Positions 1 to 64,000 of a DNA stretch of 64,000 nt are shown in pieces. The notes under the pieces are model-generated. The model was not told where the DNA came from, searched no databases, and saw only the letters and a list, made by a program, of their open reading frames with translations. The translations under genes were made by a program, and so were the position numbers. Position 1 is the first letter of the stretch. Every line of letters begins with the position of its first letter. Source of the stretch: Microlunatus sp. Gsoil 973 (GTDB taxonomy: Bacteria; Actinomycetota; Actinomycetes; Propionibacteriales; Propionibacteriaceae); contig NZ_CP046122.1 in assembly GCF_009707365.1 (NCBI RefSeq), positions 2,604,001 through 2,668,000 of the forward strand. Reading direction: 5' to 3'.

Positions 1-309
1 GGGCGGCAGCGCCGCGACGATCTCGTGGTCCTTGTCGATCGGGCCGAGCTTGGCGGCGCCGCCGGGCGACCCGAGGTCGTCGAAGAATCCGACGTTCGCG
101 TCGTAGTAGTTCTTCCACTCCTCAGGCACGTCGTCCTCGTAGAAGATCGCCTCGACCGGGCAGACCGGTTCGCAGGCGCCGCAGTCGACGCACTCATCGG
201 GGTGGATGTAGAGCATCCGCTTGCCTTCGTAGATGCAATCCACCGGACATTCCTCGACGCAGGCCAGGTCCTTGAGATCAACACATGGCTGCGCGATGAC
301 GTACGTCAC
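1..309 (-). CDS. fdxA: 7Fe ferredoxin, C-terminus cut by window edge
   Basis: Small electron carrier with one 3Fe-4S and one 4Fe-4S cluster. 103 codons are visible; the last few residues lie outside the window. Cysteines at 9, 17, 21, 25, 40, 43, 46 and 50 give the two CxxC-containing cluster motifs (ECPVDC and [11 protein letters not shown]), in the arrangement of actinobacterial FdxA/FdxC. The start is the GTG at 309, with AGGAGG about 7 bases upstream; no better start is present. A GNAT starts divergently 82 bp away and mshB lies beyond it; fdxC and mshB are also neighbours in mycobacteria. The electron donor and acceptor cannot be read from sequence. Confidence 0.93.
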
Positions 310-390
310 AGCGTCCTCCTCATATCTGCAGCATTAACAGATCACTAGTATCACGCCTTACCTGTCACCATACGAAGGAAGCCTCGCCTA

Positions 391-1356
391 ATGGACACCG
401 ATCCCCTCACCCGCATCGTCCCCGCGGTACGGGTCGACGATCGGGTGACCATCCGCTACCGGCTGGATGACGGCTCGGCGACCGACGTCGTCGGCTGGCT
501 CACCAGGCTGGAAGCCGGGATGGTCGAGGTCGCCTCGCCCGGGGATCGGCTGACCAGCGTGGATCGGAAGCGGATCATCCTGGCCCGGCGCGTGCCGCCG
601 GCCCGCGGTGGGCGGCCGCCCGAACGCTGGTCCGTCGACGAACTGGAACGGGCCGCGGCGGGCGGATGGATTGCCGATAACCAGCCGCTGGGATCCTGGC
701 TGCTTCGCTCGGGAGGACGGTTCACGAACCGGGCCAACTCCTGTCTTGCCGTCGGGGACCCCGGAATGGACTACGGCGAGGCGGCCGGGATGATCATCGA
801 CTTCTACACCGGGTTGGGGCTGGAGCCGCGGGCACAGGTGGTGGCGGGGTCCGCCCCCGAACAGCAGCTCTTTGATCTTGGATGGCGGCCGACCGGGATC
901 GAGACGACAGTGATGGCCACCACGCTGGCCGGTCTGATCGGCGGTCATCGGCGAGATCCGGAGGTGCGGTTGGATCGGGAGCTCCAAGACGACTGGTGGC
1001 AGGGCTACCTGGAGTACCGTCCGATTCCCGATCATGATGCCGCCCGGCGACTGCTGACCGGGCCGCGACCGGTGGCACTGGCCGGGATCCGCCGGGACGG
1101 CCAGGTCGCCTCACTCGGCCGCGGCCAGGTGACCGACGAATGGCTGGGCATCGCCGGTCTATGGACCCGCCCGGCCCACCGTCGACAGGGTCTGGCGACC
1201 AAGATCATCATCGAGCTCGGGCACTGGGCCGCGCGCACCGGCGCTCGGAACGCCTACCTGCAGGTGGAAACCAGCAACACCGGTGCCGTGGCGGCCTATC
1301 AGTCGCTCGGTTTCCTACCCCACCACGAATATCGCTATCTGCGTCCGGCGTCCTAG
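391..1356 (+). CDS. GNAT N-acetyltransferase, Rv0428c/cg3035-like
   Basis: 321 aa. An N-terminal SH3-like segment (about residues 10-70, ending in an RIILARRVPP-type strand) precedes a C-terminal GNAT fold. The acetyl-CoA loop is visible near residue 268 (RRQGLATKII), followed by the LGF motif near residue 311. This two-part layout is that of the Rv0428c/cg3035 family, which sits beside fdxA in several actinobacteria. The acceptor substrate is unknown. It is monocistronic and divergent from the ferredoxin gene. The ATG at 391 is used; AAGGAAG lies about 11 bases upstream. Confidence 0.8.
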   Translation: MDTDPLTRIVPAVRVDDRVTIRYRLDDGSATDVVGWLTRLEAGMVEVASPGDRLTSVDRKRIILARRVPPARGGRPPERWSVDELERAAAGGWIADNQPLGSWLLRSGGRFTNRANSCLAVGDPGMDYGEAAGMIIDFYTGLGLEPRAQVVAGSAPEQQLFDLGWRPTGIETTVMATTLAGLIGGHRRDPEVRLDRELQDDWWQGYLEYRPIPDHDAARRLLTGPRPVALAGIRRDGQVASLGRGQVTDEWLGIAGLWTRPAHRRQGLATKIIIELGHWAARTGARNAYLQVETSNTGAVAAYQSLGFLPHHEYRYLRPAS

Positions 1357-1380
1357 TCGAGATCGGCTGGTCAAGTCCGG

Positions 1381-2319
1381 CTAGTCGAGTCCGGCGAAGA
1401 GATCGTCGGCCCACTTGTCAGCCTGCGGGAACGGTTTGCCCGATGCGAAGCGGAAGTGCTCGCTGGCCCAGAAGTCGGCGATCGTGTCCGAGGCCCGGAA
1501 GAACCAGCTGTTGTCGGCGATCTGCGTCCTGTGCGCGTGCAGGGCGGCAAGCTTCTGATCTGAGTACTCCGGCCCGTTGACCTCGGCGGCGATCAGGTCG
1601 TCGGAGACTCCCATCGGCAGCGAACCGGCGACATCCGGGTCGACGCCGGCCCAGGTCTCGGTGTCACCGGCGGCGCGAAGCTGCCTGATGCCGTCGCGCA
1701 TCTTGCTCTCGCTGAGCGCCGTCCAGACAACCCGATCGACCGTCCACGGATCGCCGAGATCGGGGCGGAAGCCGGGCACTGCGGCCAACGCCTGGGCGTA
1801 CGTCGCGACCCGGTGCGCCTGGATGTGGTCGGGATGGCCGTACGCACCGTTCTCGTCCTGGGTGATCAACACCTGCGGCCTGCGGTCGCGGATGATCCTG
1901 ACCAGTTCACTTGCCGCCTCCAGCAGGTCGGCGGTCCAGAAGATGCCGTCGCGGAGCACGTCCCGCGGCACCGCGCCGCGGCGGTCCTCGCTCCATTTCA
2001 TTCCGGAGTCCCGGAAGCGGAAGTCGCCGCCCAGCCGCAGGTAGTCGGCCACTCCCAGCGCAGCCATCGCGTCGTGCAGTTCTCCCAGCCGGTGCGGACC
2101 CAGCGCGTCGTCGCGTTCGGCAGCGAGGTGCTCCAGCGCCGGCACCAGCACCTCGCCCTCCTCACCGAGGGTGCAGGTGACGAGGGTGACCGCGGCGCCC
2201 TCGGCGACGTACTTGGCCATTGTGATGCCGGTGCCGATGGACTCGTCATCGGGATGGGCATGGATCACCAGCAGTCGCCGGTCGGGCAGGTCGGAGATCG
2301 GTCGCTCGTCTGAAGTCAC
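1381..2319 (-). CDS. mshB: N-acetyl-GlcN-Ins deacetylase (mycothiol synthesis)
   Basis: Zinc-dependent deacetylase that removes acetate from GlcNAc-inositol, the second committed step of mycothiol synthesis; cytosolic. 312 aa, the usual MshB length. The PIG-L zinc motif HAHPDDE is at residues 20-26 and the second zinc histidine is in HPDH near residue 165. The LRLGGDFRFRDSGMKW segment near residue 95 is characteristic of MshB rather than of Mca. It ends 25 bp from the convergent GNAT and its start is 10 bp downstream of the MBL-fold gene on the same strand, so the two may be co-transcribed. A second PIG-L enzyme, mca, lies at 63 kb. Confidence 0.92.
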   Translation of the reverse strand: MTSDERPISDLPDRRLLVIHAHPDDESIGTGITMAKYVAEGAAVTLVTCTLGEEGEVLVPALEHLAAERDDALGPHRLGELHDAMAALGVADYLRLGGDFRFRDSGMKWSEDRRGAVPRDVLRDGIFWTADLLEAASELVRIIRDRRPQVLITQDENGAYGHPDHIQAHRVATYAQALAAVPGFRPDLGDPWTVDRVVWTALSESKMRDGIRQLRAAGDTETWAGVDPDVAGSLPMGVSDDLIAAEVNGPEYSDQKLAALHAHRTQIADNSWFFRASDTIADFWASEHFRFASGKPFPQADKWADDLFAGLD

Positions 2320-2329
2320 AACCGCGATC

Positions 2330-3178
2330 CTACGAAACCGGCGAAATCACCAGCGACCGCTCATCCGGATCGCGGATGGCGTCGGTCACCCAGGCGATGT
2401 ACCGGTCCGCGGATTCGTGCACGATCCGTCGCGCGTCGTGGTCGATGGTGGACCCGAAAGCGCCGTAGATCCGGTCGTAGTCGTAGGGCTCGACGGCGTC
2501 GACGATCTGCCGCACCAGCCGGGGCGACAGCGGAATGCTGTTCGGGTAGGACCGCATGAAGCTGGCGGTCCGGTTGGCCACCACGGCGATCGTGTCACCG
2601 CAGAACAGCACGCCGCGGTCGTCGGCGCCGACCGCCCAGTGCGCGACCGAACTGCCCGGGAAGTGACCGCCGGCCTGGACCAGCGTCAGCCCCGGAAGGA
2701 TCTGCCGGCTGTCCCGCCAGAGTTCGATACTCGGGTCGGGATGGGTGATCCAGCGCCGGTCGTCGGTGTTGAAGTAGAACGGCGCCGCGAACTCCCGTGC
2801 CCAGACCACCGACGCCCCGACCAGGTGCGGATGGCTCGATGCCACCGCGGCCACACCGCCGCGGTCCGTGACGGTCTGCAGCAGGTCGTCGTCGATGTAG
2901 CCGCTCGGCTCCCAGAGCAGGTTGCCGGCCGGGGTGTTGACCAGCATCGTCTTCTGACCGATGCCGAAATCGGGTGTCACATCGATCCGGGTGACCCCGG
3001 GTTCCGGTTCGGAGAGGGTGAATCGATGATCACCGGCGATCTCGGAGACGTCCAGCCACACCTGGCCGTCCTCGAGCAGGTACTGCCGGTCGTCGGCGCA
3101 GATCGGACAGACCTGCGGCAGGTCGTCGTTGCTCGGGTAGGCGTTACCGCAGGTCCGGCACAGGATGATCGAGAGCAT
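2330..3178 (-). CDS. MBL-fold hydrolase with N-terminal zinc ribbon
   Basis: 282 aa. The N-terminus carries a rubredoxin-like CxxC...CxxC ribbon (CRTCG and CPICADD, residues 7-29). The rest is a metallo-beta-lactamase fold with HPH near residue 115, a GGHFPGSS metal-ligand segment and CGDT. The canonical HxHxDH motif is replaced by SSHPHLVG, as in a divergent subgroup of the family. The ATG at 3178 is preferred: the longer reading uses a TTG at 3199, while GGTGG lies just before the ATG. It is directly upstream of mshB on the same strand (10 bp gap). Substrate unknown. Confidence 0.75.
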   Translation of the reverse strand: MLSIILCRTCGNAYPSNDDLPQVCPICADDRQYLLEDGQVWLDVSEIAGDHRFTLSEPEPGVTRIDVTPDFGIGQKTMLVNTPAGNLLWEPSGYIDDDLLQTVTDRGGVAAVASSHPHLVGASVVWAREFAAPFYFNTDDRRWITHPDPSIELWRDSRQILPGLTLVQAGGHFPGSSVAHWAVGADDRGVLFCGDTIAVVANRTASFMRSYPNSIPLSPRLVRQIVDAVEPYDYDRIYGAFGSTIDHDARRIVHESADRYIAWVTDAIRDPDERSLVISPVS

Positions 3179-3260
3179 GCCACCATCTTCGGACCTCAAG
3201 CCGGCTTCACGTCAAGGGCGCAGCTCCGGATCCCGCGGCTCGGTGCGGGACTCGGACTTT

Positions 3261-4301
3261 TCAGACAACCCGGCGCGGTTCGGCGAAGTGACAGGCGGAG
3301 ACATGCTCGCCGATGCCGTCGGGTCGGGCGATCAACGCCGGCTCCTCGATCGAGCAGCGCTCCTCCGCTTTCCAGCAGCGGGTGTGGAACCGGCAACCGC
3401 TCGGCGGGTTCGCCGGGCTCGGCACGTCTCCGCTGAGCACGATCTGGGACTTGTTCTCCCGCTGCGTCGGGTCCGGCACCGGCACGGCCGACAGCAGGGC
3501 CTGGGTGTACGGGTGGGTCGGATGCTCATAGATCTGGGCGTCGTTGCCGATCTCGACGATCTTGCCCAGGTACATCACCCCGACTCGGTCGGAGATGTGC
3601 CGGACCACCGACAGGTCGTGGGCGATGAAGATGTAGGCCAGCCCCAGCTCGCGCTGCAGTTCCTTGAGCAGGTTGACCACCTGCGCCTGCACCGAGACGT
3701 CAAGCGCCGAAACCGGTTCGTCGCAGATGATCACCTTCGGGTTCAGCGCCAGGCCGCGGGCGATGCCGATCCGTTGCCGCTGACCGCCGGAGAACTGGTG
3801 CGGGTAGCGGTTCAGGTGTTCGGGGTTGAGCCCGACGAGCTCGAGCAACTCCTGCACCCGCTTGCGACGCTGCCCGCGCGGAAGCACCGACGGATGGATA
3901 TCGAAGGGCTCGCCAACGATCTCCGCCACGGTCTTGCGCGGGTTCAGCGAGGTGTACGGGTCCTGGAAGACGATCTGGATGTCCCGCCGCAGCCGGCGCA
4001 TCGCCGCGCCCTTCTGGGCATAGACGTCGATGCCCTCGAAGGTGAGCTTGCCCGCGGTCGGTTCTTCGAGCCGCATCAGCAGCCGACCCAGCGTGGACTT
4101 GCCGCAGCCGGACTCGCCGACGATGCCCAAGGTCTCACCCTTGTACAGCTCGAGATCGACACCGTCGACCGCCTTCACCTGGCCGACGGTGTGCCGGAAG
4201 ACACCGGCCTTGATCGGATAATGCTTGACCAGTCCCTCGGCCTTCAGGATGACCTCGTTGGTCGCTGTGCTGCCGGTGTTCTCGACATCGGTTGCGGTCA
4301 C
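3261..4301 (-). CDS. Oligopeptide ABC transporter ATPase (DppF/OppF type)
   Basis: 346 aa cytosolic ATPase. Walker [10 protein letters not shown] is near residue 77, the signature LSGGQ-type sequence is [15 protein letters not shown], and Walker B is [12 protein letters not shown]. The C-terminal oligopeptide/dipeptide extension has the conserved Cys-rich motif ([16 protein letters not shown]). The start is the GTG at 4301, whose GTGA overlaps the TGA of the upstream ATPase; AAGGAG lies about 8 bases before it. A longer in-frame ORF to 4439 only reads through the neighbour's 3' end. Last gene of the five-gene peptide uptake operon. Confidence 0.93.
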
Positions 4302-5350
4302 TGGCGTACTCCTTCGGCGAGAACGTCCTGGGCGAAGTGGCAGGCGGCGTGCCGGTTGCGACCGACCTCGAGTAGCGGCGGCGGCGCGCCGTGGCGGCAG
4401 ACATCCTGGGCGTACCGGCAGCGTGGGTGGAAGGGACACCCCGGCGGGATCGCGAGCAGGTTCGGCGGCAGCCCGCCGATCGCCGCAAGTTCCTGGCCCT
4501 TGAGATCCAGCCGCGGGATGGATTCCAGCAGCCCCTTGGTGTACGGGTGCGCCGGGTTGGCGTACAGGTCGAAGACGTCTGCCTGCTCGACGATCCGGCC
4601 GGCGTACATCACCGCGATCCGGTTCGCGACGTCGGCGACCACACCAAGATCATGGGTGATCAGGATCAGGCCCATCTTGCGCTCGTCCTGCAGGTCGGCG
4701 AGCAACTGCATGATCTGGGCCTGCACCGTCACATCCAACGCCGTAGTGGGCTCGTCGGCGATCAGGATCGCCGGATCCAGCGCGATCGCCATGGCGATCA
4801 TGATCCGTTGCCGCATGCCGCCGGAGAACTGGTGTGGGAACGCCTTGACCCGTTGCTTGGCGCCCGGGATCTGCACCCGCTCCATCAGGTGCACGGCCCG
4901 CTCCAGTGCATCGGTCCGGTTCATCCCGCGGTGCTTGCGGAACATCTCGGCGATCTGCCAGCCCACCGGGAAGACCGGGTTGAGGGCACTCAGTGCGTCC
5001 TGGAAGATCATCGAGATCTCCGGGCCCCGCACCGTACGGCGTTGAGCCTCGGGCAACTTCAACAGATCGGTACCGCAGTATTCGACCCGGCCGCCGGTGA
5101 CGAAGCCGGGCGGCGAGTCGAGGATGCCCATGATCGCCTGCGCGGTCACGGACTTGCCGGAGCCCGACTCTCCGAGGATGGCCAGCGTCTGACCCTGGTA
5201 GAGATCGAAGGTCACGCCGTTGATCGCCTTGGCCACACCTTCCCGGGTCCGGAACTCGACCTGAAGATCACCGACGTCGAGCAGCAGGCCGTCCGGACCC
5301 GGCTGCCACCGACGGCCGATCCGGGAAACGTCCTCAGCGAGTTCAGTCAT
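4298..5350 (-). CDS. Oligopeptide ABC transporter ATPase (DppD/OppD type)
   Basis: 350 aa. Walker [10 protein letters not shown], signature [15 protein letters not shown] and Walker [13 protein letters not shown] are intact, and the oligo/dipeptide C-terminal domain has [14 protein letters not shown]. It pairs with the adjacent ATPase to power the DppB/DppC-like permeases. The start is the ATG at 5350 (MTELAEDVS), with GAGGAG about 10 bases upstream. The longer reading to 5476 overlaps the permease and gives an implausible N-terminus. A 4-base GTGA overlap couples it to the next ATPase. Confidence 0.93.
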
Positions 5351-5363
5351 GATCAGCCACTCC

Positions 5364-6299
5364 TCATCGCAGCTTCGGGTCGAACGCGTCACGGACCGCA
5401 TCGCCGAGCAGGATGAATGCCAGCACGGTGAGCGAAAGGAAGAGGCTCGGGAAGAGCAGCATGTAGGGAGCGGCACGGATCAGCCCGAGGCCCGAGGCAT
5501 CGGAGATGTCGCTGCCCCAGGAGATCGCCGGGGACTGCAGGCCGATGCCCAGGAAGGACAGCGTCGCCTCGGTGGCGATGTAGACGCCGAGGTTGATCGT
5601 GGCGACCACGATCACCGGTGCCAGCGCGTTGGGCATGATGTGGCTGAGCACGATCCGCGACGGCCTGGCACCCAGGGCCCGCGCCGCCTGCACATAGTCG
5701 GCCGGCTTGACCTGCATCACCGCGCTGCGCATCAGCCGGGCGATGTTTGGCCAACCGAGCAGGGCCAGCACCAGAACGATCTTGAGCACCTGGACGATCA
5801 GCGGCGCGTCGACGTTGGTCGGGAACTTGTAAAGGAACAGGACGCCGCCGAGCAGCAGCGGGATGCTGAAGAAGACCTCTCCGAGGCGCTGCAGGACGGC
5901 ATCCAGCCAGCCGCCGAAGAACCCGGCCATCAGACCCATGGTCACACCGACCAGCGTGGTGGCCAGGGTGCCCAGCAGTCCGACGCTCAGCGACGCCCGG
6001 GCACCGTAGATCGTCCGGGCGTAGATGTCCCGCCCCTGGTTGTCCCGGCCGAAGATCGAGCCGTCCAGCCACGGCTTCTCCCGGGCCAACTCGAGGTTGG
6101 CGAAGCGCGGATCGGTATGGGTGAACAGGTGCGGGAAGATTGCCATCAGGACGAAGACAACGATCAGCACCGCCGAGATCCAGAACAGCGGCTTGTGCCG
6201 CAGCTCGACCCAGGCGGCGGCCCATTGCGACCTGCCACCCGCCGAGGGACCGTACTCGGCCGCCGGGGCCAGTGATTCCTCAACCGCGGCTTCACTCAT
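5364..6299 (-). CDS. Peptide ABC transporter permease (DppC/OppC type)
   Basis: 311 aa inner-membrane permease. An N-terminal OppC-type segment (residues 30-75, RHKPLFWISAVL) is followed by GxDxxGRDxxxR (FGRDNQGRDIYAR) and five more hydrophobic helices. The EAA cytoplasmic loop is at YVQAARALGARPSRIVLSHIMPN split across the usual spacing. The start is the ATG at 6299 with GGGAGG upstream; the longer reading to 6359 is less likely. Fourth from the 3' end of the dpp-like operon, 13 bp before the first ATPase gene. Confidence 0.92.
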   Translation of the reverse strand: MSEAAVEESLAPAAEYGPSAGGRSQWAAAWVELRHKPLFWISAVLIVVFVLMAIFPHLFTHTDPRFANLELAREKPWLDGSIFGRDNQGRDIYARTIYGARASLSVGLLGTLATTLVGVTMGLMAGFFGGWLDAVLQRLGEVFFSIPLLLGGVLFLYKFPTNVDAPLIVQVLKIVLVLALLGWPNIARLMRSAVMQVKPADYVQAARALGARPSRIVLSHIMPNALAPVIVVATINLGVYIATEATLSFLGIGLQSPAISWGSDISDASGLGLIRAAPYMLLFPSLFLSLTVLAFILLGDAVRDAFDPKLR

Positions 6300-6362
6300 C
6301 GCCGACCTCCCTTCCCCGGACGGGACGTGATCATCGGTCCCGGCCCGTTCATCGGCCACGCG

Positions 6363-7283
6363 CTAGTCACTGGCGATCCTCGGGTCGAGAACGCCGTACA
6401 GGATGTCGACGATCAGGTTGACCAGCAGGAACACCAGCACCAGGATCGTGACCGCGCCGACCACCGACTGACCGTCGTGTTGGTAGATGCTGCGGTAGAT
6501 GAAGTTGCCGATCCCGTTGACGTTGAAGATCCGCTCGGTGACGATGGCGCCGCCCATCAACGCACCGACATCGGCGCCGACGTAGGTGATCACCGGGATC
6601 AGCGAGTTGCGCAGCGTGTGGACCCCCACCGTACGACCCCGGCTGAGGCCCTTGGCACGAGCGGTCCGGACATAGTCGGCACGCAGGTTCTCCACCAGGC
6701 TGGTCCGAGTCAGCCTGGCCACGTAGGCCACCGACAGGGACCCGAGCACCAGCCCGGGTAAGATCAACTGCCCGATCGTACCCTCCGAGGCGGTCACCGG
6801 GAACCAGCCCAGCTTCACGCCGAAGACCAGCTGGGCCAGGGCGCCGATGACGAAGATCGGGATCGAGACCACGACCAGCGTGCTGACCAACACGAGATTG
6901 TCGACGAAGCCGTTCTTCCGGATGCCGGCGAGGACACCGGCGGCGACACCGATCACCAGTTCGAAGAGGATCGCGATGATCGTCAACTTGATGGTGATCG
7001 GATACCGGGCGATCAACTCCTGGCTGACCTGGTTGCCGTAGAAGTTGGTGCCCAGGTCACCGTGCAGCAACTTTCCGAGATAGAGCACGTACTGGACCAC
7101 CAGCGGCTTGTCCAGGTTGTACTCGGCATTGAACTTGGCGATGTAGGCCGGCGGGCAGGGCCGCTCGCCGCAACGGCCCTTGGCCGGATCACCCAGACCG
7201 AACACCATCGCATAGATCAGGAAGGTCGTTCCGATCACGACCGGGATCATCTGCAGCAGGCGCCGGATGATGTATCTGCCCAC
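6363..7283 (-). CDS. Peptide ABC transporter permease (DppB/OppB type)
   Basis: 306 aa with six predicted membrane segments. The N-terminus (MGRYIIRRLLQMIPVVIG) and the FGLGDP segment are typical of DppB/OppB. The insert with two cysteines near residues 38-43 (GRCGERPCP) is seen in actinobacterial members. The EAA loop is at YVRTARAKGLSRGR. The start is the GTG at 7283 with AAGGGG upstream. It follows the binding-protein gene after a 111-bp gap that holds a strong hairpin. Confidence 0.92.
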   Translation of the reverse strand: MGRYIIRRLLQMIPVVIGTTFLIYAMVFGLGDPAKGRCGERPCPPAYIAKFNAEYNLDKPLVVQYVLYLGKLLHGDLGTNFYGNQVSQELIARYPITIKLTIIAILFELVIGVAAGVLAGIRKNGFVDNLVLVSTLVVVSIPIFVIGALAQLVFGVKLGWFPVTASEGTIGQLILPGLVLGSLSVAYVARLTRTSLVENLRADYVRTARAKGLSRGRTVGVHTLRNSLIPVITYVGADVGALMGGAIVTERIFNVNGIGNFIYRSIYQHDGQSVVGAVTILVLVFLLVNLIVDILYGVLDPRIASD

Positions 7284-7350
7284 GAAGGATCGCCCCTTCT
7301 CTGTGTGGTCCTGAGGGTACGCCGCCGGAGCCCGGCAGAGCGTAGAGGTG

Positions 7351-7382
7351 ACCAGGGGTGGGCCGTCATGCCCACCCCTGGT
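7351..7382 (-). terminator. Intercistronic hairpin between binding protein and permease
   Basis: A 13-bp perfect inverted repeat (left arm 7351-7363, loop CGTCAT, right arm 7370-7382) lies 12 bp downstream of the binding-protein stop, and the first permease starts 68 bp further on. There is no U-tract on the minus strand. Such structures in ABC operons usually stabilise the 5' message or cause partial termination, giving more binding protein than permease; that role is inferred. Confidence 0.75.
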
Positions 7383-7394
7383 TCGGTTCGGTCC

Positions 7395-9053
7395 TCAGGA
7401 CTTCTTGAGTTCGATCGCGGACAGATCGACCTGCTGGAAGGCGTCGACCTTGACGTTGGTGACGTTGTCCGACCAGCCGTAGCTGGTCTTCTGGAACCAC
7501 AGCGGAGCGGTCGGGAAGTCCTTGGCCAGGATGGCCTCGGCCTTCTGATAGGCAGCGTCGGCCGGAGCGCCGGTGTCTGCCGCCGCGGCAACCTGCAGCT
7601 GGTGATCGAACGCCTCGCTGCTGTAACCGGAGTAGTTGGAATCTGCGCCGGTGCCGTAGATCGGGGCCAGGTAGTTCTCGATCGACGGGTAGTCCATCAC
7701 CCAGCCGTTCCGGAACATCCCGCTGATCTCCTTCTTGTCCAAACTGTCCAGCAGGGTCTTGAAGTCCGGGGTCGGCTTGGCGACGACCTTGATGCCCAGG
7801 TTCTGGCTGACCTCGCTGGCCACGGCCTCACACCACGCCTTGTGTCCGCCGTCGGCGTTGTAGGTCAGGGTCAGGGTGCCGTTGTAGCCGCCCGACTCCT
7901 GGTAGAGCTGCTTGGCCTTGGCCGGGTTGTAGGTGCAGTTCTCACCGCAGGCGCCGGCCTTGTAGCCCTCGACCACCGGCGACACCCAGCTGGTTGCCGG
8001 CGAGTAGGAGTTGGCGAAGATCTGCTTGATGATCAACGGCCGGTTGATCGACATCGAGATGGCCTGACGCAACTTGAGGTTGCTCGGTCCGGTCAGCTGC
8101 TTGTCGATCGGGCTGAAGTTGAGGTAACCGAAGACACTGGAGTCCTTCTGACCCCAGCGATCGGCCAGGTCGCTCTTCCACTGGTCGTTGGTCAGCTGAT
8201 CGTTCGGGATCGGGTCCATCGTGCCGGTGAAGTCGAGGTTGTTGGACAGCACGTCGTTGTAGGCGGCCTCAGGATCGGTGTAGATCTTGAAGTCGACCTT
8301 GTCCACGTGAGGCTTGTACGGCCCCGCGTAGTACGGGTTCTTCTGCACCACGATGTCGGTGGTGGTGTTGCTGACCACCTTGAACGGGCCGGCGCCGACC
8401 GGGATCTTCTCCTGCTTCTTGCGTGCGTCGGCGTTCTTGAAGAACGAGTCGGGCAGCGGCGCGAACGCGATGTAGCCCAGCCGGGTCGGGAGGTTGGAGA
8501 CCTTCTCGGTCGTGGTGATGGTGAACTCGGTGTCGCTCTTGACGTTCAGTCCCGACATCTTGTCGGTCTTGGGAGCGGTCTTGCACTCGCCGTTGTCGGT
8601 CTGCAGGTCGGCGTACCCCTTGATCGGGGTGTAGAAGTAGGAGTTGGCCTGCCCGTTCTTGCAGTTGGCCGCCCAGTTCCAGGCATTCACGAAGTTCTCG
8701 GCCTTGACGGTCGTGCCGTCGGAGAACTTGTAATCGGGCTTGATCTTGATGTCGAAGTGTTGGTTGTCGCTCGTGGTGATGCTCTGGGCGATGTCGTTCT
8801 CGGGTTCTGAGGTGTCGACGTTGTAGTGCACCAGCTTCGCCGTCGTCGCATCGAGCACCGTGCCGCCGCACACCTCGTTGGTGTTTCCCGGGTACAGCGC
8901 GCTCTGCGGTGTACAGGCGCCGATCTTGACCTCTGAAGCGTTCGTGGAATTGCTTCCACTGTTGTTGCTCGTGCCACCGCCGCAGGCAGCCAGTGCAAGA
9001 CCGGCCAACCCGATTCCGGCGACAGCAGCCATCGCGCGAGTGCGTCCTCGCAT
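7395..9053 (-). CDS. Oligopeptide-binding lipoprotein of ABC transporter
   Basis: 552 aa solute-binding protein (SBP_bac_5 family). The signal peptide ends in a lipobox LALAACGGG with the lipidated Cys at residue 24, so the protein is anchored on the outer face of the membrane. The low-complexity Ser/Asn linker (residues 28-40) is typical of such lipoproteins. The family core is visible (YKFSDGTTVKAENFVNAWNW and LRQAISMSINRPLI). The ATG at 9053 has GGAGG upstream. First gene of the operon binding protein - DppB - DppC - DppD - DppF. The peptide or other ligand is not determinable. Confidence 0.9.
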   Translation of the reverse strand: MRGRTRAMAAVAGIGLAGLALAACGGGTSNNSGSNSTNASEVKIGACTPQSALYPGNTNEVCGGTVLDATTAKLVHYNVDTSEPENDIAQSITTSDNQHFDIKIKPDYKFSDGTTVKAENFVNAWNWAANCKNGQANSYFYTPIKGYADLQTDNGECKTAPKTDKMSGLNVKSDTEFTITTTEKVSNLPTRLGYIAFAPLPDSFFKNADARKKQEKIPVGAGPFKVVSNTTTDIVVQKNPYYAGPYKPHVDKVDFKIYTDPEAAYNDVLSNNLDFTGTMDPIPNDQLTNDQWKSDLADRWGQKDSSVFGYLNFSPIDKQLTGPSNLKLRQAISMSINRPLIIKQIFANSYSPATSWVSPVVEGYKAGACGENCTYNPAKAKQLYQESGGYNGTLTLTYNADGGHKAWCEAVASEVSQNLGIKVVAKPTPDFKTLLDSLDKKEISGMFRNGWVMDYPSIENYLAPIYGTGADSNYSGYSSEAFDHQLQVAAAADTGAPADAAYQKAEAILAKDFPTAPLWFQKTSYGWSDNVTNVKVDAFQQVDLSAIELKKS

Positions 9054-9284
9054 TGGATGTCCTCCCGTCCCCGCGCCCGGATCTCGGACGCATGATCCGC
9101 GCAGCAGTCACACGTGGTTGTGCCCGACACTGCTGGCGTATAACAGACAAGTTCTAACCACAAACCGGCGTCAGCAGCAAGTTGACCGGTGGTTCGGGCC
9201 CGGACAAGAAACCTGATTGTGACCTGGATAACAGGCAGGAAAATTCCCGACGGGACGTCCGGGGCTGGATCCGACGTGCTGGTT
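9054..9284. other. 231-bp intergenic region upstream of the peptide ABC operon
   Basis: No gene. It lies between the pepN stop and the start of the peptide-binding lipoprotein and must hold the promoter of the operon (minus strand). TATACG occurs at 9137-9142 on the minus strand, but no well-spaced -35 box is evident, so I do not call a promoter. Confidence 0.5.
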
Positions 9285-11755
9285 TCAGACGGAGCCGAAG
9301 CGCTCCAGCGACCGCAGGGCCCGGCGAAGCTGGTCGACGTCCTCGGTCAGCACCCGGCGGATCACCGGTGAGGTGGTGTCGGCGGCGAGCACGGTTTCTG
9401 CTGCCGCCAGCACCTCAGGCTCGGTGACCGCAAGCGGGAAGCCCAGCGTCGGGACCTTGCCGAGCACCCAGCCGCTGCGGAATCCGGCGGTTGCCGCCAT
9501 GTCGGCGAAGAACGTCAGGGCGTACGGCCGGGTCAACTCCACCTGTTCGCGCGAGTCGCCGAACATCGCCTCCGCGGTCGCGTACAGCTCGTACGCCGAC
9601 AGCTCGGCCGGCTTGGTCAGCAACTCATAGGCACGTTGCTTCGCCTCGGCAGTCGGGAGCGCTGCCCGCGCCCGGGCCGCGTTGACCCGTGCTGCAGCGG
9701 ACTGGTCGGTCGCCAGGGTCTGGTCGATGACCTCCGGCCGGTCGGCGAGGAAGCAGATCCTGGTGACGATGGCCCAGGTCAGGTCGGGATCGAGCGCGAT
9801 GCCGGCCGGCAGGTTTCTGCCCCGCCTCCAGCCATCGAGCCGGTCGGGATCCGAGCCCGCAGCGATGGCGGTTCTGAAAGCGATCAGCTGACGGTCCGAA
9901 CCGGCGGGCGCGGTGTCCAGGATGCGCCCGGCGAGCGCCGACACCGCCGCCAACCGGTCGGCACGCTCGGCGATCGGGGCGTACGGACCGGCAAGGCTCC
10001 GGTGGGCAGCCTGCAGGATCACGTTGACGATCACGTCCTCCGGCTCGTCCGCCAGTTGCCCGCTGATCATGGCCAACGCTTCCTGCGGATCGAGTTCGGC
10101 GTCGCGGACCTGGTCCCGGACGCTGTTCCACACGACGACCCGGCTGCCCGGCTCGGTGATCCTGCTGACCAGCGATGCGAGCTGCTGCCAGTCGGTCGGG
10201 TCGAAGCGCACCTTGGCCCAGGTCTCGTCGTAGGCGTCGGGAATGACCGCGACCGCGCCGGCCGGACGCTGGTAGGACACCGGATCGGAGGTGAGGACGA
10301 CCGACTGCTCCGCCACCAGCGCTCCGTCGGGCGTCACCCCGGCCGGCCGGACGGTGTGAGTGCGATCGGCCGGACGGTCGGCCGGCGGCGTGCGGACCAG
10401 TTCACCGCCGACCAGCCGCAGGGTGTCGACGCCGGCGGTCAGCAGCCACTGCTTGGTCCAATCCTCAAGGTTCGCGCCGCCGCCGCCGACCAGGACGCCA
10501 CCAGTTCGGCGAAATCGGCGTTGCCGAAGGCGTACCGGTCGAAGTGCCGGCGCAGCCCGGCCAGGAACACGTCGTCGCCGAGGTAGGCCGCGAGTTGCCG
10601 AAGGGCCGCCGCACCCTTGGCGTAGGAGATTCCGTCGAAGTTCTGCAGGGCGGTCTGGGCGTCCTCGGCCCCATTGCCCGCGATGGGGTGGGTGGCAGCG
10701 GACTGGTCGACGACGTAGCCCCAGGCCTTGCGGGAGATCCCGAACTCGGTCCACAACGGGTAGGCGGTGGCCTCGGTGCAGCAGCGATGAGCCATGTACT
10801 CGGCGAAGGATTCGTTCAGCCACAGGTCGTCCCACCAAGCCATGGTGACCAGGTCGCCGAACCACTGGTGGGCCATCTCGTGGGCGATCACACCGGCCCG
10901 GCCGGCCCGCTCCGACCGGGTGGCCCGGGAACGGTAGATGAAGGAGTCCCGGAAGGTGACGCAGCCCGGATTCTCCATCGCACCGGCGTTGAAGTCCGGC
11001 ACGAAGGCCTGGTGGTATTCGCCGAACGGGTACCGCACGCCGAAGGTGCGGTGGTAGTAGTCGAAGGCCTGTTCGGTCACCCGGAAGATGTCCTCCGCCT
11101 CGCGTCGCAGGGCGTCGCCCAGGCTGGCACGGACGTGGATGCCGAGCGGAATGCCGTCGTGTTCGGTGTAGAGCGAGGCGTACGGGCCGGCGATCAGGGT
11201 GACGAAGTAGGTGGACAACGGCTGCAGCGGGGTGATCGTCCACTGGCCCGGCGCCGTTTGTTCGGCCGGGCCGTTGCCGTGGACCGTCCAGTCCTCTGGT
11301 GCGGAGATGCGGAACGTGTAGCGGGACTTGAGATCGGGTTGATCGAAACACGCGAACCAGCGCGGCCCGGCGTCCAGGAAGCTCATCGCGTACAGGTAGG
11401 CCTTGTCATCGGCAGGGTCGACGTGCCGGTGCAGGCCCTCGCCGTCGTTGGAGTAGGCCATCACGGCGTCGACCACGACGGTGTTGTCGGCGGCCAGGTC
11501 GGTGAGCGGGATCCGCTCGTCCTGCCAACTCGACGGATCGAGTTCGCGACCGTTGAGCCGTGCCGCGTTGAGCCGCACACCCTTGAAATCAAGGAAGGTC
11601 TGTGCGCCGGGACGGGCATCGAAGCGGATCGTCGTCACCGACCCGAATTCCCGCTCGCTCCTGCTCTGCCGGGTCAGATCAAGGACCACGTCGGTGTCGC
11701 GGACGGTGATGAGTTCGGCACGCTGTTGCGCCTCGACGCGGGTCAGACTCGGCAT
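9285..11755 (-). CDS. pepN: Aminopeptidase N (M1), split by a frameshift
   Basis: Zinc metallo-aminopeptidase of about 823 aa when the two frames are joined, close to actinobacterial PepN. The N-terminal frame has the substrate-anchoring GAMEN (near residue 258), the zinc motif HEMAHQWFGDLVT and the third zinc ligand in NESFAEY. The C-terminal frame resumes at GGANLEDWTKQWL and covers the ERAP1-like C-terminal domain to 9285. The frames meet in a GCC run at 10474-10488; a single missing base restores one ORF. The ATG at 11755 is 20 bp from the divergent GNAT. It degrades peptides, which fits the peptide uptake operon just downstream. Confidence 0.9.
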
Positions 11756-11775
11756 GCGGTGACCCTAACGCAAGA

Positions 11776-12981
11776 ATGCTGATCATGGACTTCGAGATCC
11801 GCACCCCGACCCAGGACGAGGCGGAGCGCTTCTGGCGCCTCGGCCACGAGGCCTTCGGCTTCCCACCCACGCCGTCCGAGCCCGGCAGTATCGACCGGCC
11901 CGGCGCGATTCCGGTGGTCGCCATGGACGGAGAGACGATGGCCGGACGGATGGTCGATCGGGATTACGACTGCTGGTTCGGCGGCAAACTGGTGCCGACA
12001 TCGGGCATCGGCGGCGTGACGGTGGCGATGGAGTACCGCGGCCAGGGGCTGCTGGCCCCGCTGTTCACCGAGTTGTTCCGTATCGCCAAGAACCGCGGGG
12101 CGGTCATCTCCGCGCTCTACCCGTCGTCGGTGGGGATCTATCGGCGGTTGGGTTACGAGGTGATCTGCACTTCCGACCCGGCACGTTTCCCGATCTCCGC
12201 GCTGGCCCGGATCACTGCGCCCGAAGGGGTTCGGACCCGCCGCGCAACGGCAGCGGACGGACCGGCGATCCGGGAGGCGTACGACGTGTGGGCTGCGGCC
12301 AACAATGGACCCCTCAGTCGTCGGGGAGCCTCCTTCCCGGTCGACGACGAGGAGTTGATCAAGAGCTTCACCGGTATCACCGTCGCCGAACGGGACGGAA
12401 CGATCATCGGTTATACGAGCTGGAACCGCGGACCGTCTTTCGGACCGGACGGCGAGCTGCAGGTCTTCGATCTGATCGCCGCCGAACGGGACGGCTACCG
12501 GGCCCTGCTGGCGGCGCTGGGGTCGTACGCCAGCATCGTCGGCTGGATCAAGATCGAGAACGCCTCCGGTCTTGATCTCGTGCTCCAGCTCTTCCCGACC
12601 TCGGAGTGGCAGGTTCTTGACTCACAACCGTATATGCTCAAGATCATCGATGTCGTGGGTGCCCTGCAGGCGCGCGGCTATCCGACCGTGATCAGTACGA
12701 CCGTGGAGTTCGGGGTCGCCGGGGATCCGATCACCGGCACCGATGGGCACTACCGGTTGGAGCTGTCGGCCGGCGTTGCGCGGTGCAGCAGACTGGGTGA
12801 TCTTCGCGCAGACAGCCCGGTACCGGTGTTCACGCCCAACGGGCTGGCGATCGCGTATGCAGGGGCACAGTCGGCGGCCGGCATCCGGACCGTCGGCGGA
12901 CTGTCGGGCTCGGCCGATCACGACGACACCCTCGGCGCGATCTTCGGTGGCCGTCCGGCGCGGATCCGTGATCATTACTGA
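11776..12981 (+). CDS. Eis-type GNAT acetyltransferase
   Basis: 401 aa (398 from the second ATG at 11785). Layout is that of the Eis family: an N-terminal GNAT with the acetyl-CoA loop GQGLLAPLF near residue 91 and SSVGIYRRLGYE, a second GNAT-like domain, and a C-terminal sterol-carrier-like domain. The chain ends in DHY rather than the terminal Phe-Phe of classical Eis. Eis enzymes acetylate amines of aminoglycosides or proteins; the substrate here is unknown. A second Eis-type paralogue lies at 17350-18597. Confidence 0.8.
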   Translation: MLIMDFEIRTPTQDEAERFWRLGHEAFGFPPTPSEPGSIDRPGAIPVVAMDGETMAGRMVDRDYDCWFGGKLVPTSGIGGVTVAMEYRGQGLLAPLFTELFRIAKNRGAVISALYPSSVGIYRRLGYEVICTSDPARFPISALARITAPEGVRTRRATAADGPAIREAYDVWAAANNGPLSRRGASFPVDDEELIKSFTGITVAERDGTIIGYTSWNRGPSFGPDGELQVFDLIAAERDGYRALLAALGSYASIVGWIKIENASGLDLVLQLFPTSEWQVLDSQPYMLKIIDVVGALQARGYPTVISTTVEFGVAGDPITGTDGHYRLELSAGVARCSRLGDLRADSPVPVFTPNGLAIAYAGAQSAAGIRTVGGLSGSADHDDTLGAIFGGRPARIRDHY

Positions 12982-12986
12982 CCGGC

Positions 12987-13152
12987 CTGCTCGTTCCCGC
13001 ACCAACTGCCCGTTCCCGCACCAACTGCTCGTTCCCGCGACAGCAACTCGATTGCGCACCGGCTGAAGCTGGTGCGCCGTCGAGTAACTGGTGCGTCACC
13101 GAGCAACTGGTGCGCAGTCGAGTGACTAGCGCATCGTCGAAGACCTGGTACG
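12987..13152. repeat. Inverted 19-bp repeat array, locus 1
   Basis: Three tandem 19-bp units (12987-13005, 13006-13024, 13025-13043; first unit CTGCTCGTTCCCGCACCAA) lead into an imperfect palindrome with arms 13054-13060 and 13071-13077. Four 19-bp units in the opposite orientation follow (13077-13095, 13096-13114, 13115-13133, 13134-13152; second unit TCACCGAGCAACTGGTGCG). Nineteen is not a multiple of three and the reading frames are unrelated to known proteins, so it is non-coding. It fills most of the gap after the Eis-type gene. The same architecture recurs at 29.4-30.1 kb and 54.9-55.2 kb. Confidence 0.85.
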
Positions 13153-13272
13153 TCGCCGTTTCCGACGGTGAACTTGGGCGCCCCTTTGCACTCCGCAGTG
13201 GATGTGCTTAACTTCGCGGAGGAATTTCATAACGGTTTGGTGTCGACGAGAGACGTTGGGGGTGGGGGTCGC

Positions 13273-14343
13273 GTGGCGAGTCGAATGCGGGAGTGGATCG
13301 CTCCCGTTGTGCTACCGGCCACCCTGATCGCAGCCATCGGCACCGGGGTCACAGTCGCCGTCTGGCCGGGCCGCACCGCACCTGCCGCAGATTCGGAGGT
13401 CGTCACGCGTACGGCGCCGGGTTCGACAATTCCCGGACGGACTCCCGAGACGACCGTTACTGGACCTCGCCACGCCGACCCGCACCTCGCGCCGAAGCAC
13501 ACCACACCGGAGCGGACCGCGCCGAAGAGCACGTCGCACGGGGCCTCAGCATCGACGACCCGCTCCACGGGCACCCCGGGTACCAGCGCCGCGGACAGGA
13601 GAAGGCTGCTCACCAACGGTTCCGACCCGGTCAGCCGGAGCGCTCGCCGGCCCGCGCTCACCGACCCGGCGACGGCGCCGCCCAAGCCATCGAAGTCGCA
13701 CCGAGGGAAGGCCGCGCGCTCGCGTTCGAAACAGGAGCAGTCGTCACCAGCGAGGTCGCCGGGCCGTACGGCGCGACCGGTCCTCACCGATCCGGCCCGC
13801 AACAAGCCGAAGCCGACGACCGTCCAGCCCGTACCCAGCAAGCCCGCCACCATCAAGCCCGACAACGACACGACCATCGGCAACGGGCCATCACCAGCAG
13901 TCAAGCCGCCGAGCGGCGTGGCGAGCCCCAGGCCGACTCCGAGCATCACGCGGCCGAGCATCACCCAGCCGAGCATCGCGACTCCGAGCATCACGAAGCC
14001 AAGCAGCTCGAAGCCAAGTAACTCGAAGCCAAGCAACACGGTGCCTGCTGGCCCGGGCACGACGGCAAGGGTGCACGACCCCGACCCAGCAGGCCCAGCT
14101 TCCCCTGCCCCGGATCCACAGGCTCCCGGGTCGGACGGTCGTGGTTGGCACGTGAAGATCATCGACCGGGGCAACCATGGGGTTCACGTGTATCCCCACC
14201 ACCGGTCGTCGTGGGTAGGGGTTTCCCCACGCGAGCGTCCCGGGAAGTGGCTTCGGACGAACGATGCCAAGCGACCCTGCTGGACCGCGAAGGTCGCCGA
14301 CTCGCGAAGCAACCGCTGGTCGGATCGAACCCTCCTCGACTAG
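13273..14343 (+). CDS. Membrane-anchored Pro/Ser/Thr-rich hypothetical protein
   Basis: 356 aa from the GTG at 13273; a longer in-frame start (ATG/GTG-type at 13168) adds 35 residues without membrane character. A signal-anchor helix occupies residues 10-30 (VVLPATLIAAIGTGVTVAV). The middle is low complexity, rich in Pro, Ser, Thr and Lys, with TDPA-type repeats and a run of PSIT/PSNSK units near residues 245-280. The last 70 residues (from GRGWHVKIID) are more complex, with several Trp and His. It probably spans the wall as a stalk with a small C-terminal domain. No family recognised. Confidence 0.6.
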   Translation: MASRMREWIAPVVLPATLIAAIGTGVTVAVWPGRTAPAADSEVVTRTAPGSTIPGRTPETTVTGPRHADPHLAPKHTTPERTAPKSTSHGASASTTRSTGTPGTSAADRRRLLTNGSDPVSRSARRPALTDPATAPPKPSKSHRGKAARSRSKQEQSSPARSPGRTARPVLTDPARNKPKPTTVQPVPSKPATIKPDNDTTIGNGPSPAVKPPSGVASPRPTPSITRPSITQPSIATPSITKPSSSKPSNSKPSNTVPAGPGTTARVHDPDPAGPASPAPDPQAPGSDGRGWHVKIIDRGNHGVHVYPHHRSSWVGVSPRERPGKWLRTNDAKRPCWTAKVADSRSNRWSDRTLLD

Positions 14344-14377
14344 CCCGACCGTCCTCCCCGCCCGTCCTTTCCTGCCG

Positions 14378-15790
14378 TCATCGGTGACTTCTGGCCTCCT
14401 GCGCTGACGCCTGCGCTGCATGCAGGGCTACCACCGGATCGGTGCCGTCTCTGACCGCCTGCCGGATCGCCACGGCAAGGAATCCCCTGCAGTCATCGAC
14501 CCAGGTGACCGGCGGCAACGGCGTCGCGATGTTGAGCTGCTCGGTCGCGCCGACGACGAAAGGTTCCTTCTCGGCGTTGGTCTTGTAGTCAGCCCGCTGG
14601 GTGGCCTGTTGGCACACCGGCAGATAGCCGGTCCGCGCCGACAAGTAGGCCTGCTGTTCCGGCTGGGTGAGGAACTGCATGTACTTCCAGGCAGCGGCCC
14701 TCTGCTCGTGGTCGGCGGCCGCGAACAGTGCGAGGTTGGAGCCGGCCAGCCGGTTCGCCCTGCCGCTCGGCCCGGTCGGCAGCGGCGCGACGCCGAGGGT
14801 GAACCTCCCGCCGATGGTCGCGCGGGTGTCGGAATACTCCTCCACGCCGGAGATGTCGAAGACGCCGGTCTGGTCGGCCAGAGCGCTACGACCCGGATGG
14901 TTGCTGCCGAGTGCCAGGGCTCCCGCCCGCTTCAGGTCGACCAGATAGTGCAGAGCCTTGGTCACCGGCGGTTCGGTGAACTGCGGCGAACCATCGGCGG
15001 AGAAAACGGGGGTGCCGTAGCCCTGCGCAATGATCTCCAGCAGCGTCGTGCCATCGGCAGGTGCCGCAGCGTTGCCCGGATCGATCGTCAGTGCGACCAC
15101 CTTTCTCCCGGTCGACGTACCCCTGGCCGACCTGCCCTGGGAAACCGAGCGGGCGACCTTGGCGAAGTCGTCCCAGCTCGTCGGCGGTTTTCCGATCAGG
15201 TCGGCGTTGTAGTACAGGACGTCGACCGACTTGGTGAACGGCCACATCCAGGCGTTGCCGTCGGGGAGCTGGAGATCGGCCTTGACGCCGTCATAGAAGT
15301 CCTCGTACTGCTGGGCATCGGCGATGTAGGAGTCCAGCGGCACGATCGCTTCGGCCTTGACGTAGCCGGCCGCCCAGTGCTCGGCGACCTCCGCGATGGT
15401 CGGCGGACGGCCTTCCGCCAGCTGCACGTTGATCCTGCGCCGCAGGGTCTGCTGGTCGGATTGTTCCCTGAGTTCGACGACGATGTTGGGATTTGCCCGC
15501 ATGAAGTCCTCGGTCAGCTTCGCCAGCGCGGCTCGCTGGGGACCCGACGACATCGCCTCGAGGAAACTGATCGTGATCTTTGAGCCGGCAGCGCCGGCCG
15601 TGGCTGCAGCTGAGCTGGACGGCTCACTGGTCCGGGTCGGCCCGCCGGTCCGGGTCGACCCACCCCTGCGGGTCGGCCCACCGCTGCGGGTCGGCACCGA
15701 ACCGCAACCGCTCAAGCCGACCGCACCGGCGAGGAGGCTGAGACCACCGACCAACAGATGGCGGCGGGTCGAGGTGATGGGGGCAGACAT
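14378..15790 (-). CDS. Sugar-binding lipoprotein of ABC transporter (orphan)
   Basis: 470 aa SBP_bac_1-type extracellular protein. The signal peptide contains a TRRHLLVGG start and the lipobox LSGCGS (Cys at residue 29). A degenerate TRxGGPTR repeat and a Ser/Ala linker (residues 33-65) follow before the mature fold (ISFLEAMSSGPQRAALAKL). The start at 15790 gives a normal signal peptide; an in-frame ATG at 15820 is possible. No permease or ATPase adjoins it. The divergent neighbour is an alpha-L-fucosidase, so binding of a fucosylated sugar is a reasonable guess, not shown by sequence. Confidence 0.85.
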   Translation of the reverse strand: MSAPITSTRRHLLVGGLSLLAGAVGLSGCGSVPTRSGGPTRRGGSTRTGGPTRTSEPSSSAAATAGAAGSKITISFLEAMSSGPQRAALAKLTEDFMRANPNIVVELREQSDQQTLRRRINVQLAEGRPPTIAEVAEHWAAGYVKAEAIVPLDSYIADAQQYEDFYDGVKADLQLPDGNAWMWPFTKSVDVLYYNADLIGKPPTSWDDFAKVARSVSQGRSARGTSTGRKVVALTIDPGNAAAPADGTTLLEIIAQGYGTPVFSADGSPQFTEPPVTKALHYLVDLKRAGALALGSNHPGRSALADQTGVFDISGVEEYSDTRATIGGRFTLGVAPLPTGPSGRANRLAGSNLALFAAADHEQRAAAWKYMQFLTQPEQQAYLSARTGYLPVCQQATQRADYKTNAEKEPFVVGATEQLNIATPLPPVTWVDDCRGFLAVAIRQAVRDGTDPVVALHAAQASAQEARSHR

Positions 15791-15972
15791 CGCAGAAGTT
15801 GCCTTTCGAACCCGATTCATGCCACGGGCGGTCAGTGAGTCTGGCGAACGTGAAGGAGCACATCGTCGGTGACATGATCACTCACCGTTCCTGGCACCGG
15901 CAGCAGCAACACGTCGTGCTGCTGGGTGGTCACTGAGAATCACTGATTGATCCGATGACCACGCGGAGTCGA

Positions 15973-15985
15973 GTTGGTGACCAAC
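15973..15985. promoter_or_regulatory. Perfect palindrome between sugar-binding protein and fucosidase
   Basis: GTTGGTGACCAAC is a perfect 6+1+6 inverted repeat in the divergent intergenic region, about 50 bp before the fucosidase ATG. The TGGT...ACCA half-sites resemble FadR-type GntR operators, and a GntR regulator lies at 59 kb. A second inverted repeat (arms 15901-15908 and 15917-15924, CAGCAGCA/TGCTGCTG) is nearer the binding-protein gene. Regulatory function is inferred from position and symmetry only. Confidence 0.45.
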
Positions 15986-16035
15986 CGTGGGATTGGCCAT
16001 TGACTCCCGGATACATCCGATGATTTGCTGGGACC

Positions 16036-17307
16036 ATGAACCCTGAGCACGCCTGGTTCACCCACGATCGGTTCGGGATGTTTGTGCACTGGGGCTTGTA
16101 CGCCCTTCCCGCCCGGCACGAATGGGTGATGAACCGCGAACGCATCCACACCGAGGACTACGAGAAGTACTTCGACTATTTCGAGGCCGACCTTTATGAC
16201 CCGCGTGCCTGGGCGCAGGCGGCGAAGGACGCCGGCATGAAGTACGTGGTGCTGACCACCAAACACCACGAGGGCTTCGCCATGTGGGACTCGGCGCTGA
16301 CGGACTACAAGGTGACCAAGACGCCGCACGGCCGGGACGTCGTCGCCGCGTACGTCGAGGCGCTGAGGGAGGCCGACCTCAAGGTCGGTCTCTACCACTC
16401 GTTGATCGACTGGCACCATCCCGACTACACGGTGGATCCGGTGCACCCGCGACGCGACGACGACAACGCCGCGGCTCTCAATGAGGGCCGGGACATGAAC
16501 CGCTACCGGGAATACCTGCACGGGCAGGTCCGCGAGTTGCTCTCCAACTACGGTCAGATCGACTACATCTTCTACGACTTCTCCTTCCCCGGCCGAGCAG
16601 CCAACGGACTGCAGGGCAAGGGCAAGGACGACTGGAACTCACCGGAGTTGATCAAGCTCACTCGGGAGCTGCAGCCCAACATCATCGTCAACGACCGGCT
16701 GGACATTCCGGGCGACCTGGTCACTCCCGAGCAGTATCAGCCGTCCGGCCCGATGACCCGCGACGGCCAACCGGTGATCTGGGAAGCCTGCCAGACGCTC
16801 AACGGCAGTTGGGGTTACGACAGGGACAACCACGACTACAAGTCGGTCGAGATGTTGATCAAGATGTTGGTCGACGGTGTCAGCAAGGACGGCAACCTGC
16901 TGTTGAACGTCGGGCCGACCGGCCGCGGCAACTTCGACCCACGCGCGATCGCGTCCCTGGCGGGGATCGGCGAGTGGACGAAGTTGCACGGCCGGTCGAT
17001 CTATGGCGCCGGAGCCAGCGAGTTCACTCCCCCACCGGACACTCGCTACACCCAGAACGGCAAGCGGCTCTACCTGCACCTGTTCTCCTGGCCGATGCGA
17101 CATGTGCACCTCGCCGGGTTGGCCGGCAAGGTCGCGTACGCCCAGCTGCTCAACGACGCCTCGGAGATCCGGTACACCGAGACCGATCCCAGCCAGACAG
17201 CGCAGAACACCACTCCGGGCGGGCAGCCACCCGGCACGCTCACGCTCGATCTGCCGATCCAGTCGCCGGATGTCGCTGTGCCGGTGGTGGAGATCTTCCT
17301 CAAGTAA
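16036..17307 (+). CDS. Alpha-L-fucosidase (GH29)
   Basis: 423 aa retaining glycosidase that removes terminal alpha-L-fucose. GH29 hallmarks are the N-terminal WFTHDRFGMFVHWGLYALP, the KYVVLTTKHHEGFAMWDS block and a YIFYDFSFPG segment that should carry the nucleophile Asp, followed by a C-terminal beta domain. There is no signal peptide, so the enzyme is probably cytosolic and acts on imported oligosaccharides. It is divergent from an orphan sugar-binding lipoprotein. An incomplete L-fucose oxidation operon sits 38 kb away, which would use the released fucose. Confidence 0.9.
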   Translation: MNPEHAWFTHDRFGMFVHWGLYALPARHEWVMNRERIHTEDYEKYFDYFEADLYDPRAWAQAAKDAGMKYVVLTTKHHEGFAMWDSALTDYKVTKTPHGRDVVAAYVEALREADLKVGLYHSLIDWHHPDYTVDPVHPRRDDDNAAALNEGRDMNRYREYLHGQVRELLSNYGQIDYIFYDFSFPGRAANGLQGKGKDDWNSPELIKLTRELQPNIIVNDRLDIPGDLVTPEQYQPSGPMTRDGQPVIWEACQTLNGSWGYDRDNHDYKSVEMLIKMLVDGVSKDGNLLLNVGPTGRGNFDPRAIASLAGIGEWTKLHGRSIYGAGASEFTPPPDTRYTQNGKRLYLHLFSWPMRHVHLAGLAGKVAYAQLLNDASEIRYTETDPSQTAQNTTPGGQPPGTLTLDLPIQSPDVAVPVVEIFLK

Positions 17308-17349
17308 GCGGTTGGCGTCGCGGGTGCTGATCATGGTTGACTCCCGACC

Positions 17350-18597
17350 ATGAGTCAGCACCCGACGCCGCCCCATCACGCCGAACTGACCCTGGAGACG
17401 GTCGTCTCCGACCAGATCGAGTCCTTCGAACGCGCCGTCACGTTGGGTTTCCATTCCGACTACCACGGTGACGAGTGGGAGCACGACCGCAAGGCCTACC
17501 AGGAGGGCCGTTGGTTCGGCTTCCGCTCCGGCGACCGATGGGTGTCCTCCGCGCTGTCCTCGAGCCGGCGGATGGTCGTCCCCGGTGGGACTGTCGACGT
17601 CGCGGCGGTCACCGCCGTGACGGTGGCGCCGGGATTCCGACGCCGGGGCCTGTTGACCCAGATGATGCGGCACCAGTTGACCACGATCAGCGAACCGGTC
17701 GCGCTGTTGTTCGCAACGGAGTCGTTGATCTACGGCCGCTTCGGCTACGGCGGCGTCACCAGACAGTTGCGACTCTCCGGCAGGACGCGGGAACTGCAGT
17801 TCCTGCCCGAAGTCGATCTTGGTGACGGGTCGGTGGACGAGGTCTCCGTCGACCAGTACAGGATGCTGGTTCCTGGGTTGCGGTCGTCGTTCCTGCCGGA
17901 TCGTCCCGCCCATCTCGAGCGTGACGACATCTGGTGGGAGTCGGTGCTCGCCGACCCGGAGCGCTGGCGGGACGGCGCGAGCTCACGACGGTTCGCGGTA
18001 CATTTCGCCGTCGACGGTACGGCGGACGGGTTCGCGGCCTTCCGGACGAAGCGGCAGAGCTCGATCGTTGATCATGGTCGAGAGGTGCAGGTCGAGGAAC
18101 TCGACGCCGGCAATTCCCAGGCTTACGCCGCACTGTGGCGCTGGCTGCTCGATCTGGACCTGGTCCGCGCCGTCAGCCGGCCCAACGCGCCGGTCGACGA
18201 GCCGCTGCATCAACTGCTCGCCGACCAGCGGATGATCAAGACCGAGCTGACCGACGCAGCCTACGCGCGGATCGTCGACGTGCCGGCCGCACTCCAGGCC
18301 AGGACGTACTCCGATGATCTTGATCTGGTGATCCAGATCGTGGATCGCTTCCTGCCCGACGCCGGCGGTCGCTTCCGGATACAGGCCGGCGTCGACGGGG
18401 CGACCGTCGCCCGGACCGATGACGCTCCAGACCTCACGCTGAGCGCACGACAGTTGGCCGCGGGTTATCTCGGCGGCACCCCGTTCAGCGCCTTCGCCCG
18501 GGCCGGCCTCGTCGAGGAGCACACCCCCGGAGCCGTCCGAGCGGCCACGTCGGCCTTCCGCAGTGACCGCGCACCATTCTGTCCGGATTTCTTCTGA
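17350..18597 (+). CDS. Eis-type GNAT acetyltransferase (second copy)
   Basis: 415 aa. The N-terminal GNAT domain has the acetyl-CoA loop RRRGLLTQMMRH near residue 98 and LIYGRFGYGGVT; the central acetyltransferase-like and C-terminal sterol-carrier-like domains follow. It ends in PFCPDFF: a free C-terminal Phe acts in catalysis in Eis proteins, so this copy looks more canonical than the one at 11776. It starts 42 bp after the fucosidase stop and may be co-transcribed. Substrate unknown. Confidence 0.82.
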   Translation: MSQHPTPPHHAELTLETVVSDQIESFERAVTLGFHSDYHGDEWEHDRKAYQEGRWFGFRSGDRWVSSALSSSRRMVVPGGTVDVAAVTAVTVAPGFRRRGLLTQMMRHQLTTISEPVALLFATESLIYGRFGYGGVTRQLRLSGRTRELQFLPEVDLGDGSVDEVSVDQYRMLVPGLRSSFLPDRPAHLERDDIWWESVLADPERWRDGASSRRFAVHFAVDGTADGFAAFRTKRQSSIVDHGREVQVEELDAGNSQAYAALWRWLLDLDLVRAVSRPNAPVDEPLHQLLADQRMIKTELTDAAYARIVDVPAALQARTYSDDLDLVIQIVDRFLPDAGGRFRIQAGVDGATVARTDDAPDLTLSARQLAAGYLGGTPFSAFARAGLVEEHTPGAVRAATSAFRSDRAPFCPDFF

Positions 18598-18673
18598 GCG
18601 ATCAGCTGGGCGGTTACGGCACCGCCTTCCCCGGGTAGCGTGAGCCAGGTATCCACCCACTGAAGGGGAACAG

Positions 18674-21069
18674 ATGGCACGCAGGGCCAAAACACCTCTG
18701 GACAGTACCGATCTCGAACTGCTGAACGCCTACTGGCGGGCGGCGAACTACCTCTCGGTCGGCCAGATCTACCTTCTGGACAATCCGCTGCTCACCGAGC
18801 CGTTGCTTCCCGAACACGTCAAGCCCCGGCTGCTTGGGCACTGGGGCACCACCCCCGGACTGAACCTGCTCTACGCCCACCTGAACCGGGTGATCAAGGC
18901 GAGGGACCTCAGCTCGATCTTCATCACCGGTCCCGGCCATGGCGGGCCGGGGCTGGTGGCGAACGCCTATCTTGAGGGCACCTACTCCGAGATCTATCCG
19001 CACATCGGGAACAACGCCGAGGGACTGCGCCGGCTGTTCCGACAGTTCTCCTTCCCCGGCGGGATCCCCAGCCACGTCGCGCCGGAGACGCCCGGTTCGA
19101 TCCACGAGGGGGCGAGCTCGGCTACTCCCTGGCCCACGCCTACGGGGCGGCGTACGACAACCCCGACCTGTTGGTGACCTGCGTGATCGGGGACGGTGAG
19201 GCCGAGACCGGCCCGCTGGCCGCGAGCTGGCATTCCAACAAGTTCCTCAACCCGGCCCGAGACGGTGCAGTCCTGCCGATCCTGCACCTGAACGGGTACA
19301 AGATCGCCAATCCAACGGTGCTTGCCCGGATCGGTGACGACGAGCTGATGCAGCTGATGCGCGGTTACGGCCACGATCCGGTGCTGGTCGCCGGCTACGA
19401 TCCGGCCCAGGTGCACCAGGACCTGGCGGTCGCCCTGGAGCGCTGCCTGGACACCATCGCCGACATCCAGACCGGTGCGCGCACCGGGGGCGGCGCGCGC
19501 ACCCGCCGGCCGTGGCCGATGATCATTCTCCGGACGCCGAAGGGCTGGACCGGCCCGAAGACCGTCGACGGGTTGCCGGTGGAGGGCACGTTCCGGTCAC
19601 ATCAGGTGCCGCTGGCCGAGACCCGGACCAACGCCGAGCATCGTCGACAGCTCGAGGACTGGATGCGCAGTTATCGGCCCGAGGAACTCTTCACCGCCGA
19701 TGGCGCCCTGATCGACGAACTCCGCGCACTCGCCCCGGAGGGCGACCGCCGGATGAGCGCCAATCCGGTGGCCAACGGTGGCGTACTACTTCGTGATCTT
19801 GATCTGCCGGACTTCCGGGACTACGCCGTCGAGGTCCCTGCGCCGGCAGCCGGCACCGGCGAGGCGACCAGGGTGCTCGGCACGTTCCTCCGCGACGTGA
19901 TCAACACCAACCGTGATCATTTCCGGGTCTTCGGTCCGGACGAGACCGCGTCCAACCGACTCAGCGCGGTCTTCGAGGCCAGTGATCGGACGTGGGAGGC
20001 CGACCTGCTGGAGACCGACGTCCAGCTGTCCCCGGACGGGACCGTGATGGAGGTGCTGTCGGAGCATCTGTGCCAGGGCTGGTTGGAGGGCTACCTGCTG
20101 ACCGGCCGGCACGGCCTGTTCAACTGCTACGAGGCGTTCATCCACATCGTCGACTCCATGGTCAACCAGCACGCGAAGTGGTTGAAGGTCACCCGGGGCA
20201 TCGGGTGGCGGCGCCCGATCGCGTCGCTGAACTATCTGCTGTCCAGCCACGTCTGGCGGCAGGATCACAACGGCTTCAGCCATCAGGATCCCGGCTTCAT
20301 CGATCACGTGATCAACAAGAAGGCCGAGGTGGTGCGGGTCTATCTGCCACCGGACACCAACACCCTGCTGTCGGTCGCCGACCATTGCCTGCGCAGCCGC
20401 AACTACATCAACGTCATCGTCGCCGGGAAGCAGCCTGCGCTGAACTATCTGACCATGGACGAGGCCATCGCGCACTGCACGCGCGGCATCGGCATCTGGG
20501 ACTGGGCCGGAACGACCGACGGGGAGCCGGATGTCGTCCTTGCCTGTGCCGGTGACATTCCCACCCTGGAGACGCTGGCGGCGGCAGACCTGATCCGGAC
20601 CCACCTGCCCGATCTCAAGGTGCGCGTGATCAACGTCGTCGATCTGATGCGGCTGCAGCCGAGCACCGAGCATCCGCACGGTCTGACCGATCGGGAGTTC
20701 GACGCGCTGTTCACACGGGACAAGCCGGTGATCTTCGCCTACCACGGCTATCCGTGGCTGATTCACCGGCTGACCTACAGCCGCACCAATCACCGCAACA
20801 TCCACGTGCGCGGCTACAAGGAAGAGGGCACCACAACCACCCCGTTCGACATGGTGATGCTCAATGATCTTGACCGTTTCCATCTGGTGATGGACGTGAT
20901 CGACCGAGTGCCGACGCTGGGCAGCCGGGCGGCGACGCTGCGGCAGGACCTCGCAGATTCCCGGCTCGCTGCGCGTGCTTACACCCGGGAACACGGCGAG
21001 GACGACCCAGCGATCTCCGGCTGGTCATGGCCAGTCGATCAGGACGCGGCTCCGGCGGTCGGCGACTGA
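18674..21069 (+). CDS. xfp: Phosphoketolase, split by a frameshift
   Basis: Thiamine-diphosphate enzyme that cleaves xylulose-5-P and/or fructose-6-P with phosphate to acetyl-P. Joined length is about 798 aa, normal for Xfp. The N-terminal frame carries [27 protein letters not shown] and GPGHGGPG; the second frame resumes with [15 protein letters not shown] and [11 protein letters not shown] (ThDP/Mg site) and runs to 21069. The break is in a run of five G at 19108-19112; one more G restores the frame. AAGGGG lies 8 bases before the ATG. Acetate kinase follows after 12 bp, so the pair converts sugar phosphates to acetate and ATP. Confidence 0.92.
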
Positions 21070-21081
21070 GGGGTCGCGATC

Positions 21082-22173
21082 ATGCGCCTGCTGACTGTCA
21101 ACGCGGGGTCCTCCAGCGTCAAACTGCGGCTGTTGGAGGACGGAGCCGTTACGCACGCCGGCGATCTGTCGATCGCCGGCGAGGAACTTGATCCGAGGGC
21201 CGTCGACGATGCGCTGACCGGATGGCCGAAACCGGACGTGGTCGGACATCGGGTGGTGCACGGTGGAACGCAGTTCTCGTCCGCGGTGCGGATCACCCCG
21301 GAGGTCGAACGACAGTTGCAGGACCTCACCGACCTGGCTCCCCTGCACCAGCCGAAGTCACTTGCCGGTCTACGTGCCGCAGCCGACCTGTTGCCCGACG
21401 TGCCGGCCGCCGCCTGCTTCGACACCGCCTTCCACGCCACCATCCCACCGGCTGCGGCGACCTACGCGATTCCGCAGGAGTGGCGCGACCGCGGCGTCCG
21501 GCGCTACGGGTTCCACGGTCTGTCGCACGCGTACGTCAGCAGGCGAGCCTGCGAACTGGCCGACCTGCCGGTCGACGGCACCCGGGTGGTGACCTGCCAT
21601 CTCGGCGCGGGTGCCTCACTGTGTGCCGTGCAGGACGGCCGCAGTGTGGACACGACGATGGGCTTCACTCCGCTGGAGGGCCTGGTGATGGCGACGCGAT
21701 CGGGAACGGTCGACCCGGGCATGGTCCTGTGGCTGGAGGAACACCAGAAGCTGTCACCGGCGGAGGTGACGCAGATGCTGGAGTCCGGGTCCGGGATGTT
21801 GGCGCTGGCCGGGACCAAGGACCAGCGCGAGGTCGAGGCCGGCGTCCGGGCGGGCGACCGGCGCGCCACTGCGGCGCTCGAGGTTCAGCTGCACCGGCTG
21901 GTCACTTCGATCTGCGCGATGGCCGGATCGATGGGCGGCGTGGACGTGCTCGCGTTCACCGGCGGGGTCGGCGAACATTCGTCGCTGGTCCGGCAGTCTG
22001 TCTGCCGGCGGCTGGATTGGCTCGGGGTGGCGATCGATGAGGCCCGCAACGACAGTGCGCAGCCGGATCTCGACCTCACCGGGGGCGGCGCCCGGGTCCG
22101 CTCGGTCGTCGTCACTGCGCGGGAGGAACTCGAAATGGCCCGAGAGATCGCCGCACTCGATCTGTCGTCCTAG
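21082..22173 (+). CDS. ackA: Acetate kinase
   Basis: 363 aa, a little shorter than typical (about 400). It converts acetyl-P and ADP to acetate and ATP. ASKHA-fold motifs are clear: NAGSSSVK at residues 7-14, VVHGG near residue 60, RRYGFHGLSH near residue 140, HLGAGAS and FTGGVGEHS near residue 295. It starts 12 bp after phosphoketolase, with GAGG in the gap, so both are one transcription unit. No phosphotransacetylase is nearby, which suggests acetyl-P comes mainly from phosphoketolase. Confidence 0.94.
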   Translation: MRLLTVNAGSSSVKLRLLEDGAVTHAGDLSIAGEELDPRAVDDALTGWPKPDVVGHRVVHGGTQFSSAVRITPEVERQLQDLTDLAPLHQPKSLAGLRAAADLLPDVPAAACFDTAFHATIPPAAATYAIPQEWRDRGVRRYGFHGLSHAYVSRRACELADLPVDGTRVVTCHLGAGASLCAVQDGRSVDTTMGFTPLEGLVMATRSGTVDPGMVLWLEEHQKLSPAEVTQMLESGSGMLALAGTKDQREVEAGVRAGDRRATAALEVQLHRLVTSICAMAGSMGGVDVLAFTGGVGEHSSLVRQSVCRRLDWLGVAIDEARNDSAQPDLDLTGGGARVRSVVVTAREELEMAREIAALDLSS

Positions 22174-22272
22174 CGATCCCGGACGGGGCTTCGCCGTCGT
22201 CGGAGATCACGGGTGCAGTTCGCCGGCTGCAGTCTCAGGACACTTCAAACGCGTATTCGAAGGAAAGGGCGG

Positions 22273-22545
22273 CTAGAGGTCGCTGTTGCGCAACCAATGA
22301 TCGGCGAGGAACTCGTCGACGGCATTCACCACGATCTCGCCGACGTCGCAACCCTCCTGGTCGGCGACCCACCGCAGTTCGTCCATCATGGCTTCGGGAA
22401 GGCGGACGGTCAGCGGGCGTCCGACGGTGCGGAAGCGGCGCGCCCCGGACATTCCAAGATCATTACTAGATCTTTCAACAGCCGGCTCGACAACATCCGG
22501 AGACACAAGGCTGCTCGGAGCCATTGGGGGAACGACCTCTTCGAT
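22273..22545 (-). CDS. Small ribbon-helix-helix-like protein
   Basis: 90 aa from the ATG at 22545; in-frame starts at 22581 and 22452 are also possible. The C-terminal half (RPLTVRLPEAMMDELRWVAD, then EIVVNAVDEFL) has the strand-helix-helix spacing of CopG/MetJ-type DNA-binding proteins. The N-terminal half is acidic and proline-rich, without recognised similarity. No toxin gene adjoins it. It faces away from dps, so the 200-bp gap holds two divergent promoters. Confidence 0.5.
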   Translation of the reverse strand: MEEVVPPMAPSSLVSPDVVEPAVERSSNDLGMSGARRFRTVGRPLTVRLPEAMMDELRWVADQEGCDVGEIVVNAVDEFLADHWLRNSDL

Positions 22546-22642
22546 CATTGTCTTTGGCACCATCCTCGGGGCTGCTTCCATCTTGCGACGTCTTCGCCTT
22601 CCTGTCGATACTTGGAGGGGACATATTTGATCTTGCGCAACT

Positions 22643-22666
22643 GTTTAAACGATTCGCGAGGGGTAC
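22643..22666 (+). promoter_or_regulatory. SigB/SigF-type promoter of dps
   Basis: GTTT (22643-22646), a 14-base spacer and GGGTAC (22661-22666) match the actinobacterial general-stress sigma consensus (GTTT-N14-16-GGGTA). The -10 element is about 97 bp before the dps start codon, in a stretch of clearly lower GC than its surroundings. Stress or stationary-phase control of dps is well known in related bacteria. Confidence 0.7.
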
Positions 22667-22763
22667 AGGAAACAGAAGCGGGCAAACCGATGTGCCGGTT
22701 GCGACGACAATGGAGTACCCCGTTGACACCGGTTGAATCCATTCATGATCGGAGGAATTTCAG

Positions 22764-23240
22764 ATGGCAGACCAGACCGATGCGTTCCGCGCCTCGACGA
22801 AGTTTTCAGAGCACCTTCAAAACCTGCTGGTCGAGTTGATCGACCTGCACCTGGTGGGCAAGCAAGCCCACTGGAACATCGTTGGACGGAACTTCCGGGA
22901 TCTGCACCTGCAGTTGGACGAGATCGTCGCGGATGCCCGCAACTTCGCCGACGACGTCGCCGAGCGGATGCGTGCGGTGTACGTGGCTCCGGACGGCCGC
23001 GCCCAAACGGTCGCCAAGGTCTCCGGGCTGAAGCCGTTCCCCGAGGGGGAGATCAGCACCAGCGAGGCGGTCGACGCCATCAGCGCCGCACTGTACGGCG
23101 TGGCCAAGACGGCGCGGGAGATCCATGACGACGTCGAGGAGGAGGATCCGACAACCTCCGATCTCTTGCACACCATCATTGAACGCACCGAGCAGCTGGC
23201 CTGGATGGTCTCGGCGGAGAACCGCACCCCGCAGCACTGA
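22764..23240 (+). CDS. dps: Dps-family DNA-binding ferritin-like protein
   Basis: 158 aa. Forms a 12-subunit shell that oxidises Fe(II) with peroxide and protects DNA. The inter-subunit ferroxidase site residues are visible: H in KQAHWNIVG (near residue 36) and the Asp/Glu in LHLQLDEIVADA (near residues 47-55). There is no Lys-rich N-terminal tail, so DNA binding may be weak. GGAGGAATTTCAG precedes the ATG. A SigB/SigF-type promoter lies about 100 bp upstream and a strong hairpin follows the stop. Confidence 0.92.
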   Translation: MADQTDAFRASTKFSEHLQNLLVELIDLHLVGKQAHWNIVGRNFRDLHLQLDEIVADARNFADDVAERMRAVYVAPDGRAQTVAKVSGLKPFPEGEISTSEAVDAISAALYGVAKTAREIHDDVEEEDPTTSDLLHTIIERTEQLAWMVSAENRTPQH

Positions 23241-23270
23241 CCGACGCCCACATTCATCCGAGCACTCGAC

Positions 23271-23305
23271 CGGCCCGGCGCAGCTTTGCTGTGCCGGGCC
23301 GGTCG
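23271..23305 (+). terminator. Hairpin after dps
   Basis: Inverted repeat with 16-bp arms (23271-23286 and 23290-23305, one G-T pair) and a TTT loop, 30 bp after the dps stop, followed by a short T-poor tail (CGTCTTGC). Stability and position fit an intrinsic terminator of the actinobacterial type that lacks a long U-tract. Confidence 0.75.
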
Positions 23306-23363
23306 TCTTGCGCCCGGCGCTACCTGAAACGATCATGACAATCCCCACCGCTACCGTGTTTGT

Positions 23364-25431
23364 ATGGTCGAGGTATTTCGCGACGCTCAGGGCGTGCCGC
23401 ATCTGCGGGCCGATTCCGTCGACGAACTGGCCCGGTTGCAGGGACGCGTCGTGGCTCAGGATCGCGCCTGGCAGATCGAGTGGAACCGGCGGCGCGCCGA
23501 GGGCAGAACGGCCGAGATCATCGGGGCGCCCGGCCTGACGTTCGACCGGTTCGCGCGCCGTGCCGGGATCGACCGTGTCGCCCAACGCTGTTTCGACAAC
23601 CTCGACGACCGGACACAGACCTGGGTGTCGGCGTTCACCGAGGGGGTCAACACCGGGCTGGCCGACGGTGCGTCGGGGGCGTACGAGTTCGATTCGCTCG
23701 ACATCGGCCCCGGGACCTGGCAGCCGTGGTCACCGCTGGCCCTGTTTGCGGTCCAGCAGCTCATCTTCGGCGGCTTCGCCTACAAGTTGTGGCGGCGGCA
23801 CGTCAGCCGGCGGCTCGGCGCCGACGTTGTCGATCTGCTGGACAGCGAGATTCCCGACGCGATCGGCAGCAATGCCTGGGTAGTGACCGGCCGTCGTACG
23901 GCCAGCGGCAAGCCGATCATCGCCGGAGATCCGCACCGGCAGGCCGATTTTCCCGGTGTCTACCAGCAGGTGCGGCTCGCCTGCCCGGAATTCGACGTCT
24001 TCGGCTTCACCTTCGCCGGCGTCCCCGGCGTTCAGCACTTTGCGCATACCGGACGGGTGGCCTGGGCGATCACCAACGCGATGTCGGATTACCAGGACCT
24101 GTTCGAGGAGCAGCTGGACCGCTCCGGTGCCGAGGTGACCGCACGCGGACCGAGCGGCCCGGAGCCGGTGCAGCGGCGGATCGAAACGATCTCCGTTCGG
24201 GGTGGTACGACCGAGCAGCTCGAGGTGCTGGTCACCCGACGCGGCCCGGTGATCGTCGATGGCGAGACCGGGCCGCCCTCAGCCTGCAGACGCCGACGAT
24301 GGTCGAGAACGATCTCGGCTTCAGCAGCCTGCTGCCACTGCTGCACGCCCGCGACGTCGACGACGTTCTGGCAGCGATGGCCTCCTGGGTCGAGCCGGTC
24401 AACAGCGGGATCGTCGCCGACTGTTCCGGCGCCGTCCGGCACTTCGTTGCCGGCCGGGTTCCACTGCGGGACGACCGGAATGTGGACCTGCCGGTGCCGG
24501 CCTGGGATTCCCGCCATGCCTGGTCAGGCGCGTACGCCGCGATGCCGGTCGATGTGGTCGATGACCTGGCGGTCAACGCGAACGACCGGGCAAGCGGTGG
24601 GGGTCTCGGGAAGTTCTACGCGCCCGGCTGGCGGGCCGGCCGGATCAGCTCCCGGCTCAGCGAGCTAGCTGCGGGAGCCGCCGATGTGTCGGCGATGGAG
24701 TCCATCCACGGCGACGTGCAACTCGGCGCGGCACGACTGGCCAAGCAGATCCTTCGGCGCACGGAGGTCACTGGGTCGGAGCAGGTGTCCGCCGCGGAAT
24801 CACTCAGGCAGGAGCTGCTGGCCTGGGACGGGCAGATGAGCGCCGACAGCCGTGGTGCCCTGCTGTACGCCAGCTGGCGGGCGGCGATGACCGACTGGAT
24901 CGCCGAGCAGCCGCCATTCGTCGCACTGCGCGATCCCGATCCGCTGCCAGGTCCTTTCGCGGCGACCATGGACGTGCGGGTCCGGATCGGCGTCGCCTTC
25001 GACGCCATCTGTCTCAACGCGGACAAGCTCGATCTTGATCTTCAGACCGGCGTCACCTCGGCTCTCGCTGCGGTGGCGGCGGATCCGCCGACCGGCGTCT
25101 GGGGCGACGCGCACCGGCTGGCCCCGGTCCACGGATTGACCGGGTTGGCCGAGGATCATGTGCCGCGCCTCCCCGATCCGCCGCTGGCAGGGGACGGCAG
25201 CTGCGTTCGCGCCACACATTCCACGCCGGGACTGACCCATCACTGCGCGATGACCTCGATGGCCCGGTACGTGTGGGATCTTGCCGATCCGTCACGCAGT
25301 CGGTGGGTTGTGCCCTTCGGCGCCTCGGGCGGCCCGGCCATCCGCACCACGTCGACCAGACGGCGGCGTGGGCGGCGGCCGAACTCCACCCGGTGGTCCT
25401 GGACTGGTCCTTGCTGATCAAAGAGTGTTGA
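23364..25431 (+). CDS. Penicillin-acylase-family (Ntn) hydrolase, two frameshifts
   Basis: About 689 aa when corrected. It is a peptidase S45 homologue: the N-terminal (A-chain) region has VPHLRADSVDELARLQGRVVAQDR, and the beta-chain start is SNAWVVTGRRTASGKPIIAGDPH with the candidate nucleophile Ser just before Asn. The first frame break is near 24270-24275 (GGG), after which the reading continues as LSLQTPTMVENDLG. The second is near 25327-25338; after it the family's C-terminal block appears as GHPHHVDQTAAWAAAELHP and ends at the TGA at 25429-25431. Both are single missing bases. No signal peptide is evident. Substrate could be an N-acyl amide such as a beta-lactam or acyl-homoserine lactone. 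Confidence 0.85.
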
Positions 25432-25500
25432 TCAAGCGGAACAGATCACGAATTGCTGATCATGGACCGATCACGGACCGTTGATCAAGGAAGTTGATCA
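25415..25500. repeat. Cluster of TGATCA palindromes in a convergent gap
   Basis: Five TGATCA hexamers (25415, 25429, 25457, 25482, 25495) plus two GATCAC occur in 86 bp between the converging acylase and SnoaL-like genes. Such a density is far above chance at this GC content. It may act as a terminator region or binding cluster; no function is shown. Confidence 0.6.
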
Positions 25501-25938
25501 GTCCTCCGGGTCGTGCTGGTGTGGGAAGTGCTCGGGAGCACGATCGAGGAAGCTGGAGATCGAGCAGATCCGTCCGTCGGTTGTGAACGCGATGACGTCG
25601 GTGCCGGAGGCGAACGACTCCCCGCCGGCGAGCTGGATCTCCCAGAGCAGCCGGGCACGGTCGTGATGGGTCTCCGGGGTCCGGCGGACCACGAGCGAGG
25701 CACTGCCCATGTGATCGATGAACTGCGTGCGAAACTCGATCAGCGACTCGGCTCCGGTCAATACCCCCACCGGTGCGTGATACTCCAGCGGCTCGTGGAA
25801 GATCGAACCGGCAACGCTGCGCTGCAGCTCGGGGGTTTCGGCGTTCCAGAACTCGATGTAGTGCTGGAGCACCTCGCCTTGATCAAGAGACTCGGATCGT
25901 TGGGTGATCTCGGTGTGATGGTCGGCCGTCTCGGTCAT
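25498..25938 (-). CDS. SnoaL-like / NTF2-fold protein
   Basis: 146 aa small alpha+beta barrel protein of the ketosteroid isomerase/NTF2 type: LQHYIEFWNAETPEL helix, FHEPLEYHAPVG pocket strand, LIEFRTQFIDHMGS, and a final SFLDRAPEHF strand. These folds bind or isomerise small molecules; the ligand is unknown. The start at 25938 (MTETADHH) has GGAG upstream; the ORF extends further but without support. It is divergent from an XRE/MmyB-type regulator, a pairing that suggests that regulator controls it. Confidence 0.72.
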   Translation of the reverse strand: MTETADHHTEITQRSESLDQGEVLQHYIEFWNAETPELQRSVAGSIFHEPLEYHAPVGVLTGAESLIEFRTQFIDHMGSASLVVRRTPETHHDRARLLWEIQLAGGESFASGTDVIAFTTDGRICSISSFLDRAPEHFPHQHDPED

Positions 25939-25967
25939 GGGTCTTCTCCTTCCAGGAGATTCGATGC

Positions 25968-25989
25968 GTCGTCGGTCGGTTCCGACGAC
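25968..25989. promoter_or_regulatory. Palindrome in the SnoaL-like/XRE divergent gap
   Basis: Perfect 8-bp arms GTCGTCGG (25968-25975) and CCGACGAC (25982-25989) with a 6-base spacer, 30 bp before the SnoaL-like start and 96 bp before the regulator start. It could be the operator of the XRE protein or a 5' leader hairpin; symmetry alone cannot decide. Confidence 0.4.
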
Positions 25990-26084
25990 CTCGGTGTCCG
26001 AGTAACTGTCCCCCGACATGATCATCGTGTCGATTACCTCCGACGTCATTGCCGCGCGAGCCCCGATCGGGCACGCTGTCTGCC

Positions 26085-26876
26085 ATGACGGTGACCACCC
26101 AGCCGGTCGGCGCGTTGATCCGGCAGTGGCGGCAGCGCCGGCGGCTCAGCCAGCTGGACTTGTCGCTGGCGACCGGCGTTTCGGCGCGGCATCTCAGCTT
26201 CGTCGAGACCGGACGATCATCGCCGAGCCGGGAGATGATCGAACGGCTTTGTGGCGAGCTCGACATTCCGCTGCGTGAGCGGAACATTTTGCATCTTGCG
26301 GCCGGCTTCGCTCCGCCGTACTCCGAACGGTCGTTGACCGATCTCGCGGCCGCCCGGCTGGCTGTCGACGGGATTCTCCGCGGACTGGAGCCGAATCCTG
26401 CTGTTGCGGTCGACGTCGGTTGGAATCTGATCGCCGCGAACCGGGCGGCCGAGGCCTTCCTCGGCGGTGCAGCCGGTATCCCGTCCCAAGGAACATCCCA
26501 TCCGCCGCTGAACATGCTCCGGATGACCTTGGCGCCCGATGGTCTGGCACCGCAGATCCGCAACCTTGCCAGGTGGCGTACAGAGGTATTGCGGCGCCTG
26601 CATCGCCAGCTGGAACGGACCGCGGATCCGGGACTGGCCGACCTGATCGAGGAGATCCTCGACTACCCCGCTCCGGCCGACGACGATCAGGGCGACCGCG
26701 GCTCGGCAGATGATCTTGTTGTGCCGTTGCAGTTGACGACCGAGCACGGCGAGCTGAGGTTGCTGTACACGACGACCGTCTTCGGCTCACCCAGGGATGT
26801 CACCCTGGACGAGATCGCGATCGAGACGTTCTTTCCGGCCGATGATCACACCGCCCGGGTGCTGCGCAGCCTGTGA
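26085..26876 (+). CDS. XRE-family regulator with MmyB-like ligand domain
   Basis: 263 aa. The N-terminal HTH_XRE spans residues 8-65 (LIRQWRQRRRLSQLDLSL, SARHLSFVETGRSSPSRE). The C-terminal two-thirds match the MmyB-like ligand-binding domain (AVDVGWNLIAANRAAEAFLGG, LARWRTEVLRRLHRQL), a PAS-like fold thought to bind lipophilic ligands. Start chosen at 26085; there is no clear Shine-Dalgarno sequence, so the message may be leaderless. It is divergent from the SnoaL-like gene, its likely target. Confidence 0.85.
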   Translation: MTVTTQPVGALIRQWRQRRRLSQLDLSLATGVSARHLSFVETGRSSPSREMIERLCGELDIPLRERNILHLAAGFAPPYSERSLTDLAAARLAVDGILRGLEPNPAVAVDVGWNLIAANRAAEAFLGGAAGIPSQGTSHPPLNMLRMTLAPDGLAPQIRNLARWRTEVLRRLHRQLERTADPGLADLIEEILDYPAPADDDQGDRGSADDLVVPLQLTTEHGELRLLYTTTVFGSPRDVTLDEIAIETFFPADDHTARVLRSL

Positions 26877-26903
26877 TCATCCGCGTCGATCATCCCGCCG
26901 GAG

Positions 26904-27665
26904 TCAGACCGCGTCGCGCGCGGCGACCATCGATGCCACCGCCTCGTCAAGATCATCGGTCACGATGAGGATGCCGAGATCGGTCGGGCCGATCTTTCCT
27001 TCGGCCAGCACTGACTTCTCGAGCCATTCCATCAGGCCCGACCAGTAGTCGGTGCCGAGAAGCACAACGGGAAACCTGGTGATCTTGCGGGTCTGCACCA
27101 GCGTCACGGCTTCGAAGAGTTCGTCCAACGTGCCGAATCCCCCGGGCAGCACCAGGAATCCCTGGGAGTACTTGACGAACATCGTCTTGCGGGCGAAGAA
27201 GTAACGGAAGTTGACGCCGAGATCGACCCAGTGATTGAGCTCCTGTTCGAAGGGCAGCTCGATGTTGAGCCCGACGCTGACACCCTGGCCCTGCTGCGCT
27301 CCCCTGTTGGCGGCCTCCATGGCACCGGGACCGCCACCGGTGATCACCGCGAATCCGGCTTCGGCGAGCTTGCGGCCGGCTCGCTCCGCCAGCTGGTACT
27401 CCGGGGTACCGGGCTTGGTGCGGGCGGAACCGAAGACGGCGATCGCCGGTCCGATCTCGGCCAGTGCCCCGAAGCCCTCGATGAATTCTGCCTCGATCCG
27501 CAACACCCGCCACGGATCGGAATGCACCCAGTCGGTCGGGCCACGATGATCAAGGAGCCGCTGATCGGTTGTGGTCTGCTCGATCTGTCCGCGGCGTTGG
27601 ATGATCGGGCCCTTGATGCGGCTCGGGAAGTCGAGGTCCACGGGCCGCTGGTTGCTTGTCGTCAC
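26904..27665 (-). CDS. LOG-family protein (nucleotide phosphoribohydrolase-like)
   Basis: 253 aa Rossmann-fold protein of the TIGR00730/LOG family. Signature motifs are intact: GGGPGAMEAANRGA near residue 110 and LPGGFGTLDELFE near residue 173. Members hydrolyse cytokinin riboside or other nucleoside 5'-monophosphates to base and ribose-5-P. The extra N-terminal 60 residues fit the longer actinobacterial subgroup. The GTG at 27665 is the start used. It is convergent with the XRE regulator and 36 bp from the DUF1906 gene stop. Confidence 0.85.
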   Translation of the reverse strand: MTTSNQRPVDLDFPSRIKGPIIQRRGQIEQTTTDQRLLDHRGPTDWVHSDPWRVLRIEAEFIEGFGALAEIGPAIAVFGSARTKPGTPEYQLAERAGRKLAEAGFAVITGGGPGAMEAANRGAQQGQGVSVGLNIELPFEQELNHWVDLGVNFRYFFARKTMFVKYSQGFLVLPGGFGTLDELFEAVTLVQTRKITRFPVVLLGTDYWSGLMEWLEKSVLAEGKIGPTDLGILIVTDDLDEAVASMVAARDAV

Positions 27666-27701
27666 GGAGCAAGTGAAGCACTCCGGGTCCGCTCGGGTGG
27701 G

Positions 27702-29252
27702 TCAGAGCAGCGGACTGCGGTTGGTCCAGCCCCCGGAGAGCTTGATCCGGCTCCCCAGGCCGTTCTGCTTGCCGGGATACAGGTACAGGTTCCCCGTGCT
27801 CTTGTCGACCGCCATCAGGTCCGGATAGCTGCGGCGATCGAAATTGCCGACACCCACCAGGCCACGCCGGTCGGACCATCCCGTGCCCAGGTTGATCCGA
27901 GCAGCGAAGCCGCTTGCCTTGCCGGGATACAGATACAGCGTGCCGGAGGCGGTGTGGCGGGCCAGCAGGTCAGGCCTGCTGTCTCCGGTCAGGTCGCCGA
28001 TGCCGGTCAGCTCACTCATCGTCTGCCAGTCCGGCCCGAGGCTGATCCGGCTGGCCAGCGCGGTGCCACGGCCGGGATAGAGGTAGAGCGTGCCCGATGA
28101 CTTGTCCGCCGCCACCAGGTCCGGGAAGCCGTCGCCGGTCAGGTCGCCCACCGCGGTGGTCTCCCGCATGGCGTTCCATCCGGTGGCCAGCCGGACCCGC
28201 GGCCCGAGCCCGGAGCCGGTGCCCGGGTAGAGCCACAGGTAGCCGGTGTTCGAGTCGCGGACGATGATGTCGTCCGGACCGTCACGATTGAAGTCGCCGA
28301 ACCGGGTGATCGAATCCGAGGCGGTCCACTTGCTCGCGATCCGGGTCCGACTCTCCAGGTTGGTGCCGTTGCCCGGGTACAGGTACACGTCACCCGTCGC
28401 TGTGTCGCGGGCCAGCAGATCGGGCCACCCGTTTCCGGTGAAGTCGTTGAAGCCCGGGCCGGGCAGCACTTTCAGGTCGACGTAATCGGTGTCGATGTTG
28501 ATCTTGACTCCGCCCCAGGTCTCGTCGTGGCCGCCGCGGTATTGGTGGCTCCGACGGTGGGGGCTCCAGTAGCCGGACGGAATCGCCGGGTTGTCCACGC
28601 CGGCGACACCGTCGTAGCGGGCGAACCACAGATAGTCCGGATGCGGTCGGCTGGTGGAGCGATAGTCGTCGACCAGGTCCCGGACGGTGGAGTTCAGGCT
28701 GCCGTAGGCGCCGGAAAGGTAACCGAGGTCATGCAGTCGTGAGGTCCAGGCGCCGAGGAAGCTGAGCACTGCAGTCGTGCAGGCGGAGTTGTTCTCGGCG
28801 TACGCCTCCATGTCGAAGATCAGGGTGCTGTCCCGGGGGAGCCCGAGGGCTTTGGCCGCCGTCACGGCCGCCTCGGCCTCCGACCTGCCCTGGGCGGAGG
28901 CCCGGGCAGGATCGAAGAGGTTCTTCTTGTTCGACGTCGTGCACGGCGCCTGCAGCCCGAGATAGATGGGCAGCAGATGCCAGCCCTGCGACTGCTGGTG
29001 ACTGACCCAGGACGCGGTGAGATTCGGCTGGCTGCAGGCACGGTTGCTGCCGCCGAAGTAGATGCCGACCGCGCGATACGGCGACGCGAGCCAGGCGTCC
29101 ATCGCGGCCGACGACGGCGCCGTACAGGCATCGAACCCCGGGCCGGTGTAGGTTCCGGGTGCGCGGTCCGCCGCCGCTGCGCGCGGCGGGACCAGCCCGA
29201 CCATGATCAATGCCAGCATCAGCGCCAGCAACCATCCCGACGTCCGCCTCAT
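27702..29252 (-). CDS. Secreted DUF1906 domain plus FG-GAP repeat protein
   Basis: 516 aa. A Sec signal peptide (residues 1-27, LLALMLALIMVGLVPPRAAA) is followed by a DUF1906 glycoside-hydrolase-like TIM barrel (FDACTAPSSAAMDAWL, AVGIYFGG, FDMEAYAENNSAC near residue 140), as in Rv2525c. From about residue 265 there are five FG-GAP/VCBS-like repeats of roughly 50 aa, each with a calcium-loop-like motif (GDLTGDGFPDLVA) and a LYLYPGxG strand. Probably a cell-wall-associated protein. The start at 29252 (GGGGG upstream) is preferred: the ORF runs on to 29882 only because the upstream 19-bp repeat array lacks stops. Confidence 0.85.
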   Translation of the reverse strand: MRRTSGWLLALMLALIMVGLVPPRAAAADRAPGTYTGPGFDACTAPSSAAMDAWLASPYRAVGIYFGGSNRACSQPNLTASWVSHQQSQGWHLLPIYLGLQAPCTTSNKKNLFDPARASAQGRSEAEAAVTAAKALGLPRDSTLIFDMEAYAENNSACTTAVLSFLGAWTSRLHDLGYLSGAYGSLNSTVRDLVDDYRSTSRPHPDYLWFARYDGVAGVDNPAIPSGYWSPHRRSHQYRGGHDETWGGVKINIDTDYVDLKVLPGPGFNDFTGNGWPDLLARDTATGDVYLYPGNGTNLESRTRIASKWTASDSITRFGDFNRDGPDDIIVRDSNTGYLWLYPGTGSGLGPRVRLATGWNAMRETTAVGDLTGDGFPDLVAADKSSGTLYLYPGRGTALASRISLGPDWQTMSELTGIGDLTGDSRPDLLARHTASGTLYLYPGKASGFAARINLGTGWSDRRGLVGVGNFDRRSYPDLMAVDKSTGNLYLYPGKQNGLGSRIKLSGGWTNRSPLL

Positions 29253-29398
29253 CACGCTCACCCCCGCGTACGGTGGCGCCAGTCGACCACCGGGAGCCGC
29301 GCTGAAGTAGTGGCTTTCGTCCTGACCTTGTCGTCCCGAGAACCCGCGGGCGCCGGTTCCCGCACCCCTCGTCCGCTCCCCCACACTTTGCCCGGCCC
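29253..29398. other. Upstream region of the DUF1906 gene
   Basis: 146 bp with no recognisable gene, between the DUF1906 start and the repeat array. It should hold the promoter of that gene (minus strand), but I see no clear -10/-35 pair. Confidence 0.4.
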
Positions 29399-30062
29399 GC
29401 ACCATTTGCCCGTCCCCGCACCCGCTGCCCGGCCCCGCACCATTTGCCCGGCCACGCACCATTTGCCCGGCCACGCACCATTTGCCCGGCCCCGCACCAT
29501 TTGCCCGGCCCCGCACCCGCTGCAGCCGGTGCGCCGCCGACGTACCGGTGCGCCGTCGAGGAACTGGTGCGGCATCGACGAAGTGGTGCGCGCACACCCC
29601 ACCGAGTCGGGTTCCCCGCACCATTTGCCCGGCCCCGCGCCCCTTACCCGGCCCCGCACCCGCTGCAGCCGGTGCGCCGCCGACGTACCGGTGCGGCATC
29701 GACGTACCGGTGCGGCATCGACGAACTGGTGCGCGCACACCCCACCGAGTCAGCGTTCCCCGCACCATCTGCCCGGCCCCGCGCCCCTTACCCGGCCCCG
29801 CACCCGCTGCAGCCGGTGCGCCGCCGACGTACCGGTGCGCCGTCGAGGAACTGGTGCGGCATCGACGAACTGGTGCGCGCACACCCCCGCCGGGTCAGCG
29901 TCCCGCACCATTTGCCCGGCCCCGCACCATTTGCCCGGCCCCGCACCATTTGCTCGCTCCCGCGCCCCTCACCCGGCCCCGCACCCGCTGCAGCCGGTGC
30001 GCCGCCGACGTACCAGTGCGGCATCGACAAACTGGTGCGCGCACACCCCACCGAGTCAGTGT
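29399..30062. repeat. Inverted 19-bp repeat arrays, locus 2 (four tandem modules)
   Basis: The largest of three such loci. The first module has six 19-bp left units (29399-29512, for example GCACCATTTGCCCGGCCAC at 29437), a CTGCAG-centred palindrome at 29513-29533, and three opposite 19-bp units (29534-29552, 29553-29571, 29572-29590). Three more modules follow, with CTGCAG at 29663, 29807 and 29988, that is 143, 144 and 181 bp apart; each ends in a GCGCACACCCC(A/G)CCG(A/G)GTC tail. Long ORFs occur in several frames on both strands but consist only of these repeats. It separates ychF from the DUF1906 gene. Confidence 0.88.
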
Positions 30063-30131
30063 CCGCACCTGCTCGAGCGAGCGGCCGCCGAAGGTTTCCC
30101 GCACCCTCACGGCGCCCAGTCCGCTGGAGGA

Positions 30132-31202
30132 CTACACGTTGAAGCGGAATTCGACCACGTCGCCGTCGTGCATGACGTAGTCCTTGCCCTCGATCCGGAC
30201 TTTGCCGGCCTCCCGCGCTTTGAGCAGTGACCCGGCGGCGACCAGGTCGTCGTAGGAGACGATCTCGGCCTTGATGAACCCCTTCTGGAAGTCGGTGTGG
30301 ATGACACCGGCAGCTTCCGGTGCGGTCGCGCCCTTGCGGATCGTCCAGGCCCTCGATTCCTTCGGGCCGGCGGTCAGGTAGGTCTGTAGGCCGAGGGTCT
30401 GGAAACCGACGCGGGCCAGATGATCAAGACCGGGCTCCTCGATTCCCATGTCTGCCAGGAATTCCGCGGCCTCGTCCGGCTCCATCTCGGCCAGCTCGGA
30501 TTCGATCTTGGCGTCAAGGAAGATCGCCTCGGCGGGAGCGACCAACCGGCGGAGCTCCTCGCGGGTCGCCTCGTTGGTCTCGTCGGCGCTGGTGTTGAAG
30601 ACATACAGGAACGGCTTGGCGGTGAGCAGAAACAGGTCACGCAGCGGGCCGCGATCGAGCCCGGAGCCGAAGACCGTCTGCCCCGACTCCAGCACTTCCT
30701 GGGCCTGTTTGACCGCCACGACGACCGCCTGCTGGTCCTTGTTGAAACGGGCTTCCTTCTCCAGCCGCGGCAGCGCCTTCTCGATGGTCTGCAGGTCGGC
30801 CAGGATCAGCTCGGTGGAGATGGTGTCGATGTCGCCGGAGGGGTTGATCTTTCCGTCAACGTGGGTCACGTCCGGGTCCTCGAAGACGCGGGTGACCTGA
30901 CAGATCGCGTCCGCCTCGCGGATGTGGGACAGGAACGCATTGCCCATCCCCTCCCCCTTGCTGGCGCCGCGGACGATGCCGGCGATGTCGACGAAACTGA
31001 CCGTCGCCGGCACGACCCGTTCGGACTTGAACAGCTCCGCCAGCACGGCAAGCCGGGGATCGGGTACGCCGACCACGCCGACATTGGGCTCGATCGTCGC
31101 GAACGGGTAGTTCGCGGCAAGCACGTCGTTGCGGGTCAGCGCGTTGAACAGTGTCGACTTGCCCGCGTTGGGCAGGCCGACGATTCCGATGGTGAGGGCC
31201 AT
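30132..31202 (-). CDS. ychF: Redox-regulated P-loop ATPase YchF/OLA1
   Basis: 356 aa. Obg-like NTPase that prefers ATP; associated with ribosomes and stress responses. Motifs: G1 GLPNAGKST (residues 8-16), FATIEPN switch region, G3 DIAGIVRGA with the hydrophobic residue replacing the catalytic Gln, and NTSADE in place of the GTP-specific NKxD. The C-terminal TGS domain ([32 protein letters not shown]) ends in EFRFNV, the normal YchF terminus. In mycobacteria ychF is close to ispH and xseAB, as here. Confidence 0.95.
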
Positions 31203-31282
31203 TCAGCTCCGCTTCCCAAGAGGAGGGTTTTCGGTCAGTGCGTTACGCAACCGCCCACCCTACCCGGGCCTAGATTGGGCCT

Positions 31283-32020
31283 GTGCATTTCGTCGGCGAC
31301 TCGTTCGTCCGCTGGGGCATCGGCCATCAGACGATGCTGGCCGTCACAGTCATCGGCTCGGTGCTGCTGATCGTCGTCGGCAGGCGGATCCGCGGCACCC
31401 GGTCGGAGACGGTGCTGTCCGTGGTGTTCGCGGCGACCCTGTTCGTGGTTGCGGTGATCCACGTCGTCCACGGGCTGCTGCCGGTCAACTTCCGGCTCCA
31501 GGGATCGATTCCGCTGCAGTTGTCCGACGTCCTGCGTTTCGTCTCGGCGTACGCCCTGTTGACCCGGCGGTTCTGGGCGACGTCGGTCGTCTACTACTGG
31601 GGGCTGACGTTCAATCCCCACTCCTTGATCACGCCGAACCTGCACTACACCGATTCCCCGATCTACGACTTCACCATGTACTGGTCCTTGCACATCTTCG
31701 TGATGTGGGCCGCCATCTATCTGACCTGGGGACTGGCCCACCGGCCGAACTGGCGGAGCTACCGGATCGCGATCATCGCGACGCTCGGCTGGGCGGTCGT
31801 CGCGTTCACCTTCAACGTGCTGGCTGGCACCAACTACGGGTTCCTCAACGCCACGCCGACCAGCGCGTCGTTGTTGGACCTGATGGGTGACTGGCCGGTC
31901 TATCTGTTCACCGCGTTCATCGCGATGTTCGTCGTCTGGGCGTTGATCACATTGCCCTGGATGATGCGCCGGCGGCCGGTCACGACGGATCGGACAGAAA
32001 CGCCTGCATCGCCAGGCTGA
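31283..32020 (+). CDS. TIGR02206-family membrane protein (YwaF-like)
   Basis: 245 aa integral membrane protein with about seven hydrophobic segments. The family pattern is visible in PLQLSDVLRFVSAYALLT and YYWGLTFNPHSLITPNL near residues 80-120 and NYGFLNATPTSASLLDLMG near residue 200. Function unknown. The GTG start at 31283 lies 80 bp from the divergent ychF start. Its last 41 bp overlap the convergent M18 aminopeptidase gene, so the two mRNAs are antisense at their 3' ends. Confidence 0.82.
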   Translation: MHFVGDSFVRWGIGHQTMLAVTVIGSVLLIVVGRRIRGTRSETVLSVVFAATLFVVAVIHVVHGLLPVNFRLQGSIPLQLSDVLRFVSAYALLTRRFWATSVVYYWGLTFNPHSLITPNLHYTDSPIYDFTMYWSLHIFVMWAAIYLTWGLAHRPNWRSYRIAIIATLGWAVVAFTFNVLAGTNYGFLNATPTSASLLDLMGDWPVYLFTAFIAMFVVWALITLPWMMRRRPVTTDRTETPASPG

Positions 32021-33272
32021 GAGCCGCGGCGTCCGTGACACCGGCCAGTTCACGGGCCGAATGCATCGACAGCAGCGGGATCCCGACGTCGACAGTGGTG
32101 ATCCCCAGCCGGGTCGCCGTGATCGGGCCGATGGTCGACCCGCACGGAATCGCGTTGTTGGACACGAAGTCCTGGCTGCGCACGCCGGCGGCCGCACACG
32201 CCCGACGCCACACCGCTGTCCCGCGGGCGTCGGTCGCGTAGCGCTGGACCGCGTTGATCTTGAGCAGCGGGCCGCTGTTCAGCAGTGGCCGGTTCTGCGG
32301 ATCGTGATGGCCTGGGTAGTTCGGATGGACGGCATGGCCGGCGTCACCGGACAGGCACACCGAATCCGCGTACGCCCGCAGGTGATCTTGTCCGGCATAG
32401 CCGAGGGCAGCTCCGATCCGGGTCAGCACGTCCTCCAGGATCGGACCCGCCGCACCCGATCGCGACGAACTCCCCACTTCTTCATGATCGAAGGCGGCCA
32501 GCACCGGGATGCGCGGGCCCGGTTCGGCATGCAGCAGGGCGACCAATCCGGCATGCACGCTGCTGAGGTTGTCCAGCCGCCCGCAGGCGAAGAACTCGTC
32601 GTCGGCGCCGAAGACGGCCGGCGGATCGGTGTCATAGGCCGTGATCTCGTAACCGAGAAGTTGATCACGGCCGATGCCGACCAGCCCGGCAAGATGATCA
32701 AGGATGCCACGGTCCGGCCGGCCGACACCCCAGATCGGCGCGGTGTGCTGCTGCGGGTCGAGGGTCAGCCCGTTCTGGTTGACGCCGCGATCAAGATGCG
32801 GCGCCAGCTGCGGGATCCGCATGATCGGTCCGGTCTTGACCAGTTCGGTACGGGTCTGGTCGCCGTCGGCGATCACCACCAACCCGGCGAGCCCCAGCTC
32901 GCGGTCCAGCCAAGAATTCAGCAGCGGGCCGCCGTACACCTCGACACCGACCTGCTGCCAGCCGTCGGCGCTGCGCAGGTCGGGACGCGGCTTGAGCTTG
33001 AAGGTCGGCGAGTCGGTGTGCGATCCGATGATCCGGAACCCCGTTCCCGGCGCAACCTGGTCGCGGATTCGCCAGGCGATCAGACTGCCGTCCCGGACGA
33101 CGAAGTAGCCACCGGACTCCAGGTCCCAGGTCGCTCGCTCGTCCAGCTCACTGAATCCGGCCGAGGCCAACCGTCGCCGTGATTCGGCAACGGCGTGGAA
33201 CGAGGTCGGTGCAGCGACGACGAAGTCGCCGAGATCCTTGATGTGCTCGAGCGCAGCAGCCACGAGGCCCAT
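31980..33272 (-). CDS. M18-family aminopeptidase (aspartyl aminopeptidase-like)
   Basis: 430 aa dinuclear zinc peptidase. Metal ligands and catalytic residues are in GSHTDSPTFKLKP (near residue 83), CGRLDNLSS, FDHEEVGSSS and LLSMHSARE near the C-terminus. Members remove N-terminal acidic residues. The start at 33272 (MGLVAAALEH) is preferred to the ORF's first codon at 33290. It overlaps the convergent membrane-protein gene by 41 bp. An ArsR operator lies just upstream of its start, so the regulator could also affect it. Confidence 0.9.
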   Translation of the reverse strand: MGLVAAALEHIKDLGDFVVAAPTSFHAVAESRRRLASAGFSELDERATWDLESGGYFVVRDGSLIAWRIRDQVAPGTGFRIIGSHTDSPTFKLKPRPDLRSADGWQQVGVEVYGGPLLNSWLDRELGLAGLVVIADGDQTRTELVKTGPIMRIPQLAPHLDRGVNQNGLTLDPQQHTAPIWGVGRPDRGILDHLAGLVGIGRDQLLGYEITAYDTDPPAVFGADDEFFACGRLDNLSSVHAGLVALLHAEPGPRIPVLAAFDHEEVGSSSRSGAAGPILEDVLTRIGAALGYAGQDHLRAYADSVCLSGDAGHAVHPNYPGHHDPQNRPLLNSGPLLKINAVQRYATDARGTAVWRRACAAAGVRSQDFVSNNAIPCGSTIGPITATRLGITTVDVGIPLLSMHSARELAGVTDAAALSLAMQAFLSDPS

Positions 33273-33310
33273 CCAACAACACGACGTCACGGCCGTCGCG
33301 ATCAGATCGC

Positions 33311-33346
33311 ATATGCCTTGACCGACATATACGCGTCAAGGCATAT
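33311..33346. promoter_or_regulatory. ArsR-type operator palindrome
   Basis: A perfect 12-bp inverted repeat, ATATGCCTTGAC (33311-33322) and GTCAAGGCATAT (33335-33346) with a 12-base spacer, ends 7 bp before the ArsR start codon. Position, AT content and symmetry are those of an autoregulatory ArsR/SmtB operator. It also lies 39 bp upstream of the divergent M18 gene. Confidence 0.75.
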
Positions 33347-33353
33347 TGGATGA

Positions 33354-33737
33354 GTGCCGAGCGACGTCTTCACACTGATCGCCGAACCGAACCGGCGGGC
33401 GATCCTGGATCTGCTCCGAACCGGCCCGGCGACCGTAGGCCAACTGGTCGAACGCCTCGACCTGTCGCAGCCGACCGTGTCCAAACATCTGCGCGTGCTG
33501 CGGGAGAACCAGATCGTGGAGGCGACGGTCGCCGCACAATCCCGGATCTACCGGCTGAACGCCGCCCCGCTCGCGGAGCTGGACAGCTGGCTGCAGCCGT
33601 ACCGGCGACTCTGGGAGCGCAGCTTCACCCGACTCGGTGAACACCTCGACCGCCGGCAGGACGCAGACCGGACAAACGCTGACTGGACGAACGATGACCG
33701 GACGAACGCTGACCGGACGAACGATGAGGAGACCTGA
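33354..33737 (+). CDS. ArsR-family winged-helix repressor
   Basis: 127 aa. The winged helix-turn-helix is complete: IAEPNRRAILDLL, TVGQLVERLDLSQPTVSKHLRVLRE (helices 3-4) and the wing. No metal-binding CxC motif is present, so the signal is probably not a metal. The C-terminus is a tail of four 5-residue repeats (DRTNA-type) encoded by a 15-bp tandem repeat. The GTG start follows a strong palindromic operator. Its stop overlaps the ATG of the SRPBCC gene (TGATG), a common repressor-SRPBCC operon. Confidence 0.88.
   Translation: MPSDVFTLIAEPNRRAILDLLRTGPATVGQLVERLDLSQPTVSKHLRVLRENQIVEATVAAQSRIYRLNAAPLAELDSWLQPYRRLWERSFTRLGEHLDRRQDADRTNADWTNDDRTNADRTNDEET
33666..33725 (+). repeat. 15-bp tandem repeat inside the ArsR gene
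   Basis: Four 15-bp units (33666, 33681, 33696, 33711; for example GACCGGACGAACGCT) encode Asp-Arg-Thr-Asn-Ala-type pentapeptides at the C-terminus. Units differ by one to three bases. In-frame copy-number change would lengthen or shorten the tail without breaking the gene. Confidence 0.85.
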
Positions 33738-34293
33738 TGAACGCCGACTTCGACCCCGGCCCGCTGCGGGATACCGGCATCCGGCCTGCCGGCGGCCGGT
33801 GGACGTTGATCTACCGGCAACATTTCGATCATGCTCCGCGGGCGGTTTGGCTGGCGCTGACCGATCCCGCCGAGCTGCGCGCCTGGGCGCCGTACACAGC
33901 CGACCGGAACCTGGACAGCACCGGACCGGCGAACCTGATCATGGTCGACGGTGACCGGCAGACCCGGATGCCGACAACGGTGCTGGCTGCGGACGCACCT
34001 CGACTGCTGAGTTCGATTGGGGCGGCCAAACGCTGCGCTGGGAGTTGCTCGCCTCCGGAGACGGGACCGAGCTGGTCCTGGAGCACACCGTCGACGACCG
34101 GTCCGAACTGTCCGCGATGGCGGCCGGTTGGCATCTGTGTCTGCTGGTTGCCGACGACCATCTGTGCGGCGGCCAGCAGGCGCCGATCGTCGGTGAAACG
34201 GCCCACGACTACGGCTGGGACGAGTTGGAACGGCAATACGCCCGTTCCCTCGACACCGACCGGGACGCCACCGGAGCGGATCCGAACCGCTGA
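33737..34293 (+). CDS. SRPBCC/AHSA1-domain protein, frameshifted
   Basis: About 185 aa when corrected. The START-like fold is recognisable: IYRQHFDHAPRAVWLALTDPAELRAWAP near residue 25, then after the break the WELLASGDGTELVLEHTVDDRS and AMAAGWHLCLLVADDHL helix. The break is at 34009, where CTGCTG is followed by A; one extra G restores LLEFDWGG. Members bind hydrophobic ligands and are usually the single target of an adjacent ArsR repressor. Translationally coupled to that repressor by a TGATG overlap. Confidence 0.82.
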
Positions 34294-34386
34294 TCGACGG
34301 CTGATCGAACGCCGATCACCTGGAATCCGGGCCGCGCGGGCGCGTCCATCACGGCAATGTCCGAGCCACAGGTCAGGATCACAGGT

Positions 34387-35934
34387 ATGGCGACCTCGAC
34401 CGTGCTGGCCCTGCTCGGCGGACTCCTGCTCGGCGCACTGCTGGGAGGAGCCGCGGCGTGGCTCGTGCTGCGCGCCAGGGCGGAGACGGTGGGCGCCCGG
34501 GACGATGCCCGGCTGGCCGACTCCCGGTCGGAGCTGGCGCATGCCCAGTCCCAGGCAGCCGAGGCTCGGTCGGAGGCGGCTCATGCGCGGGCCGAACTGG
34601 CCAGGGTGCAGACCGGGGTCGCGGAGGCGCGCGCCGAGGCATCCGCCGCACAGGCCGAGGCCGCGGACGTGTCGGCGAGCCTGGGCAAGGCGATCGCCGA
34701 GCGTGACGCCGCCGTCCACCGCGCCACCGAGATCGCCGCCGATCGCGAGGCGATGTTGAACGAGTTCAAGGTGTTGTCCGCCGAGACGATCGAGCGGCAG
34801 TCGAGACAGGCCGACGCGGCGGCCGAGGCCCGGCTGAAGGCGACCGAGCAGTTGATGGCGCCGGTGCGTGAGTCGCTCGAACGCTTCAACAGCCGGCTGA
34901 CCGACGTGGAGAAGGAGCGGGCCGCGATGTCGGCCGATCTCCGCGCCCAGGTCCAGACCGTACGGCAGACCGGTGAGACGCTGCGCAAGGAGACGAACGC
35001 GCTGGTCACCGCCCTGCGCAAACCGCAGGTCCGCGGCGCCTGGGGTGAGGTACAGCTGAAGCGGGTGGCCGAGGTCTCCGGCATGCTGCAGCACTGCGAT
35101 TTCGATCTGCAGACCACCACCCGGACCGACGACGGTTCGGTGCGGCCGGACATGCGGGTGAACCTCTCCGAGGGCAAGTACATCTTCGTCGACTCGAAGG
35201 CGCCGCTGAGCGCTTTCCTGGATGCGGCCGAGACGCAGGACCCCGACAAGCGGGCGGAGCACCTGCAGCGGTACGCCAAACACGTCCGCAAGCACGTCGA
35301 CCAGCTGTCCGGCAAGCGGTACTGGAACGCTGCCGAGACTCCGGAGTTCGTGGTGCTCTTCCTGCCCAGTGAGGCGTTCTACTCCACCGCCCTGGACCAG
35401 GCGCCGGACCTCTTCGACTACGCAGCGCGCAAGGACGTGGTCTTCGCCACGCCGACGACGCTGATCGGCATGCTGCGTTCGGTGGCGTACGGCTGGCGGC
35501 AGGCGGCACTGGCCGAGAGTGCCGCGGAGGTGTTCAAGCTCGGCCGCGAGTTGCACGACAAGCTCGGCCTGATGGGCAACCGGTTCGACAAGCTGGGTCG
35601 CGCCCTGCGCACCTCGGTGAACGCGTACAACGAGACCATCGCGACGGTCGAAGGTACAGTCCTGGTACGGGCCCGCCGGTTCTCCGATCTGAAGGTCACC
35701 GAGGCAGAGCTCGAGTCGCTGGCCGCGGTCGAGACACCGGTCCGGCAGATCCAGGCCCGAGAACTGGTCGAGGACGCGGTCCAGGTCGAACCGATGGTGG
35801 GGCGAGGTGCGAAACGCCGCAGCCGCAGTTCGGCGCCTGAGGCCGACGAACTGGTCCGGGGCGAGCCCGACCTGTTCGAGTTGACGGCCGGCGAGGCCGA
35901 CGACGATCACGGCCGCCGGAACACCGGCGCCTGA
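34387..35934 (+). CDS. rmuC: DNA recombination protein RmuC
   Basis: 515 aa. An N-terminal membrane helix (residues 4-27) is followed by an Ala/Glu/Arg-rich coiled coil (residues 35-190) and the RmuC PD-(D/E)xK-like core (KPQVRGAWGEVQLKRVAEVSGM, FVDSKAPLSAFLDA, EFVVLFLPSEAFYSTAL, ATPTTLIGMLRSVAYGWRQ). RmuC limits inversions and rearrangements at short inverted repeats, notable beside the arrays here. An in-frame ATG at 34357 is an alternative start. It is convergent with ispH, with a hairpin between. Confidence 0.92.
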   Translation: MATSTVLALLGGLLLGALLGGAAAWLVLRARAETVGARDDARLADSRSELAHAQSQAAEARSEAAHARAELARVQTGVAEARAEASAAQAEAADVSASLGKAIAERDAAVHRATEIAADREAMLNEFKVLSAETIERQSRQADAAAEARLKATEQLMAPVRESLERFNSRLTDVEKERAAMSADLRAQVQTVRQTGETLRKETNALVTALRKPQVRGAWGEVQLKRVAEVSGMLQHCDFDLQTTTRTDDGSVRPDMRVNLSEGKYIFVDSKAPLSAFLDAAETQDPDKRAEHLQRYAKHVRKHVDQLSGKRYWNAAETPEFVVLFLPSEAFYSTALDQAPDLFDYAARKDVVFATPTTLIGMLRSVAYGWRQAALAESAAEVFKLGRELHDKLGLMGNRFDKLGRALRTSVNAYNETIATVEGTVLVRARRFSDLKVTEAELESLAAVETPVRQIQARELVEDAVQVEPMVGRGAKRRSRSSAPEADELVRGEPDLFELTAGEADDDHGRRNTGA

Positions 35935-35943
35935 TCCTGCGGA

Positions 35944-35967
35944 GCGCCGGCTTCGACCGGCCGGCGC
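35944..35967. terminator. Bidirectional hairpin between rmuC and ispH
   Basis: Perfect 8-bp arms GCGCCGGC (35944-35951) and GCCGGCGC (35960-35967) with an 8-base loop, in the 42-bp gap between convergent rmuC and ispH. There is no T-run on either side. It could terminate both transcripts. Confidence 0.6.
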
Positions 35968-35976
35968 GACCGCCGA

Positions 35977-36981
35977 TCAGTCGCGCGGGACACCCTTGCG
36001 CAGATCGCGGCGCAGCTCGGGAGGCAGGGCGAAGACCAACGACTCCTCGGTCAGCCGCTCCTCAGTCGCCACCGGGAAACCTCTGTCCTGCAAGTGGTCG
36101 AGGACACCCTGGACAAGATCATCGGGTACCGACGCACCACTGGTGATCCCGATGTTCTGCACGCCGTCCAGCCACTCGTCGGCGATCTCGGTGGCGTTGT
36201 CGACCCGATAGGCGGCCTTCGCGCCCGCCTCGAGAGCGACCTCGACCAGGCGGACGGAATTGGAGGAGTTGGCGGAGCCGACCACGATCACCAGGTCCGA
36301 ATGCGCCGCGATCTGCTTGATCGCAGCCTGCCGGTTCGAGGTGGCATAGCAGATGTCGTCGCTGGGCGGGTCGATCAACTCCGGGAACTTCTCCCGCAGC
36401 CGTCGCACCGTCTCCATGGTCTCGTCGACGCTCAGCGTGGTCTGGCTGAGCCAGGCGACCTTGGCCGGGTCACGGACCTCGACGCCGTCGACATCGGCCG
36501 GTGACTGCACCAGGGTGATGTTGGCCGGCGCCTCGCCCGTGGTGCCCTCTACCTCCTCGTGGCCGGCGTGGCCGATCAACAGGATGTCCAAATCCTCGCG
36601 GGCGAACCGCTTGGCCTCGTGATGCACCTTGGTGACCAGTGGACAGGTCGCGTCGATCGCCTTGAGCCCGCGTTCGGTCGCCTGCTCCCGCACCGCCGGT
36701 GACACGCCATGTGCGGAGAACACCACGGTGGCTCCCGCCGGCACCGCGCTCAGATCGTCGACGAAGATGGCGCCGCGCTGCTCGAGCGTCTCGACCACGT
36801 GCCGGTTGTGCACGATCTGCTTGCGTACGTAGATCGGGGCGCCGTAGGTCTCCAGCGCCCGCTCGACCGTCACAACGGCCCGGTCGACGCCGGCGCAGTA
36901 ACCGCGCGGCGCTGCGACCACGACGCGCCGACCTCCGGAGTCGGTGTGCGGCTGGTCGGTGGCGAGATCGAGCTGGGGCAT
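35977..36981 (-). CDS. ispH: 4-hydroxy-3-methylbut-2-enyl diphosphate reductase
   Basis: 334 aa 4Fe-4S enzyme of the last MEP-pathway step, giving IPP and DMAPP. The three cluster cysteines are in [12 protein letters not shown] (Cys29), [11 protein letters not shown] and [11 protein letters not shown]. The HGV and HEEVEGT motifs are intact. Its products feed the isoprenyl synthase encoded at 48 kb. It is divergent from xseA, as is lytB2 in the M. tuberculosis locus. Confidence 0.95.
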
Positions 36982-37030
36982 GGCGCCCAGTGTATGAGCC
37001 GTGTCGGCGGCTCAAGTTAGTGTCTGCTGC

Positions 37031-38260
37031 GTGCCCCTGGACTCGTCACCGGACAACCCGCAACCGCTGCGGGTGGTGGCCCATGCCGTCAAAGGCTGGA
37101 TCGAACGGCTGGGCTGGGTGTGGGTCGAGGGCCAGCTGATCGAGATCAACCGGCGGTCCGGATCGCGTACGGTCTTCCTCACCCTGCGCGACAAGCTCGC
37201 CGACGTGTCGGCGAGTGTCGCCATCTCGCCGACCAATCTGGATCTCGCCGGGCCGATCGCCGAGGGCGCCAGCGTCGCGGTTCGCATCCGACCGACCTAC
37301 TACAGCCCGACCGGCAGGTTCTCCTTCTACTGCGAGGAGATCCGCCCGGTCGGCGAGGGCCGGCTGCTTGCCCGGCTGGAGCAGACCAAACGACTGCTGC
37401 AGGCTGAGGGGCTTTTCGATCGGGTGCGGAAGAAGCCGCTGCCGTTCCTGCCCCGGGTTGTCGGACTGATCACCGGCGCCCAGAGCGCGGCAGAACGTGA
37501 TGTGGTGGAGAACGCCCGGCGGCGCTGGCCGGCGGTGTCGATCGAGATCCGCAACACCCTGGTCCAGGGACCACAGGCCACGGCGGAGATCATCCAGGCA
37601 CTGCAACAGCTCGACAGGGCCCAGACCATCGACGTCATCGTGATCGCCCGCGGCGGTGGTTCGCTGGAGGATCTGCTGCCGTTCTCCGACGAAGGGTTGG
37701 TCCGGGCCGTTGCCGCGTGCCGCACTCCGGTGGTCAGTGCCATCGGACATGAGACCGATCAGCCGATCCTCGATCTGGTGGCCGACGTGCGGGCATCGAC
37801 ACCAACCGATGCGGCGCGCCGGATCGTCCCCGACGTCGCCGACGAGCTGTCCCGGGTACGCCAGGCGCGAGAGCGCGGACTGAGCGCGATGACCAAGATC
37901 ATCGAGCGGCAACAGGAGTTCCTGACCGCGACCCGGACCCGGCCGGTGCTCGCCGATCCGACAGCGACGTTCGACCTGCGCTACGAACAGTTGGCCACGC
38001 TGCGGCATCGCGGCTACCGGGCCATGACCCATCTGGTGCATGCCGAATCCACCGCTGTCGAGCACACGCTGGCCCGGGTCCGGGCCATGTCGCCCAAAGC
38101 GACCCTGGAACGCGGCTACTCGATCCTCGTCGACGAGTCCGCAGCGACCGTCTCGGACGCGAGTCAGGTCGCGGAGGCAGATATCGTGATCGCGCACCTG
38201 GCTTCGGGCCGATTGTCGCTGACCGTGACCGAGCGCCGGCTGGCAGAGCGAGAAGAGTGA
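37031..38260 (+). CDS. xseA: Exodeoxyribonuclease VII large subunit
   Basis: 409 aa. The N-terminal OB fold ([20 protein letters not shown]) binds ssDNA; the catalytic domain has [21 protein letters not shown], the [20 protein letters not shown] block and [24 protein letters not shown]-terminal coiled coil follows. The GTG at 37031 is chosen; another in-frame GTG at 37001 would leave only 19 bp to ispH. GTGA at its stop overlaps an alternative xseB start, so the two subunits are translationally coupled. Confidence 0.94.
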
Positions 38261-38274
38261 GGACCCGACGACCG

Positions 38275-38553
38275 ATGACCGATCGACCCGACGACCAGCA
38301 CACCGACGACCAGCACACCGACGAGCAGCACACCGATCACCACCCCGGCGAGGAGGACCTGTCCGGGCTCAGCTATGAGCAGGCTCGCGAGGAGCTCGTC
38401 TCGGTTGTGCAGCGGCTGGAGTCCGGCGGCGCCCCGCTCGCCGAATCGCTGGCGTTGTGGGAGCGTGGGGAGAGACTGGCCGCCATCTGCCAACAGTGGC
38501 TCGACGGTGCGAAGGCCAAGGTCGAGGCGGCCCGCAACCAGGACGCCGACTGA
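38275..38553 (+). CDS. xseB: Exodeoxyribonuclease VII small subunit
   Basis: 92 aa. The conserved XseB helices are [44 protein letters not shown] at 38257 overlapping the xseA stop is an alternative start; the ATG at 38275 has GAGG about 11 bases upstream. The N-terminus carries three DDQHT repeats from a 15-bp tandem repeat and is acidic and His-rich, an addition to the usual 75-80 aa protein. Confidence 0.9.
38290..38334 (+). repeat. 15-bp tandem repeat at the xseB N-terminus
   Basis: Three near-identical 15-bp units (GACGACCAGCACACC at 38290 and 38305, one base changed at 38320) encode DDQHT pentapeptides. It resembles the 15-bp array in the ArsR gene in unit length and in acidic/polar coding content, but not in sequence. 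Confidence 0.85.
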
Positions 38554-38563
38554 GCCGGACGGC

Positions 38564-39568
38564 TCAGGCCCGGGCGACCCCGAAGCGGCGCCGATAATCG
38601 CCCGGCGCAACGCCGACGTGGCGCCGGAAGTGGTCCCGCAGGACGACACCTGAGCTGAAGCCGACCCGATCGGCGATCTCTTCGATCCCAAGATCGGTCT
38701 CCTCCAGCAGCCGCCGCGCCTGGAGGATCCGCTGCTGGGTGATCCACTTGTGTGGCGTGGTGCCGGTCTCGGCCTGGAATTTGCGAGCGAACGTCCGCTC
38801 GCTCATGTTCGCCCGCCTGGCCAGTGACCGCGAGGTGTGCTGAACGACGAGATTCTCCGCGATCCACGGCAGAAGCCCACCCAACGAGGAGGAGTCGTCG
38901 GGGGATAGCGGCCGGTCGACATACTGGGCCTGACCACCGTCGCGATGCGGTGGAACCACCATCCGGCGGGCGATCCGTACGGCGATCTCCTGACCGAGCT
39001 CCCGGCGCACCAGATGCAGTGCTGCATCGATGCCGGCCGACGTGCCGGCGCTGGTGATCACGTCCCCCTCATCCACGTACAGCACATCCGGATCAACCGT
39101 GGTCCTGGGGAACTCGGCCTGGAAATCGCTGCAATACATCCAGTGCGCCGTCGACCGGCGGCCGTCCAGCACTCCCGCCGCGCCGAGCAGGAACCCGCCG
39201 GTGCACAGGCTGAGCAGGATCGCCCCGTCCTCGTGCGCGTGGCGGATCGCCCCGATGATCTCCGGCGGATAGCCGTTCTCACCGCGCGGGGTGGTGGCCG
39301 AGACGATCACCAGGTTGCTGCCGCGTACGCCCTCCAGACCGTGGGTCGCGGTGATCGTGAACGGTGCGGTCGACTTGGCCATCAACGGTCGGTCGGGGTG
39401 CAGCGCACAGATCCGGAATTCGAAGGGTTCGTAGCCCTCCTCACTCCGATCGATGCCGAACACCTCGACGGCCATCGCGAACTCGAACAGCGACACAGGT
39501 TCGGTGAGGATGACGCTGACCCGCTTGAGCGGTGTCACGGGCTTGAGTCGACTGACACCGGACTCCAT
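38564..39568 (-). CDS. GlxA-type AraC regulator with DJ-1/PfpI domain
   Basis: 334 aa. The N-terminal class-I amidotransferase-like domain (VILTEPVSLFEFAMAVEVFGID to about residue 190) keeps a Cys at the elbow (LSLCTGGFLLGAAG), and the C-terminal AraC HTH has RANMSERTFARKFQAETG and IEEIADRVGFSSGVVLRDHFRR. Such regulators often control catabolic genes, sensing a small metabolite. The ATG at 39568 has GGAGG at the right distance; the ORF extends to 39721 without support. It is divergent from a small membrane protein. Confidence 0.88.
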   Translation of the reverse strand: MESGVSRLKPVTPLKRVSVILTEPVSLFEFAMAVEVFGIDRSEEGYEPFEFRICALHPDRPLMAKSTAPFTITATHGLEGVRGSNLVIVSATTPRGENGYPPEIIGAIRHAHEDGAILLSLCTGGFLLGAAGVLDGRRSTAHWMYCSDFQAEFPRTTVDPDVLYVDEGDVITSAGTSAGIDAALHLVRRELGQEIAVRIARRMVVPPHRDGGQAQYVDRPLSPDDSSSLGGLLPWIAENLVVQHTSRSLARRANMSERTFARKFQAETGTTPHKWITQQRILQARRLLEETDLGIEEIADRVGFSSGVVLRDHFRRHVGVAPGDYRRRFGVARA

Positions 39569-39666
39569 CAGCACCTCCACGATTGGCGGCCCGCCACGGT
39601 CGGTGGCAGGATTTCGTCGTCGCCCGTCGATTTTGCCACTGGCCACCCCTGAGGACCAGTCCGAGA

Positions 39667-39903
39667 ATGGACGACATGATCGGTCTGTTGCTTCTGGCCG
39701 TGCTGGTCGCCGGTTGCGCACCAGCCTTCCTCGCCGAGCGCCCGGGTCCGAACGGGTGGCAGTTGATCATGCGCCCGATCCGCAGAATCCTCCTGTCCAT
39801 TGACAGAATCGAGGAAGCCACCCGCCGCCGCAGGGACGTCTACGAGACCGTCTCGCGACTCACCATCGACCTCAGCTCGCGGACCGGCGGGCGCGATTCC
39901 TGA
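39667..39903 (+). CDS. Small single-helix membrane protein
   Basis: 78 aa. A hydrophobic segment (residues 5-23, LLLLAVLVAGCAPAF) is followed by a basic, amphipathic tail (RPIRRILLSIDRIEEATRRRRDVYETV). The LVAGC looks lipobox-like, but the segment is too short and lacks N-terminal positive charge for a secure lipoprotein call. No family recognised. The gene is divergent from the GlxA-type regulator, 98 bp apart. Confidence 0.5.
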   Translation: MDDMIGLLLLAVLVAGCAPAFLAERPGPNGWQLIMRPIRRILLSIDRIEEATRRRRDVYETVSRLTIDLSSRTGGRDS

Positions 39904-39989
39904 CAGCAGAATCGGGTTGGCGAGAATCTTTCGAAGACTGTCGTTCCTGCCACTGTTGGTGGCGGCCGGAACGGTCGAGACTTGATCAC

Positions 39990-40304
39990 ATGGTGCTGAT
40001 GATGATCTTGACCGCGGTACTGATCGCCGCGCTGCTGATCGGTCTGGAGCGGACCGCCCACCGGTACGGCGCCCGGCCGGATGACCGCCCGACGGCGGGC
40101 TCGGAGGACGCCGACCACCGCCGGACCGTTGCCGAGTTGCGGGCCACCGCACAGCGGCCGTCGACCGCGACGTCGACTCCGACCGCGACTCCGACCGCGA
40201 CTCCGACCGCGACTACGACTTCTGCGGCTGCAACAACCCCACGTACGTCTCCAGCAGCGAATAGCTCACATCCCCGGCCACGATCGCTGTCACGCGCGGC
40301 GTAG
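39990..40304 (+). CDS. Small membrane protein with Thr/Pro-rich tail (doubtful)
   Basis: 104 aa. A membrane helix (residues 2-18, VLMMILTAVLIAALLIG) precedes a charged stretch and a TPTATPTA-type tail from a 12-bp tandem repeat (40177-40212). Its last 92 bp overlap the convergent DUF4245 gene, so the true 3' end may be earlier or the tail may be shifted in frame. The hydrophobic N-terminus argues that at least the first 50 codons are real. Confidence 0.4.
   Translation: MVLMMILTAVLIAALLIGLERTAHRYGARPDDRPTAGSEDADHRRTVAELRATAQRPSTATSTPTATPTATPTATTTSAAATTPRTSPAANSSHPRPRSLSRAA
40177..40212 (+). repeat. 12-bp tandem repeat
   Basis: Three exact copies of CTCCGACCGCGA (40177, 40189, 40201). They code for a Thr-Pro-Thr-Ala tail in the small membrane protein reading frame and lie just outside the 3' end of the DUF4245 gene. 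Confidence 0.8.
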
Positions 40305-40779
40305 CGAGGACCAGAGATCGGGTTCGGTCGTCATCGGTGACCAGCCGCTTCCAGGTCCGGCCGTCGACGGTGCTGGTGCCGTCCGGGGCGCCCTGCCGGG
40401 AGAGATCATCGACCATCTCCTTGGCACGGATGTCGCCCTGATCGAGCTCGATGTACAGATCGGAATCGGTCAGCACGCCGAGCTGCCAGCGATTGCGTAC
40501 CGAATCGCTGCCGGTCGGATCCGGCTGGCCGACCCGGGTCCAGGAAACCCGGGTTGCCCGCCACCCGGCGGGCAGTTCGACCGGCGCGAGGACCTGGTAC
40601 GGCGCCTGCTGGCCGGCCCGGATGGCGACTGGCTTCCAGTCGACGGTCTCGACCTCGGCGTCCCGCGGCCCCTGGCCGAAGATCGCGACGATGATCGCCA
40701 ACGGAACCAGGATGACCACCAGCGACAGCACCATGTCCCGCCCGGTGGTCGGCCTTTTCGCCTGCGCCATTCCTGACAT
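40213..40779 (-). CDS. DUF4245 family membrane-anchored protein
   Basis: 188 aa. One N-terminal helix (residues 18-36, [19 protein letters not shown]) anchors an extracytoplasmic domain with [24 protein letters not shown] split over two strands, [12 protein letters not shown] and [15 protein letters not shown] near the end. DUF4245 proteins sit next to glpX/fumC in many actinobacteria (Rv1100 in M. tuberculosis); function unknown. Starts at 40779 or 40770. It is divergent from fumC; no glpX is seen. Confidence 0.85.
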
Positions 40780-40889
40780 CCTGTTCCGCTGCCGCGTTCC
40801 TGCCCGTCGCCGCGGTCCGGTCCAACGGCTGGGTGATGCGGGGGGCGACCCCCTACGTCCCCGCACTGGGTACGGGTAAGAATGAGCCT

Positions 40890-42305
40890 ATGAGCGATAC
40901 CGCCGATGAGCCAATCGAGCAGTTCAGGATCGAGCACGACACGATGGGCGAGGTGCGGGTCCCCGCAGCGGCTCTGTGGAAGGCCCAGACCCAGCGCGCG
41001 GTGGAGAACTTCCCCATCTCGTTCCGGCCGATCGATCCGGCGTTGATCGCCGCGCTGGCCCGGATCAAGGGTGCGGCCGCAACGACGAACGCTCGGCTCG
41101 GTGTCGTCGACGAATCGATGGCCAAGGCGATCAGCCAGGCCGCCGCCGACGTGGCCGCCGGTGAGCACGACGATGAGTTCCCGATCGATGTGTTCCAGAC
41201 CGGCTCCGGCACGTCCAGCAACATGAACACCAACGAGGTGATCAGTTCCCTGGCGACAAGGATCCTGGGCAGCGCGGTCCATCCCAATGATCATGTCAAC
41301 GCGTCGCAGTCCTCCAACGATGTCTTCCCCAGCGCGATCCACATCGCCACCACCGACGGCCTGATCAACACGCTGGCGCCGGCGCTGGAGCACTTGCGCG
41401 AGGCGCTGTCGGCCAAGGCCGACGAGTTCGCCGATGTGGTGAAGAACGGCCGCACCCACCTGATGGATGCAACACCGGTCACCCTCGGTCAGGAGTTCGG
41501 CGGCTACGCGGCGCAGGTCAACAACGGGATCGAGCGGATCAAGGCGGCCCTCCCCCGCGTCGCCGAACTGCCGCTGGGTGGCACCGCGGTCGGCACCGGG
41601 ATCAACACCCCTGCCGGGTTCGCCGCATCGGTGATCAAGATCATCGCCGAGGAGACCGGGCTGCCGCTGACCGAGACCCGCAACCACTTCGAGGCACAGG
41701 GCAGCCAGGACAGCATCGTCGAGGCATCCGGCGCCCTCAAGACGGTCGCGGTCAGCCTGACCAAGATCGCCAACGACATCCGCTGGATGGGCTCCGGCCC
41801 GCGCTCCGGTCTGGGCGAGATCAGCCTGCCCGACCTGCAGCCGGGGTCCTCGATCATGCCGGGGAAGGTGAACCCGGTGCTGTGCGAGGCGACGATCATG
41901 GTGTCGGCCCAGGTGATCGGGAACGACACCACGATCACGGTGGCCGGCGCCCAGGGCAACTTCGAGCTCAATGTGATGCTGCCGGTGATCGCACGCAACA
42001 TCCTGGAGTCGATCCGGCTGCTGGCCAACGTCTCCCGGTTGTTCGCCGACCGCTGCATCGCGGGCATCACCGCCAATGTCGAGCATGATCGCCAACTGGC
42101 CGAGTCGTCACCGTCGATCGTCACTCCCCTGAACCGCTACATCGGCTACGAGAACGCCGCGGCCGTGGCCAAGCAGGCCCTCAAGGAGGGCCGGACGATC
42201 CGCGAGGTCGTGATCGACAAGGGTTTCGTCGCCGACGGCAAGTTGACCGAGGAGCAGTTGGACGCCGCCCTCGACGTCCTCGCGATGACCCGCCCACCCC
42301 AGTAA
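40890..42305 (+). CDS. fumC: Fumarate hydratase class II
   Basis: 471 aa TCA-cycle enzyme, fumarate to L-malate. The family signature [11 protein letters not shown] is near residue 327, with [29 protein letters not shown] and [17 protein letters not shown] marking the fumarase/aspartase superfamily; the [11 protein letters not shown] wording favours fumarase over aspartase. The ATG at 40890 is chosen; the ORF opens earlier at 40833 without a binding site. In M. tuberculosis this gene adjoins glpX and DUF4245. Confidence 0.95.
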
Positions 42306-42470
42306 TCCGCCGAGGGGTCACAAAATCCCTGATCCGTGCGGCGTGTCGCGAGCCGGTTGAACCATCGGACTGTCGGCGGCGCGGGGTTTACTGCCATCCC
42401 AGTAGTAGGGGCGGAATTTTCCGACCCTGCCCAGCGATCCGGCGAGGGCGCCGGGATGCAAGGAGCAGCG

Positions 42471-43241
42471 ATGGCAGCAACATTCGGCAGGTCCGACGAC
42501 CTGAAGGGCGCGAGCTTCGACCACGTGGCGCTTTCGGGGGCGCGGTTCGTCGCCTCCGACCTCTCCGCGGTGGTGATGCGTGGGGTCGACGCCCATGACC
42601 TGGAGATCGACGATCCCTGGCTGGTCGAGGGCGGCGGCGGCAACCTGATCGTCAACGGCGTCAACATCGCGCCGTACGTCGACGCGCAACTCAACCAGCG
42701 ATTCCCGGGCCGCGATCTGCGGGTCGCCCGGCATCCCGACGGTCTGCGTGATGCCTGGGCGGCCGTGGAGGCGACCTGGACCCAGACCTGCCGACGGGTC
42801 GCGGCCATGCCGCCCGGCACGGTCGATATTTCCGTCGCCGGTGAATGGTCCTTCGCCCAGACCCTTCGGCATCTGGTGCTGGCGACCGACATGTGGCTGG
42901 GCAAGGCGGTGCTGGAGGTCGAGCAGCCGTTCCATCCGATCGGGTTGAGCGACTCCGGTGGCGAAGCAGACAGCCAGGCGGACGCCTTCGCGGGTTCCCC
43001 GGGCGGTCCGCCGTACGACGAGGTGCTCGCCGCCCGTGCGGACCGCCTGGCGATGGTCCGCGGTTTCCTGGCGACGGTGAGCACAAAGACGCTGGCACAG
43101 ACCCGGAAGAACCCGCACGCTCCGGAGTACGACGAGACGGTGCTGTCCTGCCTGCACACCATCCTCGAGGAGGAGTGGGAACACCACCGCTACGCCGTAC
43201 GCGATCTGGATGCGATCGAGCGGGAACGCTTGGGGGCCTGA
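42471..43241 (+). CDS. DinB-family protein with pentapeptide-like N-terminus
   Basis: 256 aa. The first 60 residues have pentapeptide-like turns (LKGASFDHVALSGARFVASDLSA split in five-residue steps). From about residue 95 it is a DinB four-helix bundle with candidate metal-binding His in FAQTLRHLVLATDMWLG and EEEWEHHRYAVRDLD. DinB-like proteins often are thiol-dependent (mycothiol) transferases, which suits this organism. The ATG at 42471 has AAGGAG 6 bases upstream. Confidence 0.78.
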   Translation: MAATFGRSDDLKGASFDHVALSGARFVASDLSAVVMRGVDAHDLEIDDPWLVEGGGGNLIVNGVNIAPYVDAQLNQRFPGRDLRVARHPDGLRDAWAAVEATWTQTCRRVAAMPPGTVDISVAGEWSFAQTLRHLVLATDMWLGKAVLEVEQPFHPIGLSDSGGEADSQADAFAGSPGGPPYDEVLAARADRLAMVRGFLATVSTKTLAQTRKNPHAPEYDETVLSCLHTILEEEWEHHRYAVRDLDAIERERLGA

Positions 43242-43347
43242 CGGAGCGGTCGTACAGTGAACTGAAGAGACACCAAGGCAGCAGCCCTGTCATCGATCAC
43301 CATCATCGAAGCCGGTACCGATCACCGACAGGAAGGGAAGCTGGGAG

Positions 43348-43683
43348 ATGTCCGTCTCGCACGCACCGTCGTTCCTGCACACCCATCATGGGCTCCATCG
43401 ACGCACAGAGCGCCGGAGCCGCACAGAACTGAACCGTCGGCACAAGGCCAACCTGATTCTCGGCGGGGTCGGGATCTTCCTGTTCGGGGTCCTGGTGACC
43501 GGCTTCATCGGCCTGGCCACCACCGCCGCCCCCAGGCCCGGCCCCAGTTCCAGCTACGGAGCCGACGGCAGTTGGTATGTGTCGCCGCCGCACATGGCGA
43601 CGTTGTGGTTGGCCGTGATCATGATGTCTGTCGTCGCGCTCTTCGCGTACGGCCTGATCACGGCCAACCACAACCAGCAGTGA
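43348..43683 (+). CDS. Small two-helix membrane protein
   Basis: 111 aa. A His/Arg-rich N-terminus is followed by helices at residues 36-57 (ILGGVGIFLFGVLVTGFIGL) and 84-104 (LWLAVIMMSVVALFAYGLI). No family recognised. It ends 9 bp from the convergent amidase gene. GGGAG lies just before the ATG. Confidence 0.65.
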   Translation: MSVSHAPSFLHTHHGLHRRTERRSRTELNRRHKANLILGGVGIFLFGVLVTGFIGLATTAAPRPGPSSSYGADGSWYVSPPHMATLWLAVIMMSVVALFAYGLITANHNQQ

Positions 43684-43692
43684 CTGCTCAGG

Positions 43693-45636
43693 TCACCACG
43701 TCATCTTGACGACGTCGACATCCGACGCCTTGACGAACATGATCCGGTGACCGAAGGAGATCTGCAGGTACTTCGTCGCGCCCCTGACGTCGACGTGGTC
43801 CGTCGGCGGTTTGCCGTCGAACTCGACCGCACGGTAGTAGTCGGTCGACACGGTGGCGTCCTCCAGCACTGCGGCCTGCCCCGCCTTGAGCTGGTAGGAC
43901 AGCGGCGCGGTGCCCTGATCAGGGATGCCGGCCGGGTAGGCCGATGACTCCGGGTAGGCCCGACCGTAGGTGGTCACCGCGGCGACTCCCAGCTTCGGCT
44001 TCACCAGGTACCCACCGACGTTCATCGCGGTGGGATGACGGGCCGGGTTGTAGAACCACCCCTCCTGGCCGAGATACCAGACCGCGGTCCAGTCACCCTG
44101 CCGGTCGGCGACGGCGAAATCCTCGCCGGCCATGGCTCGCGCTCCGACATCGGCGACCTGGGTCGTGCTCGCCGATCCGTCACGGTGCAGGTCGATGTCC
44201 TTGACCAGCGGCGCGTCGGCATTCGGCTCGGTGTGCAGGTAGACGAAGTTGGTGCCCTGCTCCGGGCACGGTTGGCCTGCGGTCGTGCACCCGGTCACGG
44301 GCTGCTGGTTGCCGTCGAAGCCCGGATTGATCCGTACGGCAGATCGGCTCGGCGCATAGCCGGACGCTTCGAAGGGCGCACCCAGCAGATCGAAGTAGTG
44401 CTCCCAATCCCAGTACGGGCCCGGATCCCAGTGCATGCCGGCCACGGTCGAGGCCTGGGTGCCCGGCACCGTGTCGTGGCCGAGGATGTGCGCCCGGTCC
44501 AGCGGGATGTTCCACTTGTGTGCCAGATACCTCACCAGCCTGGCCGAGTTGCGGTAGAGGACCTCGGTGTACCAGGTGGCGCCCTGAGCGGCGAAGCCTT
44601 CGTGCTCGATGCCGATCGAGTGCTCGTTGATGTACCAGTTGCCGGCGTGCCAGCCGACGTTCTTGGTGGCGATGTGCTGGGCCACCAGTCCGTCGGAGGA
44701 CCGCATCGAGTAGTGCCAGCCGAGGTACGTCGGGTCCTGCACCAGTTGCAGGGTGGTATCCCAGCTCGCCTCGGTGTCGTGGATCACGATGTAGTCGACC
44801 GTGGGGCCCGCCGGGGTGTCCCGCGCCGCCGTGTCGTAGTTGCCGTAGTCCCCGCCGCCGGTCTCCTGATAGGGCGCCGGAACCCATTCGCAGTCCAGGC
44901 CGGCCGGGCACTCGATGTTGGGGTTGGCCGGCGGAGTTGTCAGGTGGAGCTTGGCCAACTGCGCGGTCTTGGGCGTGACCGCCCGAGCGGACATGGTGAC
45001 CCGGGTTCCGTCGTCTGTGGTACGGGAGGCGCCGTCGCTCAACGCGGCGTACACATCGTCGGCGAACGTCGTTGCGGTCGCCCTGTCGGTCGAGCCGCTG
45101 GCCGCGGCAACCGTCGCGTACCACTGGCCCGGGTCGGTCGATGCCCCGGTGGGCAGCCCGAGCGAGCGCTGTTCCTGGGCGAGCAGCGCGGCCCCGCCGC
45201 GGATGTTGGCGGCCGGATCGGTCCGCAGTTGCGCTCGGTCGACGCCGAGCAGCCGTGCCGCCCGGCCGAGCGTGTCCACCGCCTGTGGGTTCGGCGCGCG
45301 GTCGGCGTGCTGTTTACCGGCACCGTCGGCGGCGAAGAGGGTGCCGTCGATCAGGTTCATCGGGCCGTAGCCGCCGTCGGTGTTGTGCTGACCGGCGTGG
45401 GCGTCCCAGCGGGTCTGGGCGTACGCCAGCGCCTCCAGCACTGCTTCGGGGACGCCGAACTCGGCAGACGCCAGGTGGAAGTCCGCGGCGCGTCCGGTCG
45501 GGTGCGGGTCGGCCGTGGCCTGAGTCGCTGTGCCGATCGTCAGCGCCCCGATCGCCGCGAGGGCCGACGCGCCGGCGACCAGTCGACGCGTCGAGGCCCG
45601 CAGCCTTACGGAAGTGATCATCCGTTGGATCATCAT
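43693..45636 (-). CDS. Secreted N-acetylmuramoyl-L-alanine amidase
   Basis: 647 aa. Signal peptide residues 1-42 (LVAGASALAAIGALTIGTATQATA), then an N-terminal helical domain of unknown function, then Amidase_2/PGRP from about residue 280: YIVIHDTEASWDTT (zinc His), HYSMRSSDGLVAQHI, NEHSIGIEHEGFA and ILGHDTVPGT with HWDPGPYWDW carrying the second zinc His. The C-terminal 180 residues look like SH3-type wall-binding repeats (VYLHTEPNADAPLVKDI). Cleaves the amide between MurNAc and the stem peptide. GGAGG lies 5 bases before the ATG. Confidence 0.9.
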   Translation of the reverse strand: MMIQRMITSVRLRASTRRLVAGASALAAIGALTIGTATQATADPHPTGRAADFHLASAEFGVPEAVLEALAYAQTRWDAHAGQHNTDGGYGPMNLIDGTLFAADGAGKQHADRAPNPQAVDTLGRAARLLGVDRAQLRTDPAANIRGGAALLAQEQRSLGLPTGASTDPGQWYATVAAASGSTDRATATTFADDVYAALSDGASRTTDDGTRVTMSARAVTPKTAQLAKLHLTTPPANPNIECPAGLDCEWVPAPYQETGGGDYGNYDTAARDTPAGPTVDYIVIHDTEASWDTTLQLVQDPTYLGWHYSMRSSDGLVAQHIATKNVGWHAGNWYINEHSIGIEHEGFAAQGATWYTEVLYRNSARLVRYLAHKWNIPLDRAHILGHDTVPGTQASTVAGMHWDPGPYWDWEHYFDLLGAPFEASGYAPSRSAVRINPGFDGNQQPVTGCTTAGQPCPEQGTNFVYLHTEPNADAPLVKDIDLHRDGSASTTQVADVGARAMAGEDFAVADRQGDWTAVWYLGQEGWFYNPARHPTAMNVGGYLVKPKLGVAAVTTYGRAYPESSAYPAGIPDQGTAPLSYQLKAGQAAVLEDATVSTDYYRAVEFDGKPPTDHVDVRGATKYLQISFGHRIMFVKASDVDVVKMTW

Positions 45637-45691
45637 GTGGCCTCCGGGAGTGAGGGTGAGGGAATGACCGTGGGTGACGATCAGTCAATCA

Positions 45692-45706
45692 CTTTCGTCC
45701 CGAAAG
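45692..45706 (-). terminator. Short hairpin after PhoH gene
   Basis: CTTTCG (45692-45697) and CGAAAG (45701-45706) with a 3-base loop lie between the PhoH stop and the amidase start on the minus strand. No U-tract follows. It may be a weak terminator or a leader hairpin of the amidase message. Confidence 0.4.
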
Positions 45707-45736
45707 CGCACTACGGTGTTTTGTTTCAGTCCTGAG

Positions 45737-47093
45737 TCAGCGCGGTAACTCCTCCAGAAGGTCGGTGACCAACGCAGCGATCGGTGACCGTTCCGAACGG
45801 TGCAGCGTGACGTGGGCGAACAGCGGATGGCCCTTGAGCTTCTCGATCACTGCCACCACCCCGTCGTGCCGGCCGACCCGGAGATTGTCCCGTTGGGCGA
45901 TGTCGTGGGTCAGCACGACGCGGGAATCCTGACCGATCCGCGACAGGACGGTCAGCAACACGTTGCGTTCGAGGGACTGGGCCTCGTCGACGATCACGAA
46001 GGCATCGTGCAGTGATCGGCCCCGGATGTGGGTCAGTGGAAGCACTTCGAGCAGACCGCGTTCCAGCACCTCGTCGATCACCACCTTGGAGGTGATCGCG
46101 CCGAGCGTGTCGAAGACCGCCTGGGCCCACGGGTTCATCTTCTCCCCCTTCGGTGCCGGGCAGATAGCCGAGCTCCTGGCCGCCGACTGCATAGAGCGGA
46201 CGGAAGACGATCACCTTGGAATGCTGCTGCCGTTCCAGCACGGCCTCCAGACCGGCACACAACGCCAGCGCGGACTTGCCGGTCCCTGCCCGGCCGCCCA
46301 ACGAAACGATGCCGACACCGGGGTCCAACAGCAGGTCCAGCGCCACTCGTTGTTCCGCCGATCGGCCGTGGATGCCGAACGCGTCCCGGTCGGTGTTGAT
46401 CAACTTCACATCCTTGTTCGGCGTCACCCGGCCGAGCGCAGTCGCCGTACCGGTGGTCAGCACAACGCCGGTATGGCAAGGCAGATCACGGGCCCGCTCC
46501 AGATCGACAGTGCCGGACTCGTACAATCGATCAAGATCATCGACGCATACCGCGACCTCCGTCATCCCGGTCCACCCGGAGTCGGGAGAGAGTTCGGCCC
46601 GGTACTCCTCGGCGGGAAGACCGACCGATGAGGCCTTGACCCGCATCGGCAGATCCTTGCTGACGAGGACGACGTCGCGGCCCTCCTTGGCGAAATTCAA
46701 CGCAACGGCGAGGATCCGCGAGTCGTTGTCGCCGAGCCGGAATCCGACCGGCAGCACCTGCGGGTCGGTGTGGTTGAGCTCGACGTGAATGGTGCCGCCC
46801 TCCTCGTTCACCGGGAGGGGCGCGTCCAGCCGGCCGTGCTTGATCCGCAGATCATCCAGGCTGCGCAGCGCTTCACGAGCGAAATAGCCGAGTTCGGGGT
46901 GATGCCGTTTGGCCTCAAGTTCGCTGATCACCACAACCGGTAGGACGACGTCGTGTTCGGCGAACCGGCGAAGGGCCCGGGGATCGCTCAACAGGACGGA
47001 TGTGTCGATCACATAGGTGCGCTGGCCCGGGCGGGCGGTCTCGTTGCTGCTGTCGAGGTTGGTATCGACCGGGTCTGACGTTGCTCTGGGCAC
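45737..47093 (-). CDS. phoH2: PIN domain-PhoH ATPase (PhoH2), frameshifted
   Basis: About 451 aa when corrected. An N-terminal PIN RNase domain ([39 protein letters not shown]) is fused to a PhoH RNA helicase/ATPase domain ([16 protein letters not shown] Walker [14 protein letters not shown] Walker B in the second frame). PhoH2 proteins unwind and cleave RNA. The break is in a run of five C at 46144-46148 (G on the coding strand); removing one base joins [14 protein letters not shown]. It ends 100 bp before the amidase gene. Matches Rv1095 in content and neighbourhood. Confidence 0.9.
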
Positions 47094-47272
47094 TCTCGGT
47101 CCTCACTGGGGGCCGCGCGACACTGTCACCCGGCCCCACGTGCTCACGTGGTCGGCCGGGGCGGACAGTCGCTCGACGTCGAGTCTGCTGTCCGGTGACG
47201 CGCTCGCACAAGGTGCATTCGCTGCCTCCCCGGCGGGACACTTCCCCATGTCCCGCACCAGCAACGCTAGCG
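47094..47272. promoter_or_regulatory. PhoH upstream region with CACGTG hairpin
   Basis: No gene. CCACGTG (47136-47142) and CACGTGG (47145-47151) form a 7-bp perfect inverted repeat; with the flanking CCGGCC/GGCCGG it extends to about 47130-47160. It is 43 bp upstream of the PhoH start (minus strand), where a promoter or 5' leader is expected. Confidence 0.45.
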
Positions 47273-47273
47273 C

Positions 47274-47740
47274 CGTCGGATGGCGGATCCGGGCAGCCGG
47301 TGCGCGTGTCTTTGCCGCAGAGATCTCCCGGGTGCCGCGCAACCGCCACCGGCGATGACCACCGCACCCACCCCGGTCGCGGCGCCGGCGATCACTTGCC
47401 GAATAGTTCGGCCGCGGCCTGCCGCGCGAACCTCAGGCCGGCAGCGCGGCGGAGGTGCCGATTCCCGGCTCCAAGCCGCGATCCGGCGCCGATTTTGCGG
47501 CACGTGGTACGAACTCCACGCCCGAACCCGCCTCAACACCCGATTGCGCGCCACGTGTTACCAAATCGACGGTCACGGCCACGGGCAGCTCGGAAGTGGC
47601 GCCACGTGTTACCAATTCGGCCGGTGACGGCCCCAGCGGCGGGCGAGGACGGCCCCAGCGGCGGCGAGCATCGACGTCCTCGGCGCACCGGTCGGCGCAC
47701 CGTCGGATGGCGGATCCGTGCCGCCGGTGCGCGTGTCTTT
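47274..47740. repeat. CACGTG repeat family locus with 40-bp direct repeats
   Basis: Non-coding stretch between the PhoH and isoprenyl-synthase genes. A 40-bp direct repeat at 47274-47313 and 47701-47740 (two mismatches, beginning CGTCGGATGGCGGATCCG) brackets it. Inside are three degenerate 20-bp copies, at 47497, 47548 and 47599, exactly 51 bp apart (third copy GCGCCACGTGTTACCAATTC). A fourth copy of the 20-mer lies at 63720. The minus strand can be read as a VTRGA-type repeat peptide, but no start or family supports a gene. Confidence 0.75.
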
Positions 47741-47751
47741 CGCCGTGGGAG

Positions 47752-48558
47752 TTACTTGCCGAAACGGCGTTCACGCTGGTTGTACGACCGCAGCGCGCGG
47801 ATGAAGTCGACCTTGCGGAAATCCGGCCAGAGCGCCTCGTGGAAGTAGAACTCGCTGTGCGCCGACTGCCACATCAGGAAGCCGGAGAGTCGCTGCTCCC
47901 CCGACGTCCGGATGATCAGATCCGGGTCCGGCTGGCCGGCCGTGTAGAGGTGGTCGGCGATGTGATCGATCTCCAGCGTCTCGGCGAGTTCGGAGATCGT
48001 CATCCCCTGCTTCGCCTTCTCGGCCAGCAGGGAACGGAAGGCGTCCCGCAGTTCGTGTCGGCCACCGTAGGAGACGGCGATGTTGATCATCATGCCGGCC
48101 ACGTCCTTGGTGTCCCCCTCGGCCCGCCGCAGGACCTCGACGGTGTCGGCCGGGACGAGGTCCATCGCCCCGACCGGGTGGACCCGCCAGCGCCGGGCGG
48201 CGGCGAGATCGGTGACCAGCTCCTCGATCACCTTCAACAGGGGTTGGATCTCGTCACCGTCGCGGGCGAAGTTCTCGGTGGACAGCACCCAGAGGGTGAC
48301 GATCGGGATCTGCACCTCTTCGCACCAGGAGACGAACTCCTTGAGCTTGTCGGCACCCGCCCGATAGCCCACCGCCAGCGGCTGCCCCGGAGCGTTCGCC
48401 CGTGCCCAGCGGCGGTTGCCGTCGGCCAGCACGGCGATGTGCTGGGGCAGTTGATCATGGTCGAGTTCGGCGATCAGCCGGTGTTCGTAGGTCGAGTAGA
48501 GCCAGCTCGACGGGTGCAGTCGATCGGCGAACTCGCGCAGCCGCTCGACTCGTGACAC
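47752..48558 (-). CDS. uppS: Cis-prenyltransferase (isoprenyl diphosphate synthase)
   Basis: 268 aa. The catalytic Asp is in HIAVLADGNRRWARA (near residue 36), followed by GYRAGADKLKEFVSWC, TLWVLSTENFARD and the C-terminal DLIIRTSGEQRLSGFLMWQSAHSEFYF block shared by UppS-type enzymes. The closest mycobacterial counterpart by position is Rv1086, which makes short-chain Z,E-farnesyl diphosphate, so the product may be C15 rather than C55. The GTG at 48558 is the start; upstream ORF sequence to 48690 lies inside the YyaL gene. IPP comes from ispH. Confidence 0.92.
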   Translation of the reverse strand: MSRVERLREFADRLHPSSWLYSTYEHRLIAELDHDQLPQHIAVLADGNRRWARANAPGQPLAVGYRAGADKLKEFVSWCEEVQIPIVTLWVLSTENFARDGDEIQPLLKVIEELVTDLAAARRWRVHPVGAMDLVPADTVEVLRRAEGDTKDVAGMMINIAVSYGGRHELRDAFRSLLAEKAKQGMTISELAETLEIDHIADHLYTAGQPDPDLIIRTSGEQRLSGFLMWQSAHSEFYFHEALWPDFRKVDFIRALRSYNQRERRFGK

Positions 48559-48655
48559 GAGGTGCAGACTACGCCGCCCACAGCGAGCACGCGATCCGCC
48601 CCGCCGGTCGACCGACCTCGCGGCCAGGGACCGGCAGCCGCCGTCGATCCACCGC

Positions 48656-50709
48656 TCAGTCGGTCGCCGCCAGCTGACCGAGGAGGGCATCGGCAGTCGT
48701 CACCGGCATCCGGCAGACGAACTGTCGGCACACGTACGCCGTCGGCCTGTTGTCGATCATGATCCGGTCCCTGAGCAACGGGACGTCAGGGGTGTCGGGC
48801 AGTCCGCAGACGACCGTCGACCCGGCGGTCGCGTGCAGCCGGGCGAGCCGGGCAAGTTCCCTGGCGTCGCGGTCGTCCGGATCGCCCGCGATCGCCACCT
48901 CGACAAGCGAATCGGTCATCCGGGTGACCGCGTCGGCCAGCAGCCATCCGGCGAACCGCGGCGCGGCGGTGATCAACTTCGCCGATGATCGGGCAGCACG
49001 TTCGGCGCGTGCCGCCAGGTCGACGTCGCCGGCATAGGTGGCGAGCCGACCCAGCGCGTGCACGGCCGTACTGAGACCGGACGGGTACGCGTTGTCGGTA
49101 GGATCCTTCGGCCTGTTGATCAACGCCTCGGCGTCGTCGGCGGCATCGAAGAAGCCGCCGTCGGCGGCGCCGAAATGATCATTCAGGGCGTCCAGCAACT
49201 GCCGGGAACGCGCCGCCCAGACCGGCTCTCCGGTGACCTCGGCCAACCGGACGAACGCTCTGGCCGTTCCGGCATAGTCCTCGGCGCTGCCGTCAGCGGG
49301 GCCGAGGACGCCGCGGCGCGACGTACGGCGCAGCCGGGCGCCGGTCCAGTGCACATCCCAGATCATCGTCCCCGCCCGCTTGGCGGCCGCAACCCAGGCG
49401 GGCCGTGAGAACAGCGCGCCGGCCTCGGCGAGGGAGTCGATCACCAGGCCGTTCCAGGCCGCGATCACCTTGTCGTCGAGCCCGGGTCGCGGCCGGATCG
49501 CGCGGGCCGCCGCCAGACGCCCGCGGATCTCCCGCCAGCGCTGGTCGTCATCGTCGTCAACGAGGCCCTTGAGCTGCAGCGTCGACGCGCCGTCGTCCGC
49601 GGTGCCCTCTTCGGTGACCCGGCAGTGCTCGAACACCCAGCCGGCCAGATCCGGGCCGACCGCGTGCTCGATCTGGTCCCGCGTCCACAGGTAGTAGGCG
49701 CCTTCGGCCAGCCGCCCGTCTGGCCCCCGGGAGTCGGCGTCGAGGCTCGCCGCGAACGCCCCCTCCGCGGTGAGCATCTCCGCCAGCAGCCAGTCCGCGG
49801 TGTCGGTGATCACCCGGGCGAGACGGTCCCGGACGTCCTGGTCGTCGCTGACCCGCCAGGCGTGCAGATAGCAGCCGAGCAGCAACCCGTTGTCATAGAG
49901 CATCTTCTCGAAGTGCGGGACGACCCAGCCCGAGTCGACGCTGTAGCGGGCGAAACCGCCGGCCAGTTGGTCGTACATCCCGCTCTCCGCCATCGCCAAC
50001 AGCGTTCCGTACGCCATCCGCGCGGCCCCGACGCGTTGATCGCCCTCGGGCCAACTCTCGACCACCCGGAGCAGGGCCTCGATGACCATCGACGGCGGGA
50101 ATTTCGGCGCGCCGCCGAAGCCGCCGTGCTCCTCGTCGTAGTCGGCCGACAGGGCCGCAAGCGCCTTCCCAACGTCCTGTTGGGTGATGTCCGCGGCCGC
50201 CGCGCCGCCGGTGGCACTGGCCAGTCGTCGGCTGATGTCCGCCGCACCGGTCCGCAATTCCTCGGCCCGGTCCCGCCAGGCGGACGCGACCGCCTCGAGC
50301 ACCTGGCCGAAGGAGGGCATGCCGCCCAGCCGCTCCTTCGGAAAGTAGGTGCCGGCGTAGATCGGGTCGCCGGCCGGCGTCAGGAAGACTGTCATCGGCC
50401 AGCCGCCCTGCCCGGTCATCGCCTGGGTCGCCTGCATGTACACCGCGTCGACGTCCGGCCGTTCCTCGCGGTCGACCTTGATCGGCACGAAGTGGGCGTT
50501 GATCGTGTCCGCGGTCGCGTCGTCCTCGAACGATTCGTGGGCCATCACATGACACCAGTGACAGGCCGCGTAGCCGACCGAGAGCAGGACGGGGACGTCG
50601 CGACGCCTGGCCTCGGCGAACGCCTCCTCCCCCATTCCCACCAGTCGACCGGATTCTCCGAGTGCTGGAGCAGGTACGGCGACGTCGCGCTGGTCAGTCG
50701 GTTGGGCAT
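48656..50709 (-). CDS. YyaL/DUF255 thioredoxin-domain protein, frameshifted
   Basis: About 684 aa when corrected. The N-terminus reads [20 protein letters not shown] and WWEWG, then breaks in a run of five C at 50629-50633 (G on the coding strand); one more G gives [15 protein letters not shown] thioredoxin-like domain with CHWC ([14 protein letters not shown]) and [15 protein letters not shown] follows, then an (alpha/alpha)6 barrel ([22 protein letters not shown]). Homologous to Rv1084 and human SPATA20; biochemical role unknown. ATG at 50709 with AAGGAG upstream. Rv1084 also sits between mca and the prenyltransferase in mycobacteria. Confidence 0.9.
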
Positions 50710-50787
50710 CCGGTGCTCCTTCGCGAGTCGGGTACGGGTTTCGCAACAGCCCTCTGTTGCATTGTTCCGCGGCCGCGAAACCGCTCC

Positions 50788-51120
50788 TCACCCGGTCCGC
50801 ACGCCCCGCCGAGCCCGGTGGGACTCAGCGAGGATCTCGGCCAACTCCTGTTCGTCCAGCCGATCGAGCCAGGCCAGCACCGTTGCCTTGACCCTGAACC
50901 GGTCGATCCGGAAGAACACGTCACGACGGCCCGCAAGGATCTCCTCGGTGTCGGGCTCCATCGTCCAGAACTGGAGGATCTCCCGGCCGCGTTCGTCCCA
51001 TCGCAGCCGAGTGAACGGATGCCGGCCAACGTCGTAGGTCGGCGCATCATCGGGCGCCCGGCCCTCAACCGCCCCAGGCAGGGTGGCGGCGATCGCGGCT
51101 ACGTCGTCCCAGGTCGCCAT
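50788..51120 (-). CDS. MmcQ/YjbR-family protein (first of two)
   Basis: 110 aa. The double-wing fold is visible: MATWDDVAAIAATLPGAVEG, RHPFTRLRWDERG, VFFRIDRFRVKATVLAWLDRL and a C-terminal helix EQELAEILAESHR. Family members have a DNA-binding-like fold of uncertain role. Start at 51120 with GGGAG upstream. Next to a second YjbR-like gene, same strand, 28 bp apart. Confidence 0.78.
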   Translation of the reverse strand: MATWDDVAAIAATLPGAVEGRAPDDAPTYDVGRHPFTRLRWDERGREILQFWTMEPDTEEILAGRRDVFFRIDRFRVKATVLAWLDRLDEQELAEILAESHRARRGVRTG

Positions 51121-51148
51121 AGGCTCTCCCTTCCCAGCCGACTTATGA

Positions 51149-51517
51149 CTAGACCGATGGCCGGCTGACCTGCCGGGCAAGTCCGGCCGGCGCCTGCAGG
51201 CAGTAGGAATCGGTGAGCAGTTCGGTCAGCTCGGCCCAGTCGGTGCCCCGCTCGATTGTCATGCCGACCACATTGCTTCCCCAGTCTGCCCGGAAGTACG
51301 GCGGGCCGAGATGTTCGAAAGCGGTCACCTCCTCGGGTTCGGCGCGGAAGGTGATCCGGAACCTGCCGTCCTCGCCGCCGAACAGATGCGCGACGGTGGC
51401 GTTACGGACCCGCCACCGGATGCCGACCCAGGCCTCCTCGGAATAGCAGTCGGGGAATCCCTGCATCAGCTGGTCCAACCGCCGCAACAAGGCGGCCGGA
51501 ATCTCAGGTCGCTCGGT
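51149..51517 (-). CDS. MmcQ/YjbR-family protein (second of two)
   Basis: 122 aa from the GTG at 51517 (ORF opens at 51559). Related fold to its neighbour: LDQLMQGFPDCYSEEAWVGIRWRV, ATVAHLFGG, RFRITFRAEPEE and TDWAELTELLTDSYCLQAP. The two genes may be an old tandem duplication, though sequence similarity is low. Function unknown. The divergent neighbour is the sugar ABC operon. Confidence 0.7.
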   Translation of the reverse strand, partial: TERPEIPAALLRRLDQLMQGFPDCYSEEAWVGIRWRVRNATVAHLFGGEDGRFRITFRAEPEEVTAFEHLGPPYFRADWGSNVVGMTIERGTDWAELTELLTDSYCLQAPAGLARQVSRPSV

Positions 51518-51654
51518 CACGGCAGCAGTCTGCACCCGACCTCCGACAGTGCACGACACTCTCGCACCGTCGAAAATCTACCGGTGAGCCAGAAGAAGTG
51601 AATACAATCTTCGCGTTTCGTCCCCTGCCCGTCCCCCACCGTCGAGGAGACATC

Positions 51655-52619
51655 GTGACCGCAACGACGCCGTCACTGGCCGAAGGAGGTGAATCGCCGC
51701 CCGAAGCGCAACCGCGGACCATCAGGGCGCACGATCCCGCCGTACGCTGCGCCGCCGCGGCAACGCATTGTTCCTGGCCTTCATCGCCCCGAACGTGGTT
51801 CTGCTGGCGGTGTTCGCCTACTGGCCCGTCATCTACAACGGCTACTTGTCGCTGACCAGTTGGAACCTGTTGTCAAAGACCAAACCGTTCGTCTGGTTCG
51901 CCAACTACGTCGACATGTTCACCGATCCGGAGTTCGGGATGGTCGTGCTGCGCACGGTGATCTTCTCCGGCGGCATCGTGATCGTTTCGATCGTGCTCGG
52001 CCTGTTGGTGGCCGTCCTGCTCGACCAGAAACTCCGCGGCCGCAACCTGGTCCGGACGTTCTCCTTCGCGCCGCACATCGTCTCCGGTGCTGCGGTCGGC
52101 ACCATCTGGCTCTACATCTTCGACCCGAGCTACGGACTGCTCCGTCAACTGCTCCAGGTGTTCGGCCTCGCGTCCCCGGCATGGATGACCGACTCGTTCT
52201 GGGCACTTCCGGGTTTGATCATCGTCTACGTCTGGAAGACCGCCGGCTTCGTTGCGGTGATCTACCTCGCCGGACTGCAGGGCCTGCCCAACGATCTCTA
52301 CGAGGCCGCCCGGATCGATCGGGCCGGTCCGCTGACGACGTTCTTCCGGATCACTCTTCCTCTGCTCTCCCCGGTGACCTTCTTCGTAGTGGTGACCTCG
52401 ATCATCGGCAGCTTCCAGGCCTTCGACGTGATCGCGGTGATGACCGGTGGCGGGCCGGGCACGGCGACCACAACGCTGTCCTGGTACATCTATGAGCAGG
52501 CGTTCCAGGCCTTCGACGCCGGACATGCCGGCGCGGCGGCCATGATCATGTTCGTGCTGCTGGTGTTGATCACCAGCGCGCAGGCACGCTTCACAAGGAA
52601 TCGGGTGCATTACCAGTGA
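51655..52619 (+). CDS. Sugar ABC transporter permease (MalF type), frameshifted
   Basis: About 321 aa when corrected. The GTG at 51655 has GAGGAG upstream and opens VTATTPSLAEGGESPPEA; near 51748-51751 one base is missing, after which RRRGNALFLAFIAPNVVLLAVFAYWP continues. Six membrane helices and the EAA loop (DLYEAARIDRAGPLTTFFRI) follow. Alternatively translation could begin at an internal TTG near 51768, but that lacks a binding site. Its stop overlaps the next permease start (GTGA). First gene of permease - permease - binding protein; no ATPase is encoded. Confidence 0.88.
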
Positions 52620-53518
52620 CCGCACCGGCAACGATCACCCAGGTCACCGCCTCACCGGTCACCGGTCGCGGCGACACTCATCAACCCGGACGCCCCAGGT
52701 CGGCTGTGCCGCGGATCCTGCTCTACGTCGCCATGATCATCGTCGGGCTCGCCGCGATCATCCCGATCTACTGGCTGCTCAGCTCTTCGGTGAAGACGTC
52801 CGGGCAGATCTTCGTCTTCCCGCCGCGCTGGTTCCCGACCAGCTTCCACTGGGAGAACTTCGTCGAGGCCTGGCACTCGGCCCCGTTCGGCCGGATGTAC
52901 ATCAACTCCGTCGTGGTGACGATCTTCGGCACTCTCGGTGAGATCTGTGTGGCCGTGCTCAGTTCGTACGCCTTCGTGTTCCTGCCCTTTCCTCGCAAGA
53001 ACCTGATCTTCGGGATCTTCCTCGGGGCGATGATGGTGCCGGGCACCGTGGTGTTGCTGCCCAACTACATGACCGTGGCCCAACTCGGCTGGGTGAACAC
53101 CTACGCCGGACTGATCGTGCCCGGCTGGGGCAGCGTCTTCGCGATGTTCCTGCTCCGGCAGCACATGATGACGCTGCCGGCGGAGATCACCGAGGCGGCC
53201 AGGGTGGACGGCGCGGGCCATCTGCGTACGCTCTGGAGCATCGTCCTGCCGCTCTCCCGGCCGATGGTGGTCACGGTCATGATCGTCTCCCTGGTCAGCA
53301 AGTGGAACGACTTCATCTGGCCACTGATCGTGACCAACACCGACAACATGCGGGTCCTCCCGGTCGGCCTGTTGATGCTGAAGAGCGACGAGGGCTACAC
53401 CGACTGGGGTGCGGTGATGGCCGCCACCTGCTTCGTCGTGATCCCGGTGCTGGTCGTCTTCTTCTTCGCGCAGCGGCAGATCGTGGCCGGCCTGACCCAG
53501 GGGGCGACGAAGGGATGA
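52616..53518 (+). CDS. Sugar ABC transporter permease (MalG type)
   Basis: 300 aa. Helix 1 is at residues 35-55 (ILLYVAMIIVGLAAIIPIYW); the EAA loop is EITEAARVDGAGHLRTLWSI and the MalG-type SLVSKWNDFIWPLIV motif follows. GTG start overlapping the upstream TGA; its own stop overlaps the binding-protein ATG (ATGA), so all three genes are translationally coupled. Confidence 0.93.
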   Translation: MTAPATITQVTASPVTGRGDTHQPGRPRSAVPRILLYVAMIIVGLAAIIPIYWLLSSSVKTSGQIFVFPPRWFPTSFHWENFVEAWHSAPFGRMYINSVVVTIFGTLGEICVAVLSSYAFVFLPFPRKNLIFGIFLGAMMVPGTVVLLPNYMTVAQLGWVNTYAGLIVPGWGSVFAMFLLRQHMMTLPAEITEAARVDGAGHLRTLWSIVLPLSRPMVVTVMIVSLVSKWNDFIWPLIVTNTDNMRVLPVGLLMLKSDEGYTDWGAVMAATCFVVIPVLVVFFFAQRQIVAGLTQGATKG

Positions 53519-54864
53519 CCGCTGTGATCAGCAACAGGTTCGGCCGCCGCGGCATGCTCGGTCTGCTGGGCGCCGCGGCAGCGTCGGTCGCGACCGGCTG
53601 CGCCCGGGACTTCCGGCAGGTCGGCGGTTCGGCAGTGCCGGCGAAGTACCACGGCCGGTTGCACCTGATCGCCTGGCACTCCTTCGCCAGCACCACCGGC
53701 GAAGCGCTGGTCGACCTGGTGACCAAATTCAACGACAGCCAGTCCGAGATCTATGTCGAGCCGCAGTACCAGGGCAGTTACGAGGACACCCAGCAGAAGC
53801 TGTCGGCCACGTTGATCGCCCGGCAGATCCCCGATCTGGTGGTGCTCTCCGAGGTGACCTGGCGGGCGATGCACCTGGCCGACGCCCTCGAACCGCTGGA
53901 GGGCTACTTCGACTCCGATCTGCAGCCGACCGACTACATCGAGCAGTTCATCACTGAGGGAACCGTCAAGGACCACATCTGGTGGCTGCCGTTCGCCCGG
54001 TCGACACCGCTGTTCTACTTCAACAAGACGCTGTTCGAGAAGGCCGGGCCGCCGGGCCGGGCGCCCAGGACCTGGGACGAGTTCCAGGACTGGGCGCCGG
54101 CGATCAAGAAGCAGAAGGTCGGCAGCGGCAGCAACACCATGCCGCTGGCCCTGGACGGCGGCTACTCCGCCTGGTACTTCCAGGGCAACATGTGGCAGTG
54201 GAACGCCCGGTATTCCGACGGCCTGGACATCCGGCTGGACGAGCCGGAAGGCATCGCCGCAGCAACCTGGATGGCGAAGTTCATCCGCGAGCACAAGGCC
54301 GCCTACCTGTCGGCCAAGGGTTCCATCGACTTCGGGAACCAGGCTGCGTCCGCCGCGTTGATGAGCACAGCGAGCCTGGCCCAGACGACCGAACTCGCCA
54401 AGGCGGGCAAGTTCGAGTTGGGCACCGGATTCCTCCCCGAGCACGAGTCCTTCGGCTGTCCCACCGGCGGCTCCGGATGGGGCATCCTGACCCACGCTCC
54501 GGTCGAGCGGAAGCAGGCAGCCTTCCAGTTCCTGAAGTACCTGGGCCGCCCGGAGACCTCGGCCACCTGGACGATGGCCACCGGTTACCTGCCGATCGTG
54601 AAGAAGGCGCAGAAAGATCCACGGCTGATCGCGCTGATCAAGAAGGATCCGAATTTCTCGACGTCGTTGCACCAGCTGCCGAAGACCCGTACCCAGGACC
54701 TGGGCCGTCTGGTCATTCCCGACGCCAGCAACTTCATGGACGACGCCTTCGAAACCCTCTATTCCTCAGGGATCGCGCCGGCGACGTCGATGCGGCAGTT
54801 GGCCAAGAAGATGCGCCGCAAGGCCGATCTGCTTGAGGACATCTACCGGGCGCACTACGAGTAG
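53515..54864 (+). CDS. Sugar-binding lipoprotein of ABC transporter
   Basis: 449 aa SBP_bac_1 protein. The signal has a GRRGMLGLLGAAAA core and a lipobox-like VATGCAR (Cys at residue 29). The UgpB-like core is visible (IAWHSFASTTGEALVDLVTKFN, PDLVVLSEVTWRAMHLADALEPL, GYLPIVKKAQKDP). ATG at 53515 overlaps the permease stop. With no ATPase gene nearby, the transporter probably uses a shared ATPase of the MsiK type encoded elsewhere. Neighbouring catabolic genes point to L-fucose or a related sugar as cargo. Confidence 0.9.
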   Translation: MTAVISNRFGRRGMLGLLGAAAASVATGCARDFRQVGGSAVPAKYHGRLHLIAWHSFASTTGEALVDLVTKFNDSQSEIYVEPQYQGSYEDTQQKLSATLIARQIPDLVVLSEVTWRAMHLADALEPLEGYFDSDLQPTDYIEQFITEGTVKDHIWWLPFARSTPLFYFNKTLFEKAGPPGRAPRTWDEFQDWAPAIKKQKVGSGSNTMPLALDGGYSAWYFQGNMWQWNARYSDGLDIRLDEPEGIAAATWMAKFIREHKAAYLSAKGSIDFGNQAASAALMSTASLAQTTELAKAGKFELGTGFLPEHESFGCPTGGSGWGILTHAPVERKQAAFQFLKYLGRPETSATWTMATGYLPIVKKAQKDPRLIALIKKDPNFSTSLHQLPKTRTQDLGRLVIPDASNFMDDAFETLYSSGIAPATSMRQLAKKMRRKADLLEDIYRAHYE

Positions 54865-54930
54865 GTCGACAGGAACCCGACAAACTGGTCGGCGATCACC
54901 GGTACCGGCGGGTCAACCGAGCACCGGCGC

Positions 54931-55226
54931 CGCACCAGTTCGTCCGCACCGCACCAGTTCGTCCGCGCCGCACCAGTTCGTCCGCACCGCACCAGTTCGT
55001 CGGCGGCGCACCGCCTGCAGCCGGTGCGAGGTCGAGTACGGGTCGCGGGAACGAGCAACTGGTGCGGGAACCACCCGGCGCGTCCCCGCGCGCACCAGTT
55101 CGTCCGCACCGCACCCGTTCGTCCGCGCCGCACCCGTTCGTCGGCGGCGCACCGCCTGCAGCCGGTGCGAGGTCGAGTACGGGTCGCGGGAACGAGCAAC
55201 TGGTGCGGGAACGAGCAACTGGTGCG
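54931..55226. repeat. Inverted 19-bp repeat arrays, locus 3 (two modules)
   Basis: Between two convergent genes. Module one: four left units (54931, 54950, 54969, 54988; CGCACCAGTTCGTCCGCAC), a CTGCAG-centred palindrome at 55007-55028, then right units at 55029 and 55048 (GGAACGAGCAACTGGTGCG). Module two repeats this: left units at 55091, 55110, 55129, centre 55148-55169, right units 55170, 55189, 55208 (last two identical). The CTGCAG sites are 141 bp apart. The rest of the 441-bp gap (54865-54930 and 55227-55305) holds no recognisable gene. Confidence 0.88.
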
Positions 55227-55305
55227 CCGAACCCAGCAGGTACGCCCGGATGGAGTCGGCGCGAGGACGGTGTTCTGGATGCACACGGCTGGCCCCGCCG
55301 AGTCG

Positions 55306-56286
55306 TCAACCGATCACTGGCGTGACTTCATCGATGGCCGCCCAAGCGGATGCGTCAAGATCATCGGCGACCAGCTCGCAGTTGGTGCCGGCCTCCTGTG
55401 GCGAGCGGATCCCGGCGAGCACGCTGGCCACCGCCGGGTGCCGGAGCGGGAAGCGTACGGCGGCATGCGGCAGCTGGGAACCGTGTTCGCGGGCGATGCG
55501 GGCGAACTGCTGGGCAGTGCGGAGAACCTCGTCGGTGACCGGTTCGTAGTTGAACATGCCGGTCCGCGGCGGCTCCGGGCTGGCCAGCAGCCCGGTGTTG
55601 AACGGCGCCGCGGAGATCACGCTGATCCCTCGTTCTGCACAGGCGTCCAGGAGTCGGCGCGCACTCCGGTCCAGCAGCGTCCAGCGACCGGCGACCAGGA
55701 TGACATCGATGGAAACGCCGTCCGGATAGTCCCGGGTGACGAACCAGAGCAGTGGATCGACGTAGTTCATGCCCAGGCCGACCGCCCCGATCTCGCCCTT
55801 GGCGCGCAGTTCGCACAGTGCCGGGATGGACTCCTCCGCCGCCTGGTCGAGATGATCATCCGGATCGTGTACCAGTGCGATGTCGATCCGGTCCAGGCCG
55901 AGCCGCTGCCGGCTGTCGTCGAGACTGCGTCGTACGCCGTCGGCGCTGTAGTCGAGGACCCGGACGACGTCGTCCGGGGTGTCGAAACCGTCCGAGTCGG
56001 TGCCGGTCGGTGACGGATTCGGCACCAGCAGCCGGCCGACCTTGGTGGAGATCACGAACGACTCGCGGGGAAATTCCTGCAGCGCCTTGCCCAGCCGGCG
56101 TTCGGACAGTCCGATCCCATAGTGGGGTGCCGTGTCGAAGTAGCGGATCCCGCCGTCCCAGGCTGCCCGGACCGCTGCGATCGCCTGCTCATCGCTGACC
56201 GCGGAGTAGAGGTTGCCGATCGGCGCGCCGCCGAAACCCAGCTCGGTGAGCTCCAGCGCGGTTGCGCCCACCCTGCGTCGCCTCAT
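55306..56286 (-). CDS. Aldo/keto reductase, probable L-fucose dehydrogenase
   Basis: 326 aa AKR. The catalytic tetrad is visible: Asp in RYFDTAPHYG (Tyr in the same motif), Lys in VISTKVGRL and His in DIALVHDPDD. It resembles the D-threo-aldose/L-fucose dehydrogenase and pyridoxal dehydrogenase subgroup (GFGGAPIGNLYSAVSDEQA). Proposed step: L-fucose to L-fuconolactone. ATG at 56286 overlaps the stop of the amidohydrolase gene (ATGA). Last gene of the four-gene operon. Function is inferred from operon context. Confidence 0.85.
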   Translation of the reverse strand: MRRRRVGATALELTELGFGGAPIGNLYSAVSDEQAIAAVRAAWDGGIRYFDTAPHYGIGLSERRLGKALQEFPRESFVISTKVGRLLVPNPSPTGTDSDGFDTPDDVVRVLDYSADGVRRSLDDSRQRLGLDRIDIALVHDPDDHLDQAAEESIPALCELRAKGEIGAVGLGMNYVDPLLWFVTRDYPDGVSIDVILVAGRWTLLDRSARRLLDACAERGISVISAAPFNTGLLASPEPPRTGMFNYEPVTDEVLRTAQQFARIAREHGSQLPHAAVRFPLRHPAVASVLAGIRSPQEAGTNCELVADDLDASAWAAIDEVTPVIG

Positions 56287-57167
56287 CAGCGTTCCCCCGT
56301 TTCGTCAGCCAGTCGGTACCAGACCAGGGCAGTTCCGCCCATGATCGACTCCTGCTCCACCGCGGCCAGCTCGCCGATCGCGGCGTCGACCACGTCCAGT
56401 GCGCGGCGATAGCCCCCGGCCACGCGGCAGACCGGCCAGTCCGAGCCGAACATCACCCGATTCGGGCCGAACTCCTCGATCACCGTACGGGCGTACGGCA
56501 GCACCTCGGCCACCGTCCATTGATCATGATCGGCTTCGGTGATCAGCCCGGACAGTTTGACCGCGACGTTGGGCAGCGCGGCCAACTCGGCAAAAGGTCC
56601 GTGCCAGGCCTGGTAGCCGTTGTCGGCGATCGCCGGCTTCGCGGCATGATCAAGAACGAATCTGCCGTCGGGCAGGTTCCGGACCACCTCGATCGCCGCC
56701 GGCAACTGCACCGGGATGATCAACAGGTCGTAGGCCAGGCCCTGACCGGCGACGGCCCGGAGTCCGTTGATCACCTCAGGTCTGGTCAGCCAGTTGGGAT
56801 CGGGTTCCTCCTGCACCTGGTGTCGGATCGACACCAGTCGATCACCACCGGGCAACTCCTTGAGTGCGGCGATCCGATCCGCGACATCGGGTGCGGTCAG
56901 GTCCACCCAGCCGACGACGCCGGCGATGACCGGTTCGACGGCGGCCAGAGCGAGCAGTTCCGGTGTCTCCTCGGCAACGGTGATCGTCTGCACCACCACC
57001 GTACGGTCGATGTTCGCTGCGGCAAGCTCCGGACGAAGATCGTCCAGGCTGAAGCTGCGCCGGATCGCCGGCAATCCTGCTGTCCAGGGCTGGTCCCGGA
57101 CCGAGAGGTCCCAGAGGTGGTGGTGGGCGTCAATGCGCATGTTCTGGCCGGTCAGCTCTTGACTCAT
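56286..57167 (-). CDS. Amidohydrolase, probable L-fuconolactonase
   Basis: 293 aa TIM-barrel amidohydrolase (COG3618). Motifs: RIDAHHHLWD at residues 10-20 (MRIDAHHHLW), VVQTITVAEETPELL, GDRLVSIRHQVQEEPDPNWL, FVLDHAAKPAI and VMFGSDWPVC. Proposed step: L-fuconolactone to L-fuconate. It starts inside the SDR stop (ATGA overlap) and its own stop overlaps the AKR start, so translation of all three is coupled. Confidence 0.88.
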   Translation of the reverse strand: MSQELTGQNMRIDAHHHLWDLSVRDQPWTAGLPAIRRSFSLDDLRPELAAANIDRTVVVQTITVAEETPELLALAAVEPVIAGVVGWVDLTAPDVADRIAALKELPGGDRLVSIRHQVQEEPDPNWLTRPEVINGLRAVAGQGLAYDLLIIPVQLPAAIEVVRNLPDGRFVLDHAAKPAIADNGYQAWHGPFAELAALPNVAVKLSGLITEADHDQWTVAEVLPYARTVIEEFGPNRVMFGSDWPVCRVAGGYRRALDVVDAAIGELAAVEQESIMGGTALVWYRLADETGER

Positions 57168-57913
57168 GGACGGCGCAGGCGGAGACCCTGCATACCGCCG
57201 TCGACCGCGATGGACGTGCCGGTTGTCGATCCGGCTGCCGGCGAGGCCAAGTAGCAGACTGCCTGCGCGACCTCGTCGGCCGAGACCAGCCGACCGTGCG
57301 GCTGCCGAGCCTCCAGAGCTGCGCGTTCCGCGGCCGGATCGGGTGCCCTGTCCAGCAGTCGGGCGACCCAGGGCGTGTCGGCGGTTCCCGGATTGACCGC
57401 GTTCACCCGGATCCGCTCGCCGATCAGGTCGGCGGCCATCGCCTGGGTCAGAGACAGCACCGCGCCCTTGCTTGCCGAGTAGAGCGCCCGCTGCGGCAGC
57501 CCGGCGGTCGCCGCGATTGAACTGGTGTTGACGATCGCCGCGGCGTCGGACTGCCGCAACGCGGGCAGTGCCGCGCGGGTGACCCGCACCATCCCCACCA
57601 CGTTCACGTCGAGAACACGGTGCCACTCCTGGTCGTCGTTGTCCTCCACACCACCCTGGGCGCCGATGCCGGCGTTGTTGATCACTATGTCCAGGCCGCC
57701 CAACTGCTCGACCGCCGAGGCGACCGCCGCCCGGACCGATGCGTCGTCGGAGACGTTGGCCCGGACACCGATCAGACCGTCCGGTAGGCCGTCGACATTG
57801 AGGTCCAGGACCGCCACCGTCGCTCCGCCGGCGGCGAGCCGGGCTGCAATCGCGGCGCCGATGCCCGAGGCGCCCCCGGTGACCAGCGCTTTCCGCCCGT
57901 CGAAGTCACCCAT
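57164..57913 (-). CDS. SDR oxidoreductase, probable keto-deoxy-fuconate dehydrogenase
   Basis: 249 aa classical SDR. Cofactor motif TGGASGIGAAIAARL at residues 11-25, NNAGIGAQG, catalytic Ser in NTSSIAATAG and YxxxK in LYSASKGAV. Asp after the second strand (VLDLNVDG) indicates NAD+ preference. Proposed step: 2-keto-3-deoxy-L-fuconate to 2,4-diketo-3-deoxy-L-fuconate. It lies 56 bp downstream of the FAH-family gene and overlaps the amidohydrolase by 4 bp. Confidence 0.88.
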   Translation of the reverse strand: MGDFDGRKALVTGGASGIGAAIAARLAAGGATVAVLDLNVDGLPDGLIGVRANVSDDASVRAAVASAVEQLGGLDIVINNAGIGAQGGVEDNDDQEWHRVLDVNVVGMVRVTRAALPALRQSDAAAIVNTSSIAATAGLPQRALYSASKGAVLSLTQAMAADLIGERIRVNAVNPGTADTPWVARLLDRAPDPAAERAALEARQPHGRLVSADEVAQAVCYLASPAAGSTTGTSIAVDGGMQGLRLRRP

Positions 57914-57969
57914 TCCGACTCCTCTCCCCTTCTGCCTTAGCCCGTTTGCACTTCCCGTTCGACCGGCCG

Positions 57970-58814
57970 CTATGCCTGTTCGAAGGTCTGCCGCTGCTGG
58001 CCCAATCCGTCGATCTCGAGCTCGACGACATCGCCGCCCGCAGATAGGGCTGGTCCTTCATGCCCATCGCAACACCGGCCGGGGTACCGGTGTTGATCAC
58101 GTCGCCCGGGCGCAGCACCATGAACTGGGACAGGTACCAGATCAGATGGTTCACGCCGAAGATCATGTCGGCCGTGGTGCCGTTCTGCCGCTGCTCACCG
58201 TTGACCCACAGCCGCAGACCGAGCTGTTGCGGATCGGCGATCTCATCGGCGGTGAGGATCCACGGCCCGAACGGATTGAACGTCTCGCAATTCTTGCCCT
58301 TGTCCCACTGGCCGCCGCGCTCGATCTGGAACTCCCGCTCGGAGACGTCGTTGCTGACTGCGTAGCCGGCGATCACACCGGGCGCGTCGTCAGGAGAATC
58401 GAGGTAACGCGCCTCGGCGCCGATGATCACCGCAAGTTCGACCTCCCAGTCGGTCTTGGTCGACTTGCGTGGGATCAGCACCGTGTCGTTGGGGCCGACG
58501 ACAGTGTCCGGAGTCTTGAGGAAGATGATCGGCTCTCCCGGGATCTTGGCTCCGGTCTCGGCGGCATGATCGCGATAGTTCAGACCGATGCAGACGATCT
58601 TGCCGATGCCTGCCAGCGGCGGACCGAACCGGTCGTCCACCTCGATCCGCGGCAGGCCGCCGGCCGCGGCCGTCGTTGCGGCACCCGGCAGACCGTGGAC
58701 GAGAAAGGCCGGATCGATGTCGGCGGTGAGCGGGCTGAGATCCCACCAGGTTCCCGAGTCGTCACCGATCACCGGGGTTTCCTGGCCAGGTCTGCCGTGC
58801 CGTGCGAGTCGCAT
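57970..58814 (-). CDS. FAH-family hydrolase, probable diketo-fuconate hydrolase, frameshifted
   Basis: About 281 aa when corrected. FAH-fold motifs: KIVCIGLNYRDHAAETG, EPIIFLKTPDTVVGPND, WEVELAVIIG, YAVSNDVSEREFQ, INTGTPAGVAMG. The C-terminus breaks at 58033-58039; one added base gives GDVVELEIDGLGQQ and a TAG at 57970-57972, the expected family ending. The uncorrected ORF to 57906 has a nonsense tail. Proposed step: 2,4-diketo-3-deoxy-L-fuconate to pyruvate and lactate. First gene of the operon, divergent from the GntR regulator. Confidence 0.87.
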
Positions 58815-59000
58815 CTCGTCCCTTCTTCGGTCGAAGCCTCGGTCGAACCCGCCGCGTCGTCGTCCTAGCTATCCGACGGCGTGCCTGAGGGCGTTGCGGG
58901 AGCAGGCACCACCATAGATCCGAGCAATGCGCCGACGCACTCCGGGTATCACCGCCCAGACAGCGCAGGCTGGGCCGAAGTCGGGGGCGAGTAACCCGAT

Positions 59001-59013
59001 GTCTGACTAGCCT
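59001..59013 (+). promoter_or_regulatory. GntR operator overlapping a leaderless promoter
   Basis: GTCTGAC (59001-59007, GTC-N-GAC) is the usual core of FadR-subfamily operators and overlaps TAGCCT (59008-59013), a TANNNT -10 box that ends 6 bases before the GntR ATG. This spacing fits a leaderless transcript. Binding would repress the regulator itself; whether it also covers the divergent FAH operon promoter is not visible. Confidence 0.5.
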
Positions 59014-59019
59014 GGTGCT

Positions 59020-59712
59020 ATGGCAGTCACGGACGAGGCGATCGAACGCCTGAAGAGCATGATCATCTCCGGGGAGTTGCGGCCCGGCGACCGGTTGCCC
59101 CGCGAAGCGGATCTGGCCACAACGCTCGGTCTCTCCCGGAATTCGCTGCGCGAAGCCGTTCGGGCACTGTCGCTGATGCGCATCCTCGATGTCCGCCAAG
59201 GGGACGGCACGTACGTCTCCAGCCTCGCTCCGGACTCGCTGCTGGAGGCGCTGACGTTCGTCGTCGAGTTCCACCACGACGACTCGGTACTCGAACTGCT
59301 CGAGGTGCGGCGGATCCTGGAACCCGCCGCCACCGGCCGGGCGGCCGCGAGAATGACCGACCAGGAGTTCGACGATCTGGGCGAGTTGCTTTCCCGGGCC
59401 GACGACAAGTCGCCGGTCCAGGATCTGGTCGACGTGGACACCGAGTTCCATCGGCGGATCGCGGTCGGCTCCGGCAATGCAATGCTGGCGTCCATGATCG
59501 AAAGCGTTGCCGGGCCGACGCATCGAGCCAGGGTGTGGCGCGGGCTGACCCAGCACGGTGCGCTGCTTCGGACCCTGGACGAGCATCAGGCGATCCTCGC
59601 CGCCCTGCGCCGGCGCGATCCAGAACTCGCCGCGATCCGTGCCACGGTCCATGTCGCCGGTGTCGAGGAATGGTTGCGGTCGACCCTGGAAACCGGGGCC
59701 GACCGCAACTAG
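59020..59712 (+). CDS. GntR/FadR-family regulator of the sugar-acid operon
   Basis: 230 aa. Winged HTH at residues 3-68 (AIERLKSMIISGELRPGDRLP, LGLSRNSLREAVRALSLM) and an FCD effector domain with the metal-site pattern: Asp in DVDTEFHRRIAVGS, His in the same helix, and His in EHQAILAALRRRD. FCD regulators often bind sugar acids. It is divergent from the FAH-SDR-amidohydrolase-AKR operon, 205 bp apart, and probably controls it. No Shine-Dalgarno sequence; likely leaderless. Confidence 0.88.
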   Translation: MAVTDEAIERLKSMIISGELRPGDRLPREADLATTLGLSRNSLREAVRALSLMRILDVRQGDGTYVSSLAPDSLLEALTFVVEFHHDDSVLELLEVRRILEPAATGRAAARMTDQEFDDLGELLSRADDKSPVQDLVDVDTEFHRRIAVGSGNAMLASMIESVAGPTHRARVWRGLTQHGALLRTLDEHQAILAALRRRDPELAAIRATVHVAGVEEWLRSTLETGADRN

Positions 59713-59715
59713 AGC

Positions 59716-60690
59716 TCAGGCGGCTGCCGGGAAGCCGAATCGGGTCAGCAGATCCGGCTCGCCGAAGACCGTGATGGCATTGATTCCGTCCTCGGTCACC
59801 TCGAGCACCGCGATTCCGTACGCCTGATGTCGGCCGGCGGCATCGCGCAGGTACGCCGCCACCCCGGGTCGGCCGTTGAACGAGTCGGGCAGCATCCGCC
59901 AGTCCCCCGGCCGGCCGACCGCCTCACGCAGGACGGTCATGCAGTCCTGCTTGCCGGAGAACCAGCCGTCGGGCGGCAGCTCGAGCCTGGCATCCTCGGT
60001 CAGCACGCGTTCCAGCATGGCCGGGTCGGACCGCTCGAACGCCGTCAGGTACTGCTCCAGCAACCAGGCCCGGCGTCCCGGCTGGAGATCGTGTGCCCGT
60101 TCGTTGCGAAGGCCCGGTTGATCGGCCATCCGTGCCCGGGCGCGCTGCAACATGCTCTTCACCGCGGGCACCGTGACTCCGAGGATGTCCGCGGTCTCAC
60201 CGGCCGACATGCCCAGCACCTCCCGAAGCAGCAGAGACGCTCGCTGGCGGGCCGGTAACTGCTGCAGCGCGGCCACCAGCGCCAGCCGTACGGACTCCCG
60301 GCGGACGATCTGCTCCGCCGGATCGGGCGTCTCGTCGATGCCGATCAGCCGGTCGGCCATCGGCTGGATCCGGGACGCCGGCCCTCCCGCCATGCCTCGG
60401 TCTGGTTCGGCAGGGTCCGTCGGAGCGCCGACGCCCGAGGGAAGGACACGCCGGCTGTGGTGGGCAACGGCATCGAGGCAGACGCGAGTGGCGATCCGAT
60501 AGAGCCAGGTCCTCGGCGAGGACCGGCCGGCGAAATCCGGGTAGCCGCGCCAGGCTCGCAGATAGGTCTCCTGTACGGCATCCTCGGCATCGTCCACCGA
60601 GCCGAGCATCCGGTAGCAGTGCGCCAGCAGTTCGCGCCGGAACCGGTCGGTGTCCCGGGCGAAATCCGCCTCGACGCTCACGACGGTCAT
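59716..60690 (-). CDS. ECF sigma factor with C-terminal SnoaL-like domain
   Basis: 324 aa. Region 2 is FRRELLAHCYRMLGSVDDAEDAVQETYLRAWRG (split in two helices), region 4 is LQQLPARQRASLLLREVLG and ETADILGVTVPAVKSMLQRAR. The C-terminal 130 residues (LLEQYLTAFERSDPAMLERVL, GWFSGKQDCMTVLREAVG) form a SnoaL-like fold that replaces an anti-sigma factor as sensor in the SigG/SigJ-type (ECF41/ECF56-like) groups. No anti-sigma gene adjoins. It is convergent with the GntR gene, 3 bp apart. Confidence 0.88.
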   Translation of the reverse strand: MTVVSVEADFARDTDRFRRELLAHCYRMLGSVDDAEDAVQETYLRAWRGYPDFAGRSSPRTWLYRIATRVCLDAVAHHSRRVLPSGVGAPTDPAEPDRGMAGGPASRIQPMADRLIGIDETPDPAEQIVRRESVRLALVAALQQLPARQRASLLLREVLGMSAGETADILGVTVPAVKSMLQRARARMADQPGLRNERAHDLQPGRRAWLLEQYLTAFERSDPAMLERVLTEDARLELPPDGWFSGKQDCMTVLREAVGRPGDWRMLPDSFNGRPGVAAYLRDAAGRHQAYGIAVLEVTEDGINAITVFGEPDLLTRFGFPAAA

Positions 60691-60789
60691 GATGACAGTC
60701 CTCGGTGATCAAGGCCGGATGCTTCGAGGCGCTGGCCGATCGTGTGGATGTGGGCCGGGACGGGTGCGCTCAGGTTCTCCATACCGATA

Positions 60790-60809
60790 TCGACCGATCC
60801 GACGGTCGA
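60790..60809. promoter_or_regulatory. Palindrome between sigma factor and protease genes
   Basis: TCGACCG (60790-60796) and CGGTCGA (60803-60809) with a 6-base spacer form a perfect inverted repeat in the 247-bp divergent gap between the ECF sigma gene and the M50 protease gene. It is 100 bp upstream of the sigma start. No other recognisable element is present in this gap. Confidence 0.35.
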
Positions 60810-60937
60810 AAAGAATCGGTCGTGACCGCCGAAGGGTCCACGGTCGGGCGGGACCAGGCGGGAAGCCCCTGGCGTCGGTTGTCCTGGCAGACCATGATGG
60901 AGGTGGACAGCGAAGCGACGGACAGGGGTACGTCGGC

Positions 60938-62083
60938 ATGACGAACGGTATTCCCATCGGCCGGTTCTTCGGATTCCCGGTGCGGATGCACTGGAGCATC
61001 CTGGTGTTGATCTGGCTGTTCGCCTGGAGTCTTGCCAGTTTCACACTCCCTGCGGCGGCGCCCGGGCACGGCGCAGCCGTCTACTGGCTGGCCGGTGTTT
61101 GCGGCGCCGTACTGCTGATCGCTTCGGTGCTGGCCCACGAGATCATGCACGCTGTCGTCGCCCGCCGGCACAACCTCGGCGTCAAGGACCTGACGCTGTG
61201 GATGTTCGGAGGCATGGCGACCTTCACCGATGAGCCCAAGACGCCGGGCGCCGACTTCCGCATCGCGGCTGCCGGACCGGCGACGAGCCTGGCGCTGGCC
61301 GGTGTGTTCGCCGCGGCGACCGCGGCGGGATCGGCAGTCGGGCTGGATCCGCTGGTCGTCCGGGTCGGGTGGTGGCTGGCCGGTGTCAACCTGCTGCTCG
61401 GCCTGTTCAACCTGCTGCCGGGCGCTCCGCTGGACGGCGGCCGGATCGTCCGGGCGATCCTGTGGTTCCGGTCCAAGGACCGGCAGCGGGCAGCTGTCGG
61501 AGCGGCCCGCGCCGGCCTGGTCCTTGGCGGCGTCCTGATCGGCCTCGGTCTGCTGGAGTTCCTCTCCGGTCGGATCATGGGCGGCATCTGGACCGTCTTC
61601 ATCGGCTGGTTCCTGCTGTCGGCCGCCCGCAGCGAGCAGCAGCAGGCGACGGTGATCCGGCTTCTCGACGGCGTCCGGGTCCAGGACGTGATGACCGCGG
61701 CGCCCGACACCGCGCCCGGCTGGTTCACCGTTGAGGCGTTCGTCAGCCGCTATGTGATGGCCCGACCGCACTCGGCGTTCCCGGTGACCGACTTCGACGG
61801 GCAGGTCCGCGGGTTGATCACCCTGAACCAACTGCGGTCGGTACCGCCCGCCGACCGTGGTACGACGCGGGTGTCGGATGTCGCGATCCCGCTGGAGCGG
61901 GTGCCGAAGGCGACGCCCGGGGAGTTGCTGGTCGAAGTGTTCGGCCGCCTCACCAAGGACACCGGCGGTCGAGTGCTCGTCTTCGACGGCGATCATCTGG
62001 TCGGCATCGTCACCCGGGCCGATCTGTCCCGCATCCTCGAACTGCGGAGCGTCGCCACGCCACCCGGCGACACCCAGTCCTGA
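60938..62083 (+). CDS. M50 site-2-type membrane protease with CBS domains
   Basis: 381 aa. Zinc metalloprotease with active site in the membrane: HExxH in LAHEIMHAVVARRH (near residue 69) and the third ligand Asp in NLLPGAPLDGGRI (near residue 164). About six membrane helices in the first 225 residues, then two CBS motifs (VRVQDVMTAAPDTAPGWFTVE; KDTGGRVLVFDGDHLVGIVT) that may sense nucleotides. Rv2625c/MJ0392-like subgroup. Substrate unknown; the neighbouring ECF sigma factor has no anti-sigma factor that it could cleave here. ATG at 60938; the ORF opens at 60650 without support. Confidence 0.9.
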   Translation: MTNGIPIGRFFGFPVRMHWSILVLIWLFAWSLASFTLPAAAPGHGAAVYWLAGVCGAVLLIASVLAHEIMHAVVARRHNLGVKDLTLWMFGGMATFTDEPKTPGADFRIAAAGPATSLALAGVFAAATAAGSAVGLDPLVVRVGWWLAGVNLLLGLFNLLPGAPLDGGRIVRAILWFRSKDRQRAAVGAARAGLVLGGVLIGLGLLEFLSGRIMGGIWTVFIGWFLLSAARSEQQQATVIRLLDGVRVQDVMTAAPDTAPGWFTVEAFVSRYVMARPHSAFPVTDFDGQVRGLITLNQLRSVPPADRGTTRVSDVAIPLERVPKATPGELLVEVFGRLTKDTGGRVLVFDGDHLVGIVTRADLSRILELRSVATPPGDTQS

Positions 62084-62109
62084 TCGACGGGGACGGGCCG
62101 CCGAGCCGG

Positions 62110-62451
62110 TCAGCCCTGGGAGACCGAGTGCCGGTCAGTGCCGCCTGACCTGTCGGTGGACTGCCCAGTTGAGTCGGCGGTGGAGTCGCTCTGGGAGTCG
62201 CTCGTGGATTCGGCAGGGGAATCGGCAGTGGGGTCGCCGGCGCGGTGGTCGGTGGGCTGGTCGGTCGGAGCGGCGGTGGGACCGTGGGGAGCGGCGTCCT
62301 CGATCTCGTTGCGGTGCGGAGCACGGATCTTCCGGATCTGCCGGCGCATGCTGAGCATCAGCAGCACGATCGCTGCTGCCAACAGGATCGTGATGATCAG
62401 CGGGGTCCAGCCCGGTTTCACCACGCTCGGGTCGACCTCGAGGAAGAACAT
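62110..62451 (-). CDS. Small membrane protein with acidic Ser/Thr tail
   Basis: 113 aa. One helix at residues 16-34 (PLIITILLAAAIVLLMLSM), a basic RRQIRKIRAPHRNEI segment, then a low-complexity tail of Asp, Ser, Thr and Gln (TSDSQSDSTADSTGQST). Corresponds in position and layout to Rv1083, next to mca in M. tuberculosis. Function unknown. It starts 79 bp downstream of the mca stop on the same strand. Confidence 0.75.
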   Translation of the reverse strand: MFFLEVDPSVVKPGWTPLIITILLAAAIVLLMLSMRRQIRKIRAPHRNEIEDAAPHGPTAAPTDQPTDHRAGDPTADSPAESTSDSQSDSTADSTGQSTDRSGGTDRHSVSQG

Positions 62452-62530
62452 GCTTCGACCTTACTCTGCGGAATTCTTCGGCTTGCGGTCGGATTTTCGC
62501 GGTTACCGGGTCGGATTACAGCCGGGGTCC

Positions 62531-63454
62531 CTAGTTGGCCGCCGGTCCCGGTCTGGTCGGGATCCCGGCGAAGAGGTCGTCCTCGGGGACCGGTGAGTCG
62601 ACCACCGTCCGGACCAGTTCGTAGTCCTCGGTCGGCCACGCATCCTGCTGCACCTCCAGTGGTACGGCGAACCAGTGACCCTTCGGGTCGATCTGGGTGG
62701 CGTGGGCGAGCAGCGCCCGGTCCCTGGTCTCGAAGTACTCGTCACAGCGCACCTGGGTGGTCACCCGGTTGTCCCGCTCCGGGTCCGACCTCCAGGTCCG
62801 CAGACGTTCCTCGTACGGCGATTCCAGGCCGCGCGCCTTCATCGCGGCGCTCAGCGCTTCGAACCGCTTCCGCCAACCCATGTGGTAGTAGAGCTTGCGC
62901 GGTTGCCACAACGGCCCGGCGTCGGGGAAGGCGCCGTCCTTCCCGGCCGCCTCGAACGCCGCAACGCTGATCTGGTGGCAGCGGACGTGGTCCGGATGCG
63001 GGTAGCCGCCGTTCTCGTCATACGTCGTCATGACATGCGGGCGGAACTCGCGGACCACCTTGACCAGAGCCTCGACGGCGACGTCGAAGTCGACAGTCCC
63101 GAACGAGCCTTCCGGCAGCGGCGGGAGCGGGTCGCCCTCGGGGAGGCCGGAGTCGACGAAGCCGAGCCAGACCTGGTGGATTCCGAGGATCTCGCGAGCG
63201 GCGTCCATCTCCTGTTTGCGGATCTCGGCCATGTTCTCCAGGACATCCGGCCGGTCCATCGCCGGATTCAGGATCGAACCGCGTTCCCCACCGGTACAGG
63301 TGGCGACCCAGACCTCGACCCCCTCGGCGACGTACTTGGCCGTCGTCGCAGCGCCTTTGCTGGATTCGTCATCGGGATGGGCGTGGACGTGCAGCAGGCG
63401 AAGCCGTTCGCCGGACTCGTCGACGCGTTGGGCGGGAAATGTCACGGGCTCCAT
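62531..63454 (-). CDS. mca: Mycothiol S-conjugate amidase
   Basis: 307 aa zinc amidase that splits mycothiol conjugates of electrophiles and drugs into a mercapturic acid and GlcN-Ins, so mycothiol is recycled. PIG-L motif [20 protein letters not shown] (near residues 23-42) and [15 protein letters not shown] (near residue 148) are intact; [18 protein letters not shown] and the [14 protein letters not shown] block are characteristic of Mca rather than MshB. ATG at 63454. Neighbours match Rv1081c-Rv1083. Confidence 0.94.
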
Positions 63455-63479
63455 CTTCCCATTACCGGTCCCCGATCGT

Positions 63480-63660
63480 CGCCTCGGCCGTCCCCGGGGC
63501 GCTCCATCCGCTCCGCCCGCTGTCGCCCGTGTCCGCTCCGGCCCTCTGCCCGCTGTCCGCCCCGCCTGTCTGCCCGCTGTCCTCCGCCCCTATGCCCGTT
63601 GTCCGCTCCACCCCTGCTCGCGGTCCGCTCCGCCCTCCGCCGTCTACCCTCTGCACTCTG
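63480..63660. repeat. Low-complexity CCGCTGTCC-type tract
   Basis: Degenerate tandem C/T-rich sequence (CCCGCTGTCCGC-like units) upstream of mca. It is strongly strand-asymmetric, with few A on the plus strand. No gene is supported. It continues into the CACGTG repeat element. Confidence 0.55.
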
Positions 63661-63661
63661 T

Positions 63662-63745
63662 CGAACTAGTAACGCGTGCTGCGAAATCGCGCCTTCCGGG
63701 CCGGTTCGGGCAGCAATTCGCGCCACGTGTTACCGATTCGACGGG
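63662..63745. repeat. CACGTG repeat family, second locus
   Basis: GCGCCACGTGTTACCGATTC (63720-63739) matches the 20-mers at 47497-47618. A diverged inverted half, CGAACTAGTAACGCGTG (63662-63678), precedes it by about 40 bp, so the element can fold on itself. It lies in the gap between divergent mca and the DUF4307 gene. Confidence 0.7.
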
Positions 63746-63843
63746 CGCACGCGGCGAGCGTTCGCGGCGACCGATGACCCGTGGCCGGTTGCCGTCGGGA
63801 CTTGGCCGCGGTGTCAGTGGAATGGTCGGGGACAATGGCCTGC

Positions 63844-64000
63844 GTGTCCGCCGCTCCCGCCGCCTCCCGCTACCCCCGCCGCACCCGACGACCCCTACTG
63901 ATCGCGGTCGTGGCCGTCGTCGCTGCGATCGGGCTCGGCTGGTTGTTGTGGGCCGCCTACGAACACGCCCGGCCGGCGGTGGGCGGTGACGTCCACATCT
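63844..64000 (+). CDS. DUF4307-like membrane protein, truncated by window end
   Basis: Only the first 52 codons are present. A basic N-terminus (RYPRRTRRP) precedes a membrane helix (LLIAVVAVVAAIGLGWLLWAA) and the start of an extracytoplasmic part. The GTG at 63844 is preferred, because GACAAT at 63831-63836 is a plausible -10 box 7 bases upstream (leaderless); an in-frame ATG at 63835 is the alternative. Position divergent from mca matches Rv1081c of M. tuberculosis, on which the family call mainly rests. Confidence 0.6.
   Translation, partial: MSAAPAASRYPRRTRRPLLIAVVAVVAAIGLGWLLWAAYEHARPAVGGDVHI

Follow-up and report, generated by a model that had tools for sequence, protein, structure and literature searches.

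The stretch of DNA analysed here, which we call the window, comprises 64,000 nucleotides of the genome of Microlunatus sp. Gsoil 973 (contig NZ_CP046122.1, positions 2,604,001 to 2,668,000 of the forward strand), and its positions 29399-30062 hold a tandem array of modules built from inverted 19-bp units. The array lies between two genes of the minus strand. On one side is ychF (30132..31202; TIGR00092, 420.7 bits), whose stop codon is ~93 bp from the array end, as placed by our own gene caller; on the other is a gene called at 27702..29219, with an Rv2525c-like glycoside-hydrolase-like domain and FG-GAP repeats, whose 5' end faces the array—its matches to PF08924 (E 3.1e-49) and PF13517 were obtained on a longer reading, 27702-29255. 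A scan of window positions 27000-32000 against Rfam gave no match. Two further arrays of the same family, neither assigned a strand, lie in the window: a degraded one at 12999..13114 with two left boxes, three right boxes, and a centre without TGCA, and a two-module array at 54932..55226 with centres 141 bp apart.

The array consists of four modules of one plan: GCACC units on the left lead to the centre GCACCCGCTGCAGCCGGTGC, and GGTGC units on the right are followed by the tail GGTGCGCGCACACCCC, as a first-pass annotation of this DNA had described. A layout of the window sequence returned the CTGCAG centres of that annotation exactly (29520, 29663, 29807, and 29988), together with their spacings of 143, 144, and 181 bp; its tandem module of about 144 bp also emerges independently from Tandem Repeats Finder, which gives a period of 143 with 90% matches and a score of 776. 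One figure has to be corrected: the last interval is indeed lengthened by two 19-bp left units, but the extra length is 37 bases and not the 38 claimed, because one base is lost at the junction (34 -> 33).

In this layout, left arms are on the plus strand, right arms on the minus strand, and centres carry no strand. Module 1 has a left arm of six 19-bp GCACC units at 29399..29512—degenerate units may reach back to ~29387 according to Tandem Repeats Finder—followed by the centre at 29513..29532, a near-palindrome with one C:C mismatch, and a right arm of N14-GGTGC units plus tail at 29533..29600. Modules 2 and 3 each have two left units (29618..29655 and 29762..29799), the second of which starts with GCGCC, then a centre (29656..29675 and 29800..29819) and a right arm plus tail (29676..29743 and 29820..29887). 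Module 4 has four left units, two above modules 2 and 3 and one of them again with a GCGCC start (29905..29980), its centre at 29981..30000, and a right arm plus tail at 30001..30049. The left units ahead of the centre thus number 6, 2, 2, and 4, and the right boxes 4, 4, 4, and 3, the count for module 4 taking in one box decayed to AGTGC. Sub-arrays of 19 bp are nested within the 143-bp period (29387-29517 has period 19), the compared cores of the modules are 92-95% identical, and a search of both strands of the own-genome stretches described below gives six copies of GCGCACACCCC, four of them on the plus strand of the window.

That duplication acts at two levels, the 19-bp unit and the whole module, had also been proposed for this locus, and the proposal is upheld both here and at other loci of the family that we call subfamily B. 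Two to four modules are present in 19 of 46 B loci, and neighbouring modules have a mean identity of 0.87 within loci vs 0.75 between loci (115 sampled pairs). Six of the eight three-module loci have two similar spacers (130/130, 81/79, 78/77, 65/65, 41/40, and 43/49), and two have unmatched ones (88/110 and 171/15). The interval between successive modules changes by an amount within 2 bases of one or two units in six of ten comparisons (18, 19, 21, 37, 38, and 39), the remaining differences being 1, 6, 98, and 175. The matched spacers and the steps of roughly 19 or 38 bases indicate that whole blocks of module plus spacer were duplicated, with units gained or lost afterwards. Copy number may, as that annotation expected, vary between strains, the genomes compared here being one per species.

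The unit is a single directional 19-bp motif, GCACCA.TT..TCG....C, arranged in opposed arms: units on both sides face inward, toward a GCACC-N10-GGTGC centre with TGCA at its midpoint. The unit is not palindromic—the near-palindromic part of a B array is its centre only. A common profile, GCACCA-S-TT-V-S-TCG-R-Y-S-S-C, is shared by 169 left units and 228 reverse-complemented right units, with conservation of 80-91% at positions 8-9 (TT), 79-93% at position 12 (T), 91-97% at positions 13-14 (CG), and 99-100% at position 19 (C), while positions 7, 10, 17, and 18 are mixed. The near-fixation of the GCACC box is partly built in, because positions 1-5 belong to the calling rule (four of five bases); positions 8-9, 12, 13-14, and 19 lay outside it. 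Own-genome stretches totalling 708,565 bp, a sample selected because it bears elements, contain 213 copies of GCACCANTTNNTCG, of which two lie outside catalogued B spans, and one of these two, at 3491165, is a further B element. At variable sites, neighbouring units in one arm are identical at 0.70 (left) or 0.65 (right), with 0.44 between loci; the units are homogenised arm by arm.

The B family is chromosome-wide, comprising ~46 mostly intergenic arrays of which the locus at 29399-30062 is one; the first scan that pointed to it scored 40 of 110 candidates. Across the 4.91-Mb genome, GCACC-N14-GCACC occurs 224+263 times, compared with 13+4 for its reversed control. Within the own-genome stretches, GCACC boxes are spaced by 19, 38, and 57 bp 444, 294, and 178 times, vs a median of 12 for spacings of 5-60; with counts so far above the controls, a chance origin of the 19-bp arrays is excluded. 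Inward spacings of 15, 34, and 53 bp are found 103, 175, and 192 times in the same stretches, vs a median of 4.5 for spacings of 5-60, and the B family keeps 15 bp between the innermost boxes of its two arms. A tolerant caller returned 79 module rows in the own-genome stretches around array places, reduced to 75 B modules by removing three subfamily A elements and one spurious row; TGCA is central in 73 of the 75, and the unit and centre statistics are restricted to modules with a TGCA centre. The number of loci depends on the grouping rule: 46 in the module analysis, 45 for gene context, and 43 when a TGCA centre is required. At least five B elements elsewhere, added by a sequence model (1566791, 2785035, 2861426, 3491165, and 4064800), stand outside these locus counts. 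Gene context comes from our own codon-usage gene caller, by which the stretches are 87% coding, and 44 of 45 B loci are intergenic (tandem 23, convergent 12, divergent 9), with one called inside a gene. Convergent gaps are modestly over-represented (12/44 vs 48/336 gaps of at least 60 bp, p 0.03). Fourteen of 168 loci were scanned against Rfam, and the sole match was a tRNA.

One explanation of such a family is a functionless satellite, in which tandem arrays grew neutrally between genes and loci resemble each other through a common source and local gene conversion. It accords with the occurrence of arrays in every intergenic type and with their homogenisation locus by locus, and also with the GCACC 19-bp arrays of other genera (52 vs 27 control matches outside the own genome, among the matches listed). 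What it does not predict is the unevenness of the unit: positions 13, 14, and 19, all outside the calling rule, are 91-100% fixed between loci next to mixed neighbours, and since neutral decay should hit all positions alike, this argues against a satellite. The 15-bp centre spacing, which stands out without any calling rule, and the near-constant TGCA of the B centres are likewise hard to fit to neutral growth. We consider the satellite explanation doubtful, if still of some weight.

The same genome carries a second form, subfamily A, which is a 66-68-bp near-perfect hairpin with boxes at 0, 19, 34, and 53 and a GTGTAC-like apex. At least 29 elements score at least 63 bits on the better strand, among the best 150 scored of 2552 first-look candidates; 10 lie in convergent, 13 in tandem, and 2 in divergent gaps, and our gene caller put the other 4 within genes. 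Twenty of the 25 extragenic elements have a gene 3' end no more than ~50 bp away, and convergent gaps hold 10 of the 25, vs 48 of 336 gaps of at least 60 bp in the same stretches (binomial p 0.0015).

Relatives carry elements of the same build, mainly as single copies: hairpins of 58-68 bp with the 19-15-19 box geometry of the own genome, each in its own sequence dialect. These singles have the boxes GCACC, GCACC, GGTGC, and GGTGC, with an apex of 4 bases, which in most is TGYA or the complement, and end ~5-7 bp outside the 58-bp core; in the two best-populated relatives, G006 and G011, the inner and flank sequences are particular to each. With up to two mismatches, the four-box pattern is present in 67 of 391 genomes of the order, with 99 occurrences in the own genome, 44 in G011, 32 in G006, 15 in G012, 11 each in G003 and G239, 9 in G010 and G383, 7 in G285, 5 in G018, 4 in G132, and one or two in the others, a level at which the control pattern too gives one in some genomes. 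A model of subfamily A, searched under stricter filters, matches 8 of 196 order genomes including the own, the seven others far more weakly, and the B model matches at least 10 of 20 genus genomes, own included (150 candidates scored per genome). Four boxes in one arm, allowing one mismatch, occur 167 times in the own genome; none of 197 other genomes of the family has more than 11 occurrences. We opened eight such loci from other genomes; seven have no GCACC-N10-GGTGC centre, and in one a lone centre lies away from the array. As the inverted centre is missing from these eight arrays, head-to-head arrays were seen, among the loci opened, only in the own genome. The reversed control also finds 19-bp arrays, so tandem repeats of this period may be widespread in the family.

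Several variants accompany these hairpins. G019 (L132, L140) has a hairpin version with 20-bp rather than 19-bp unit spacing and a GTAC-like apex; G022 and G059, of other genera, have 19-15-19 hairpins with GCGCC/GCTCC boxes and a GGTATT apex (L131, L133), which L141 resembles with a centre one base longer. A further dialect of G006 (L217, L219-L222) is GCACCC.AAATC-like with an A+T-rich apex, and one copy of it is duplicated 81 bp apart (1806006, 1806087). Other genera of the family (L270-L275) have plain tandem arrays of 19-bp GCACC units that lack the inverted centre.

The position of the single hairpins could point to transcription termination, and a family of terminators—singles acting in both directions at gene ends, arrays being reinforced clusters—is an alternative that has to be weighed. 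The preference of A for gene 3' ends and convergent gaps is what it would predict, and so are the distances of the relatives' singles to a gene 3' end, which are 50 bp or less in 19 of 24 cases in G006 and 23 of 31 in G011, the slight convergent excess of B, and the folding of the 664-nt array at 29399-30062, which is better than that of its own shuffles (z -6.8, 20 shuffles). The 58-mers of the singles fold strongly, with mean energies of -44 to -47 kcal/mol, and their arms covary (see below). Termination by hairpin clusters has been reported in the excerpted text of PMC8355165, and our elements share with the clusters described there a closeness of hairpins to stop codons and the occurrence of several in a row. 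Unlike those clusters, B arrays avoid centre pairing and also occupy divergent and tandem gaps. The singles of G006 and G011 show no excess in convergent gaps (4/25 vs 10/56 background, and 5/37 vs 12/80), and 5 of 29 and 11 of 42, respectively, lie between divergent genes; the B form loses its pairing and folds less well, at a mean of ~-35 kcal/mol per 58-mer, and four identically spaced boxes with dialects exceed the needs of a terminator. The trait of an intrinsic terminator, a stable hairpin just past a stop codon, is seen in most A elements and many of the relatives' singles and is not general for B. As an account of the whole family, termination seems to us unlikely.

Pairing separates the singles from the arrays. 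When left and right arms were permuted between elements, the N14 segments proved to pair better within elements in G011 (0.84 vs 0.69 permuted, z 8.7, 42 elements), in G006 (0.77 vs 0.55, z 8.2, 28 elements), and, less strongly, in A (0.76 vs 0.72, z 2.8, 29 elements); in B the pairing was not above permutation (0.63 vs 0.65, z -1.1, 29). At the 30 B loci that have both arms, left and right arms in fact resemble each other less than they do after permutation of loci (0.411 vs 0.453, p 0.003), in a test on seven variable sites picked after the unit profile was seen; position 7 alone gives p 0.0004 as one of 13 positions looked at. Compared with chance, the five centre pairs are below expectation in B (z -3.6) and G011 (z -2.2), neutral in A (z 0.5), and above it in G006 (z 3.9). 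The first B centre pair, 6/15, is Watson-Crick at 4 of 43 loci vs 15.0 expected, and none of the 43 B centres is perfectly palindromic. We rejected a hairpin or RNA as the main reading of the B array, as its arms do not covary and its centres avoid pairing. A locus-specific extension of the hairpins, suggested by complementary flanks at a few loci, was also rejected: in a permutation test, ungapped pairing at 6-20 bp from the 58-bp core gave z values of -0.1, 1.2, and 0.8.

Some single hairpins occupy the same gaps in different species. The gap after rpoC (TIGR02386) is filled in three of them, which is again as a terminator would have it: an A element lies 17-18 bp past the stop codon in the own genome, and hairpins of the other dialects lie ~90 bp past it in G006 and ~78 bp in G011. 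A second element ~1.1 kb beyond the first is also common to the three genomes; the A hairpins are at L108:3090-3157 and L108:4207-4274 (genome 4662089 and 4663206), and the same two gaps are found in L213 of G006 and L260 of G011. A third A element, at 4084655, and an element of G011 have their right-hand neighbour in common, that flank alone being matched. This brings to 3, out of 29, the A elements whose gap or flank also holds an element in G006 or G011. At the other own-genome sites inspected opposite G006 or G011 elements, there is no such element. Two candidates were discarded: the B array of L049 and the G011 single of L264 lie on opposite sides of one gene, and the hairpins of G003, suspected of following rpoC from a similar element spacing of 1107 bp, gave no blastn match to the own-genome region.

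The B arrays have apparently grown from a short hairpin that relatives carry mainly as single copies, and this leads to the explanation that we hold, on balance, to be rather probable: the locus at 29399-30062 is one of ~46 arrays descended from a dispersed hairpin and expanded by unit slippage and module duplication, with arms that are non-complementary and a putative protein as reader. The observations that it draws on are the anatomy, the genome-wide family, the rigid geometry, the arm-wise homogenisation, the lost or avoided pairing in B, and the covariation in singles. To these it would add the descent of B from a single hairpin, the routes of slippage and recombination, a filter of palindrome instability, and the protein. 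The ancestral form would be a palindrome of 58-68 bp with four 5-bp boxes at 0, 19, 34, and 53, persisting as the singles of relatives and as subfamily A, and subfamily B would have multiplied in place in the own genome. Replication slippage or unequal exchange may have added 19-bp units to each arm separately, and recombination between units may then have duplicated whole modules, spacers included. Since bacteria do not stably maintain long perfect palindromes, the arrays that lasted would be those whose two arms had ceased to be complementary. The fixed unit positions, finally, may be the sites of a sequence-specific protein, a putative reader of the unit being the simplest account of their conservation.

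Parts of this expansion scheme meet contrary evidence. Position 7 is under-paired in A too (0.28 vs 0.43 expected), which tempers the argument from palindrome instability, as do the under-paired centres of G011; both are short elements that should not need such a filter. The avoidance of pairing is concentrated at unit position 7 and centre position 6, and so a recognition rule needing unlike bases could explain it as well as palindrome instability does. In-place expansion itself was not seen, no gap having been found with a single hairpin in G006 or G011 where the own genome has a B array, nor any B array in a gap shared with a G006 or G011 single among the pairs that blastn can match. At the ychF locus, expansion in place was sought in relatives and rejected: by eye, no four-box element lies within ~330 bp of the ychF end in any of the 17 relatives in which ychF matches over essentially its full length (for one of them the flank is just 171 bp), and gene order in the ychF region of relatives is unlike that of the own genome. 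A loose two-box regular expression matched ~300 bp from ychF in three relatives, apparently in coding sequence, and further off in two.

A bolder version of the protein reading would have the arrays form a chromosome-wide addressing system of this bacterial family, in which a putative protein assembles outward from a TGCA nucleation site along the head-to-head 19-bp boxes, in each species the protein's recognition dialect evolves in step with the full set of sites, and, in this species, sites built up into graded arrays (1-12 boxes per arm) have ceased to form hairpins since it is the double-stranded form that is read. Taken jointly, these three claims are quite improbable in our judgement.

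Comparison with known systems gives partial likenesses. Like bacterial minisatellites and VNTRs of the MIRU type, B arrays are tandem repeats in intergenic DNA whose length slippage would probably alter; unlike VNTRs, they repeat one conserved unit at ~46 loci, their arms oppose each other across a fixed centre, and whole modules are duplicated.

REP, REPIN, and BIME elements are short extragenic palindromes, species-specific and present in tens to hundreds of copies, according to the excerpted texts of PMC3116915 and PMC2817692, and the same excerpts describe the hairpin-forming inverted pairs and the clusters that our elements also show. The likeness extends to extragenic position (25 of 29 A elements, from the best 150 of 2552 scored, and 44 of 45 B arrays). 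Palindromes of the REP/BIME type moved by a REP-associated tyrosine (Y1) transposase would account for dispersed, mostly extragenic palindromes in tens of copies with a species-dependent dialect; nevertheless, we rejected REP/RAYT membership, as PF01797, the RAYT profile, has no match in any of 20 genus genomes vs 5 of 14 control genomes. Nor do the element flanks give a signal of target-site duplication, viral contigs hold no exact match to two patterns, and the array has no blastn match in plasmid or phage records with the low-complexity filter on. A GTAG or CGTC tag at one end is a mark of REPs in the excerpt of PMC3733652, and it is absent here, the flank consensus just outside the core being TTGCC in A, CCGCC in G011, and CAGCC in G006. 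Unlike REP/REPIN/BIME elements, ours have four boxes at 0/19/34/53, and their arrays lengthen through 19-bp half units, not palindromic in themselves, that are added to either side of one centre. With no Y1 transposase, no tag, and a non-palindromic unit, three tested features fail, and the elements are only somewhat REP/BIME-like; movement by such a transposase is very unlikely.

By analogy with the DNA uptake sequences (DUS) of Neisseriaceae, the boxes might be uptake words with species dialects. As excerpted from PMC3630211, DUS have a core word and species dialects, and their inverted pairs are suggestive of terminators; the conserved core, species-specific flanks, and inverted pairs near gene ends of our elements are comparable. 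Unlike DUS, which number thousands through genes, our words have tens to hundreds of copies, nearly all in arrays or hairpins, with a fixed four-box geometry, tandem arrays, and almost no solitary words in the 708,565-bp sample. The very high copy number of DUS, genes included, has no counterpart here, with two of 213 unit motifs outside catalogued B spans, and we judge an uptake function to be most improbable. In open-access full texts, as represented by titles and the starts of abstracts and with subscription papers outside the scope, we found no description of an element of this kind.

What these elements offer is a natural series from a single hairpin to a multi-module inverted array within one genus, in which pairing is kept in the single form and lost in the expanded one. 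The series makes two questions testable—how, without a RAYT, dispersed palindromes stay uniform within each genome yet differ from species to species, and what allows long inverted repeats to survive in a bacterial chromosome—and the arrays could serve as strain markers. Elsewhere in the window, there is an unrelated 22/46-bp tandem repeat at 63507-63635, and a 15-bp tandem repeat (ACGCTGACCGGACGA) at 33661-33727 that lies in the 3' part of the ORF at 33354-33737 and gives it a repetitive C-terminus.
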